A stretch of 64,000 nucleotides of DNA from Bolinopsis microptera (lineage: Eukaryota > Ctenophora > Tentaculata > Lobata > Bolinopsidae): positions 9,252,411 through 9,316,410 of the forward strand of contig NC_087073.1 of the NCBI RefSeq assembly GCF_026151205.1. Reading direction: 5' to 3'. Positions 1-64,000 of the stretch are shown in pieces. Both the position numbers and the translations under genes were made by a program. Every line of letters starts with the position of its first letter. Within the stretch, counting starts at the first letter, position 1. Under the pieces are notes generated by a model that ran no database searches, was not told the DNA's origin, and worked only from the letters and a program-made list of their open reading frames with translations.

Positions 1-365
1 TCCTTTAAATTTACGAGACGGACATTTTGTTAAAAACCGGAAGGTTCTATCTATTTTACTTCTGGAGATATTCCCCGGCCGGTAGGGTTTGCTGGGTAAT
101 AAAAATAGAGCAAAAGACTTTGCTTTGAGCTGTAACATATAATGTTTAATGATTGGATATGCCCCAACTTTTTCGAAACGTTTTTTGTAAATCTATCACA
201 TATCAGTAAGTTGATTGACGATGTCCAATGTCAACCTTTCCAGATCGTTGCTCTGCGAAGCAAGAATGCTAGTTTGCGCGGCGCATCGAAGCGCGCAGCG
301 AAGTCCTCCCACAATGGAAAATATTGACCATTTTGCAGATTTTAATCTTGCATCGATTATCACGC
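1..365. other. Intergenic, no gene seen
   Basis: Short ORFs only, with no recognisable domain. The right end, from about 350, is a run of TTATCACG/TTTATCGC motifs that also occurs inverted at about 1176-1196, beyond the TIR element that follows. Confidence 0.6.
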
Positions 366-374
366 GTTTATCGC

Positions 375-1128
375 GGGTCCGGGACTCTAGGGCGTAAGAC
401 TCTAGGGCGTGAGACTTTAGGGCGGCGCCCTAACCCTAACCATCACCCTAACCCTAACCCTAACCCTAACCCTAAGTAGGGGGTGCACGATAAAAATAAA
501 CTTGCTCGGATTTTCAAAATTTGTGTACCATTGTTTCCTAGAGACTGTGAGAATTTTCACAGTACCAAATTTGTTATACTTTTTTGGAATGATCAGTGAG
601 TTTCGCCTAGGTGCCATATTTGATGGTGCGCGGCTTTTGGAGCAAAATTAGGTGTAAAAGTCGCGTAATTTGACGAAATTCGTTGATTTTTGTCGTATTA
701 TTTTATCATATCTTCGGTTCCTGAACATGAATCATGCTGAAAATTTGTCAGAACCTTCCTATCATACTTAACTACCGAACCTTATTTAGTTGGGAGAGAT
801 TGGCCTTGATTAAGAGGTCTAAAAATGACAAAATAGGTATAAATCCGTTGATAACTCAAATTCTGACCATCGAAATTGCTCAAACTAAATTAGGTTCAGT
901 AGAACATAAGTGTTTACGTACGCTGACCAAATTTCAACTAAATTGTTGTATGGGAAGTATTATAACTTTTTGATTGTTTCCGAAATAATGTGCTGGCCGA
1001 AATAAGAGCTAAAAAACTATTCAATGGTCAGCGCGCGCGTCTTACAGTCGATGGCGCACTGCCTACCCTAAGACCCTAGAGTCTTACGCCCTAGACTCTA
1101 GAGTCTTACGCCCTAGAGTCCGGACCCC
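375..1128. mobile_element. Non-autonomous TIR DNA transposon with telomere-like repeats
   Basis: The left end (GGGTCCGGGACTCTAGGGCG, continuing with GTAAGACTCTAGGGCG) is repeated inverted at the right end (about 1079-1128). The 9-bp sequence GTTTATCGC flanks both ends (366-374 and 1129-1137), which looks like a target-site duplication. That length would suit a Mutator-like or hAT-like element. The flanks themselves contain related TTATCGC motifs, so part of the match could be chance. No transposase is visible inside. A CCCTAA run sits just inside the left TIR. Confidence 0.65.
429..474. repeat. Interstitial telomere-like (CCCTAA)n
   Basis: Seven to eight near-perfect CCCTAA units with one interruption (CATCAC), lying inside the left TIR region of the 375-1128 element. 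Confidence 0.9.
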
Positions 1129-1200
1129 GTTTATCGCATGCGAGACGATTATCGCACGATTATCACGGTACTTGACGATAAACGCGTGATTATCGCAGGA

Positions 1201-1352
1201 TCGTCTTGTTATCGCACGATAATTGTGATGTCGTACTGTTATCGCACGATAATTGTGATGTCGTACTGTTATCGCACGATAATTGTTATGTCGCACTGAT
1301 ATCGCACGATAATTGTGATTTAATTTCGGACTATGATCGCACGATGATCGAG
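1201..1352. repeat. 30-bp tandem repeat (ATCGCACGATAATTGTG core)
   Basis: Four 30-bp units start at 1201, 1231, 1261 and 1291, followed by a decayed fifth. Each holds the near-palindromic core ATCGCACGAT. Related ATTATCG motifs recur at 1135-1200 and at 8100-8220. The short ORFs read through it on both strands are repeat artefacts. Confidence 0.9.
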
Positions 1353-1780
1353 AACATATCAAAAATAGATTTTACTAAGTTACTACAGTTGACTTGATAA
1401 TGTACATGGTATGAATTCTGATCTATTTGAATTCAGAATTAGAAAGATGGTGCATTTGGGTATTCATACTTTGTGATAACAAGAATATAATGATCGCTGT
1501 AATTTAGATACAATAATTGGCACACCGCACCTAGCTACCTAACGTTTACTGATACCAGGTCATAAATACCTATTAAAATTCTTTTTCTTCTATGGTGATA
1601 TTTCACATGATGCATGTACTGTAAGCCTCATATATATTACGATTAACAGTGACACTCTAATTGGTAATGACCATCATAATCAATAATGTTATCATGGTTT
1701 ACTCACGCAAAGAACAGGACTGATGCACGTATTCCGATTTATTTCATATTATCATCGAAATCATAAATATTTCATAACTT
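1353..1780. other. Intergenic, nothing recognised
   Basis: AT-rich, with no ORF of note and no repeat that I can relate to others in the window. Confidence 0.5.
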
Positions 1781-2312
1781 CAGTTAAGGCCCCTTCCAGC
1801 CATTGCCACCTGCCACCTAATTTGGCAGGTTTTACATTAAGACTGATAATCAATTTGAAGTCTTAAAATGATTCCTGCAAAATTAACCGAAAACCTGCCT
1901 ATTTATCGTATTCGTGCAGAGATTTATCTCACGTAATTATTTAATCGAGTTGTTGATTTATAGAAAAGCCTGCAAAATTAACACAAAACCTGCCTCACCT
2001 TTCACCTACTCTCGGCAGGTTTGCTCTATTTTGGCAGGTTTTCCGTTAAATATAAAGTCGAATGCTGCAGATTTAACGCAAATCCTGCGTAAGTTGAGAT
2101 AATTTGAATCAACTTGTGGCGTGATTAAACCTATATTGGCAGGGGTTTTGGATAATTTGAGTGTACAATGTGGAATACTGTAATGATCGTATAACCTTAT
2201 TACTAGGTAGGGTGTAGGACTGAGACTTGGTTTGTGCAAAGCTACAGAAGTACAGAATGATACATGCCTACATGGCTCTATAGTTTATACTTTTATACAT
2301 GCAGTCACTAGT

Positions 2313-2413
2313 CAGTGGCGAAACGACCGCCCGACACTCCGGCAACCCCTGCTATGCGGAAGGGGATGGGGGGGGGGGTGCAGCTGCGGCCTCTTAGGTA
2401 CGTTTCGCCACTG
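2313..2413. mobile_element. Short hAT-like MITE
   Basis: It begins CAGTGGCGAAACG and ends with the inverse CGTTTCGCCACTG. The termini belong to the same family as the MITE at 25,003. It is about 101 bp long with a poly-G run inside. No matching 8-bp duplication is visible, so it may be a deletion or rearranged copy. Confidence 0.65.
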
Positions 2414-2463
2414 CATATTATCCACTGTTACCAACACGGGGTCTATGATAAGTTTGAGTATAA

Positions 2464-3230
2464 AAGTGGTGGGCCAAAAGTCAGTGTGCAAACGTTGGCC
2501 TTAATAGCTCAGTCACTGAGTGCCCAATTGAAATACTTCCTTCTGGTATGACTTAGTACCACCACTGGTTCGAGGAATTTGTCAACTCGAAAAATATTCG
2601 CGTTCATTTTTTTTAAATGGAGGTTCATTTTCACATTTTTTTGATAGTTTGAATAATCGGATCAAGCTAAATGTTATTGAATTGTGTTTGGCCATTCGAA
2701 TTACGTTTGCCCTGAAAGAATGAGAGTTCTAGCTTCTCAGATGACCGAGATATGAAGCATAACAAGCTTGTTCATTACGTGTGATCAGGTGATTGGTTTA
2801 CCTAATCACGTGATAAGGTGACCCCGTTAACTACCCCGTTAAACATTATGGGAATTGTTAAGGGTGCCCAATTAAGGTGTCGTGTCACGGTGTCACATAA
2901 TCACCCAGTCAATTTGTTAACGAGATACACAAAATGCTTGTTAACTTCGTCATTTCTAATCCGTTTTGCCTCATTTTTTCAGATCATATGCAACATTTGA
3001 TAATCTACCGTCTCCAAAAAAATTAGGCGTTCAGGATTTTCAGAGAAAACAATATAGGTGTTTTAATATTGAATGGGCGTGGTCTAAAATATTCGAATTT
3101 TCAAATTTTGACGACGGAATCCTCGAACCAGTAAGTACAGTATGCCATCTGCAAAGCAACAGCTCTCAAATATAAAACTCAGCGGAGGTATAAGACCCAA
3201 CATTTGCACACTGACTTTTGGCCCACCCTG
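2464..3230. mobile_element. Mariner/Tc1-like non-autonomous element, degenerate
   Basis: The left region GGTGGGCCAAAAGTCAGTG (from about 2468) is inverted at the right end (ACTGACTTTTGGCCCACCCTG, ending at 3230). About 250 bp internal to the left end is related to the element at 16,718-17,014, including the GAGGAATTTGTCAA and ATTACGTTTG blocks. No transposase ORF is intact. Confidence 0.6.
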
Positions 3231-3565
3231 TTTAAAAACCGATTATTGGAAAATAACTGTTTGCTTAACTTCAGTTCTTAGGTTGCCATTTTTAGATTAG
3301 ATTGCTATGTTCTTAAGTAGTGAGGACAGCACTTTTTCAGTTGCAGTGCCTCTACCTGTTCATTGTTCACATTGTAAGATTTAGTGAATGAAGTGATTCT
3401 GAAAGAATCTTCAATTACAATTAATATAATAGTTCTAAATATGCAGTTATTTTCAGATTATGAGATATTTGATCGGAAATTTGTCACACGTTAAAGTGAC
3501 ACTTAATAAGTTGGACCTTAATCGAAATTCGTATTCACGAATTGGAAATAGCTCGTACTATAATT

Positions 3566-3612
3566 TATAGGTTGACCTCCCACATATGCTCTAAGTGGGA
3601 GGTCAACCTATA
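3566..3612. repeat. Perfect 18-bp hairpin
   Basis: TATAGGTTGACCTCCCAC at 3566-3583 is perfectly inverted at 3595-3612 around an 11-nt loop. It could be a folded small RNA or the remnant of a very short inverted-repeat element. Nothing nearby decides between these. Confidence 0.8.
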
Positions 3613-4030
3613 ACTCAAATTATTGCTATTTACCAATATTAATTGATCACTGATGTGGCACTTTCAGCGGAAAATTAGTAATAGAAAGCGGACAAACCAG
3701 TTTTGGTGAAGGATGTATATCTTATACTCTTATAGTAGTTGTACACTGTACAGCAATGCTAAGGTAATGAGGTAATGCTGTAATGGGACTACTGCGGACC
3801 CTCTACCGGCCAAACATATTATCTCATTATTGAAGGGTGTAGACTGTAATATAGATGTAAGAACTTGCTAAATTGGGAGGTGACTGTTTTAAAATGATCA
3901 GATGCTTGCTTACTAACTTATTAAGAATGAGAGGTGATAGTGATTTACTTTATCTTGACAGGACAGTTAAGTATTTAAGCTTAAGAAACCACGTGGAGCT
4001 AAACGGTGCAAGTGATATAATACTTGAAAA
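3613..4030. other. Non-coding interior of the 4.3-kb element
   Basis: No ORF or repeat of note was seen between the hairpin and the next TIR element. Confidence 0.5.
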
Positions 4031-4696
4031 TTGACCCCCCTCCCCCCCCCCCCCCGACAATTGACCAAACAAATATATTTATTATACTAACCCTAACAGT
4101 AACCCGATTGGGCGACATCTGTCCGACAGCGACATCTGTCCGACAGCCGAATTGGGGATTTCAGACAGATTTCGCTGTCGGACAGGAGTCGTTTTTGGCG
4201 ACATCTGTCCGAATTTCGGATCATATTGTAATTTCGGTTCACATTCATATTTCACAAACTCACGGGTAATTTCGTGACGTTGCTCCCATTGTTCGAATGC
4301 TGATTTGATCCATTGAGATCTGATCCATCGATACGTGATTGACTATTTAAGGACAGGATTGTGCTAGCCGTACACTAACAAGCTGTCGATCACATCACAG
4401 GACACAGCCTACATGAGTACATATAGGATAGCAGCCGTATGGAGATCAGTTATCGCAATCCACAATGGCAACCAATCTTCAGTAAACAGACCCAGATCTG
4501 CAGCAAACAGACCCGAGAGATCTGGAAACGCTATCCATTCCTGCAAACTAAATCCTCTCTACCGACAACAGTCCAATGATGCTCTGGGACTCTGGATGGG
4601 ACGAACAGACTCGTCGATCATTCCTTTGGGGGACTCCTAAGAACGCAGATCATATGGTGGACGCGGAGCATTGCGTAGTCAACGCCCAACGGTACC

Positions 4697-4935
4697 TTCA
4701 AATCCGCACCTAATCTCTTCCATCAGCTCTTCACAGTCCACGGACTCTTCCCTGACGGCTGGCACCTCCCCCTCTTCTAAGGACTCATTCCTGGAAAATC
4801 GACGACCCTCTACCGCAACATGTTCGAGGAGATAGACACCTGGGCTTCTGAGGCCTTGGGGCTACCAACCACAATACATTCTCATGGACTACGAGCTCGC
4901 CATTCACAACGCAGTTGCTTCATGCCTGCCTGCCT
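4697..4935 (+). pseudogene. Mutator-like transposase relic
   Basis: Reading + strand frames gives LFTVHGLFPDGWHLPL, then an in-frame TAA, then LIPGKSTTLYRNMFEEIDTW. After a frame change comes LMDYELAIHNA. This order (..HG..P.., LL/IPGK.. Y..., D.E.A..NA) is what I know of the catalytic region of MULE transposases. The stop and the frame change make it a dead copy. Family assignment is by eye only. Confidence 0.6.
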
Positions 4936-5151
4936 AGGTCGAAAATAAACTAGTAGTACACTATGGCTCAGATCATATCTCAAATTGGCAATGTTACGTA
5001 TTCAAATTAACAGTTCAGATCACGTCTCTAATTGGAAATGTGTTGTATTGAAATCAGATCACAATTTCGGACAAATGTCGTTTTTTCTGGTACCCTGAGT
5101 CGGACAGATGTCGCTGTCGGACAGATGTCGCTGACAGGAGTCGTGTTACCC

Positions 5152-5334
5152 AGTAACCCTAACCCTGACCCTAACCCTGACCCTGACCCTAACCCTAACC
5201 CTAACCCTAACCCTAACCCTGACCCTGACCCTAACCCTGACCCTAACCCTGACCCTAACCCTGACCCTAACCCTGACCCTAACCCTGACCCTAACCCTGA
5301 CCCTAACCCTGACCCTAACCCTGACCCTAACCCT
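5152..5334. repeat. Interstitial telomere-like CCCTAA/CCCTGA array
   Basis: About 180 bp of alternating CCCTAA and CCCTGA hexamers. The + strand reading frame through it (NPDPNPDP..) is a repeat artefact, not a protein. Confidence 0.9.
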
Positions 5335-6363
5335 GAATTGACCCCAGTGTAATTACATGGGGGGTCAATTGTCGGGGGTAGATTGCATCAGGGGGTCATT
5401 TGTCGGAGGGGGGGGGGGAGGGGGTCAATTGTTGCGGTACCGTACTATATAAGTATATAGCGTACTATACCTCTCATTTGGAGATTCAGTGCCATGGTTG
5501 TCAGCTTTTTATCAACTCCGGCCAATTTCTTGACTGCGCTAATCAACTCGGTTTTATTGACTTTTAGTTTTGGTGCCAAATAAGCAAAATTCCAAATAAC
5601 TTAAGAACTTAAAAGAAAGATAAAAGAAACTTGCCAATTTATAAATTTAACGCTGCCATAATAAGATTATAGCATTATAATCTATTTGGCATGGATTGAT
5701 AATTTTATAACAAATCCTGCAAAGTTAATGGAAAACCTGCCGATTTAACTTTATCACTGCCGTAATCTATCCGGCAAGGATTGATAATTTTATAAAAAAT
5801 CCTGCCAAGTTAATGGAAAACCTGCCGATTTAACTTTATCACTGCCGTAATCCATCCGGAAAGGATTGATAATTTTATAGCAAATCCTGCCAAGTTAATA
5901 GAAAACCTGCCAAATAACAAATACCTGCGCTGTTGATGCAGGATCACTAGTTAATTAGGCAGGTTTTGACATAAAAAATTAAGAGAAAACCTGCGGATTT
6001 AGTGTAATATACTGCTGATCTGGACAGGGTAAATTAGATTACTAGGCAGGAGTGGTAATTTCGCAGTCTTCGCTATTAACTGGGCAGGTTTTAGGTTAAA
6101 TTCGCAGTGGCAATGGCTGGAAGGGGCCTCAGTTACTATGGTAGTATTTTATCCGGGAAAACGGTCCCATTGAATGTCATGACCATATATATTTCATTAC
6201 TGCAACATTATTATATCAAGCATCGCAAAGTCCACACAACGAATTAAAATATGATCCTATGGCAGATTAAAAATGAAAGAATGTCTCGCGAGCACAAATA
6301 TTGCATCGGGTCCGGATGTGGGTACGGACAGCATCGATGCTGTAGTTGTTGCTGTTGTTGCAG

Positions 6364-6397
6364 CATGCAGGTTAACATCATCATGTTAACCTGCATG
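6364..6397. repeat. Perfect 15-bp hairpin
   Basis: CATGCAGGTTAACAT (6364-6378) is perfectly inverted at 6383-6397 with a 4-nt CATC loop. It follows a short TTGCTGTTGTTG run. No partner element was recognised. Confidence 0.8.
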
Positions 6398-6954
6398 TGC
6401 TGATTTCTCACGTATCTTTCTTCACACCTGTTCTGAAATATTCAGTATGGTAATATTTAAAACAAATTGGTATACGTTAGTGTACAAATTATAATGGTAT
6501 ATGGCCTACCAACAATTTTTCAAATAAAATGTGTTAATAGTCATGTTCTTACTCTTCTGGTCCTTCGGAGAAAACCTTTGCTCTTTTTCGTTTTCTGGTT
6601 ATTCATTTTAGCTAAATAACATAGTGGTGAGTGGCTGAATAAAATCATGAAACAGACTTTTAGCCTTGCCAAGTCTATGCTTGCGGTCAGCCCTCATTTT
6701 CTTATACCTCAGACCCACTTCCCGCACCATGTCCTCCGTAACTGCATGCTGACCCTGAAAAGGAATATAAATCAAGTTTCTGTGTTACAAACCACTATTA
6801 TACTAGTTTCAAGAGCTTATTTTATGAAACAATATCACTTATGTACATCATGTGCGACTTAATCATTCTATGCATGACATGGATGAATCTGGTTTAGATT
6901 GGTTGCAACCCAGATCACAGATGGAGTGTAGTTTAATTATTAACTGAAATGGTG
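6398..6954. other. Intergenic, nothing recognised
   Basis: Only a 71-codon ORF (6647-6862) with no recognisable features. Confidence 0.5.
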
Positions 6955-7135
6955 CACCGCTAGTTTCCGCTAGCTTCCGCCAGGTATTCGCTGGCTTCCG
7001 CTAGGTAATAATGCTGCGTGGCGAATTTGCGCGCAATATATGTCCGCTAGGCATCCGCTAGCTTCCGTAAGACTTCCGCTAGTTTCCGCTAGCTATCCGA
7101 AATTGCCGCTAGGTCCGCTCATTTTCCGTAACTTA
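6955..7135. repeat. Degenerate TTCCGCTAG short tandem repeats
   Basis: About fifteen diverged copies of a 9-11-bp unit around (T)TCCGCTAG. A similar texture with the unit ATGTCCGCC appears at 52,058-52,140. Confidence 0.75.
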
Positions 7136-7551
7136 AATCTGCGAAATCGGCTATATACGGACCCGTGATATCTTACCTTCTATATGGCAGAACCTGCCGA
7201 TAGCCTCCCGTATCTCCTTATCATTTACCAGTGAGGGGTTCCGCCCCCTAAACTTCCTAGATAGAACATTATTACTACAAGCATTATATTAATCATTATA
7301 TTAATCAGTAATCTTACACTGAATAAACAATCGCACAGTTTAAGCTCCAAGGTAAATGTATATTTTATAACTATAATAACTTAAGAATATATCCAATATT
7401 TTTAATGAAATAGCAGTTAACTCACTCCCATTGCTGCTTCCTCTCCCCGAGCGGTTTCAGCTGCCGGGTCACAGTTAGCCCCGCAAACATTCTCATTCTT
7501 TGTGACATGCCTACACTTTATTAGTTTAGATATTCCCATACTATTACGTAA
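7136..7551. other. Intergenic, nothing recognised
   Basis: No ORF, RNA or repeat that I can support. Confidence 0.5.
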
Positions 7552-7712
7552 GGAGTCGTTCACATATTACGTAATCCATTTTTGGAACATTTTTAATCCC
7601 CCCCCCCCTCTGTAATCAGTTTTACACAAGCTATTGTGTCAAAATTACACTAGCGTTATCATTTGGAAACCCCCCCCCCCCTCAGCTGATGACGTAATAT
7701 GTGAACGACCCC
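7552..7712. mobile_element. MITE with GGGGTCGTTCACATATTACG ends
   Basis: The left end GGAGTCGTTCACATATTACG (from 7552) is inverted at the right (ATATGTGAACGACCCC, ending 7712). TAA lies outside each end and may be a short target-site duplication. Two poly-C tracts lie symmetrically inside. The right half of a second copy is seen at about 52,508-52,532. Confidence 0.75.
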
Positions 7713-8099
7713 TAATCAATTTTAAATAAGCAGAGAATTAAGCAGAGAATGTATGACAAATAGTATTCTCCACTATTTGTATCTATGAAACATGCATGCA
7801 GCCTGCTTGTTGTAGATAGCAAAATATAAATGACGTCACAGCAGGAACAACGTTACAAAACGTTAAATTGAAATAATGGCGGCATTGTGAGTCTCAAGGT
7901 GCATTATAGGCGTGCATTATAGGCGCGGCGTTACCAGGCGCTGAAATTCAATCATCAATAGTGCTCGATTCTAAGTTCGATTTTAAAATATCAAAACTCC
8001 AACGTAAATGCGCGGCACTACATTATAAAACAATAAAATCACGTTATAAAAACTTGGAAATATTGGTATCAATTAGAAAACGTGTAAATTATTTTTAAC

Positions 8100-8260
8100 A
8101 AATTTTATCGTCCAATTATCGTGTTATTGTTGTCTGATTGCTCGATAATTGTCATATTTGCGATTATCGTCCGATTATCGCGCGCGCGACGAATATCGTG
8201 CGATAATCGGCAGTATAACAATGAACAATAAACGCGCGTTTATCAATTTATCGTCGATTA
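8100..8260. repeat. ATTATCG-rich repeat cluster
   Basis: Multiple (CG)ATTATCG motifs in both orientations, with CGCGCGCGA in the middle. The composition matches the repeats flanking the 375-1128 element, so this may be the remnant of the same family. Confidence 0.6.
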
Positions 8261-8533
8261 TTATTTTATGTACGAATAGAATCTACAAATTTTCCACCAT
8301 GAGCTCCAATCAGTAAGCTTACAAATTTTTGATAAATTGGATCGAGCTAGGGAAAATTATCAAAAATGTATTACCCATTATACAATTTGTTATAAAATTG
8401 TCCGTAAATTTGTTGCAGTTTTTAGAAAGAAGGCAATTAACCGTATATTTTATTGTTAAAATTGAAAATTGTAGATATCGAATATTTAATTATATGCAAT
8501 TGAATTACAAATTAGAAAACTAATAGCTACAGT

Positions 8534-8573
8534 TCAGTGGCATAACGACCGCCTCCACAGCCCTTACCGTTGC
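8534..8573. mobile_element. Single hAT-like MITE end
   Basis: CAGTGGCATAACGACCGCC matches the left terminus of the MITE at 2313 closely. No right end was found, so this is a fragment. Confidence 0.5.
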
Positions 8574-8639
8574 AGTTACAGTATAAGCTTAAATGCCGAA
8601 TTTATTCGAACATAATTTGTGGCTTTAACAACTACATTT

Positions 8640-8685
8640 CTTATCTATTTAGGGTTATACTTATACGGGTTCCTGATATGCTAGT
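8640..8685. mobile_element. Degenerate Helitron 3' end
   Basis: TTTAGGGTTATACTTATACG, then GGTTCCTGATATGCTAG, resembles the 3' terminus of the Helitrons at 15,715 and 49,954 (TTTTAGGGTTATACGGGTTC then CTGCTAG). Small insertions are present and no 5' part is recognisable. Confidence 0.5.
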
Positions 8686-10108
8686 TAATTGAAATAGTAT
8701 GGAAATCAAGCTCATACAATTACAATATGCATTGAATTACAATTCACAATTACTCCTATTTCTTGATTTGATGATATTTCAAATAATATGAAAACGGTTT
8801 TAACAAAAACTGGAAAGATAAAAATAATTTAAAATTCAAGGTCAGATCACTGATGACATGGTCCGTGGTCGATCTCAAAATCCTAATTTAATTAAATTTA
8901 ACCCGTCAAATATCGTTAAGGTTCAGTAAAATTTGTACAAGGCTTTCTGATCTGAGTAGTATTCAGAGATTCATGAAATCTGAGGCGTGAAGGTGTCCCC
9001 TTAATGCCAAAGAGATTAGGATTAGGAACAACAGGACGAAAATAGAAAGCGTCCCCACGTCCCACTATGTATGGTGAAGGACATGGTATAGTATAGCAGG
9101 GTCTGGACCCCAGTAAGGTATAGTATAGCATAATCAATACACAAATCTTAATATTGATAGCCTGCAGGCGTGTCTTTTTTTTGTTTGCCGGTATATTAAT
9201 TTGATTTCGACTGCAAACCGATCCAGGTTGCATTTTTTTGTCAGTATTTGCGAGTGTGCCAGGTCCACTAAATAGCCAAAGATGATTAGAGGCATGACAC
9301 TCAACACCCTACATATCTCACTCGATTATCTGAACTGTAGATTCTCTCCTATTTCGGGATCTTTTTGTCCTTTACTTAATAAGAATCTATTGTTGTGTGT
9401 TATTTCCCGGGTTCGTGTTCGTGATATTGATAACATTCGGTTTAGATTTTTTACCCTTATACATAAGATCATAGCCCTGGATGCAATTACTAACAATAAC
9501 AGCCGAATCGTCAAAATCTAGGTCTAGGTTTCCTAGAACTGTAACAGTTCTAAGTTGCGAAGTAGTGTTCCGTTTTGGGTCTCGCCGTAAAACTGTCCAA
9601 ACTTAATTTTTATTTATTTCTGGGTAGACTCGAGTACAGTTGTTAACCTAATTTGTCTTATCAATGAAATCTACGTGATGGTTGGAATAACTGCTCCTGT
9701 TTGGCCCGTATTTTGTTTGATATTTTAGAGCCTTCGTAATTCAATTTGTATTTCAACCTTATTAAAAAACCTTTAATAATTAGTATGTTCGATTGCTTCT
9801 GCAAAATTTCATTTCAAAAGGAATTAAATCGTCGCTGAACCTGCCGTTCCATGCTTTTTCTGATAAATCTTTCATGCTAAATTTCATAGCCAAATTCCCA
9901 GGTGAGGTAACAGTTCCTTCGAAGTGTGGCCGTCGAGATGCAATGAAAACTGAGTTCATATTTCTGTTCCTTAATCTTATATAATTATAACCTGGTTTTT
10001 TGTCCAGACTCCAGGATGTATTTCAGCTGCATATATGCAGTTAAAAATGAGAATTCATTTTCAGTACACTTCGAGTTCGACCGCATTTCGACGGGACTGG
10101 CAGTATAG
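8686..10108. other. Intergenic, nothing recognised
   Basis: ORFs of up to about 105 codons occur on both strands, but none shows a domain, signal peptide or exon-like pattern that I would defend. Confidence 0.5.
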
Positions 10109-10132
10109 GATTGATCATCATGATGATCAATC
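10109..10132. repeat. 24-bp perfect palindrome
   Basis: GATTGATCATCA is followed directly by its reverse complement with no spacer. Confidence 0.85.
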
Positions 10133-10320
10133 ACTCTACACTCGACTGTCACATGACTTTTTAAACACGTTCCCTAGCTGGCCCTGAATGACTATTAGAA
10201 ATCCTAGCCCTCTTATCTGATCCCAACCCTAATCCAAACCCAATCTTTAACAAAAGCATACGCTGAAACCCTAACCCTAACGAGAAATTAGACCAACTTC
10301 CTTATACGCCATACGGTCAT

Positions 10321-10430
10321 ATCACGTGATCGAGACAGTTTTTTGCCAATATCTCGCCAGGAGAGCATTTTAACCCTTTGTCATGGGGGTGATTCGGAAT
10401 CAGCGTCCGAAAATACATCGATTCAAGTTG
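10321..10430. repeat. Dispersed repeat family A, copy 1
   Basis: It contains CACGTGATCGAGACAG, GCCAATATCTCGCCAG and TTCGGAATCAGCGTCCGA. Other copies lie at about 42,102-42,210 and 51,609-51,713. A degenerate CCCTAA run lies just upstream here (10,200-10,280) and in the third copy (51,490-51,585). Near copies 2 and 3 there are oppositely oriented ends of the type GGCGGAATGACAGGCTGAG, so the family may be a TIR transposon. Confidence 0.6.
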
Positions 10431-10889
10431 GTTCCAACTGCCGGGGGTCCTTTTAGAAAAATATTGAAGATTGACTGTAGCACGCTTTAGCACGCTCGGG
10501 AAGTATAACTATATTCTATAACTGTTGGTCCATTCGGTGCATCGCAAATTTGCACTGATGACTATGTAAAAGGTTTTGCAGAATTTAACACTATTTTTAG
10601 CAGGTTGACGTTAGTCTTACTCTTTAGTTTTCTATATTTCTTTGAGTTCGATAAATGCGTAATTGTAATCGAAATCACGACTGGCTACAGTTCAGTTGGC
10701 ACTGATGAATACATTTATTCTAGTTAGAAAAAATATTTTTGCACACTATCAGTTTAATAATCCGAACTTCCCCCGTAGTGAACAGTGTATAGTTTTGCTA
10801 ACTACTAACTATACTCCACCAATTAGAATTACAAGGAACACCAAGATATCTGATATAGTTGTAAATATCCAGAAATAACGGACAGGACA

Positions 10890-12537
10890 ATGGAACTTAG
10901 AGTTGTTGTAATCTTTATCTTGAACACAATTGCTTGCAGAGCTTATATTTCCCAAGAATGTTTTTGTGACTCTGAGATAGGTACGTCATAATGAGAGAAA
11001 GTTCAACTAATTCTTGTTAAACTCTTTTCTAAAGCTGTACTCAGCTCTGCAAAACTTAGAACACAACTTTAAATTTAATCGACCAGTGTAAGATTCCAGG
11101 GCACATGTACCCTTTTTCTATTTCTCATATCACGGGATATCCAGCACGGATATGTTTAGTACATCGCCACGTAATATTTATATAGTGTTCACTATTAAAA
11201 TTGATAATTATTAAAAGTCTCAATAAATTATTGTTACAGTGGTCAAGGCAAAGATTTTGCCGGAGGGTTTTATAGAAAAGAACACGGCAAAAGGATCGAA
11301 GAAAGAAAAGCCAGTGGTGGGTGCTCACGAAAGACTATACGAGATAGCGATCATAGAGGTTTTCAGAGGAGCCTTAGGTCGACAGCTGGAGGTAATTATT
11401 GTTTTCAAGTGATTCTTAACAGCGTACCTAATAGACAGTACCTAAATATAATATTGTCTGATAATTAAATTATACCTATTGTAATATTTGGGCATACTGC
11501 ATAATATTGAGAAAATGTAGGACTATTTGGTGGTACTTGCATTATCTATTAGTGCCGCACGGAAAACTAGTGGTTTTTGATACGACTGCAATTTATAGTT
11601 TCCCAAAATATGTACGTTATAATATTACAGAGAAGTCTACACTATGCAAAGAGCAGAAAACCAGACTTAGTGAACTACGATGCTGACGGTTGTGATTTCT
11701 ACCAAGAAAATGCCATAGCACTATTTCATTTCGATGTAAGAAATATCAAATTGGAGTTTTAATTTAGTTCGTTAACGGTCATCAGATCGCACATCACTGT
11801 TTTATAGAAGAATTCACAAAAATGTTAAAATCGTAATACGATGTTATAATTTTACCATGAAAAATTGTAATAAAAATGAATGATATCAAAATGAACAGTA
11901 ACGATGAATATATTTATTAATATGCTGTAAAATCAAAAGTAAATTAAAAACTGTTTACACTCGCAGACCGTGAGTGATATGACGATCAAGAAGTTCTGTA
12001 AAGGATGGTACTACGTGAAAGGTAACGTAAATTGTACTGATTGGAATTTCAAGTAATGCACATAAATGTAGTTTTTTGTTCGATAACCCTAAAGTAGGGC
12101 CAATAGAGTGCCCTAAACCAGGAACCCTATCCTTCCAGAATTTGAGAGGAACGCATTGAGAAGAAATCTGTACGACTGTGACTGTGAGATAGAGGACTGT
12201 TTTAATCGCTTCACTGAAGAGCGCGGTATACCAGAAGACTGCCCTGCCTCTCAGATGGATCAGATCCTCTGCACTTGGGATTACAGACAGAGCCGTGAGT
12301 TAATTTGATAGGCGTTCTTCGAGATTTAACTGTAAACAACATGATCACGATCGTACAGTACGGAATTTAAATGAGAATTTGTTTACAAATAATGGATGCA
12401 CTCGGCAGGAATTGCGCTTACGTAAACTCAATCTCCCAGGTTGTTTGTGGAAGGGAGCTAAGAAAACGTGCGTCAGAGAAAAACGAGCTAAACCGAACGG
12501 ATCACCACCAAATAGAGGTCTGAGACGATCGAATTAA
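10890..12537 (+). CDS. TIMP/NTR-like secreted protease-inhibitor family protein
   Basis: Six exons: 10,890-10,980; 11,240-11,391; 11,631-11,735; 11,967-12,021; 12,139-12,294; 12,440-12,537. All junctions are GT..AG and in phase, giving 218 residues, the usual TIMP length. Residues 1 to about 20 are a signal peptide (MELRVVVIFILNTIACRA). The mature part opens with C-F-C followed by DSEIVVKAKI, as in the netrin-like (NTR) domain of TIMPs, then YEIAIIEVFRG. The C-terminal part has YDCDCEIEDC and RCLW, matching the Cys-rich C-subdomain of TIMPs. Unlike vertebrate TIMPs, the segment between the N-terminal C-x-C and the VVKAK strand is missing, so metalloprotease inhibition is not assured. By family it should act outside the cell on matrix metalloproteases. 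It could instead be another NTR-domain protein. No related gene is next to it. Confidence 0.75.
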
Positions 12538-14312
12538 AGATTTAAATCATCTGAGGAAACGTATTTCTTCAACATTTGGTCAAGCTGCTCTATAGTTGAT
12601 ATTGAAGGCGACATTATTGCTGATGAAAGTACACGGACATATTTGTGCGGGTCCAGTGCAGTAGGAGAATATAGGAGCAGCCAATCAAGATAATTCGACC
12701 ATCACCAAGTTATTCTTGTGTGGAGGCACTTTTCAACCATTCCATATACAAGTTCAGTTTTTTGTCTCGTGGTGTTACCTGAAATAATATTTCAATGAAA
12801 TATGTTTGAAGAGCTTAGGTACAAATTTTATTTAAAGCTTTACTAAAAAGGAATATACAAATACATTGCATGATACATTTAAAAGAAAGCTAACTTTTCT
12901 ATTGGCTATGGTTTGAGCTATTCTGACGAGATTAATACTAGGAATAAAGAACTTACATTCAATTGTTCATAAAAATAGTTTATTATTTGAATTATACTAT
13001 ATGTATGTATATTTAGATAGTTAATGTTTAAGGACTTAAGGAGTCAAGAAATATGCAGATTTATTAATTACGCTTCCGTTAATAAGGAGTTTACACTAAC
13101 ACAACCCTGCTGCAGTAATACTATAATAGCGGTCCTTAACCATGTAAAAGCACTCACGTCAGTTTGACCGCAGCAGAAGATCCTTTAAGAATCATCACCG
13201 TACTTCCCGATTCCAGGCAACTCTTTGGGGAACTCCCAATCCATCTTTAATTAAGTACTTGTCTGGAATAAGGTTTTTGTTATATTTAAAGATTTACACA
13301 CATCTTGTAATAGATTACTGATGGATTATTGAGTTTGTTTTTAATTGGTTGTTTTATTGTGCACATGTCCGGTTCTATCACAACTCATATGACGTATGCA
13401 ATGATCCCAACCTACTTTCCATAAAATAGAGAGACTCACTAGACATGGCAATAATAGTGGCAGCGCGTCTGTTATGAAGTCCCAGCGGGGTGAGGAGCTG
13501 TGTCAGAGTGGAGAGGGAGGAGGGGTCCTGGAGTAGGGTTGTGGGGTAGAGGAGGATTAGGGAGGTGAATACAGGGACTACCACCCTTCCTGCAGTAGGG
13601 TTACGTCAATTAGGATTAAACTATCTATTATCCAGTTTGATTTCGCTATTCAAGTTAGATTCTTCAGCTGTTTGAAAAAAGACAGATAAGCGCCATGATA
13701 AAAAGCTGCTGCATGACTCATAATGTGGCAAAGTTTATGCCATCAGTCACCAATGACAATACCTTTCGTTTTGTTAAGAAGGATAGTTGCAACAAGTAAT
13801 CTCCATGGGTCCTGATAAGTTGTCTCCTGCAACAGCGAGTAGGGTGACTTAGGAGGGTGGTAAGGTGCACCCAGAGACTGGTGGGCAGGGGTCAAGTAGT
13901 GATACAGTCTATACTCTATAGAACCACTTATGTTTTAGTTTCCAACTAAAATGTAAATTTCAGCAAACGTGATGGAGTTGGAAATAGGTTCCACTAAAAG
14001 ATGAATTTTATCTTCGGGCAGCAACCTTTTCATTTTTATGAGAACTTAAATAAATTCTGATATGACACAGTTAAAATAGCGATGGCTAAAGATGTAAATT
14101 ATAACAAATTTTGATACATATAGATGCAATATTAATGTAGAAATTATTAAATAAAATGGCTAATTATTTAAGAAAAAACGGAAATATCACGAAAATGCAA
14201 ACATTATTTTGGGGTAACTATATTTACAATGGTTTTCTGCATATTCATCATCCGTAAAAGTGATAATCAATCATTGGTTTCTGTCTCTGTTTTAATGTTA
14301 AGCACAGGAAGG
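12538..14312. other. Intergenic between convergent genes, nothing recognised
   Basis: It lies between the 3' ends of the TIMP-like (+) and TCP11-like (-) genes and presumably holds both 3' UTRs. ORFs such as 13,378-13,584 (-) show no conserved features. Confidence 0.5.
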
Positions 14313-17300
14313 TTATGAAGCGGAGATAGCTGCTTGCTGACTGGATGTTATCTCTGAGATGATATCAGCGTAGAACGGACCGAACACTCCCCGATTGTAA
14401 CTGACAAGGTGAGTGTATTTGCTGGCTACTCCCTGGACGTCTGCGCTGCAAACACTGAATCCTGCGGGGACTGAACCCACCACTCCGCTACTGTAATAAA
14501 ACAGGGTTTAGTTGCGAGGATCAAAGTGTAGCAAGGTCTAAATTCTAGATTGGAAAGTGACATGACATAAAACCAATTCAAAGTTGTTAACTGAACGTTA
14601 AAATCATGACAGCTAAGAATAAGATGATCTTTGCTGTTATGTGAACTTAAATATTATGAATGTGCTCTTACCAGAGAGAAGTAAAGAACTGTTTGGCACG
14701 TTCCCATAGCAAGCAATAAACGGGGTTGCTAGGCGACTGTAGCCCTGACAACATTCCACGAATGTTTTGACATTCCTCGTCTCGGAGGGGACGAGCTGTT
14801 ATCGTCTCTCGGACGATGTCGATTAGTTTCTCTGTGATGTTGGGCAGGATGTCCCGGGGATGGGAGATTAGTTCGTCTGAGCAGAGCTGGTATACTGTGA
14901 CCCGTACCTGAAATAAACAGTCTAGGTTACATGCCATGGCCCTTTGACTTCAACCAGCTAGGTTCTACGCATAGTTTAATTGTAACGTATACAAGAGCGA
15001 ATGATTAACAAGATAAGTCGACCGCGGACCGAAGGGTCAGTGGCACAGATAAACAAGGGACTGACCTTGTTAGCGAAAGAATCTTGTTGTAGAGCAGGTC
15101 CAACCCCGGTCTGTAGAACTAGGATTGTCGCTGCACTGAATACCACGGCGCTCAGTTCTCTGGCTATTGTTATAAATCTAGATATGTCCATAGCTATCGT
15201 CTCTGGTATGGGGTCTACCTGACAGGGAGTAACTTATAAGTTGTCATCATCATGTGAAACTGTGAGGTAAACAGTGGCTGAGTGGCGATGGCAGATTGAT
15301 TTTTTAACGCACAAATTTTTTATGCCCAAAAAATCAGCATGTTCCCAGCGCGGCGGTGACCGAAAGGCAATTTTTTTTAAACCAAAACAATGTTTAAGTC
15401 GCATACCTCTTCCTGAATGACGCGAATGAAAGCGTTATTGAGGAGAGTAGAAGGAGAGACAGGCTGACCACTTTCCCTCATCCTCTTATCAGTGCTTGCT
15501 AGCCACATCTTGGTTCTATCCAGAGTATTTGGGTTGTTCGCCAGGAGACTCCTGAACTTGTCCTGCTCGTACTGGACACTGTTGGCTAGCAGGGCTGGTC
15601 TCAGGCTCCTTAGCTGGTAGTTTGCCATGTCCAGCCTCATCAGATCTAGCGCTCCAAATACCTGGGCATTTGCTAGTTTTAGTTTCCTGTTACTTGAGTA
15701 AACCGGTACAGGAATCTTACTATATATAAAGCGAGACGATATATATATATTATATATATGGATCCGTGCCATTTTACTGACATCACGGCATCAACTTGAA
15801 CTCGATTTTCCGCAAAAACCGTAAAAGATATACAATTGAAACTTTTTTGACTGGATCAAATGTTTTAATGGCCTTAAAATCAGCATGAAAAATTAAAAAA
15901 TTGGTCAAGGAATAAGAATTTTAGTGCCCAAAATTTGGACTCCCAAGTGGTGTCAAAAACGCGATTTAAATAGGTAATATTTATTTTAGTCTCTCGAGTC
16001 TTGACACCACTTTAGGGTTAGACGGGTTCCTGCTAGTAAGATTAATTGGTACAGTGATAAGACTCCGTGGCGCAACGCAAACGGTAGCACGTCTGACTCT
16101 AGATCAGAAGGTTGTGTGTGTAAATCACGTCGGGGTCAAGTTATTTAATCCCTTCTCACAAATAAAAGGGACGTATTGACAAGTTGCTCGATCGGGAAAA
16201 AACAGGTACGATAGACGAGATAACATGAGATAGAATCACCAAATGGTGTATATTTTTCACAACAAAAAAAAAACCAGAGTGCCTAACTCCAGACTCATTA
16301 TTACCTCGCGAAAGACTTCAACAGGGTCAGACTGAGAGAGGATAGATCTGATGGTGGTATCCCTGGCAGGTGCACACAGCCCTAACATTAGCTCCACCAC
16401 AAACTTGACAACCCCCTGCAGGTTGAACGATTCATTCTCTATCTGTTGCTTGTACAATTCTATGTCCATTACTTCGTTTATCTGGTCTTTTGCTCTCTGC
16501 ACTTGGGCGGGAACCAAGTCTAGTAGGATTCCTTTTATTTCGGCTATTAACCGTAAGCTGTGCTCGTAGTCTGGAGGGGACTGCTGGAGACCTGCTCGAA
16601 CTGAATCCCAAAATGCCCTGAAAATGAGAAGTAAAGAAAATGTGAACCAAATCACATTTTAAAATAGTAGTACATAAGACTAGTAAAAAGTGGGCAGATT
16701 TGAAATATGTATATATACAGGGTATCTCGGCCATACGAGAAGCTACAACTGTAATTTGTTCAGGACAAACGTAATTCGAATGGCCAAACACAATTCAATA
16801 AAATTTAGCTCGTTCCGACTATCCAAACTATCAAATAATGTGAAAATGAACCTTCATTTGAAAAAAATGAACTCTTATATTTTCGATTTGACAAATTCCT
16901 CGAACCAGTGGTGGTAGTATAAGTAAGTCGTACCAGAAAGAATTAATTCAATTGGTCACTCAGTGACTGAGCTATTAAGGCCAACGTATGCCCACTGACT
17001 TTTGGCCCACCCTGTATATTATATGATAAAAGCATCATATCGTAGCAAAGGAAGACTAAATAAATTCAACGTCCGAACAATTAAATCTATTTAATCAATT
17101 CTGTAAAACACTTTAAACTTATCAACTTCTAACCTGTGGACAATCTGTTTTACATGCCCAACAATGGAGTTAGGATCTGGCATGGACATTTCCAAGTTCT
17201 CGTTCATGCATAGTTCATGAGCAAGCTGGAGCCTCGATTGTTCATCCAGGTCGGAACTAGCGGCCGCCATTCTCTCTCCGGAGATGGGGCTCTTGGGTGG

Positions 17301-17318
17301 ACCGGGGTTATCAGACAT
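14313..17318 (-). CDS. TCP11L: TCP11-like protein (T-complex protein 11 family)
   Basis: Six exons read right to left: 17,134-17,318; 16,305-16,617; 15,407-15,661; 15,066-15,218; 14,672-14,907; 14,313-14,490. They total 1,320 nt, giving 439 residues, within the family's normal length. Family signatures are spread over the exons: IVHRAFWDSVRAGLQQSPPD across the exon 1/2 junction, LCAPARD, VFGALDLMRLDMANYQLRSL, a middle region leading to NKVSPLFICAT, and a C-terminal YNRGVFGPFYADIISEI. The start is the only Met before a low-complexity Pro/Ser N-terminus. Vertebrate TCP11 is tied to sperm motility and cAMP signalling, while the TCP11L paralogues are little understood. Intron 2 contains a Helitron and a decayed tRNA, and intron 1 a mariner-like MITE. 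The gene begins 500 bp downstream of MRPL18 on the same strand. Confidence 0.9.
15715..16036. mobile_element. Non-autonomous Helitron, copy 1
   Basis: It starts TCTTACTATATATAAAGCG and ends GGGTTCCTGCTAG, the 5'-TC and CTAG-3' ends known for Helitrons, inserted between A and T with no target-site duplication. An inverted repeat (AAGTGGTGTCAA / TTGACACCACTT) lies close to the 3' end. Copy 2 at 49,954-50,447 shares most of the 3' 290 bp. It sits in intron 2 of the TCP11-like gene. Confidence 0.75.
16061..16138 (+). pseudogene. tRNA-Trp-derived sequence with CTA anticodon
   Basis: The acceptor arms GACTCCG / CGGGGTC pair, the D arm begins GGCGCAACG, and the anticodon arm is TCTGA-CTCTAGA-TCAGA. 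The last 14 nt of the T arm and acceptor match the eukaryotic tRNA-Trp that I know. The anticodon loop reads CTA rather than CCA. The D loop has a 6-nt insertion, and the T loop is TGTAAAT instead of TTCAAAT, which damages the B box. I read it as a decayed tRNA-Trp copy or SINE head rather than a working amber suppressor. It lies within intron 2 of the TCP11-like gene, opposite strand. Confidence 0.7.
16718..17014. mobile_element. Mariner/Tc1-like MITE
   Basis: The ends CAGGGTATCTCGGCC and TTTTGGCCCACCCTG are roughly inverted and flanked by TA on both sides (16,716-16,717 and 17,015-17,016). The 297-bp body is related, inverted, to part of 2464-3230. It sits in intron 1 of the TCP11-like gene. 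Confidence 0.7.
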
Positions 17319-17817
17319 TGCTACTATCGGGATTATCAGTTAGAACGAAACCTGATACGCGCACAATAGTGCTCTAAACACAAACCATAACTCAGTTACA
17401 GTGTAACAAATAGTTATAGAGATTGCACAATGTACCTTCCCGCAGATACTATTACTATCTGCGAGACCATCTGTATTCTGATCCCTCATAATCACATCAT
17501 GATCTCACGAAACATATCTATAGCAAGCAAAATTACTTCAACTTATAAATAAGTTATAACAACCATCGTATCAAATGATTTCAGGCGCCGATATTGCTTA
17601 ATGAAGTCGTCATGATCGATAATTGTTTTGTAAGTCATATATACAAGTTACAGTATACGAAGAGATTTCAACTTCTTAAATATTGACTCGAAATTGAAAT
17701 ATATCGCAAATGATTTCAGTTCATACTTCATTGGTAAATGGAAATAAGAATTATAAAATGTCAAAAAACCAAAATCAGTCCCTCCGATATAGATCGTCCG
17801 GTAATTTTCCTCATTAT
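17319..17817. other. Short spacer between MRPL18 and TCP11-like
   Basis: The spacer is about 500 bp between head-to-tail genes and must hold the MRPL18 3' UTR and the TCP11-like promoter or 5' end. No motif is clear. Confidence 0.6.
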
Positions 17818-20800
17818 TCATTCATACTGCTTTTTCCTTTCCTCAGCTTTGCGATTAAGATATTCCAGGAGCTCAGCCTGGTCAGTATGGTACTTATGAG
17901 CAGAATCTCCGTCCTCGGCCGTCTGCCAGAACAGCTCAGTCACTTCCTCCTCCTCTAACTTCACACCCTCCATCTTCAGCCCGCACATGAACGCTTCCGT
18001 CTAGGGGAGGAGAAGTCTTTAGAGAGGCTTTTCTTGGTAAATCTAACACACTTGTAAAAGGAATGATCCTATTGTTTACGAAATTTCACCGTCATCCGAA
18101 TGACCTTAGTTACGAAAGGATGTATTTCATAAAATGATACATTATATTTGAAAAACTGCTAACCTTAGCGCTTATGTATTCGCTGTGATGAGGATCCCAA
18201 AAACGAGCACTGTTCAGGCCCAGTCCTTTCATCCTGTGAGCTAGGATCCTGCCCACATTCAGTGCTGCAATTCTGAAGAATATAACTGATAATTAAAGAA
18301 TGTGCATTAAGTATGAGCTGTCAAAACGTACAACTAATAACACTTCCCGGTCCGATAATGTGTAAACACTCTTCCTACTCGTATGGTCTCGTGTTTATAC
18401 AGATCCCTAATCCGATCAAACATTATCGGCGTTATGTGCGTTATAAAGAGCTCAAAAACGGTCAACGGTTTAAGACTAGATCGAACCTATAGAATAACTT
18501 AATAAAGATAACTCAGTTATAAACTGCTCCTTCATAATATTTTGTATCATTTCTCAAAAAAGTCACACTTTCTGTGGTACACCCTGTAGTTAATACTTGC
18601 GAATCAAATAATCAATCTCCTGAAGTTAAGCGCCAGTTTTACCTGTCGTAGGTTTTATTGAGCCTGGACTTGATCCAGGGTTCTTGTGTAGAGACGGTTA
18701 ACAGCTCCCCTGACTCAAAGTGCTCCAACCTAGCTGTTATGTGCTTCCCGGTCTTTTCTAGAACTATCCTGCGATGGAGAGGTTGAGTTGTTAAGTCCAT
18801 AGAATCAGAGGGAAGAGGAAGATCAGGATAATTTGGTGACAATATAGTAATTTTATAGAATAATATACTAATATATAATCTCTTCTTTAATTTAAACTTG
18901 GTTAAACCTTCTAGAATATAGGCAACGGCTCAAAACACGTGACCTTTCGTGGTTGAAAACTCATGATTTTTAGCATCTTCGCAGAAAGGATAGCAGAGTG
19001 AAGTCGTATTATAATTTTTAAATTTTGATTCAGGTCTTATATTTTTTGTAATTAACATCGGGAAATTGACGTTAGATTAGCTACATTTTTATCGTCAATG
19101 GGAGTTTTGTTAATTTTTGATACGTAATGATTAGCACACGTTCCCCCACAAACTTCAACTGATCATAATTTTTGTTGTTAATTGTTTTGTTTTGATGCGA
19201 TGAAAAGTTTCGAATACTTCATAATATTTAGCGGACAAATAAAACTACACAAAGTTTACAGTGTGTTATTAACTAAATGATAATCATAAAAGATAAATAA
19301 GAACATATTAAAATAGGAACATATTTAATTTTAAAATTCCTCGAACAGACTGTTTTGAATAGCGGGTTTATTGTTTAGAATAAACCGGTCTGCATCATGA
19401 AAGTACAAGCTTACAGAATTACAGAATAGAAGAGAAGTTTGACTTAAATGATGAATGATGATTGTTTTATATTATCCCGCTTTTATCCAGTTCTTCAATC
19501 ATTTGTATTTTGAATTTCAGAAGTCTTTCCAACAAATTAAGCTTGTAAAAAAATTCGAATATAAAGCCGCAAACTAGGATGGACATCATTTCTGTTAACA
19601 AGCAGAGGAACACATACTCGTGGTTCTTCGCGAACAAGATGAAGAAAACGCGAATAATTGACATGGCAATCAAATAAAATTTGCCTAGATCAAAACTGTA
19701 AAGTAAAAAATCGTTCATTTCAAGCATAAAACACTTTCTTATTATTTCCTCCGAGAGTTTAAGATGTGCGTTCTTTTGACCGAGTAGTCTTGGATCAGCC
19801 AGTTTAGCTACTATCGAGTAGTCGAGTTTATCTGATTCATTTTCTGATAATACAGTTCTGTTATCATTTCTACTTGCTTTATGGTCCACAGTCCCGCGGC
19901 AGGTTGAACTCCCTCGGCCTCTTTTTTTACATCTTTTAGGCGATGTTTCGTAAGGTTTCTTCTTCTCGTGTAAATAAGAAAATACGGCTTTGCTACATGC
20001 TAGAAACATTGATCTCTCTTCCTCAGAGAAAGCACCTTTTTGATGGTTATAGACTATTCCATTTCGTGGCTCAACGATCCTTTTGAGAATCATATGCTGA
20101 ACTGATGGTGTCAAAATGGAACACTTAAGTAGTCTCTCTAAAGATACGTCTTCTTCCAGCTTGTGGTTGAGAAAGTGTTGTCTAATTAATAGGTCAATTC
20201 TTTTTGAAACCGTAACCGCTAACTCCACATCGTTTCGAATTTCGTCCAGGTTTGGGATTTCCATATCACTTGGTATTGTGTAGTTAGCGTTCTGACCTAC
20301 TTCAAGTGATGACTGCAGCGTTGCAAGCCAGCCAAATTTCACAAAGACCAAGAAAATAGAACAAATGAAATGAATTTAAAAGATTAGCTTGATTTCGTTG
20401 CATTCGAACACACATTGTACATCGGCTTATCTCAATAAGGATAGTTCGCATGTTAAGTCTCGTGACTTGAGACAAATCAACTCTTACCTGTTGTAGTAAT
20501 CAGTGCAAACTCTGCTCTCGTCCGAGGTCCACCCATACTCCCTGCTCTTGAAGTTCAGTAGTTCAGAGTTCCGCGGGTTTCTGTTGTAGAAATACTGCTT
20601 ACCTTCCGCTTCAGCCTCTCTGTACTCCTGAGGCAATGAGGAGTTGAAGATTATCATCAACACTCAACAGGATATTTAAACTTCCTGATTAGATGAACTA
20701 GAAGTCTAGAACTGTCACGAAAAATTAACATACTCATTCCATATAATTTATTGTGGTATACTTAAGTAAAATGGCTACACTGTCTAAAACTCAGATAAAC

Positions 20801-20983
20801 AATTCTAAATTTACCAACCTGGACAGCGACAGCTGGAACTTTATCCTTTTCGTCGGCTTGAGGTTTAGACAAGGCAGTCCAATAGTGATCAAACTTAGAT
20901 AAGCTCCGAGAGCTGTTGGCGTTCAGTACATTCCGTAACCTCTTAGCCAGAACTTGTTTGTCTAGTCCTCTTCTGCAGAGCAT
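17818..20983 (-). CDS. MRPL18: Mitochondrial large-subunit ribosomal protein uL18m
   Basis: Five exons: 20,819-20,983; 20,488-20,627; 18,643-18,768; 18,164-18,272; 17,818-18,000. They sum to 723 nt (240 residues, longer than the roughly 180 of human MRPL18). Exon 1 encodes an Arg-rich, acid-free start (MLCRRGLDKQVLAKRLRNVL) like a mitochondrial presequence. NRNPRNSELLNFKSREYGW in exon 2 matches the MRPL18 N-terminal block. KHITARLEHFESGELLTVST, then IAALNVGRILAHRMKGLGLN, form the L18p fold that contacts 5S-type RNA in ribosomes. The extra C-terminal exon is acidic then Lys/Glu-rich. Intron 2 (18,769-20,487) contains a separate uninterrupted ORF. The gene is 446 bp downstream of the JmjC gene A stop, same strand. 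Confidence 0.88.
19467..20351 (-). CDS. Unrecognised intronless ORF nested in MRPL18 intron 2
   Basis: 294 codons, the longest uninterrupted ORF on this strand in the region, lying wholly within an intron of MRPL18 and on the same strand. A more natural start may be the internal Met before EIPNLDEIRND. The N-terminal half is polar and helical in character. The middle is basic (SPKRCKKRGRGSSTCRG), which could be a nuclear signal. The C-terminal third is strongly hydrophobic (FYLIAMSIIRVFFILFAK, then YVFLCLLTEMMSILVCGFIF), suggesting one or two membrane segments close to the C-terminus. I recognise no domain. It could be a retroposed gene, a fragment of a transposon protein, or a chance ORF. 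Its length in AT-rich intron sequence argues against chance. Confidence 0.5.
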   Translation of the reverse strand: MVFVKFGWLATLQSSLEVGQNANYTIPSDMEIPNLDEIRNDVELAVTVSKRIDLLIRQHFLNHKLEEDVSLERLLKCSILTPSVQHMILKRIVEPRNGIVYNHQKGAFSEEERSMFLACSKAVFSYLHEKKKPYETSPKRCKKRGRGSSTCRGTVDHKASRNDNRTVLSENESDKLDYSIVAKLADPRLLGQKNAHLKLSEEIIRKCFMLEMNDFLLYSFDLGKFYLIAMSIIRVFFILFAKNHEYVFLCLLTEMMSILVCGFIFEFFYKLNLLERLLKFKIQMIEELDKSGII

Positions 20984-21428
20984 GCTACGATAATATGCAA
21001 TGGTAGGTGAAATAGTATTAGATTATTATGGTTTTAATGGAAATGTGCTGCAGACTTAAAATACAAGCCTGATAATAGCTCGGCTTCATGTTCGGTCCAG
21101 GTTTATTCTTGATATCTACTTAATAATGAATGAATTGATATTCCATATTGAATTCCAATGATGTTGGAAAATGTAGATATTAAGGCAACATAGCCAGTTT
21201 TTATCAATAAAGTATTTATATATATGTTACATTAAAATATTAAAATAAATGTTCGTATTGTGTATTACTCAAAAATTAAAAGATCAAATTTAGTTCAATT
21301 ATTTAAAACAACCTTCTGAAAATTAACCGAAATATACTTGTATTACTTGTAAAATAGATCCACTACGTAATTCAAATTGAAAAAATTAAAAATCAATCAT
21401 AAGTTAAAATAATTTAGTTCTCATCCGC
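20984..21428. other. Short spacer between JmjC gene A and MRPL18
   Basis: AT-rich spacer of about 450 bp with no recognisable element. It must hold the 3' end of the JmjC gene and the start region of MRPL18. Confidence 0.6.
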
Positions 21429-23976
21429 TCAAAGCTCTGCTCGGTCAGAGTCACGTGCTAAACTCTCAATTTTAGCCTGCCTTATTAGAAATATCAGAGT
21501 TTCATCATTCGATATTAAGTCTATTTCTGTAGGGTCAAGATGTTCGTCTTTGTTGGCATCTAACTGATCGAATACTGTTAACCACTCCTCGTCTGTCAAA
21601 TCGTGTGAATCACCGATTACTAAATCGTGGTAATGTGTGTTAAAGTTTTAACAGCCCTTGGATATCCGTGATTACATACAAGTTTGTTCACTGATCAAGA
21701 TTAGCTAGGAAAAATTTGAGATTCAAAAAAATGTTTAAAGTAGTATTCTGAGAAAATTACCTGTTTCCAGAAGATCCAGAAGATCATCTTTGACTGCGGA
21801 CAAAGCATCGAGAAAATCGATCTTAGGGACCCGACCCTCAGTTCTCATAGACAAAGAACTCCACATTACAAGTCTGAGATTCCCTGACAACTCTCTAGCT
21901 CCTTCTGTATCCTTGATTTCCTCCTCTCCAGCTTTACCTATATCCGAGTCAGTTCTGTAAAAAATCTTGTCTAAGAACCAATATATAATGATGTTTATTG
22001 TGTTGTAATTTACTGATATCGGTAACATTTCTAACTCTACCGAAATCCATCAGGAAAGACAAACATGATAAAATCCCCTGAAAATGTATGTTTGTGAACT
22101 GCTAAAATCGCAAATCACTCAAGGTCCCTCTAATGAAGGTATTCCTAGACTTGTTTATCTTACGTCATAGATACAGAGCCCCAGTCAGTGTCATCTGGAG
22201 AAATACACTCGAATGGTGTCTTGTAGATCTCCCACCAAGCATTAATTGCTATGTTCCTGAAATTGGACATCAAGTTAGAGCAAATTGTTTGGTTGGCGTG
22301 ACGTCAAACAAGTAACGCTTTATTACAACAAGTCATTATCAATTATCACCCATTATGATTATTTGCGAGGTTACAAACCTCCCCCAGGATCTAACTGTGT
22401 GTCCCCAGAAAGTAGGAATGTAGACACAGTCCCCAGCTTCGATAGTAGCATTGTAGAAAGTAATTTCACCGAATCCTGGGTACTTGTTTAGGTTTACCGA
22501 GTCCACATCTACAGATGAGAAAGAGCCCTCCCGTTTGAAGTGACCTAGTTCCATTTCTGACCTGTTCGCGAGAATCAGCTGTTTCTTTCCTGAGAGATGG
22601 TAATATTATCATATGATAATATTATAATATGGGCATTATGTTGAACATTGGTCCCTTTACACTTACATAATTTATTTATATTATGTAACCGTGGCAATTC
22701 TTAAATTATGAACATTTCCGTACTCAAATAGGTGTATTCCAGTTATAAACCATGGTCCATGTGGCATGGACAAAGTATGTGAATTATATGTGATTTGACT
22801 AATTTACGTGACCTATTTGCGTAGCAAGTGATTTCTTTACGTAGATTAGCCTAATTATTCGAACGAAGCACATGGTTAATCACAAAGAATTTATCAATTC
22901 AGCATGATGAATCTATAAATACCAGTTATCACATTTTCGTCTAATTTTAAATGCAAAATTTCACAAACCTTTTATAAGGCAGTTAAGATTTTCATAGTCG
23001 TCGTAGTGCCAAACACTTTTAGTACCACCGCTACTAAACCACATAACCAGATCATCCATGAGTTTCGTCAGGACAAACTTGCACCTTAAAGGACCAAATA
23101 TTGGTAGATCCCCACGTAGAAATCTGAAATTTAAGAGGGTGGAGTCAGAAGTTCTTTGGAAGAACCTTTTATGACGTACACGGAATTCCTTCTTCCGGCT
23201 GCGTCATCTAACGGCTCATAAAACGATTAAAGGCAATTTGATCCTCATATTTTAATGGCATAAAAGATAACAGATACAGAGAATTTCCCAGAACCACCTT
23301 TAAACTTACGTAGCCATGGAATTGGAGCAAACGTGGTTTGAGCTTATTTCCAAAAATCACAGTACCTAATAAAATAACCTCTTCTAAAACTATAATTTAG
23401 GACAATACAACAATGTCTCATCAACTCACTTTGGCAATCCAGTTACACAGTATAAATCCTCTTCGTTGTAGCGTTTTATATAATCAGCAAATGGGATGGG
23501 CTCTTGACCTCCTTCACGGGTTTCTTTTTTACCAAGCTCGTACTGGATCATCCATTTAGTGCTGAAGTAGTTGTTTAATTAGGATAACGAAAATTAGTTT
23601 AATCAGGAGAATCAGGAATGGTAGACTATCAATTATTTTGACTTAATCCAAGCTTCTACGATCAATGATTTCTCGACTAACGCTAAATAAAAAGCAGTGA
23701 AATATCTATAAAATTAATTTAAAGGATAAGAAATACAGCGAACCTCTCTTCAAACGATAAGAAATAGTCATCAGTCCATCTTTGGAATGCACGAAATTCT
23801 CTAGCAGCCCCCTTAAATACCACAGGCCGGCCAGGTATCACATAATCCCGAAAAAACTCCGTGGGTTTGAGAAATCCCTGTATCACAGGTACAGGGAGAG
23901 CCGGGGACTGCTGACCGAGAGGAAGTTGTTCATAGAAACCTAGCAGCTGTAGAATGTAGTGTAGAATATGTAACAT
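21429..23976 (-). CDS. JmjC (cupin-8) hydroxylase with EF-hand, gene A
   Basis: Seven exons: 23,744-23,976; 23,430-23,561; 22,969-23,123; 22,379-22,589; 22,164-22,256; 21,761-21,954; 21,429-21,619. They total 1,209 nt (402 residues) in phase. The JmjC/cupin-8 core has SSGGTKSVWHYDDYENLNC with the Fe(II)-binding H161-x-D163, and PTFWGH giving the distal His237. These mark a 2-oxoglutarate/Fe(II) dioxygenase of the protein-hydroxylase type. The last exon has one canonical EF-hand loop, DANKDEHLDPTE (360-371). The N-terminus (MLHILHYILQLLGFYEQ) is weakly hydrophobic and may be a signal peptide, but the start is the least certain part of the model. The C-terminus is DRAEL, similar to but not a standard KDEL signal. 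It is a paralogue of gene B at 33,505-36,157: both have a 93-nt exon after the catalytic region. Its substrate is unknown. Confidence 0.85.
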
Positions 23977-25002
23977 TACCCTATGAGAGCGGTACAGTAT
24001 TATGTCACCAAAACAGGAATGATCTAATCAGCACTATTAGAGGGATATTCACGTGAACCTGCCAAATATTGTTCGATCCCATGGCTACCAACCTTAAAAG
24101 CGGCTATTGTGAGAAGGCGGGTACGCCCCGGCAGTGGAACGTTTTGTGTGCAGCTTACCGTTTATTCTAGAATTAGATCGCATCAGTTGATCAGTCACGA
24201 GTTAAGTAACAAAGCATGAAGTTTCACTAATTCTAGAAATTTGTCCGACTCTTTGATGTAAGAGCAGCAGCGCAGCAAATACAAAATAGAAGTACCGAAG
24301 GACAAAACGCGCAGAAAGAGCTCTTAAACGGCGTGGAGCGATGAGAAAACGTCTTCGCGCGTTCCGTATCCTAACAATAACGGTGAAATAGTGCGACAGT
24401 AATTGCCACTTTTGATATGCAGGTATCCATACTGTGTCGCAATGCACTAAATATGATTTGAAGTTTTCGTACTTTCAATCGCACACCGGCCTTAAGTAAC
24501 CGAACGTACTAATTAGCTGTATGCATGACTGCTTTAACTTCTAAGAGTGTAGAGACCAGATGGCACGTTTAGACCACCTGTTTTATCACTATGTATCTCT
24601 GCTTTACAGTGTTGAGAGATAATTCAATATTTGAAGTGCCAATCTAATATACCAGCTTCAGCACACAACAAAACATACAGTGAAGCCACAAATTTAGTTG
24701 GCCAGAAGCCCGATAGATTGGAGATAGGGTACTATATTTACGTTTAAACAGCAGTGAATCTATTTCGGGAACATTGTAACGGAGGTAAGGACCTGTACTG
24801 ATCAGGAGCCTTCGTGTCAGCGACTAAATTATTGTCATGCAAATTTGATAATCGTCAGCAGCAGGTCTAATTATTGGTCACAAATATAGGATTCAGTGGC
24901 TGGCTCAACATTAAGTGAACTGTGAGCTACAATCAATAAATGGTTAAAGCATACTGCAATGAACAGGTGTACAAAATTATAAGCTCAGCTGGGTGAATAT
25001 AC
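23977..25002. other. Intergenic, upstream of JmjC gene A
   Basis: Promoter region of gene A by position. No element is recognised. The 81-codon ORF at 24,202-24,447 (-) has no supporting feature. Confidence 0.5.
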
Positions 25003-25291
25003 CAGTGGCGTAACGAAAGGCCCTGCTGACCCCGCTGTGCAGGGGGGCGCCGTCTTAGGGGGGCGCCAAATCGTCGTTTGAATGTGGGACAATTTCGAAA
25101 ACTTAACTAAAGTACTAGCAAAACTGCGCGTTTTGCTCTAGATACACACTTTTTTAGAGATTTTACCGGCGTATTCTCTAAAATCACCTAATTTGTTCAA
25201 TTTTAGGGAGGGGCACCAAAAGGGGAGGGGGCGCCAACAGGGGGGCGCTTTTTTCGGCAGGGGGGCGCCAACAGGCAACGTTACGCCACTG
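25003..25291. mobile_element. hAT MITE with perfect 8-bp target-site duplication
   Basis: It begins CAGTGGCGTAACG and ends CGTTACGCCACTG. GAATATAC flanks both sides (24,995-25,002 and 25,292-25,299). The 289-bp body is rich in GGGGGGCGCC blocks. CAGTGGCGTA ends with 8-bp duplications are those of hAT elements. A fragment of the same family is at 36,476-36,557. Confidence 0.9.
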
Positions 25292-25299
25292 GAATATAC

Positions 25300-26538
25300 C
25301 ATTGTCCAGTACATCTCAGTGCAGTTTACAGTAGAATAAAGAATTCCAATCTACAGTTCAAGTTTCATCTGCTCTGTAGAATATATTGCTTACTGTGGAG
25401 TATGTAGTTGATAGAGCCACAGTAGTTCTACGGTGGTCGCTTATTGGAAATGTATTAATTGAGCTGAAATTGAGTGACAAATTCTCAAAGTTTAAAGTTT
25501 ACAAGCGACAACAGTTGGTGGTTAATAACATTATATGACTCTGATGTTACAGTACCACAGCATGTTACATCCCTATTTATGGGGTTTAATTGAGGACTTG
25601 CTAGATTCTCAGTTACATTTTACTAAATTGCTTAATCAAAGTACCGAACCCATAAACCTTCAACTTTCAAATATAAATTGGAACTCATATTATAAGGGAT
25701 TATAAACACTGACCCATGTAGGGTATAATGATTCGCATAAATGCGAGCCACCGTCATACTGTGAAGGTTGCACAAGCATCCCCCATTATAGTTTTTACTA
25801 GCAGCACTATTTCAGGGCGATATATGCAAAATGCACTGCACGTACGTTCTTAAAGGCGTTACCTATTGTGGGAGGTATAATAGGAGCACTCAGCACTGCA
25901 CTCACTGCACCAGAGCGCATATAATAGTATATTTTGTCGTGATGAGATGATACCATATTCGTCAAATAAATAAGAAAGTAAGAGTAAGAAAGGTCAACAT
26001 ATTGAACATTATAATTATACATCGTTACAGTAAATCGACAAAAATGATACAATGTGAAATAGTATAGATGAGTTGTGGTACATTTCTTTGCAAGTTCATA
26101 TATACTGTATACATACAACTGCGATAAAATCTAAAACAAACCGAAATTTGAATATCAATGTTTCTAGCATGTCGCCAACATCTTTTGTTAAAATAACCCT
26201 TAAATCAAGTAATATTCTATTAGTCATATAAACAACAGACATGGATCCATGTGGCAGGGAATGAAGTGGGAGAGCAAAATTATAACTTTGAAAGATCTGA
26301 AATTATGATTTACTAAGTTTGAAAAATATTGCACAGTTACATCACATAACGAGCGGCTACAGAAAACACAAATAGCAAGTTACATCCACCAACATTTTAC
26401 CACTGGGTCCATGCCATGCAATAAACGGTAAAAATAACATGCATGGTCAATTGCATCAACCCCCAATTATTTGATAACCAAAGTTTTATCAAACAGCAAA
26501 GAACAGTGTGAACAAAGGGAAAGTTTGGTAGTCATTGC
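25300..26538. other. Intergenic, nothing recognised
   Basis: AT-rich. The 103-codon ORF at 25,807-26,118 (-) is Tyr/His-rich with no exon-like neighbours and is not called. Confidence 0.5.
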
Positions 26539-27321
26539 CTATCTTGTCTTGCCTTTTTTCTTGCTGAGACTGAGCGATAATCTTTGTTTCTTATGGTCCG
26601 GTGAAGCCCCTTTTGGAGGTGTTCGCAGGAGGTTTGGTATTTCTGAAGAAATATGGTAACAGTCAGGGGAAAACTTACTATGAAAGTTAAGATAGTGAGA
26701 CAATTAGTAAGATCTAGTAAGACCTAGTAGTAAGACAATATTATACTAAATTTTGTATATAAACGAAGCACAAGAAATTCACTTAGTATCTGAGATCACG
26801 TACACAGTTTATATTATGTATGAAAGAGTTTGTTGCTTTGTTCTCATGGAACATATGGGATTATGCGAGTAGTGATCAATATATTGATAATTTTCCAGAA
26901 CTTTTTAAATGAAACTCGCATCTCATCGAGTCAATGAATATAATGTGATTCATTAATAACCATTAACTTCAATATTGTTCAAGTCAATTATTTAATGTAT
27001 ATATATAGTTTCATTGCGTCCTAATATAGAAATGAAAACAATGAAAACAATGAAAACATTTAGAATATTCTAAATGGTATTGCGTGCACAAAATAGTGCG
27101 GCATTAGACAATGCATTTAGGATTAAAGTAAAATGAAGAAAAAGAGCATTTTCGATTTTCAAGCGTACAAAACGATTCACGTACAAAATGAAATGGTATG
27201 GATTTCAACCAAAATATGTACCTTTAGACTTAGCATTTTGGGAGGTAATTCGTTTCAGCACATCTTCATCTATTTCAAGATCATCAAAAGAATCGTCAGA
27301 GAACTCGTCCTCAGAAACCAT
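26539..27321 (-). CDS. Small two-exon acidic/basic ORF downstream of the acidic gene
   Basis: Exons 27,222-27,321 and 26,539-26,642 join in phase (GTACAT donor, TTCTTCAG acceptor) to 67 residues. The N-terminal half is very acidic (VSEDEFSDDSFDDLEIDED) and the C-terminal half is basic (SPDHKKQRLSLSLSKKKGK). Its ATG is only 16 nt after the TAG of the upstream ORF, with an in-frame TAA between, so it is either a second cistron or the true C-terminal end of the upstream gene reached by a splice that I could not place. The acidic motif resembles SDFDDFSDDVLSQI in exon 3 of the upstream gene, which favours one gene. Function unknown. Confidence 0.5.
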
Positions 27322-27337
27322 GAAGTTCTCTTATTTT

Positions 27338-30300
27338 CTACAGTACAGATATTTCTCGATTTGTCTGGAGAAGTTTTTGCTGGTTGACAGGAACTGTTTG
27401 TTTATATTTATTCTGTTCTGACTGATCGCAAGTGTTGAAAAGAAGTTTAGACTGTTGGCAATCTGGTGGTCGTTCATTTTTGAGCGGTTGTTTGTCCTTG
27501 GAACATTCCTGAGCTTTTGAGTTTTGTGACGACTGGGAAGCGTAAATCAAATCTGCCTGCCTCAAAACTTCGTCGTCATCATCACTAATCATATCCTCGT
27601 CGTCGATCTCTGGATTGCTGCATGAAACTGGCCTACTAGCAGTGCCAGGAACTGATGGTTTGTTTGTAAAGACTGGTTTGTTAGGAGGTCCGGGATTGTT
27701 TAAATTAGAGGAGTTTCTCTGAGGAACTCTACTGAAGTTGGTGGCAGGCTGCTTATTCGACCGAGCTGGTTGAACCGGTGATTTAGCCTTATCAAACTCA
27801 GCAGTGAGTTTCCGAGGTTGTACTGTAGTCTGCTCGTGACTCGCTCGGCTTTGCGTCTTGAACATTGTCGGCGTCTTAAACACTTGCGGTACCTAGGGTA
27901 TTACTTCATTAAAATCCTTAGTTTCATGACCGGGATATCATGACTGGTTCTAAAACTTACCTAATGAAAATTCTAAATAAAAGTGTCGCCTATAATGCGT
28001 TTTACATACCTTTGAAGGGGCCATGTGACTAGGGCCAGGTCCAGTGGGTGACACCTCCCCGCTAGTAGCGGAGCACGTGTTATTTGTTTTGTTCAGCAGC
28101 GGAGTCAGACGGATCTGGGACAGCACATCGTCGCTAAAATCGTCAAAATCCGACGAGTCCGATATCTCGGGTGAATCCAGAGCACTGGTAAAATCGTATC
28201 TCTGAAATATTAAAATTGAAAATCGACACCTTAAATGTCAAGGTGTCATTATATTATGTTAAATTAGGAGAGGGTTCATGTCACTTCAAATATTCCGGTA
28301 ACCGAATTGGACTTACTTGTGATGGCATACACAATTATCTCTCAAATATTATATTAACTACATAGATTATATTTCCCGAGTAATTAACGGTTATTACTTA
28401 TTAAACTACGGATATTGGCCCAAGATCAATAAATAAAAATAAATAAATTGTGTAATAGACATTTTAGATTAAGTAAGTAATCAGTGGCATATTTGTCCCC
28501 ACTAGGATAGTGCTGATGTTTTTCTTTTAAAAAGTTTTAAAGATATAAACACCAGTACAGCGCACTACATACAGCAGCGAGCAGTTGACAGTTATTAGAG
28601 TTCTATTTGCGCAAACCAAGGGGTGCTAATTATAATTCTATATAATTTATATACTATTACATTCATCGTATACTTAGCAATCTACTTAAGAACAAAGCAT
28701 ACCGGCCAATCTTGAACTTTGTGTTAAATTTCAAGATATGTGTACACTAGTACAGTGAATGTTTGGCAAGTTTTAAGTTTAAAACCTGCTAATAAGCTAA
28801 AACACACACACACAGTGTGTAATGAATATCTGGCACCTAGGTCCTAGTAACTACTGAATTACCTTGTAAAGGTTGGGTTTAGGAGGTCTTCTTATTCTCC
28901 TCTTGTTCCTCTGGTGGGTGCCCCACTGTTCAATGAAGTATACTCCCGATGGTGAACTCTGAGAAAGCAGTTGTTTAGTGTGTCACGTGACAGTGTGACA
29001 CGTGACAATGTGACACGTGACAATGTGACACGTGACAATGTGACACGTGACAATGTGACACGTGACAGTGTGACACGTGACAATGTGACACGTGACAGTG
29101 TGACACGTGACAGTGTGACACGTGACAGTGTGACACGTGACAATGTGACTGGTGTGTTTAGTGTGTCACGCCTGACTGGGTCAAACTCACATTTATATAA
29201 CACTCAGTAAAATATAATATTCGCATAGTTCTCGGTAATATTCACTTATCAGGGGTTTGTACATTTGAACACGTGCATATTAGTTCATTCGTACATAACA
29301 TGATAAAACATATTATTTTCTTCCATTCTTGAATTCGCTCAGAACAGGTATGGTATTACGTCAATTGGCATGGAATATCACCTACGAGATTCTACTCAGG
29401 AGCCTGTTTAACACAAACATGCCGCAGACAAAATGTAAATGAGTGTAACACCAACATATTTACACCAACATTTTTACATACTGTAACAGTGTAACATCGT
29501 AACAGTGTAACAGTGTAACAGTATAACAGTGTAACAGTGTAACAATTCACATCGTAACACCCAAATATTACAAAAACTCTGTTACTGTTATTGCGTGTGT
29601 GCATGCAATCCGAATGGTTAAATCATAAATGAATATTATCATATTTTATAAAACAAATTTCTTAGAAAAAGACTTTTCTTACAAGCTTTAAACCGAAATA
29701 TTTCTTGTAAAAATGATCGATGAAAAACTGGCTCAAACTGTTTCAACTTCAAGGAAATGAATGAATACCTGCCACCTGGTATATTAATACAATGCAATAG
29801 TTTTTATATAAACTGCTTCTATAGGCGAGTCGTAAGTAAGAAAAATAAAAATATAACAACGTCATAACAGTTTCCTGCTACCCGTTATTTAACTGCATTG
29901 CTAATTGATTTCTAATTGATTTCTAATATGATCACGTAATTACTTAATTACCATCTCTACAATTTTGACTGTCTGTTTTTCAACTTACTGGCTATGCACT
30001 TAAAAGTCTTAAAATCAAGTTATTTTAATTAATTGTGAAAGTATTTATTTCTTTAACTTCACCGTATCATTTAATATATGAATTTGACCATGATTTGATT
30101 TGCAGAAGATTTAGATACAATTTCATACAATTTTCAGCCAGACTCTTCTTCAAACTGTCCATAACCTGGCAACACGCCAACACTGTAACACCACAGCACA
30201 GTAAAACTATTTAAAAACCAAATAACCATTAAATCACCATTAAACTTAGATTATACACTGTACATGAACATACCGATGATTCGCCAGCAGGACGAGGTAA

Positions 30301-30418
30301 GATTACTGATCTGGGTGATATCTTGGTTGTCTGAGGAGAGTTCATGTCCCAACCGATTATCTGGACTTGTGAGCTTAACATTCCGTTCGGCGACTCTGAA
30401 AATGTTGAGTTGAGACAT
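27338..30418 (-). CDS. Disordered acidic protein, function unknown
   Basis: Supported exons: 28,863-28,958, 28,010-28,201 and 27,338-27,892, all phase 0 with good splice sites. A probable first exon is 30,274-30,418 (start MSQLNIFRVAERN), but its best donor is phase 1, so an exon may be missing or another donor used. The protein is low-complexity: a basic stretch (THQRNKRRIRRPPKPNLYK), then SDSSDFDDFSDDVLSQI, then a Pro/Asn/Ser/Gln-rich region with an acidic IDDEDMISDDDDE. Acidic patches with interspersed Phe/Leu of this kind occur in DNA-damage proteins that bind RPA, ETAA1 among them. That is only a resemblance and I do not name it. The first intron carries a 15-bp tandem array. Confidence 0.55.
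28985..29157. repeat. 15-bp tandem repeat with CACGTG in each unit
   Basis: About 12 units of GTGACACGTGACAAT (A/G variant at one position), each containing the palindromic E-box CACGTG. It lies in an intron of the acidic gene. ORFs on both strands (TLSRV and VTRDN repeats) are artefacts of the 15-nt period. Confidence 0.9.
29478..29546. repeat. GTAACAGT short tandem repeats
   Basis: About seven imperfect 9-10-bp units (GTGTAACA / GTAACAGT) in the same intron. Confidence 0.8.
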
Positions 30419-32235
30419 AGTTTTAAAGCTGCGGACTGCGGAGGTAAAATGGCAGCTTTGAAACTGTAATATCAAATAATAATCGAAAGTAATGACTTCT
30501 GGAATGATAAATCAGGAGGTGGGGGGGGGGGGGCAGCTACTCACCTTCCATTATTAGTTGAGTTGTTTTTCTTTAAGAGTTGCTAGAAGGTAAAATTTTA
30601 GTTTTAGCTTACTTCAAAATATTAATTTATTTGTGATACTATAAACAACTGTTATTATAACGGGAAGGTGACGGTTTAAACTTCACTGAATTAACTCTGT
30701 TAGGATATATACACATTCCAATTAATAATATTATCATTTTAGTAATGTGAAGTATTGTGCGAGCCCAATTGCCTTTCTAGCTCAATTTAAAAAAATGAAG
30801 TTTACGTCACCTCCCCATGGAAATCCTTTTGTAAAAGGTACTACAGGTGTGATACAATGAAATTTAGGTTCATATTTTAAATGATCAGACGCATTTATCT
30901 GAACGATTCTTATATTGAATTTTTTTAAAGTGAATACATTGATATTGGTTTAAAATCAAATGACATCAGATATATGACATAATATATCATGTACGATATC
31001 AATATCCTATCAAAAGGAAGAAAACACAGCGGTGTCATTAAATTCTGTTTATGATATGAGTATTCATAAAGAATCTTAGTTTTTGAAAACGAAACGTTGT
31101 CCACTTGCTTAAAATAGAAACTCCTGACCGGAGTACAATTTAATTTATTGCGACCGCTCGATCAGGCAGGACGTGACCGGATTTGGAAATATAACTTACC
31201 ACATTGTTGTGCATGTTGTACGATGGTACGTGACCTTGGTAATCAGATAAAGAAATTCAAATAAGTCGACTAACAAGACAGCATCATGTGTAGCTCATTT
31301 CGTTTCACGCTCTAAGATCACATACAAGCATTATATATCAGATGTATAAATAGATCAGTACAAACTGTAACAAATTTTGAGGCTAGAACTTCGAGAAGAG
31401 ATGGGTAGAGTCTTGCAGTTGATAAAAGTAAAATGATTAAATAAAACTTGTAATAAAAGGTTTTTATGGTGGTAAACATGATAATTTAGTAGCACATAAT
31501 CATTGTGAAGAATAGTTATCTTTACAATGGAAACAGTAACCCCTTCATCTCAATTCTAAGCCAGAGCTAATACCTTTTTATTAATTAAATACCAGTTATA
31601 TTTCAGATGTACGATCATAAACCAGTTAATTTACAATTTCAAAAAGCTCCCACAGCTACAACATTGGCCGAAAATCTACAAACCGTGGCCATTTCTCATT
31701 CCTCAAAACGAACCCTTCAAAACTTCACTCTCACTCGTTCAATTGTCGCATGCCAACCCTGTTTGTGATATATTTCAGTATTGGGTTCTGAGATCAAAAG
31801 AGGCCAAATAATTGCACCAAACTCTTCTCCCATCCCGGGAGTTTTATGCAACTTGAAAAGATTAAATAAAGCGTACAAGCTTAGACATGAAGAAAGTTAA
31901 GGAACAAATATTTCATAATTAATTATTATCAATCATCGTCTAATAATTAGAACAATTTAACAACACGGCGCCCAATTTCGGATTACATAACCGTGTTTGT
32001 ATCTCCAAATAAAATGTACCTATCACCGCCTGATCTAATAGTAGAGCTTGCTCCGGCAAGTTTGCTCGGTACTACTACAAGTAAACACGAATAACAGATA
32101 TTGCTCGTTAATCACCACAAGAAGAATACCCAATCACAGATTACACCTTGATCGTATAAGTTTTGTAATTCAACGTTCCATGAAATTGCAGTTGTTCTCA
32201 GCCGGACACACAGACACACAGACACACCATGAAAG
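30419..32235. other. Intergenic, nothing recognised
   Basis: It contains a poly-G run near 30,520. There are no convincing ORFs. The 3' UTR of PTP4A is probably at the right end. Confidence 0.5.
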
Positions 32236-32718
32236 CTACATGACACTGCACCCCTTCTTGCTGGCTGCCTTGTACCGTTCCAGGAACTCTAGCTGCTTGC
32301 CATTGATCGCTCCCTTGCGGTGTCGCCTAATAAACTCCACTGCATCCTCATACCGCATACCACCGTCAATCAGAGCAATAGCAACGAGAACAGGGGCCCT
32401 GCCCAGACCAGCCACGCAGTGCACGGCCACTGCTGTTTGGGGCTTGTCGGAGAACATCTTCTTAACCAGGATCAGCCAATCCTTGATGATGGTGGCGGGG
32501 GGTTCCGCTCCATCCTCAAAACTTAGCTCCCGAACAATGATACCCTCTTTCTCAAACGCCTGATCGTCGTAAGTCGGTTCACACACACGGACCACCATGG
32601 AGGTGTTGTGTTTCTTGAGCTGCTGGATGTACTGCTTGACGTTGGAACGGGTGGGCCTGTCAGTGATGACAAACCGCATGTTTCGGTGGACAATCTCGCT
32701 GGGGCCTACTTTCATCAT
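32236..32718 (-). CDS. PTP4A: Protein tyrosine phosphatase type IVA (PRL)
   Basis: A complete 160-residue protein from one exon, the normal length for PRL phosphatases. The active-site P-loop HCVAGLGRAP gives the nucleophile Cys101 and Arg107. The general acid is Asp69 in LSFEDG. Cys46 (VRVCEPTY) corresponds to the regulatory Cys that forms a disulphide with the catalytic Cys in known PRLs. The C-terminus KKGCSVM is a CaaX box (Cys157) for farnesylation behind a basic stretch, so the protein should sit on inner membranes or the plasma membrane. PRLs regulate magnesium transport through CNNM proteins and promote growth. A Met-Met start is present and the second Met is an equal candidate. The coding region has no intron, unlike vertebrate PTP4A genes, so a retrocopy origin is possible. 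Confidence 0.95.
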   Translation of the reverse strand: MMKVGPSEIVHRNMRFVITDRPTRSNVKQYIQQLKKHNTSMVVRVCEPTYDDQAFEKEGIIVRELSFEDGAEPPATIIKDWLILVKKMFSDKPQTAVAVHCVAGLGRAPVLVAIALIDGGMRYEDAVEFIRRHRKGAINGKQLEFLERYKAASKKGCSVM

Positions 32719-32732
32719 CTTGTATCTGTCTC

Positions 32733-32790
32733 TTTATTACATGTGGTGAGGGAACGGCTGTTTTGTGGTGAGGGAACGGCTGTTTTGTCG
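32733..32790. repeat. Direct repeat in PTP4A 5' leader
   Basis: GTGGTGAGGGAACGGCTGTT occurs twice in tandem immediately upstream of the PTP4A start codon. Confidence 0.85.
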
Positions 32791-33504
32791 TTCAAGGCAG
32801 GATGTGTTGGCTCTTACACCATTCAGCTACAATCGACTTTAAGTTGAGCGTATCGAGCATATAACTACCAATCACCATACAATCTACCTAGAGGAATGCC
32901 TGTTGTTAGAAATGGGGATCGTGAAATTGGCAGTAGTTATTATATTTGGGTATGGTTTCATAAAGGATAGATGAAAGAATTTTACAATTTCGTAATTATC
33001 GTGAGCGCAATTTAGGAGTATAGCATTGAGGCGTTTGAAGTAAGGAGTACATGTTATTGGAATATACTTTATGGGCATACCTGTTTTATTTTCATGTCGT
33101 GGACATTCAACACGCAAACAACATTCAAACAATGTATATTATATTGTATTCAGTAATTAATTTCGTCAAGATTCGTATCAAGATTCGTATCAAAGAATCA
33201 TCAAAATTAATCATAATTCACTTTAAAATAACGAAATAATTGAAAAAAAAGCAGTACGTAATTTAATAATTTTTAAAAGAATAAATAAAGCTAGCTCAAA
33301 ACTTAATTTTTTTAAAAAACATAAAATTGACAGCTTAACCATGACGTATGCGGGTATCAGACCTAGATATTGAATGTCACAATTTACCTTTCCTAGCCAG
33401 AGTTAAAAAACCAGTACATGTGTGACACATTACATAACCAATACATGAATTACACAAATTGAATCCGTAGCAAAGATACATAATATTGAAAAGTTTATTT
33501 GTAT
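32791..33504. other. Spacer between JmjC gene B and PTP4A
   Basis: AT-rich. No gene or RNA seen. A small direct repeat CAAGATTCGTAT lies near 33,170. Confidence 0.55.
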
Positions 33505-36157
33505 TTACAATTCATCTTTGAACTGACGCAAAAACTTTGGGAAAACAGTTAAAATATTGTCGATTTCAACGTAGTTGAGAAGTTCATCCTCGTCTGAGTC
33601 CAGCAGCTTGAACAATCTTCTGATATCCGCGTCTGTAACTGCAATGAATCTCGGTGTTACAATCGCCAGCTTGTTTCACAATTACCAGATAACTATTAGG
33701 AAAGGGGCACATGTAGTAAAGATATGTAAAGTATAATAAGGTACAGCATACTCACAGACAGTTACACAATACAATGTTAATCTACAGAACAATGACTACT
33801 GAGTACGGGTATCATACCCACAGTGCACTTTACAGTGCCATTAGTCATGTGTAAAGTCATGGTATACAAAAGACAACATAATTTGGATTTTATGGCAGTC
33901 AAATGGACATAACATTATGTATTATATGCAGATTTTATGTACCAGATGTCAGACCATTTGTACAGGTCATAACAATTACGCAAGTTATAATTGATACTAT
34001 AAGATCCAATAATTGTAACAAATGCATTTGGACAGAATTAGTGTACTCACAAGTTTCGTCAGGTAATAGATTAATTTGACAGATTGCTATGGACTATGGA
34101 CTTGTGCAGTTTTAGCGTGATAAGCTCAAGGAAAATGACATCATTTCAATAGAAAATTTGGCAGAAATTCATGCTTACAAGAAATGATGTCATGATGAAT
34201 CATACATAAGTACTATGCTACGCTATGTTATTTTCAATGTTTACAAAGGAAATCTTTGTCCGTACCAACTAATTTTACATATTTAAAAAATAAGAACACA
34301 ACATAATTATCGCATTCTAAAGTTAAGTCAGAGAAGGTAGACATAGAGTGTGAGGGAGAGCGTCAATGAGTCGTTATCTTATACATTATAAATGATGTAC
34401 ATTTAGGTGAATAGCGGTAAGGAGAGGGACGAAGTAGTCGGAGAAGTGAGCCTGAGAATTCGAATATTTCGGTATTTCTAAATCAATGAAACTGGCATTC
34501 TACCAAATTTTATTGGAATATCGCCAAATTGTAGATGGTTCAAATATCAGTGTTTACAGTAATTAGTGATGTAGCTGCAGAGTGTAGGTGACATAAGGGA
34601 GAGCAGGAAACAAAATGACAAAGTGGCCGAGAAGACGATGAGAACAGTAGATGAGTACAGAAAACTGAAGAGATAAGGGATCTCAATTTATTTAAGGTAT
34701 TTTACGCCAGATCTCCTTCTCTCAGATATCATATTATTGTGGGACATTGGGTTTTCTTACAGCAGATAGATTAAACAGAATATGATATAATAAATATAAT
34801 ACATACTATGATGCATCCCTCTTTCGTCTAAAGCTGGTCCAACACACTCCAGAAATCCGGGCCAATCTATAGTTTCCTCAGTGTACATTCTGTCGTGCAT
34901 GTAGATCATCTGATGTGCAGCTTCACTCAGAGGCATATCTCCGTCATCATTTTCATCACCATCTCTTAAAATGAAACAAAAGTTTTAAATTTCTATTAAC
35001 TATCATGTATTGCATATCGTAAAATCCTACAAAAAGTAGCACATTTCAATGCTACAAAACTACAATTTAAAATATAAATAAAGTGCTATTCCTAACATGA
35101 CAGTACCTAAAGTGCAATTGATCCAATGTGAGCTGGGTTTTATCCTCGCACACCAATGGTGATCTGTAGGACCTCCACCAGATGTTGACAGCCAGGTTAC
35201 TGAAGAAATTATCGTTATCATGCATCTTGCTTTGTCTAGACAATTTCCAACTCTTCTTTATTACAACAAGTAAAAAGTTCTGCTGAACAATGAATGTCCA
35301 CATATTTTAACTATATAATGTTTGTGTTAAATTAGTTTAAAATTAACCTCAATTATGCTATTTCTAGCTCTGTTAAACATTTTTGTTCACCAAGCATTAA
35401 GCATATCAAAATCTAACCTGCCAATGGAGTTTACATGATGGAACCAAAACCAAGGAATGTACAAGCAATCCCCAGCTTCCATGGAAACATTGTAGAATTG
35501 TATGTCTTTAAAGCCTGGATACTTATCTGTATCCACATTTTCAACATCAACTGAACTATAGAAACCCTCTCGATTATCAATGTGAGCTTTCTGGTGAGTT
35601 TCACTTCTATTAGCCATGATGAACCATTTTTTACCTCTCATGAGACAATTTATATTTTCATATGCATCATTGTGCCAGACACTTTTTGTTCCCCCACTAC
35701 TAAACCACATGACATTATCCGCAAGAAGGTTATTTACAACAAAGGGACAATTTAATGGAAGGTGCAAAGGAATATCTGATGCCAAAAATGGGGGTACTGG
35801 ATTTACATAATAGATGTCTTCTTCTTTATAAACGTTCAAGAATTCTGAAAATGTGAGATGTTTTGATCCATCATTTCTGTTTTCTTTTTTTCCTTCCTCA
35901 GCAAATACAGTAAACGTATCTGATTCTGGTAAGGATTGAAAATATTCATCTGTCCATTTTGTGAATGCAGGAAAAGTCTTTGCAGCTCCTCTGAATAATA
36001 CAGGAGTTCCGGGAATAACATATTTAGTAAAAAACTGATCTGGAGGAATGAAGGTGTCAAAGACATCAACACTTTTCTGAGGTCCTGACTGCAGTCCAAT
36101 GTAATCGGCTTGTACAGCCAAAATTATGATAAAAAGATTGATAAGAATGTTTTCCAT
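33505..36157 (-). CDS. ER-resident JmjC (cupin-8) hydroxylase with EF-hands and KDEL, gene B
   Basis: Four exons: 35,418-36,157; 35,107-35,199; 34,807-34,964; 33,505-33,638. They give 1,125 nt, 374 residues. Residues 1 to about 17 are a signal peptide (MENILINLFIIILAVQA). The cupin-8/JmjC domain (about 30-247) has H162-N-D164 in TKSVWHNDAYEN and His240 in PWFWFHHV, the Fe(II) triad of 2-oxoglutarate hydroxylases. GKKWFIM supplies a likely 2OG-contacting Lys. Two canonical EF-hand loops follow: DENDDGDMPLSE (281-292) and DSDEDELLNYVE (344-355). The protein ends exactly in KDEL, the ER-retrieval signal. Together these predict a Ca2+-binding protein hydroxylase in the ER lumen. Substrate unknown. 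Gene A is a paralogue, and here most of the catalytic domain is in one large exon that is split into four in gene A. Confidence 0.92.
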
Positions 36158-36475
36158 GCTGACCTAGAGATAGTAATGATGCAGTTATCAATTATCATGA
36201 ATCTTATAATTTATTGAAACAAATAAAATACATACAGGATTATTTAAAATGATTTGAATTTAAAAAGCTTCCGTCATGTTTGAAAAAGGTTTCTCAAACT
36301 TTCAATTAGGCTACATGGTAGATGCATCCTCTAAGACAGCATGGTCAAATTCTCGACTTGACCACATTCCCAACCGTAACTTGCTATAATTTGTGCACTA
36401 GAAGCTAGATTTAACACCAACACCAGCCCATTACTATAGCAAAACGTTGCAACTATGTTGTATTATAGTAGAAGC
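36158..36475. other. Upstream region of JmjC gene B
   Basis: Promoter region by position. No motif that I can support. Confidence 0.5.
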
Positions 36476-36557
36476 AGTGGTGTAATGAAGGCCCCGGCCG
36501 ACCCCACTGTGCTGGGGGGGGGGGGAGAGCCAAATCGTTGTTTGAATGTGGGACAAT
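36476..36557. mobile_element. hAT MITE fragment
   Basis: CAGTGGTGTAATGAAGGCCC and the following AATCGTTGTTTGAATGTGGG match the left part of the MITE at 25,003. The right part is absent. Confidence 0.7.
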
Positions 36558-36734
36558 CATCCTCTATTATATACAAAAAGATGAGCCAAAATGGACTTAA
36601 GCTTATTGAATTATGGCTGTTTATGGCCAGTACTTGCAGGAGCAAAGTGATAAAAATATGATTTTGAAAATACCAGCTCAATTTTGATACTATCTTGTAT
36701 GGCTGGCTAGTTCTAAACAAAACGTGAGGCATAT

Positions 36735-38850
36735 GAACAAGTAAATGAGCTTTTGTCATCATTACAGTCTTATATGAGAGCGAATAAGTTACATATAAAC
36801 ATGTCCAAGTGCTGCTACATACACTTCAAACCCACCATGGCAGGTTCTAAGTCAGAGATTTTATCACACCCTGAAGTTGTACTAACTATAGACAACTTTC
36901 CAATCAAAAAGGTTTCATCCGCAAAATTTCTGGGTGTTATAATTGACGAGAACCTATCATGGGAAGATCACATTAAAGCTCTTAAGCGAACTCTAAATCA
37001 TTCCACATCCACTTTATGTAGATTTCGCTGCTCTTTTCCAGAATTCCTACATCAACAATTATATTATACCCTGTTCGAATCACAACTTTCTTACTGTATA
37101 TCTGTATGGGGTGGGGCAGCGAAGCAACGTATAAGCTCAATATTTACTGCTCAGAAGTACTGTCTCAGAGTACTATTTGGTGATAGGCTGGCGTACCTTG
37201 ATAAGTTTAAGACTTGTGCACATACTTGTGCACATACTTTTGGATCTTTTACAGCAGCAAATACTGAACTGAGGGCCAAGGCTCTCCGTGCTCTCTATGG
37301 CCTCAAAGGCAATATCGTCAAAGATGCCCTCTCTCACCGTTCCCTAAACATTCTATTTGACTCTCTAATAAAACCGATACTGCTCTATGGCTGCCAAATC
37401 TTATGTCCTCACTCAAAAACCATGAGATACCTCTCCAAAACAGATAGCAAAGCCAACCCCCAGCATACTCTCAGGTACATCTCACAAGACCACTATGAAA
37501 GATTCCACCTCAAGTTTATCAAGTGGTCCTTGTCTGTCCATTCAAAAGCATCAAATATAGGCTGCTGGGGTGAAAGTGGGCGCCACCCCCTCTTCTTTGA
37601 AGCCTGCAAACTTGCAATAGATTTCTATAGTCGTCTTGAAAGCACTGAAAATGAACTTCTCTCCGCTGCATTTCACGAGCAGATTATGCTGGGCCTTCCA
37701 TGGTACACCAACATCTCTAATCTTCTCACCAAATATAACTTCCCCCACTCATCCTCTTCAAAATCCAAGCTCTCTACCCAAATCAGTCACAACATGAGGG
37801 AAGAATTTGTGGATACCTGGAAATCTGCCAAGGCATCCTCACCTAAATTAGAATTCTACAATCAAATTAAACATGATTTTGAACCAGAAACATACTTAGG
37901 AGTGGTTAAGATCCCCGATGCTCGGAAAAGCTTAACAAGGTTTCGTATTAGCTGCCACAATCTTTACATTGAGAGGGGCCGTTACGAAACCCCCCTAGTA
38001 CCAAGAGAACATCGATGGTGCACTTTTTGCTTTTTCAGCAAGGGGCTTAAGCCTATTGAGGACGAAATTCATGTTCTAACTGACTGTTTACTCTACTCCT
38101 CAGTTAGAGAAAAATTTAACTTCCATCCCAAAAATATTACTGACCTAGCCGGTTTGCTATCCGATAAAACACTAGACCCTACAAAATTTACTGCCACAGC
38201 AAGAGCAATCCATTCAATTCTCTCTGTGAACGAAAATTTTACAGCCTACTATAAGAGCCCAGATTTCCACTCAAATACTGGCCAATGCATAATGCTATAG
38301 GACCTCAAAAATAGTATTATAAAACATTTCTATTTTATCCCTACACATTTGTAAATAACTAGAATTGTGTAACCTTAAATTATTTCAGAATTATAACTAT
38401 TGTGAATTCAATAAAATAATTATCACTTTTGTATCCTTGTATCCTTGTATCCTTGTATCCTACTAGGCCTATAGGAAACCAGAAACTTGACCAAAACTTT
38501 TTCATAAAAGAGCACACCAAACCGATATTCAAACATAACAATATTCTAGCTGTACAAAATCTCTATACATACCGTGCAGTTACCTCGAGCTCTACAAGAT
38601 AATGAAATTCCGTGCTCCAATATCTCTACGTATGAGGGTTACACATGTTCGTCAAGGAAACCCTGCCTTCTAATCTGTCAGGCAGACCCACCTGACAACC
38701 ACAACACTAGATCAACTAAAATGTTTAACATCTTAACCCCAAAGTTCAGAATGACTGACTTTACTACTAGTGTAATGTGCTTGCGAGGAAAGCTAAAACA
38801 TGCGCTATTAGCTGTTTCACGTTGTAGCCCTGCCGCGCACTAACTTGCGC
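36735..38850 (+). mobile_element. LINE 3' fragment (reverse transcriptase), interrupted
   Basis: The first segment, up to about 37,237, encodes the C-terminal part of a non-LTR reverse transcriptase: MRANKLHINMSKCCYIHFKP, then KFLGVIIDENLSWEDHI, then KFKTCA. The sequence resumes at 38,461 with RPIGNQKLDQNFFIKEHTKP and ILAVQNLYTYRAV. After a stop and a frame change comes NTRSTKMFNILTP. Between these lies another LINE (37,238-38,460). Truncation, a frame change and stops make it non-functional. The clade looks Jockey/CR1-like by these motifs. Confidence 0.8.
37238..38460 (+). mobile_element. 5'-truncated CR1-like LINE inserted in another LINE
   Basis: It encodes about 350 residues of a LINE ORF2 C-terminus (LRAKALRALYGLKG, FDSLIKPILLYGCQI, and the terminal Cys/His module WCTFC..IHVLTDC). 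It ends in four 8-bp TTGTATCC repeats at 38,429-38,460, like the short 3' tail repeats of CR1/L2 elements. ACTTGTGCACAT is duplicated at the left junction (37,212-37,235). The coding frame happens to stay open across this junction, so a 515-codon ORF at 36,753-38,300 fuses two unrelated LINE copies. Confidence 0.82.
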
Positions 38851-38935
38851 GGCTTCGTCATTCGTGGCTTTCGCCACAAAACCACTTGTGCAATGACAGG
38901 GGGTCACGACGTGGTACAAATAATGCCACATTGGC
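38829..38935. repeat. Dispersed repeat family B, copy 1
   Basis: A short CCGCGCAC/TGCGCGG hairpin is followed by GGGGGTCACGACGTGGTACA. A second copy is at about 41,229-41,318 (GGGGGTCACGACGTGATACA). Confidence 0.65.
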
Positions 38936-40440
38936 ATAAAACAATTTTAGTTGCGCATGTTCTGAGACCAGAAATGGGACAGTACTTGGACTAAAAACGG
39001 GTGGCAAAAGGAACCAGTTGCCTGTAAGAGCTTTACTAGTACCCAAAATACCGCTTCTAAAGCATCACCCCAAGCCTGATATCAGCTGAACACAAAAGCA
39101 TAAATTGTTTCAGGATTTTCACAACAAATCAGCTTGCACATACTATTGAATATTGCATATTAGGATGTAAAAGTTTTAATACATAATGTATAATATAATA
39201 CACGTTAAAAAGCTCGATTGAAATATCTGCTTAAAACACTACTACATGTTGTAAAAAACAATATATTTACAAAACAAAACGAGGGGAACACAGAAAAGAG
39301 AAGGACATATTAGCATAAAATGCCCGCAAGGCCTTCTACTAGTAATAGAAAGCCAATCAGACATAGATTTCGAGCAAGCTTGTCAGGCTTGTTACTTCAC
39401 TTGTCAGGGCTTAAATATTTCAAACAATATACACGTATAATTACAGCAATGGTCTAAGGTTAGACACCCTCAACAATTTACAAACCAATTAAAAATAAAT
39501 CAAATAAAACAGTAACCATTTAAAAAATCAGGGTCGAATTGATAAAAACCCCTGTGTTACATGTGCGCATTGATGATACAGAATTACTGTCCCAAGGTAA
39601 GATAGAACATTCTAAATGCCCACTGCAACGATCCAGGCCTTTCTCTTTAGAGCGTTCCGCATAGCATATCGGCACTTTAAGGCGTGTTTGAAATTGAGAC
39701 CCAGTATCTTGCTAGTTTTTTGACGTACTTATACTGTAGGTAATATGTTGAAATAGTATACCTCCCCCGCGGAAAATTTCAAGTCTACCGGATTTGCAAT
39801 CTCTTTATTGTACTATCATGTAAATGCTACCTTTCTTTGATATCATACATTATCGATCTAATCAAAATTATCGATTCAACTATGATATTTTTATTTCTTT
39901 AGTCATTTTTCCAGTCTACTGCTAATTTTTTGAAATTTTATGAAGACTTTTATCAAGTTTAAAGTTGTCAGCCTGTATGTCATAAATTTAACTTTACTTA
40001 ACTTAAATACTTTACTTTATTTAAAGATCTCACGGCCAAAGAAACGTTTCAGATGTACTAATACCACGAAAACTGTGATAGTTCAGTTCAGTGTGAATCA
40101 CAATTTTGCCTTATACAAATTATAAAAGAGCAAGCCTGTGTTCCCATCGTTTTGGCAAAAGACGGAAAGATTAATGGAAGGATTGACGGACGACTTATTA
40201 AGGCACACCTACCTTGATCTCCAAAATTTATTTTTCATCTTTGTTCGCTTTTGTACATTTGGATTTGTAACTATATTATTTTTAAGGTGATAAATGGATA
40301 GAAATCACAGATGCGTGTTTTGCAAAACTACCCAAGTGCCCGGGTTTCTCAACAAACTTGTTTGACTGTTGACGAATGGAGCAAAAGAAAAACTTTAATT
40401 TAAGTTTTATGGCATAGCATAAGTGATAATTGTCCATTGT
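38936..40440. other. Intergenic, nothing recognised
   Basis: No supported ORF or RNA. ORFs of about 60 codons only. Confidence 0.5.
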
Positions 40441-41318
40441 TAATGGACTAGCCCGGCGCGCGCTACTACGTAGCACTTAATTTCCTCGGGCTACATTTCG
40501 AGAAGAAAGCGACGCGCGCACTACTTCGAAGAAATTTAGACGAGCTTAACATACAACATACGTCAAAAGTGATAAGTTTGTATCGCGATACATAACTGGG
40601 CCGTGCCGTGCATCCAATAATGCTTCTCGCAACCACGTTGGATCGGCAACCTTTTTTAGATTGGTATGCAAAATGCGCTACCGGGCCTCGCCGAGCTGCA
40701 AAAAATGTCACCTGACCATGTGTTTTCGTGCCACTGCGGGCTTAACGGGTGATACTCTTAAAATATTTGTTTCAAATATTATGGACCGTCGACTGTCGAC
40801 GAGTCCAACTCGTCGCGCGTCCTGGTATGTTGTTTCGCAAGCGTAAGGTCTCTGCATGCAGGATAAAGCATAAGTTAAGCGCAAAGAATTGACATCGTCA
40901 CATAAGACCAACGTCATGAACGTGATTAATTTCACATTACATTGCCGTGTGTCTACGCGTACTTGGTACTCATGCGTGACGCGCTCGTTTCACAAGTAGA
41001 GAGGGCTCTGGTTAGAGCTATTAGTGATTAACTTTTCAACAAATTTCTTTTTATTAGCAGCGCTCGATCCGACACTATAATTACAAATATAATTTTATAG
41101 GACGGTTCGGTATTACTCACTATTACTGCTTAACGGATGATACTCGTAAAGTCAACCGGGCTAAATCACTTTATACAGTTGAATTAATTCAAAATGTTTC
41201 TAAAAGCGCCTTGCCATACGTTGTATGACCCGCCGCGCACGAGTGCGCGGCTCCCCTGTATCGTAGAAACGCTAGTGAAACAACAATGGGGGTCACGACG
41301 TGATACAAAAAGCGCCCT
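40441..41318. repeat. Cluster of palindromic CG-rich dispersed repeats
   Basis: It includes GCGCGCGCTACTACGTAGC-type hairpins, then TTAACGGGTGATACTCTTAA (from about 40,741) followed by GACGAGTCCAACTCGTC and GCGCGTCCTGGTATG, and repeat family B at 41,229-41,318. Related blocks occur at 51,178-51,300 and 52,136-52,250. Short ORFs here on both strands reflect CG palindromes, not genes. Confidence 0.6.
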
Positions 41319-42957
41319 CGACAATTTAAATCAACTTGGATCGCGATCGATGTAATTTTAAACACTGTGCATTGGTTCTAAATCACTCGACACTCCACAT
41401 GACATATATTTTGCAAATGATACGTACTTTTTCATTATAGTACTAGTATAAGTAGCGCGTGCCGCTTTCTTCTCGAAATAGGCATGTGCTACGTTTAATT
41501 ACTACATTTAGTTACCAGTTACTGGGCGGCACCCAGCCTGTAATTCCCACGAATTCCTTGTCATGTCATGTATGACAACTATTACCAATCAACTCACAAC
41601 TATACCAGTATACCAATCAGCTTCCACTCATCCAGCATGCATTGACCAAGGCCAATCAAATCCCAAGATCACTGTCACGTGTCAAAACAATTATGTTCAC
41701 CTTCCCACCGGAATCCACATTTATGTTTAAAACTGATTGAGTGTTCACTGTTCTATAAATAATAACTATAAGTAACATGACAATTTTAGGCTTAATATAA
41801 TTATTGTCGGTGTTTTCATAATGAAAAAATGCGGTTTATCGAGATCGAGAGTCATCATATTGGGTTTCTTGAGAACGTATTCCTTTTTCGAGTCGTGTAG
41901 TACGAACCTGACAAGTGAAATTAATTGTATAATTGTCGCACTTGTTGTGTTTTAATGTTGGCATTAATATTAATAACTTATTTTTACCTGGGGACCTCAG
42001 GCCGGCTATTATGTTTATTAACATAGTAGAGATTCGGCGAATAGAGATTAGGCGGAATGACAGGCTGAGCGCGGCCCAGTAAGCCTTGAACGACTATTAA
42101 AAACACGTGATCGAGACAGTTTTTTGCCAATATCATATATATCTCGCCAGGGGACCATTTTAACCCTATTGCATATGTCATGGGGGCGTCCGAAAATACA
42201 TCGATTCAAGTTTAGAACAATCTCGAAGATCGACTGTAGAGTGATTTAGCACGCAGACAGACTGCACGCTCGAAATTCTCTCCTTGACCGAAATTTCGCA
42301 GTTTTGACTGAATTTTCGATAATTAGTGACCAATCAGTGAGGTTGGTGAAAGTGACAAAAGTCACCATCAAGGTACTGGAAGCTGTATATCCGGATAAAA
42401 CTTTGATGGAATCAAAATATTGAATATGTCCTACCGGTAGGACATTTTCAAATTTCAGCTTATTTCCGCGACCCAAATTTCACTGTTTTGACTGAATTTA
42501 CTTCAATGACCAACTCACTGATGATGGCACCTGAGACACGATTGAGGTACTGAAAGTAAGTGTCGAACTAGAGTCCAGGTAGCGCACTTGAGTTCGACAG
42601 AGTCGAACAATGATACAAATAGTTTAGCAGCTCAGTTGTAAAAGTAACATGTTCTATTTATCAGTAGACTAGAGCGCTGCTATCCTAACCTACCATTGGT
42701 GGACGATCATGTGACCAGCAGCCAAGTGACCTCAAATAATGACTAATGTGCGAAACTGCATGGATACGTCAAGACTACGACATCCTTTATTGAACGAAAA
42801 AGCTTTTATCCATTGAAGTCATACAAATCGAAGATATATTACATGTCAGTCCTATTCTTTTTTCTTTTCTGCACCTCTTAACCATTAACCAATATTGCTT
42901 ATAAATAGCAACTTGTATCTTATCAGTCATATTGTCAAACCGCAAAAATCGTTCGAG
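41319..42957. other. Intergenic with repeat family A fragments
   Basis: It holds an isolated family-A right end (ACTGGGCGGCACCCAGCCTG, about 41,520-41,560) and copy 2 of repeat family A at 42,102-42,210, preceded by the inverted end GGCGGAATGACAGGCTGAGC (about 42,051). The remainder up to the receptor gene has no recognised feature. Confidence 0.55.
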
Positions 42958-49902
<6,945 letters not shown>

Positions 49903-49953
49903 TCCAAAAACAGAAACCGATTTGACAAATAATTTGTAATTGTGCGTTCACTA

Positions 49954-50447
49954 TCTTACTATATATAAAGCGGCTCCTCCACAGCCCCTTCATTTTCACT
50001 TTTTCTTTACACTCATCAAACACCTTAATGGTAACGGATTTTCTATTTGGATTTCGGACTTTGACCTTTAGCTATGCTGATCTGACATTATCTCACTGTA
50101 ATATAGATCTATTTTTTGTAAACCTTGTAAACCTTGTAAACCTTGTAAACCTATATGGATGTGTTTATCCGTACCATTTTACTGACACCAGGGCATCAAC
50201 TTTAACGTGACTTTCCGCAAAAACCGTAAAAGATATACAACTGAAACTTTTTTGACTGGGTCAAATGCTTTAATGGCTTTCAAATCAGCATGAAAAAATA
50301 AAAAATTGGCCAAGGAATAGGAGTTTTAGAGCCCAAAATTTGGACCCCCAAGTGGTGTCAAAAACGCGAATTAAATAGGTAATAATTATTTTAGTCTCTT
50401 GAAGTTGAGTCTTGACACCATTTTAGGGTTATACGGGTTCCTGCTAG
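49954..50447. mobile_element. Non-autonomous Helitron, copy 2
   Basis: It begins TCTTACTATATATAAAGCGG and ends GGGTTCCTGCTAG, inserted between A and T, with no target-site duplication. The 3' 290 bp match copy 1 at 15,715. The 5' 200 bp differ and include a four-unit AAACCTTGT tandem. It lies 51 bp after the receptor stop codon and so could supply part of its 3' UTR. Confidence 0.78.
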
Positions 50448-51177
50448 TGTTATATAACGTTTGAGGTTATTTGAGACGAGGTTAATTGCCATTTTTCATG
50501 TTTCAGACTTGTAGCTTTTCAAATGGCATACTGTTACAACTCATGCGAGGAATATGTCACAAAAGTTTTAAAATTCGATTGTAGGATGCCACGTCCTTCC
50601 AACATTTAATTGTTTATAGTTATACCCATGATTCTGGGTAACATGCTAGCAGCTAGAAACTCCATAGCTCCATTTTTACAAGTTGCAAATGCAATCTCAA
50701 TAAATGAAAATCATAAAATGTGGATTAGGAACTGAATAAAATATGCGAAACGAAGTTTTTTAAATTTTTTATCTCAAACTTTATTTTACTTCGGACATTC
50801 CAACAGCCACAATGTTACACAAGTGTAACTAGCCAATTACAGGATTCAGGAAGCCGAAGGATTCAATTAAAATTATAAATTAGGCCAGTGCACACTGCAC
50901 AGTGACGGTTAAGGTTGTGTGTACCATACTTTAGCTTTCTTCGCCCGAGACTTTGCTGCAATGGGTAGCTCCTCAGGCTCATATAAACTACATGACTCGA
51001 CAACTAATTTAACACGTTCTCTAGATCCCAGGAAACCTTACTGGCTGGGGCCTAACTTCGAAAGTAAAAGAGATAGAGACTTCCGGTTTTTTTGCAAAAT
51101 GTTCGCCTTGTAAAAATAACGTCACCTCCCCAGGAGGTTTTTTTACACTTACAGGAGGAAAATTAGGGACATTTTAT
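50448..51177. other. Intergenic, nothing recognised
   Basis: No supported ORF or repeat. ORF 50,919-51,113 (+) has no recognisable features. Confidence 0.5.
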
Positions 51178-51325
51178 AATTTAACGGGTGATAATAGGTG
51201 ATACTATTACATATTACTCGTAAAATATTTGCTTCAAATAAGACCGTCGACGAGTCCAACTCGGCGCGCGTCCTGGTAGGTTGTAAACCTACAAGATAGA
51301 TTATAAACCTACAATGTAGAATTAG
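51178..51325. repeat. Palindromic short repeat, copy 2
   Basis: TTAACGGGTGATA, then ACTCGTAAAATATTTG, GACGAGTCCAACTCG and GCGCGTCCTGGTAGGTTGTA. It is the same family as 40,741 and 52,432, with a duplicated TAAACCTACAA end. Confidence 0.7.
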
Positions 51326-51608
51326 ATTATGAGTTATCCCAAAAAGTCTTATTTTGCAGGCCTAATATTAATAATAGTGCACAGCTTTAACTTTACGGAT
51401 TTTTGACTTTTGTCCTCGGCTCTTACTAATTCGCTCGCCCAAAAATTTCACGTGACTTTGGTTTTTATGGCAGCCGTACAAAACGGTTTTACATAAACCC
51501 TAGTAGTAATCCCAACCCTAACCATAAACCCGAAGCTATCCATAACCCTTACCACAACCCTAATCCTGACCCGAGCCCTAAACAATCGAATTCATGTTTT
51601 ACTAGCCT

Positions 51609-51895
51609 GTCACGTGACCAAAACGGTTTTTTGCCGCCATAACTCTCCAGGGAAGCATTTTACCCATACGTCATGGGGGGTGATTCGGAATCAGCGTCCA
51701 AAATACACCGATTGCAGAGATCAATTTCATTACCATATAAGGGCCTTTTCACCAGAATTTGGGCAAGCGATTAAATTTAGTAAAAGCAGTTCTCCGCAAC
51801 AAATTGCGCATTTTCCTTTAAATCTGAGGGCCAAATATTACGTTCTTTATTTACTGGGCGGCGCTCAGCCTGTCATTCTGCATTCCGCCTAATCT
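51609..51895. repeat. Dispersed repeat family A, copy 3
   Basis: CACGTGACCAAAACGG, then GATTCGGAATCAGCGTCC as in copies 1 and 2. It ends with ACTGGGCGGCGCTCAGCCTG to GCCTAAT (about 51,856-51,892), the inverse of the end preceding copy 2 at 42,040. A degenerate CCCTAA run lies at 51,490-51,585. Confidence 0.65.
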
Positions 51896-52057
51896 TTATG
51901 TTTATGAACATTATATTTATACTTATATGTTATAGTCGTCAACATATTTTTGAAACAGTTACACAGGGTACACAGTAGTATAGGCACAGTACCTATTTAA
52001 CGAAATATAGGGAATATAACATCAAAAATTTAACATTTTATGTAGCAATTTAGGTGT

Positions 52058-52345
52058 CCATTAATGTCCGCTAATGTCCGCCAAAGTCCGTATATGTCCG
52101 CCAAAGTCCGTCTATGTCCGTCTATGTCTTGTACTTGTAGCGCGATGCGTTACTGTGCCGCGCCGCGCACTCAATGAGGCTTCTCACAGCGACATGCGCT
52201 ACTGTGCCGCGCCGAGCTGAGATGAATTGACATCGTCAATTAAGTCTATGTCCGCCTATGTCCTGTCCTGTCCTGTCCTTTTTGGATTTTATGAGACAAG
52301 CGGACATAGACGGACGTGACACCCCCCCCCCCCCCCCCCCCCCCC
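52058..52345. repeat. ATGTCCGCC short tandem repeats and a poly-C tract
   Basis: About eight 10-11-bp units around ATGTCCGC(C/T) at 52,058-52,130, a CG-rich block like that at 40,600-40,700, a CCTGT run, and about 24 consecutive C from 52,321. Confidence 0.75.
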
Positions 52346-52431
52346 ATTACAGTTTGATGATTACGTAATATTGCTGTCAGGAGGGGGGGGGTTGGGTCTT
52401 GATTACGGGGGGTAAAAATTGCTAAAATATT

Positions 52432-52497
52432 AACGGGTGATACTCGTAAAATATCTGTCCAACTCGGCGAGCGTCCTGGTAGGTTGTAAACCTACAA
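52432..52497. mobile_element. 66-bp palindromic insertion with 10-bp duplication
   Basis: The 66-bp core (AACGGGTGATACTCGTAAAA .. GTAGGTTGTAAACCTAC) is flanked by CTAAAATATT on both sides (52,422-52,431 and 52,498-52,507). It interrupts sequence related to the MITE at 7552, whose right end resumes at about 52,508. The core belongs to the family at 40,741 and 51,178. Confidence 0.65.
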
Positions 52498-52532
52498 CTA
52501 AAATATTGATTACGTAATATGTGAACGACCCC

Positions 52533-53515
52533 TTTTGACAAAAACCTAATTGTATCAGGTTCTTGGTAGCTGACACAATAGCCAAAACACATCACGAACA
52601 TTGGTTCAAACTTAGCCAGCGGTGTAACCTTGAGAGACAAATTTATTTGCTACTAATTGTATTAGTGCAGCTGAGGAGGATTATTTTTAATTTAAAGGAA
52701 ATAGTAGTATGTATGATATAACGATCGATAAACAACAATTGATAAGACCAGATTTTGATAAAATAAAATTGTCAACATTAAAATACAATTTCAATTTTTA
52801 AGAATAGTCATGGCAAGCACGATGTTCGTACTTGACCCAGGACCCCTTGCGTGTTGGCCTGCTTGAGGAAACATTTAACGAATTTACCCAAACGAGCTGA
52901 AGTTTGAAAAATTGTTACTACCATTTGGACGCATAAAGCTTATCGTTTTCGTTGAACCAAAATGCTAAATGCATATGAAATATTTTCATTTTTCAATATG
53001 TGTCAACAAATTTAGAATTGTCAAATTACCAAACTCCTGTAAACCGATGAATGGCACGATATTGAAAATAGTTCAGCCAGGAATATGATTCACGATGTAT
53101 GTTGTGATCCATCAACGATCAATATTTATTCTTGAGATGTTAAAATATCTGTGTGAAACATTATGGAACATAGCCAGCAAAAATATTGTTAGTCGGTGGT
53201 GACATGCACAAGCGAAAGAAGCAAGCTCCATAGTGTTTCTTTATCTATTATATAGCTGTTCTCTCTGTTAACAACTATAAAGTGGATGAGCAAAAAGCAC
53301 CGGAAATGACAAACAGCATTCATTGATTCATTATCAGCAGGGGAAGCAAGGGCAAGGTTTCGATTAGCGCACGGACAATAAGTTCTGAGCTCAGCCACAA
53401 TCAGCATAATCAGGGACTGAATCATCCCATAGAATCATCATTGGATTAGGGTTGGCAAGTCTGCCAGATGGTTGAGAAAGTTTGTTGTTGTAGGCAAAGT
53501 GCTTGCTGTTGTGCA
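52533..53515. other. Intergenic downstream of SIN3
   Basis: Presumed SIN3 3' UTR region at the right end. I looked on the - strand for the missing SIN3 C-terminal exons and saw none. Confidence 0.55.
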
Positions 53516-56500
53516 CTAAGAAGTGGATGTGTCCATGGATTCGCCTTTTTCAATACTAGCAACGATCTGTAGAGGTTCCTCCGTTCGAGCCGTTTCTTGC
53601 TAAAATAACTCTCATTAAAACAGTGAATGTAAATCTGACAAGGTGCAAGGTAAACCATCAGAAAAATGAAATGCAATAGGCACTAATTTTCACAAGATGA
53701 AAATAGAAGTTTGCAAACCTCAGTTTCAGTTTCATCTGTCTGCTCCCCGTCCAATAACTCAATAGTCAACTTCGATCCTTGTTTATACTGAAAAATAGGA
53801 AGAGTTTACGGCGCTGTTAAATCTTAACGAATCACATGATCAAGTTATCATCGTGCTTAATCTATTCTTATTCAAGTTATTTTAGTATGTTATTATCGTA
53901 TTTAACTTCTCTCGAACAATCACATGTTTACATTCAAAACTTACAAAATGTATTTTGTAGAGGTTGTGCTCAGACAGGAGTTGTTCAGCGTCCTTCAAGT
54001 AGTTGCTCTCCACAGTTGCCCGAGTAAGCTGAGTAGAAAGGCTGCCCCCAGCTCCTCCTAATGCTCTCTGTTTCAAGTAACTGCTCTTTATCTGGTTACA
54101 CATGGTGTCTGTTGCAAGTGTGTGGCTCTGGAAATACGTTGTTAGTTTTTCATCAAGAATATGAGTCAGAGTTGTCATCCAACATTAAATAGAATAAAGA
54201 TCACAAATGATTAAGTGGCAAACATTTAGCGGTGAATTGTGGGATATACTAGATTAGACACTCACCTGTCTGACGATGTTTGTAATGAGTTTGTCGAGAG
54301 TAAAGGCAATGTAGGAATTAACACCAAACATTTCACGCAGTTTATCCTCGTAGACAGCTGGCTCTACATTACAATCCAACAGATCTTTAACAAGGGACAG
54401 AAAGTGTGTGTAGTAGTGCTCCACTGGCATAGGATCTACGGATATAAAACAGTTAAATGTTTGAATTTCGTGACCTTCTGTGTGTTGATATTCAAAATAT
54501 TTCCTACAATCAAGTGGAGCAACCACACTATAGCAACCACACTATAGGCTCGCAATTGTTCATATATAATATGGCGATTGTATAGTAAAGATTGTATAGA
54601 TATTCAATTTTGTGTTGTACGATATCAGACAGATACATCTGTATTGTATACATTTAGTTATGTATACAGCTGTAAAATTCACAGCTCAAAGTGCAAAGAG
54701 TCACAGTTGAAACAATTCTTTCTATACCCAGCCGTTTTTGCCGCCGGTGTACAATGTTTTGAGACGATATAATCTGATTATGTGCTTAAATTTCTATTTC
54801 AGAAAAATAAAAAGTCTCGTGCGCGAACTCCTTTCGTTGAATTTGATGCAACGCGCGCTCCGTATTTAGTATCATATCTGTCACTTTTGGTACCACGCAT
54901 TTGGCTGCGTTCCTAGAAGTTCGTATTCCGTTGCTACAACTTACTATACCGAGTTTTCAATATCAAATTCAAAACGTACTTGGTTGCCGCATTTTGATGG
55001 CTTGAGCAGTTGGTTCTTTTCGGTTCTTCCTGTCTTTCAATTCCTGCTCCACTACAGCTGTGTTGTATGTGTAGATTTGGAACAATCTTTCGCACAAAAT
55101 CTAAGGCAAATTCGATGTTACAAAATACCATTTTTTAATAGGGGTACTATGTGAGCGAGATAAGTTCGCGTAAAATTGTTTATTCTAGAAGAGGAAATGC
55201 TAATACAGAAACAACTGATAAACTTACTTGATGCTGTCTGAGAAAGGCGTACCATTGGTCGTTCGTGAAAAACAAGTTGTAGGCGTCGGGCTGAAATAAA
55301 GCTTATTTTATCAGGACAGCCTACACAGTACACTTTGAAATAAGTCTAACCTCAAGTTATACGAACGAGAGACAGTAAGCCTACAAAATATACATGTATG
55401 ATCTCACTACACACACAGAGTTTTAAAAATATCATAAAATCCGGACAAAACAAGATTAACTCACAGCATCACTGTCTCCCGGCGTCAGTTTAACTGATTT
55501 AGCTGGTCTGTCTGCTTTTCTGCTGGACCTGCGAGTTCCCCCCTTGTTGGAGGCCCGAGACCCACGTGACCTCGTCTCGTCATCCTCTTCTGAGGAATCC
55601 TCGTCGGTATCATGGTCGTCATCACTAACATCTCCTGATGATACAAATTAAAAGATTTTTACTAAAATTCTTAGAGGGACAATAACTTTCCCGAAACTTT
55701 CAGTAAAGTTTTTAATGCGAGACCAGGGTGGCAAAACACTTCAAACTATCGTGCTTGGAACAACATTTCCAAACAAACCTCTAGGAGCAAAGAAGAAATC
55801 TTGTAAGAATCCGTTCAAAAAGAGTTTCACTTTCGCTTTCTCCTCGTTTTGTAGATGACTTTGTCTACGCAGGTGATGTATGATCAGTGCTCGAGCGTCC
55901 TCTAGAATATGATGATCTTTGTGGGTGATGGTGATATGTGGGCCGGTGACCGTTTTACTTTGATCTGTTACTTGTTCCATTCGCTCGTCATAAAGCGTCT
56001 CTATCTGAAATATAGGGCTAAATAGTAAGCTAACCTAATATCCGCTATTCATATCGAGCAATTCGTTACAATTAGAACAGAATGTTTCAATTATATGCCA
56101 AGAACAAACGGTGTTTAGTCTGTATACCTCCGTGACAAGGTTTTTAGGTCTGATCGACTTGATATCAGTCTGCTTGAATGTGACACTCTGATGGTCCAGT
56201 GATTTGAGGTGGTACTTTTTACACTGTTCGTTCCAAATCTTACTGAACTGCCGTCTTGCTTCACACCACTCCTCGTCTTTACTCTTCAACCTGGTGAGAG
56301 TATTTATTTTTAAGGGTTATTTATAGAATTTATTACCTTTCATAATTTGTAAATAAACGATATGGTCAACCTATTTTGCACAAAATAGTTCAAACAGCAA
56401 ACAATACACATCAATCTTACCTTTTGAGAACAATAGGAATAACAGCTTGTGGCGATTTCTTCAGCCCGTCTATAATACCACCGTGTTTGTCTCCGTATAT

Positions 56501-59500
56501 CCGCTTTATCGCTTTCCTCCCAATAACTTCAGAAGTTCCTCCTAGTTTGTTATCGAGCCTAAACCTGGCCACTTCTGAGAGAAAAGGGAGAAATATTGTT
56601 AGTTGTCTGGTAATCATGTCACAAAATTAGACACATTTCATTGGAATTAATTGTCAAACGTAGCAGTACGCTGGTTCAGACAGTGGAGCCTCTGAACTAT
56701 GTTAGTAATTACCATCAGGAGTGAGTTTTGCCATTTTCTTCTGAACAGCCTCCAGCTGTTTAATGCACGCTAGATTGGTTTCAATCACCACATCCAGCTC
56801 GAATCTCTCATCATCACACTTGTTAATATACTCCTCGTACGTAGACTTCTTAGCTCCTGAGAAGGTGCTGTCTTCAGACCAGCAGGGGTAGGATCTCCAG
56901 GTGTCGTTCAGAACCTGTTTTTGGGGTAAATGATATCAATTAATAATTTAAAAAGATCTCTGATTGCTGGTCTTACGGTTATTAAAACATTCTGTCAATT
57001 CGGTAAATGATTGCAAATGTAATTAAGAGTAGAGGGCGAACTTTAAAATGAGTGGAAGTAAAGATACCGACTAATTTACCTGTTTGCACAGTTCAGTTCT
57101 GCCCATACATTTAGGAGGAATGTAATTAGGAGGATGTGCTCGGTACGAAGCACCGTACCGCTTACACGACGCGTAGTTGATCTCGAGCTCCCCTACCCTG
57201 TTTTTACGACCCTGATCAGTGGGAACTGCATCTTTGTAACCCACATAGTTCTTAAACCAGGCGAAGAGCTCCGGAAATTTACCGATAAAGTGCACCACTA
57301 TGTGGACTATGTCTGTAGCGTTGAGAGTTTCTTCTGTGTATAACACCAAGCATCTGATGAACGTGGAAACATTTATTAGAATTGATAGCTTGCAGAAACA
57401 CTTTTGGTTTTGACGGATAATTATGCTTTTTGTAATCGAACACCAAATATTTTCCAAACACACATTTATTGAATATTGAGTACTTTATGGATTGTGTGAA
57501 GTAAATAAAATCAACTAGTTACCTCAGAAAGTTCTCGTACACCTCCTGACTCTTCAGAGCCTTCTTTACTCTATCAAAGAAATCCTGCTCAGAATAAATC
57601 ACTATCTTCTCGTCTTTAACCTCGGCTTCCTTCTCTATCTTACCGATGTGAAGTCGTGGTAGCTGTTTTGCAGCTTCGTTTGGCAAAGTCTGGGCTGGCG
57701 CTGCACCTGTTACAAAATTGTAAAACACATTTTCCAAAAATACAAAGTTTACTTAAGCTATAAAACAAATTTACTTCAGAATAAAGCTGAAGAATAGCTA
57801 CTTGTACTGTTAGACATATCATCTGGACTGCTCAAAATAACAAACTGACCAGGAGCAGCTCGCTTGAGAGGGGGAGGTCCTGCACTGTGCTTGGTTTCAG
57901 GACCGTTTGTGGACTGTATGCTCATCTGTTTAGTGTGTTCCTGCTGGAGGTGAGCAGCTACCACGTGCGCTTCAGGGAGGAACTGGGAGAAGTCCTTGAG
58001 CAGATCAGGCTGGTCCTTGAACAGGACTCTAACTTTGTCAAACACCTGGTGGATAATCAGATTGTAGGACCTTATATTCAAGTTAATATTTCCTTAAAAT
58101 AATATCTCAATTGTAGCAGTGAACTTGGAGTAGCTTTATAACTTGGAGATATTATTTATCCCTTGTCAACCATCAAGGGAGAGGTTTACATTACCTTTTA
58201 AGGAATAAAATCCAGTATAAATACCACAGACAATACAACAATACGGTTACATGCTACTAGCCCAATACAGTACACACAGTACACACTACACGGTACACAC
58301 AGTACACACAGTACACACAGTACACACAGTACACACAGTACACACAGTACACACAGTACACAGTACAGTAAACACTAACCTCAGTTTCACACATTGGGCC
58401 ATGTTGTGTAGTGTCCTTCACCGTCTTCTGATCCTTCTGGAACGTGTGTAAAATCTCCATAAACGTCTTGTAAACCTGTAATGTGTTGAGCAAATAAAGT
58501 CAGAGTATCTCTTTGCCAAAAAGCCAAAATTTACTCTGCTAAATTTAATCAAACGTAAATTTGTGCTTAGGGTCCGGGACTTGCAATGTAAATTAGTCAA
58601 AAAACAAGCTGAATCTTCTGTTGCTTTGATTCGTAAACAAAATTTTGTGAATGAATTATTAAAGTGGTAAACCATCAAATAAATCCCAAAAACTAAATAA
58701 TCTTTCCTTCCATTGCTGGTAGTAAGATACAGTGTTAAAAATTCAATCGTATTTAGTCGTATTTGGAATGAACAATTCCTAAATCCTATGTTAAAACAGT
58801 TTCTAAGCACCTCAGGTTCGGTCTGGAACCGTGTTTTTATCTTGTTGACGTAACTGATTGCTTGGTTGAATTCAGGCTGGGCTGGAAGCCCGTTTGCAGA
58901 ACCCTACAACGATAAAACATAAATAGAACTAATCGATTTACATTTTAAAGTTAAATTGTATGGTTCTTAAACCAAGTTTTGATACGTCATGATTAATAAT
59001 TATTATATAATATGCGTTAGCTGAAAAAAATCAAGAATTAAAATATATTACATTTCAGAATATAGAATTGATAGATACACCGAACTAAACCCACTTGAGG
59101 TTTGGGAGGGGGAGGTAGCGGTTTAGGAGGTTGTGGCAGTACGGGAGCAGACAACTGTTGTACAGTCTGGGGTGTAGTGGAGGTCTGCTGGAGCTCAGGT
59201 CGGGGCGCAGGGCGTGTGATGGGGGTTGTAGAGGGCACTGTCTGCCGGTCACTTATTATGTGATACGTCTGAAAATAATAGATCGTTTTTAAAAAGCCTT
59301 AATTTTCCTCCTGTCAACCAAGTCTGCTGTTGATAATCGCTAGATGCTAAAGTATAATTTTTATTTCACGAATGAAATTCGAAATAAAGGGTATAGGTAC
59401 TTAAATTAAAAGTATATGAGAATAGTTCCTTACCGACACTCTGTTTGGTTGTCCATTGGGACCACCATTTGAGGAAATATTGAGGGTAACATTAAAAGCG

Positions 59501-60451
59501 TGACTGTTACTACCAGCACCGGTAGCTGGCTGCACTTCGATCTTATATCCAGGAGGTAGGAAAGTATTGAAACCCGATATCAGTTCCGGTCTTCCTCGGA
59601 AGAGGTTGGAGACTCGTGTTATTACTCCTGGCGTATCAATGCTGGGGTAAAAGGGATTTACTTTTTAATATAACATTACAGCGGGAAAAGTTAATTAAAG
59701 TTTTAAAATGGAAGCGAGCTATAACACTATCTTATGAACATTGACAAACCTCTGAGACTTGAACTCCTTCATAATGTCCAGGAAGTTGTTGTAAACGTGT
59801 GGCTGATCCCCAAACTGGGCCTTGACTTGGTCCAAATACCAGAGCGCATCATCAACCTTCCAAGGACCGATAATATCAATATCGTATAGTGAATAAAATG
59901 AGAAAATGCTCATCACATCTACGTAATTTGCTCGAATTTAGTTTAACCTATTATCAAAATGAACAATTTAAGGGAGTTTCAGTTTGGCTATACGTGTTGC
60001 AAATCTGAATATTCTAGTCGTAACAAAGACTATCATGACTCTAAAGATATCAAGGAATTGAGACTCACCCGAAGACGTTGGTACTGTCCCTCCTGTCTTG
60101 GAGCAGCAGTGTTAGCTGTCTGGGGTCTGGCTGGCCTAGGCCCTGCTGCATTACCACTGAAACAAAGTAAGTGAGGTTCCAGCCTCAAACAAGGGATGGA
60201 CAGGAATGTTTTAAAATGTAAACGAAATAAGAATAAAACAACGATCTGATACGTTCGATGATATCAGATATCCAAGACCGCACTCACTGGAATTCCTGAG
60301 GTCTGACATGAGAGTTAAGGACGGACTGTACGAAGCCATGATTGGAGGGAACCACAGGATGAGTAGCTGCAGCGTAGTCCAGTCTCCCAGAGTGAGGAAT
60401 TCCTCTACCATCTGGAGGCCGCTCTCCTTCCCTCCTGTTTGCTGGATTCAT
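53516..60451 (-). CDS. SIN3: SIN3 transcriptional corepressor, C-terminally short
   Basis: 21 exons, from 60,288-60,451 to 53,516-53,599: 60,069-60,156; 59,750-59,856; 59,434-59,641; 59,095-59,268; 58,811-58,903; 58,380-58,475; 57,802-58,045; 57,523-57,706; 57,080-57,353; 56,713-56,914; 56,421-56,574; 56,128-56,290; 55,779-56,004; 55,465-55,634; 55,228-55,290; 54,980-55,100; 54,266-54,435; 53,945-54,127; 53,719-53,787. The sum is 3,237 nt, 1,078 residues. PAH1 starts near residue 85 ([19 protein letters not shown]), PAH2 near 254 ([16 protein letters not shown]), PAH3 near 405 ([20 protein letters not shown]). The HDAC-interaction region follows ([43 protein letters not shown]), then part of the SIN3 C-terminal domain ([35 protein letters not shown]). 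SIN3 is the nuclear scaffold of the HDAC1/2 complex. After [17 protein letters not shown] it ends with a short novel exon. About 180 residues found in human SIN3A are absent. The exon 8 donor is ambiguous by 6 nt. Confidence 0.95.
58265..58373. repeat. TACACACAG microsatellite next to a SIN3 splice donor
   Basis: About ten 9-bp TACACACAG units in SIN3 intron 7, ending within about 10 nt of the exon 7 donor (58,379). ORFs through it on both strands are artefacts. Confidence 0.9.
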
Positions 60452-61224
60452 CTCCTACATTAGGATGTTAGTCAGTGAAACCTCGTACTGATTCAAATGT
60501 AATTAAAGCACCTTCAATCTGGAATTTTTACAATAACATCAATGGTGATAAATTTAGAACCAAACGAAACTTTAGAAAAGATTTTCTACAGATTATTCTA
60601 CAGATTATTCTACAGCAAATTTTCTACAGAATCGATTTAATTATATAAGACCTCTTATCGACGGGGTAAATATTTGTCTTATATCATTAAAAGCACCTGG
60701 AGAAAATGCCGTTCAATAATGGCGGCACTCTAAAGCTTATTTTATGGTTCTAGGGTCATAAATCATATTATGATACGAGTGATCTCAGCTTTCATTTGCA
60801 TATCAGTGAGCAAAACTTGGTACAGCTGATGAAGAATGAAGTGCAACGGTTTGTAGAAAAGTCACATACGACGAGAGAAATTAGAGTTTATCTTAATCCT
60901 GAGTATCGAATTCATTATCAGTAAGCTTAGCATACCGTATTTAAGTGAAATACTCAAATTCTGTTTCTCTGCAGCCAGTATGATGCTATATTTTTCAAGT
61001 TATCAGCAGGGAAAATTAAGTGGAAATTCTAAATGAAAACTGAAGGTGGTCTACGACCGGGTAAAGGCCTTGCCAATTTCTCGATTGCATTGATAAGGGA
61101 CAAATATTGCAGAGCAAGTGAGCAACGTCCTTATCAGTATTTTGTTATAATGATAGGTTAATTTGTGATAATAAGGAAGCCACGTCTCCATATTCACTCA
61201 TTTATCGTACATTGCTTTTAAAAG
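60452..61224. other. Divergent promoter region, SIN3 and PAN-like gene
   Basis: A 773-bp spacer between two divergently transcribed genes, so it holds both promoters. A 13-bp unit (GATTATTCTACA) repeats three times near 60,585-60,625. No TATA box that I would defend. Confidence 0.55.
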
Positions 61225-63347
61225 ATGTTGGTGGTCGTTCTCTTTGGATTTTTGCTTGCTCTATTAGAAGGGGTACCAACTCCTCAACAATGCTCTCGCG
61301 ATAGTGTTGATTTTTGGGGGGCCGATATTGGATTCAATACTGCTGGAAGTTTGGAGAAATGTGAAAAAATATGCAGAGAGATGGCTACATGTGCCTCTCT
61401 GACTTTCAGGTCAGTCAGTCAGTCAGTCAGTCAGTCAGTCAGTCAGTCAGTCAGTCAGTCAGTCAGTCAGTCAGTCAGTCAGTCAGTCAGTCAGTCAGTC
61501 AGTCAGTCAGTCAGTCAGTCAGTCAGTCAGTCAGTCAGTCAGTCAGTCAGTCAGTCAGTCAGTCAGTCAGTCAGTCAGTCAGTCAGCCAGTCAGTCAGTC
61601 AGTCAGTCAGTCAGTCAGTCAGTCAGTCAGTCAGTCAGTCACATGTTAAGATATAAGATATGTTCTAAGAACAATATTGTTTATTCAGGGCGTCTAGCGA
61701 CTCCTGTTGGCTGAAGAACAAAAGAGGTGGACTCAGAGGACCTTATGTAAAAGGTGGACTAGTCAGTATGAACATGGATTGCGGAGACAAAAAGTTTGAC
61801 CAGTCTTGTATCGAGGAAAACACGGATTACTGGGGAGCTGATATTGGAGGGAGAAGAGCTCTCAACTTCGACCAGTGTGAGACCTTCTGTAGAGACGCCG
61901 AGGAGTGTGTCTCTATCACTTATAGAGCTGCTGATTCTCAGTGCTGGCTAAAATACAACCGCTTTGGAGCTTACGGTCCTTCGCCAGGCGATGGACTTAC
62001 AAGTCTGAATATGAACTGCACAGAACCTGCTAAATCTGATGGTGGCTGTAAAAGGATTGATGTCGATTTTTGGGGGACTGACATCCGTTATAAGAAAACT
62101 GACAATTTGGAGGAATGCGAAAAGTTGTGCAAAGATACTGATGGGTGTGTTTCATTGACATACAGGTATGTTTTTCTTATTGCAGGAAACCCGTGAACTT
62201 AATTTCTTTCATATAGGCTTAAAATTTGATAAAATTAAAGATCCTATCTCATTTATTTGGTTTCAGGACTTATTGTTTATAGAGTTAATGAACTGAATTT
62301 CAGATCGTCAAACAGATTCTGCTGGCTAAAGAACAAAAGAGGTGGACTCAGAGGACCTTATGTAAAAGGTGGACTAGTCAGTCTCAACATGGATTGCGGG
62401 GACACAAAATCTGATCAGACTTGTATCGAGGAAAACACGGATTACTGGGGAGCTGATATTGGAGGGAGAAGAGCTCTCAACTTCGACCAGTGCGAGACCT
62501 TCTGTAGAGACGCCGAGGAGTGTGTCTCTATCACTTACAGAGCCGCTGATTCTCAGTGCTGGCTTAAATACAACCGATTTGGAGCTTACGGTCCTATACA
62601 AAATGACGGCCTCACAAGTTTGAATATGGACTGTGCAGCACAACTTAGCTTTGAAAAAGGATGTGAAAGACTTGATATAGATTTCTGGGGGGCTGATATT
62701 GGGTTCCAGACTACTGAGAGTGTGGAAAGTTGTGAAGAATGGTGTAAAAAGTCTCTTGGCTGCGCTTCTCTTACTTATAGGTTTGTTGATTTTATCTTTT
62801 AATTTTGTCCAGTGATATAAACCTAAGCAAAATCCATTTCGATTTTTCGTGGGTCTACTTTGACACTGGTTATCATACAACATATTAGTTTTAATTTGAA
62901 ACTTTGATCAACTTGAATTAAAGAGTTTCTTACCACTTTTATCCCAAATCATGGTTTTTAGGGAAAACCATAAACTTCTCTATTTCATATGCTAATTTCA
63001 GGGAGTCTGACTTCTCTTGTTGGCTGAAGAACAAAAGAGGGGGACTCAGAGGACCTTATGTAAAAGGTGGACTAGTCAGTCTCAACATGGACTGCGGAGA
63101 CAAAAAGTTTGACCAAACTTGTATCGAGGAAAACACGGATTACTGGGGAGCTGATATTGGAGGGAGAAGAGCTCTCAACTTCGACCAGTGCGAGACCTTC
63201 TGTAGAGACGCCGAGGAGTGTGTCTCTATCACTTACAGAGTTGCTGATTCTCAGTGCTGGCTAAAATACAACCGTTTTGGAGCTTACGGTCCTTCACCAG
63301 GCGATGGACTTACAAGTCTGAATATGGATTGTCCGACTGAAGCATAA
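61225..63347 (+). CDS. Secreted protein of six tandem PAN/Apple-like Cys-rich repeats
   Basis: Four exons: 61,225-61,409; 61,689-62,165; 62,304-62,780; 63,002-63,347. They total 1,485 nt, 494 residues. A signal peptide (MLVVVLFGFLLALLEGVPT) is followed by six repeats of about 75-80 residues with the pattern D(F/Y)WGADIG..., CE..C, C.S(L/I)TYR, CWLK, GP...GL.S.NM.C, six Cys per repeat. This fits PAN/Apple-type adhesion modules, though the assignment is by eye. Each intron falls at the same point, after the TYR of a repeat and in phase 2. Exons 2 and 3 are both exactly 477 nt and nearly identical in their middle parts, which points to recent exon duplication or conversion. Such proteins usually act outside the cell in binding proteins or glycans. 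Whether this one does is unknown. Confidence 0.85.
61410..61641 (+). repeat. GTCA x58 microsatellite carrying the intron 1 donor
   Basis: 58 uninterrupted 4-bp units with one GCCA variant near 61,586. The first unit supplies the exon 1 donor (TTTCAG then GTCAGT), and every later unit repeats the same CAG/GTCAGT context. All frames are open through it, so ORFs rich in SVSQ are artefacts. Confidence 0.95.
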
Positions 63348-64000
63348 ATATTCGGACAAAACTGTCAGTCGGAAATGCAAATTAAGTGAATTGATATTTG
63401 ATACATTCCTAATGATAAACTTTATATTTTGACATGAGATCTATCAAAATTCACAAAAATTAATAATATTTTTTCTGATTCTATGTATAATGTATGTTTT
63501 ATCCTTCCAAAGATTCAAATCTCTTTTTGAATGGGCTATTATTCCAATAATAGATATTGTGATATCAGGCAACGATGAGATTAAACTAATCTTCATTTTG
63601 AAGTCTTATACTTCAGTAATATGGTATCAAGGCTAAGGCAAACTGTTCCCTATCCAACGATTTCGATCAAAACTAAATTCATAACAAATCACTGGTTTTT
63701 GGGCTAGATATTATTATTAAAATGAGGATTAGAATTAAAATCAAATTTACACAGCAATTACACCATGGGATAATTAAATAGTTTAAAGCAATAAATTATG
63801 ATTATACAATACAAATTTATGAATGAAAATTAATAAGTTACAATATAGTTGATTTTTCGATAAAATGTAACCATTGGAATATAACGAAAATTACATAAAT
63901 ACCCACTTTTAAAAATGAAAATTTATGTACCAAGATTATGGTTGTGAGATGTGACTTAATTAAAAATCTAAGATTATATGTTTGTAAAAATTCACCGTTT
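63348..64000. other. Downstream of the PAN-like gene, nothing recognised
   Basis: AT-rich 3' flank with no further ORF or repeat that I can support up to the window edge. Confidence 0.5.

Follow-up and report, generated by a model that had tools for sequence, protein, structure and literature searches.

A JmjC-domain gene of Bolinopsis microptera with an EF-hand-like tail and a C-terminal KDEL, encoding a candidate ER-luminal hydroxylase

The JK gene, its paralogue and relatives in the genome

The window, i.e. the whole stretch of 64,000 nucleotides of Bolinopsis microptera DNA that was analysed, contains a gene on the minus strand (positions 36157-33505; here called JK), which we rebuilt from the sequence as four exons encoding a protein of 374 amino acids. 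Exon 1 (35418..36157; 740 nt) holds the start codon, the signal-like N-terminus and the bulk of a Cupin_8/JmjC domain, and exon 2 (35107..35199; 93 nt) holds the last JmjC strand (SNLAVNIWW). Exon 3 (34807..34964; 158 nt) encodes the first EF-hand loop and, judged by eye, a possible degenerate second EF-like segment. The last EF-hand, the KDEL sequence and the stop codon are in exon 4 (33505..33638; 134 nt). All three introns are of the GT-AG type, with phases 2, 2 and 1, and an AATAAA polyadenylation signal on the same strand (33494..33499) starts at the sixth base past the stop. An alternative acceptor, with exon 2 starting at 35250, would yield 391 instead of 374 amino acids. We rejected this start because 35199 fits the splice point of a paralogue, which is spliced at the same place, and keeps the JmjC strand (HHVNSIG-SNLAVNIWW).

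This paralogue, which the initial annotation had not noted, was found by tblastn of the JK protein against the window. It lies on the same strand (21429..23976), 9.5 kb away from JK, and consists of seven exons (23976-23744, 23561-23430, 23123-22969, 22589-22379, 22256-22164, 21954-21761 and 21619-21429) encoding 402 amino acids, with a Cupin_8 domain followed by an EF-hand-like tail. The two proteins are 43% identical over 356 aligned columns and share their domain order. Each of the three JK introns has a counterpart in the paralogue at an aligned position and in the same phase (2, 2 and 1), and three extra introns of the paralogue fall within the region equal to JK exon 1. The 5' end of the paralogue is uncertain, and an upstream exon may be missing from our model.

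The identity, domain order and intron places and phases shared with the paralogue bear out the 374-residue reconstruction of the initial annotation, and on sequence evidence JK is confirmed as a real gene for which the original observation holds. Because the introns recur at aligned places in the same phases, the KDEL-bearing last exon of JK is homologous to the last exon of the paralogue. This homology largely answers the objection that the true last exon could be a different one.

The 5' half of JK is intronless and its 3' introns are kept; either JK would have lost introns or the paralogue would have gained them. Intron loss by reverse transcription is usually 3'-biased; the pattern in JK is the reverse.

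Pfam assigned residues 39-257 of JK to Cupin_8 (E 1.3e-36; 127.3 bits vs a cut-off of 27.4), and the JmjC model itself scored below threshold (21.2 vs a cut-off of 24). The corresponding Cupin_8 match in the paralogue had an E value of 1.6e-33. We also searched the assembly of 264.65 Mb in six frames, so that gene counts are lower bounds. Cupin_8 gave 10 matching places, three of which are pieces of one gene, and the JK protein as query gave 13 places, eight of which are exons of JK and its paralogue. One relative elsewhere in the genome (C5:14669019-14672297, plus strand; hereafter the C5 gene) has six exons encoding 513 amino acids, starts with MILLLTLLITL, contains HKD...H, matches Cupin_8 (3.2e-30) and is 35% identical to JK over 232 columns. 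Its long tail had no Pfam match. In a FastTree analysis of six Cupin_8 domains of the genome, from which an intron-split gene on C6 and a JMJD7-like gene were left out, JK, the paralogue and the C5 gene formed one clade with a support of 0.997. The best match outside this clade among the six domains was a separate gene (L001), which we take to be JMJD5-like. Furthermore, viral and genome contig collections yielded 5, 68 and 70 pattern matches, and none of these was a relative by tblastn.

Two other cupin genes were seen in the course of these searches. The C6 gene is represented by fragments (L011, ~4210-6200) with HYD and DYQWDMLYPGDCIFIP...THQ; within 19.8 kb no C-terminus could be located, and the gene was not counted. 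Several repeat copies, ~2.3 kb apart, lie downstream of the fragments. The other gene, presumably JMJD7-like (C2:9326474-9328150), is on the same contig as JK at a distance of ~38 kb, which brings three Cupin_8 genes within ~55 kb.

The putative Fe(II) ligands H162 and D164 of JK lie in an HND motif (residues 162-164; 35666..35674, minus strand); at this place the paralogue has HYD and the C5 gene HKD. The distal ligand, H240 (35438..35440, minus strand), is aligned with a His in both relatives. Hence, all three residues are invariant between JK and the paralogue, and HxD...H is also kept in the C5 gene. Moreover, JK and the paralogue have a GKK stretch in common at an overall identity of 43%. 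At the level of sequence, the presence of a Cupin_8/JmjC domain in JK is beyond doubt, in agreement with the Fe(II)/2OG core with HND...H that had been annotated initially. A PDB search identified JMJD5/KDM8 as the best solved relative of JK (5e-21), followed by JMJD7 (9e-16), TYW5 (C2orf60) and FIH; JMJD8 was absent from the PDB matches. An AlphaFold2 model of exon 1, built on a five-row alignment of window fragments, reached a mean pLDDT of 35 and was set aside.

Conservation of these residues bears on the idea that JK encodes a catalytically dead protein, in which the JmjC fold would be kept for scaffolding and which would act in the ER as a Ca2+ buffer or chaperone-like protein. Proteins with EF-hands and a KDEL-like end do exist among the residents of the ER. 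However, with HxD...H and GKK kept in two paralogues at 43% identity, and HxD...H in the C5 gene as well, we regard a dead enzyme as improbable.

The EF-hand-like tail and putative ER-targeting features

Using the whole JK protein, Pfam detected EF-hand_6 (E 0.0039) and EF-hand_7 (E 0.017), both under the gathering score. The 111-residue tail alone improved these values to 2.6e-4 for EF-hand_7, in two stretches, and 1.6e-3 for EF-hand_6, again under the gathering score. For the paralogue, EF-hand_7 gave 0.16 with the whole protein and 6.1e-3 with the tail alone. EF-hand_7 was thus the top family on both tails, at sub-threshold scores in each case. An NCBIfam scan returned a single insignificant match (E 0.11). 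In a PDB search with the JK tail, calcium-binding protein 4 (0.007) and calmodulins (0.03-0.08) were among the best 60 of 125 matches. Designed Pizza proteins headed this search (best 9e-8; the first ten rows were all Pizza), and we judged these matches to be due to chance because they add up weak repeats and contain no stretch that is significant by itself.

Two loops were found in the JK tail. The first, DENDDGDMPLSE (residues 281-292; 34922..34957, minus strand), is EF-hand-like and has no matching loop in the paralogue; the second, DSDEDELLNYVE (residues 344-355; 33565..33600, minus strand), has the counterpart DANKDEHLDPTE in the paralogue. In both JK loops, positions 1, 3, 5 and 12 are taken by Asp, Asn or Glu. 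The initial annotation had described two canonical EF-hand loops; two loops with ligands at these positions are indeed present, but they are near-canonical and their profile scores remain below threshold. The word 'canonical' is too strong because neither loop matches the strict PROSITE EF-hand pattern.

Shuffling of the JK tail produced two relaxed loops in 18-19 of 20,000 shuffles. The paralogue tail keeps one EF loop of the two, and at least one such loop appeared in 1848-2160 of 20,000 shuffles. Therefore, homology to the JK tail outweighs the loop of the paralogue itself. In JK, the tail would bind Ca2+ in the ER lumen; such binding would probably serve folding or the docking of a client, and a regulatory role is possible.

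The N-terminus of JK, MENILINLFIIILAVQA (residues 1-17; 36107..36157, minus strand), is strongly hydrophobic, with a best 11-residue Kyte-Doolittle window of 3.2 vs 1.4 elsewhere in the protein. The signal peptide of the initial annotation can be retained in the sense of a signal-like start, based on hydropathy, with putative cleavage after A17. The start of the C5 gene is likewise strong (2.9) and that of the paralogue is weak (1.7), so that two of the three relatives, JK included, have a strongly hydrophobic start. Such a signal peptide would direct the JK protein into the secretory pathway, where it may become N-glycosylated. One sequon, NRS (residues 183-185; 35603..35611, minus strand), is common to all three proteins: in its alignment column the paralogue likewise has NRS, and the C5 gene has NNT. 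A second sequon, NVS (residues 223-225; 35483..35491, minus strand), corresponds to NAT in the paralogue and is absent from the C5 gene.

The JK protein ends with FKDEL (KDEL at 33508..33519, minus strand). The exact KDEL that had been annotated is therefore present, and it has a chance of ~3.4e-5. The paralogue ends with RAEL and the C5 gene with KTEL; for each of them, the chance of ending in xxEL is 0.8%. KDEL fits the PROSITE ER-retrieval pattern, and RAEL and KTEL fall outside. For the latter reason we gave slightly less weight to our best explanation, in which KDEL retrieval would hold the JK protein in the ER lumen. The signal-like N-terminus combined with KDEL makes an ER-luminal JmjC enzyme, as originally proposed, the natural reading of this gene, as a prediction.

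Relation to HRJD genes and other hydroxylases

JK resembles the genes of the HRJD family, which was reportedly named by Cao et al. in 2019. HRJD genes are described as having a JmjC domain plus an EF hand motif and nothing else, typically in two or three copies per species, with KDM8 as their closest paralogue and with molecular functions that 'remain unknown' (PMC11295675). In the same source, flies lived longer when these genes were expressed in the stem cell lineages of the adult gut, and regeneration was impeded when they were expressed in the developing wing disc (PMC11295675). In planarians, RNAi of HRJDa is described as causing head loss without amputation, and RNAi of HRJDa or HRJDb as causing deaths after amputation (PMC11077316). 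The initial annotation had named no characterised human protein with the full architecture. That the combination of JmjC and EF-hand is undescribed is not supported, as it is already published with exactly both parts (PMC11295675), and the predicted ER address is what appears to be new.

Compared with the published description, JK is similar in consisting of JmjC and EF-hand only (its EF-hand scores being below the Pfam cut-off) and in having KDM8/JMJD5 as its nearest relative, both by PDB match and, outside its own clade, among the six domains compared. The copy number is also similar: besides JK and its paralogue, the clade includes the C5 gene, in which Pfam found no EF-hand. In contrast to the predicted ER address of JK, the terms 'endoplasmic', 'KDEL' and 'signal peptide' are absent from the main texts of PMC11295675 and PMC11077316. 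Literature queries for a fusion of JmjC and EF-hand with KDEL or a signal peptide gave no such protein, where 'EF-hand' as a query misses the spelling 'EF hand'; nor did the titles retrieved for JmjC with KDEL, or for JmjC with EF-hand and hydroxylase, point to such a fusion.

We consider it probable that JK encodes an HRJD-type, ER-luminal JmjC Fe(II)/2OG hydroxylase with a Ca2+-binding tail, retrieved by its KDEL. Most likely, it would hydroxylate a side chain of a secretory or membrane client. Several findings count against this explanation, namely the sub-threshold EF-hand scores, the single loop and the weak start of the paralogue, and the unmatched tail of the C5 gene. The different tail of the C5 gene, without a Pfam match, would also suit another origin, in which the ER-luminal JK protein is no orthologue of HRJD and belongs to a lineage-specific family that combined JmjC and EF-hand separately; EF-hands are common modules. 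We think such a separate origin unlikely, however, since JK agrees with the HRJD description in its domains, its number of copies and its KDM8-like catalytic domain. On this view, JK would be an orthologue of the planarian genes HRJDa and HRJDb (GenBank LC408963 and LC408964).

The HRJD authors discuss a potential role as histone demethylases and, with 3xFLAG fused to the N-terminus, report the proteins in the cytoplasm and not in the nucleus (PMC11295675). Together with JMJD5/KDM8 as the nearest solved relatives, these statements speak for JK being a cytosolic or nuclear KDM8-type JmjC hydroxylase or demethylase, in which the hydrophobic start and KDEL arose by chance. For JK we find this very improbable in view of the low chance of KDEL (~3.4e-5), the hydrophobic starts on two of the three relatives and the sequon common to all three. 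Moreover, the published localisation is not decisive because a tag at the N-terminus could mask a signal peptide.

The ER-luminal hydroxylase that we propose for JK would be a new hint at the function of HRJD-type genes that is easy to test. More tentatively, and with somewhat more doubt than confidence, the HRJD family as a whole might consist of ER-luminal, Ca2+-binding JmjC hydroxylases rather than chromatin demethylases. If so, the published cytoplasmic staining would show the ER or be due to the tag at the N-terminus, and the loss of HRJD genes in poorly regenerating lineages would amount to a loss of protein hydroxylation in the secretory pathway. With HRJD proteins in the ER lumen, the search for substrates would shift from chromatin to secreted and membrane proteins.

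P3H1-type prolyl hydroxylases, with KDEL, and P4HTM, with EF-hands, are also 2OG hydroxylases of the ER; they belong to a different oxygenase family and neither is JmjC. AspH, too, is from a different oxygenase family than JmjC. JMJD5/KDM8 has the closest solved catalytic domain with the same HxD...H layout, but it is not known to have a signal peptide, EF-hand or KDEL. By analogy, AspH shows that an ER-localised 2OG hydroxylase with predicted EF-hand motifs can exist (PMC6817910); in contrast to JK, AspH is described there as membrane-anchored and as having TPR domains. JMJD8 likewise shows by analogy that a JmjC-fold protein can reside in the ER lumen, where it is described as Endo-H sensitive and as having an N-terminal signal peptide (PMC5684140). 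JMJD8 is JmjC-only, and the main text of this paper does not contain 'EF-hand', 'EF hand' or 'KDEL' (PMC5684140), whereas JK departs from this make-up by its EF-hand-like tail and KDEL.

Other reading frames in the window

Between JK and the paralogue, a tyrosine phosphatase reading frame ending with CSVM was found on the minus strand (32236-32733), with Y_phosphatase over the cut-off. We take it to be of the PRL type with a CaaX box. Just upstream of JK, the plus strand contains a reading frame of 527 residues (36717-38297) with a weak match to reverse transcriptase (E 0.007, below the cut-off), which is likely a retroelement remnant. An open frame of 1204 residues on the plus strand (46288-49899) has LDL-receptor class A repeats and appears 7TM-like by eye; it runs into a simple repeat of ~0.65 kb that is open in several frames. 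Finally, tandem reading frames of one kind (WGADIG...SITYR) occupy positions 61222-63344 of the plus strand, and in one of these (61669-62193) Pfam identified PAN domains.
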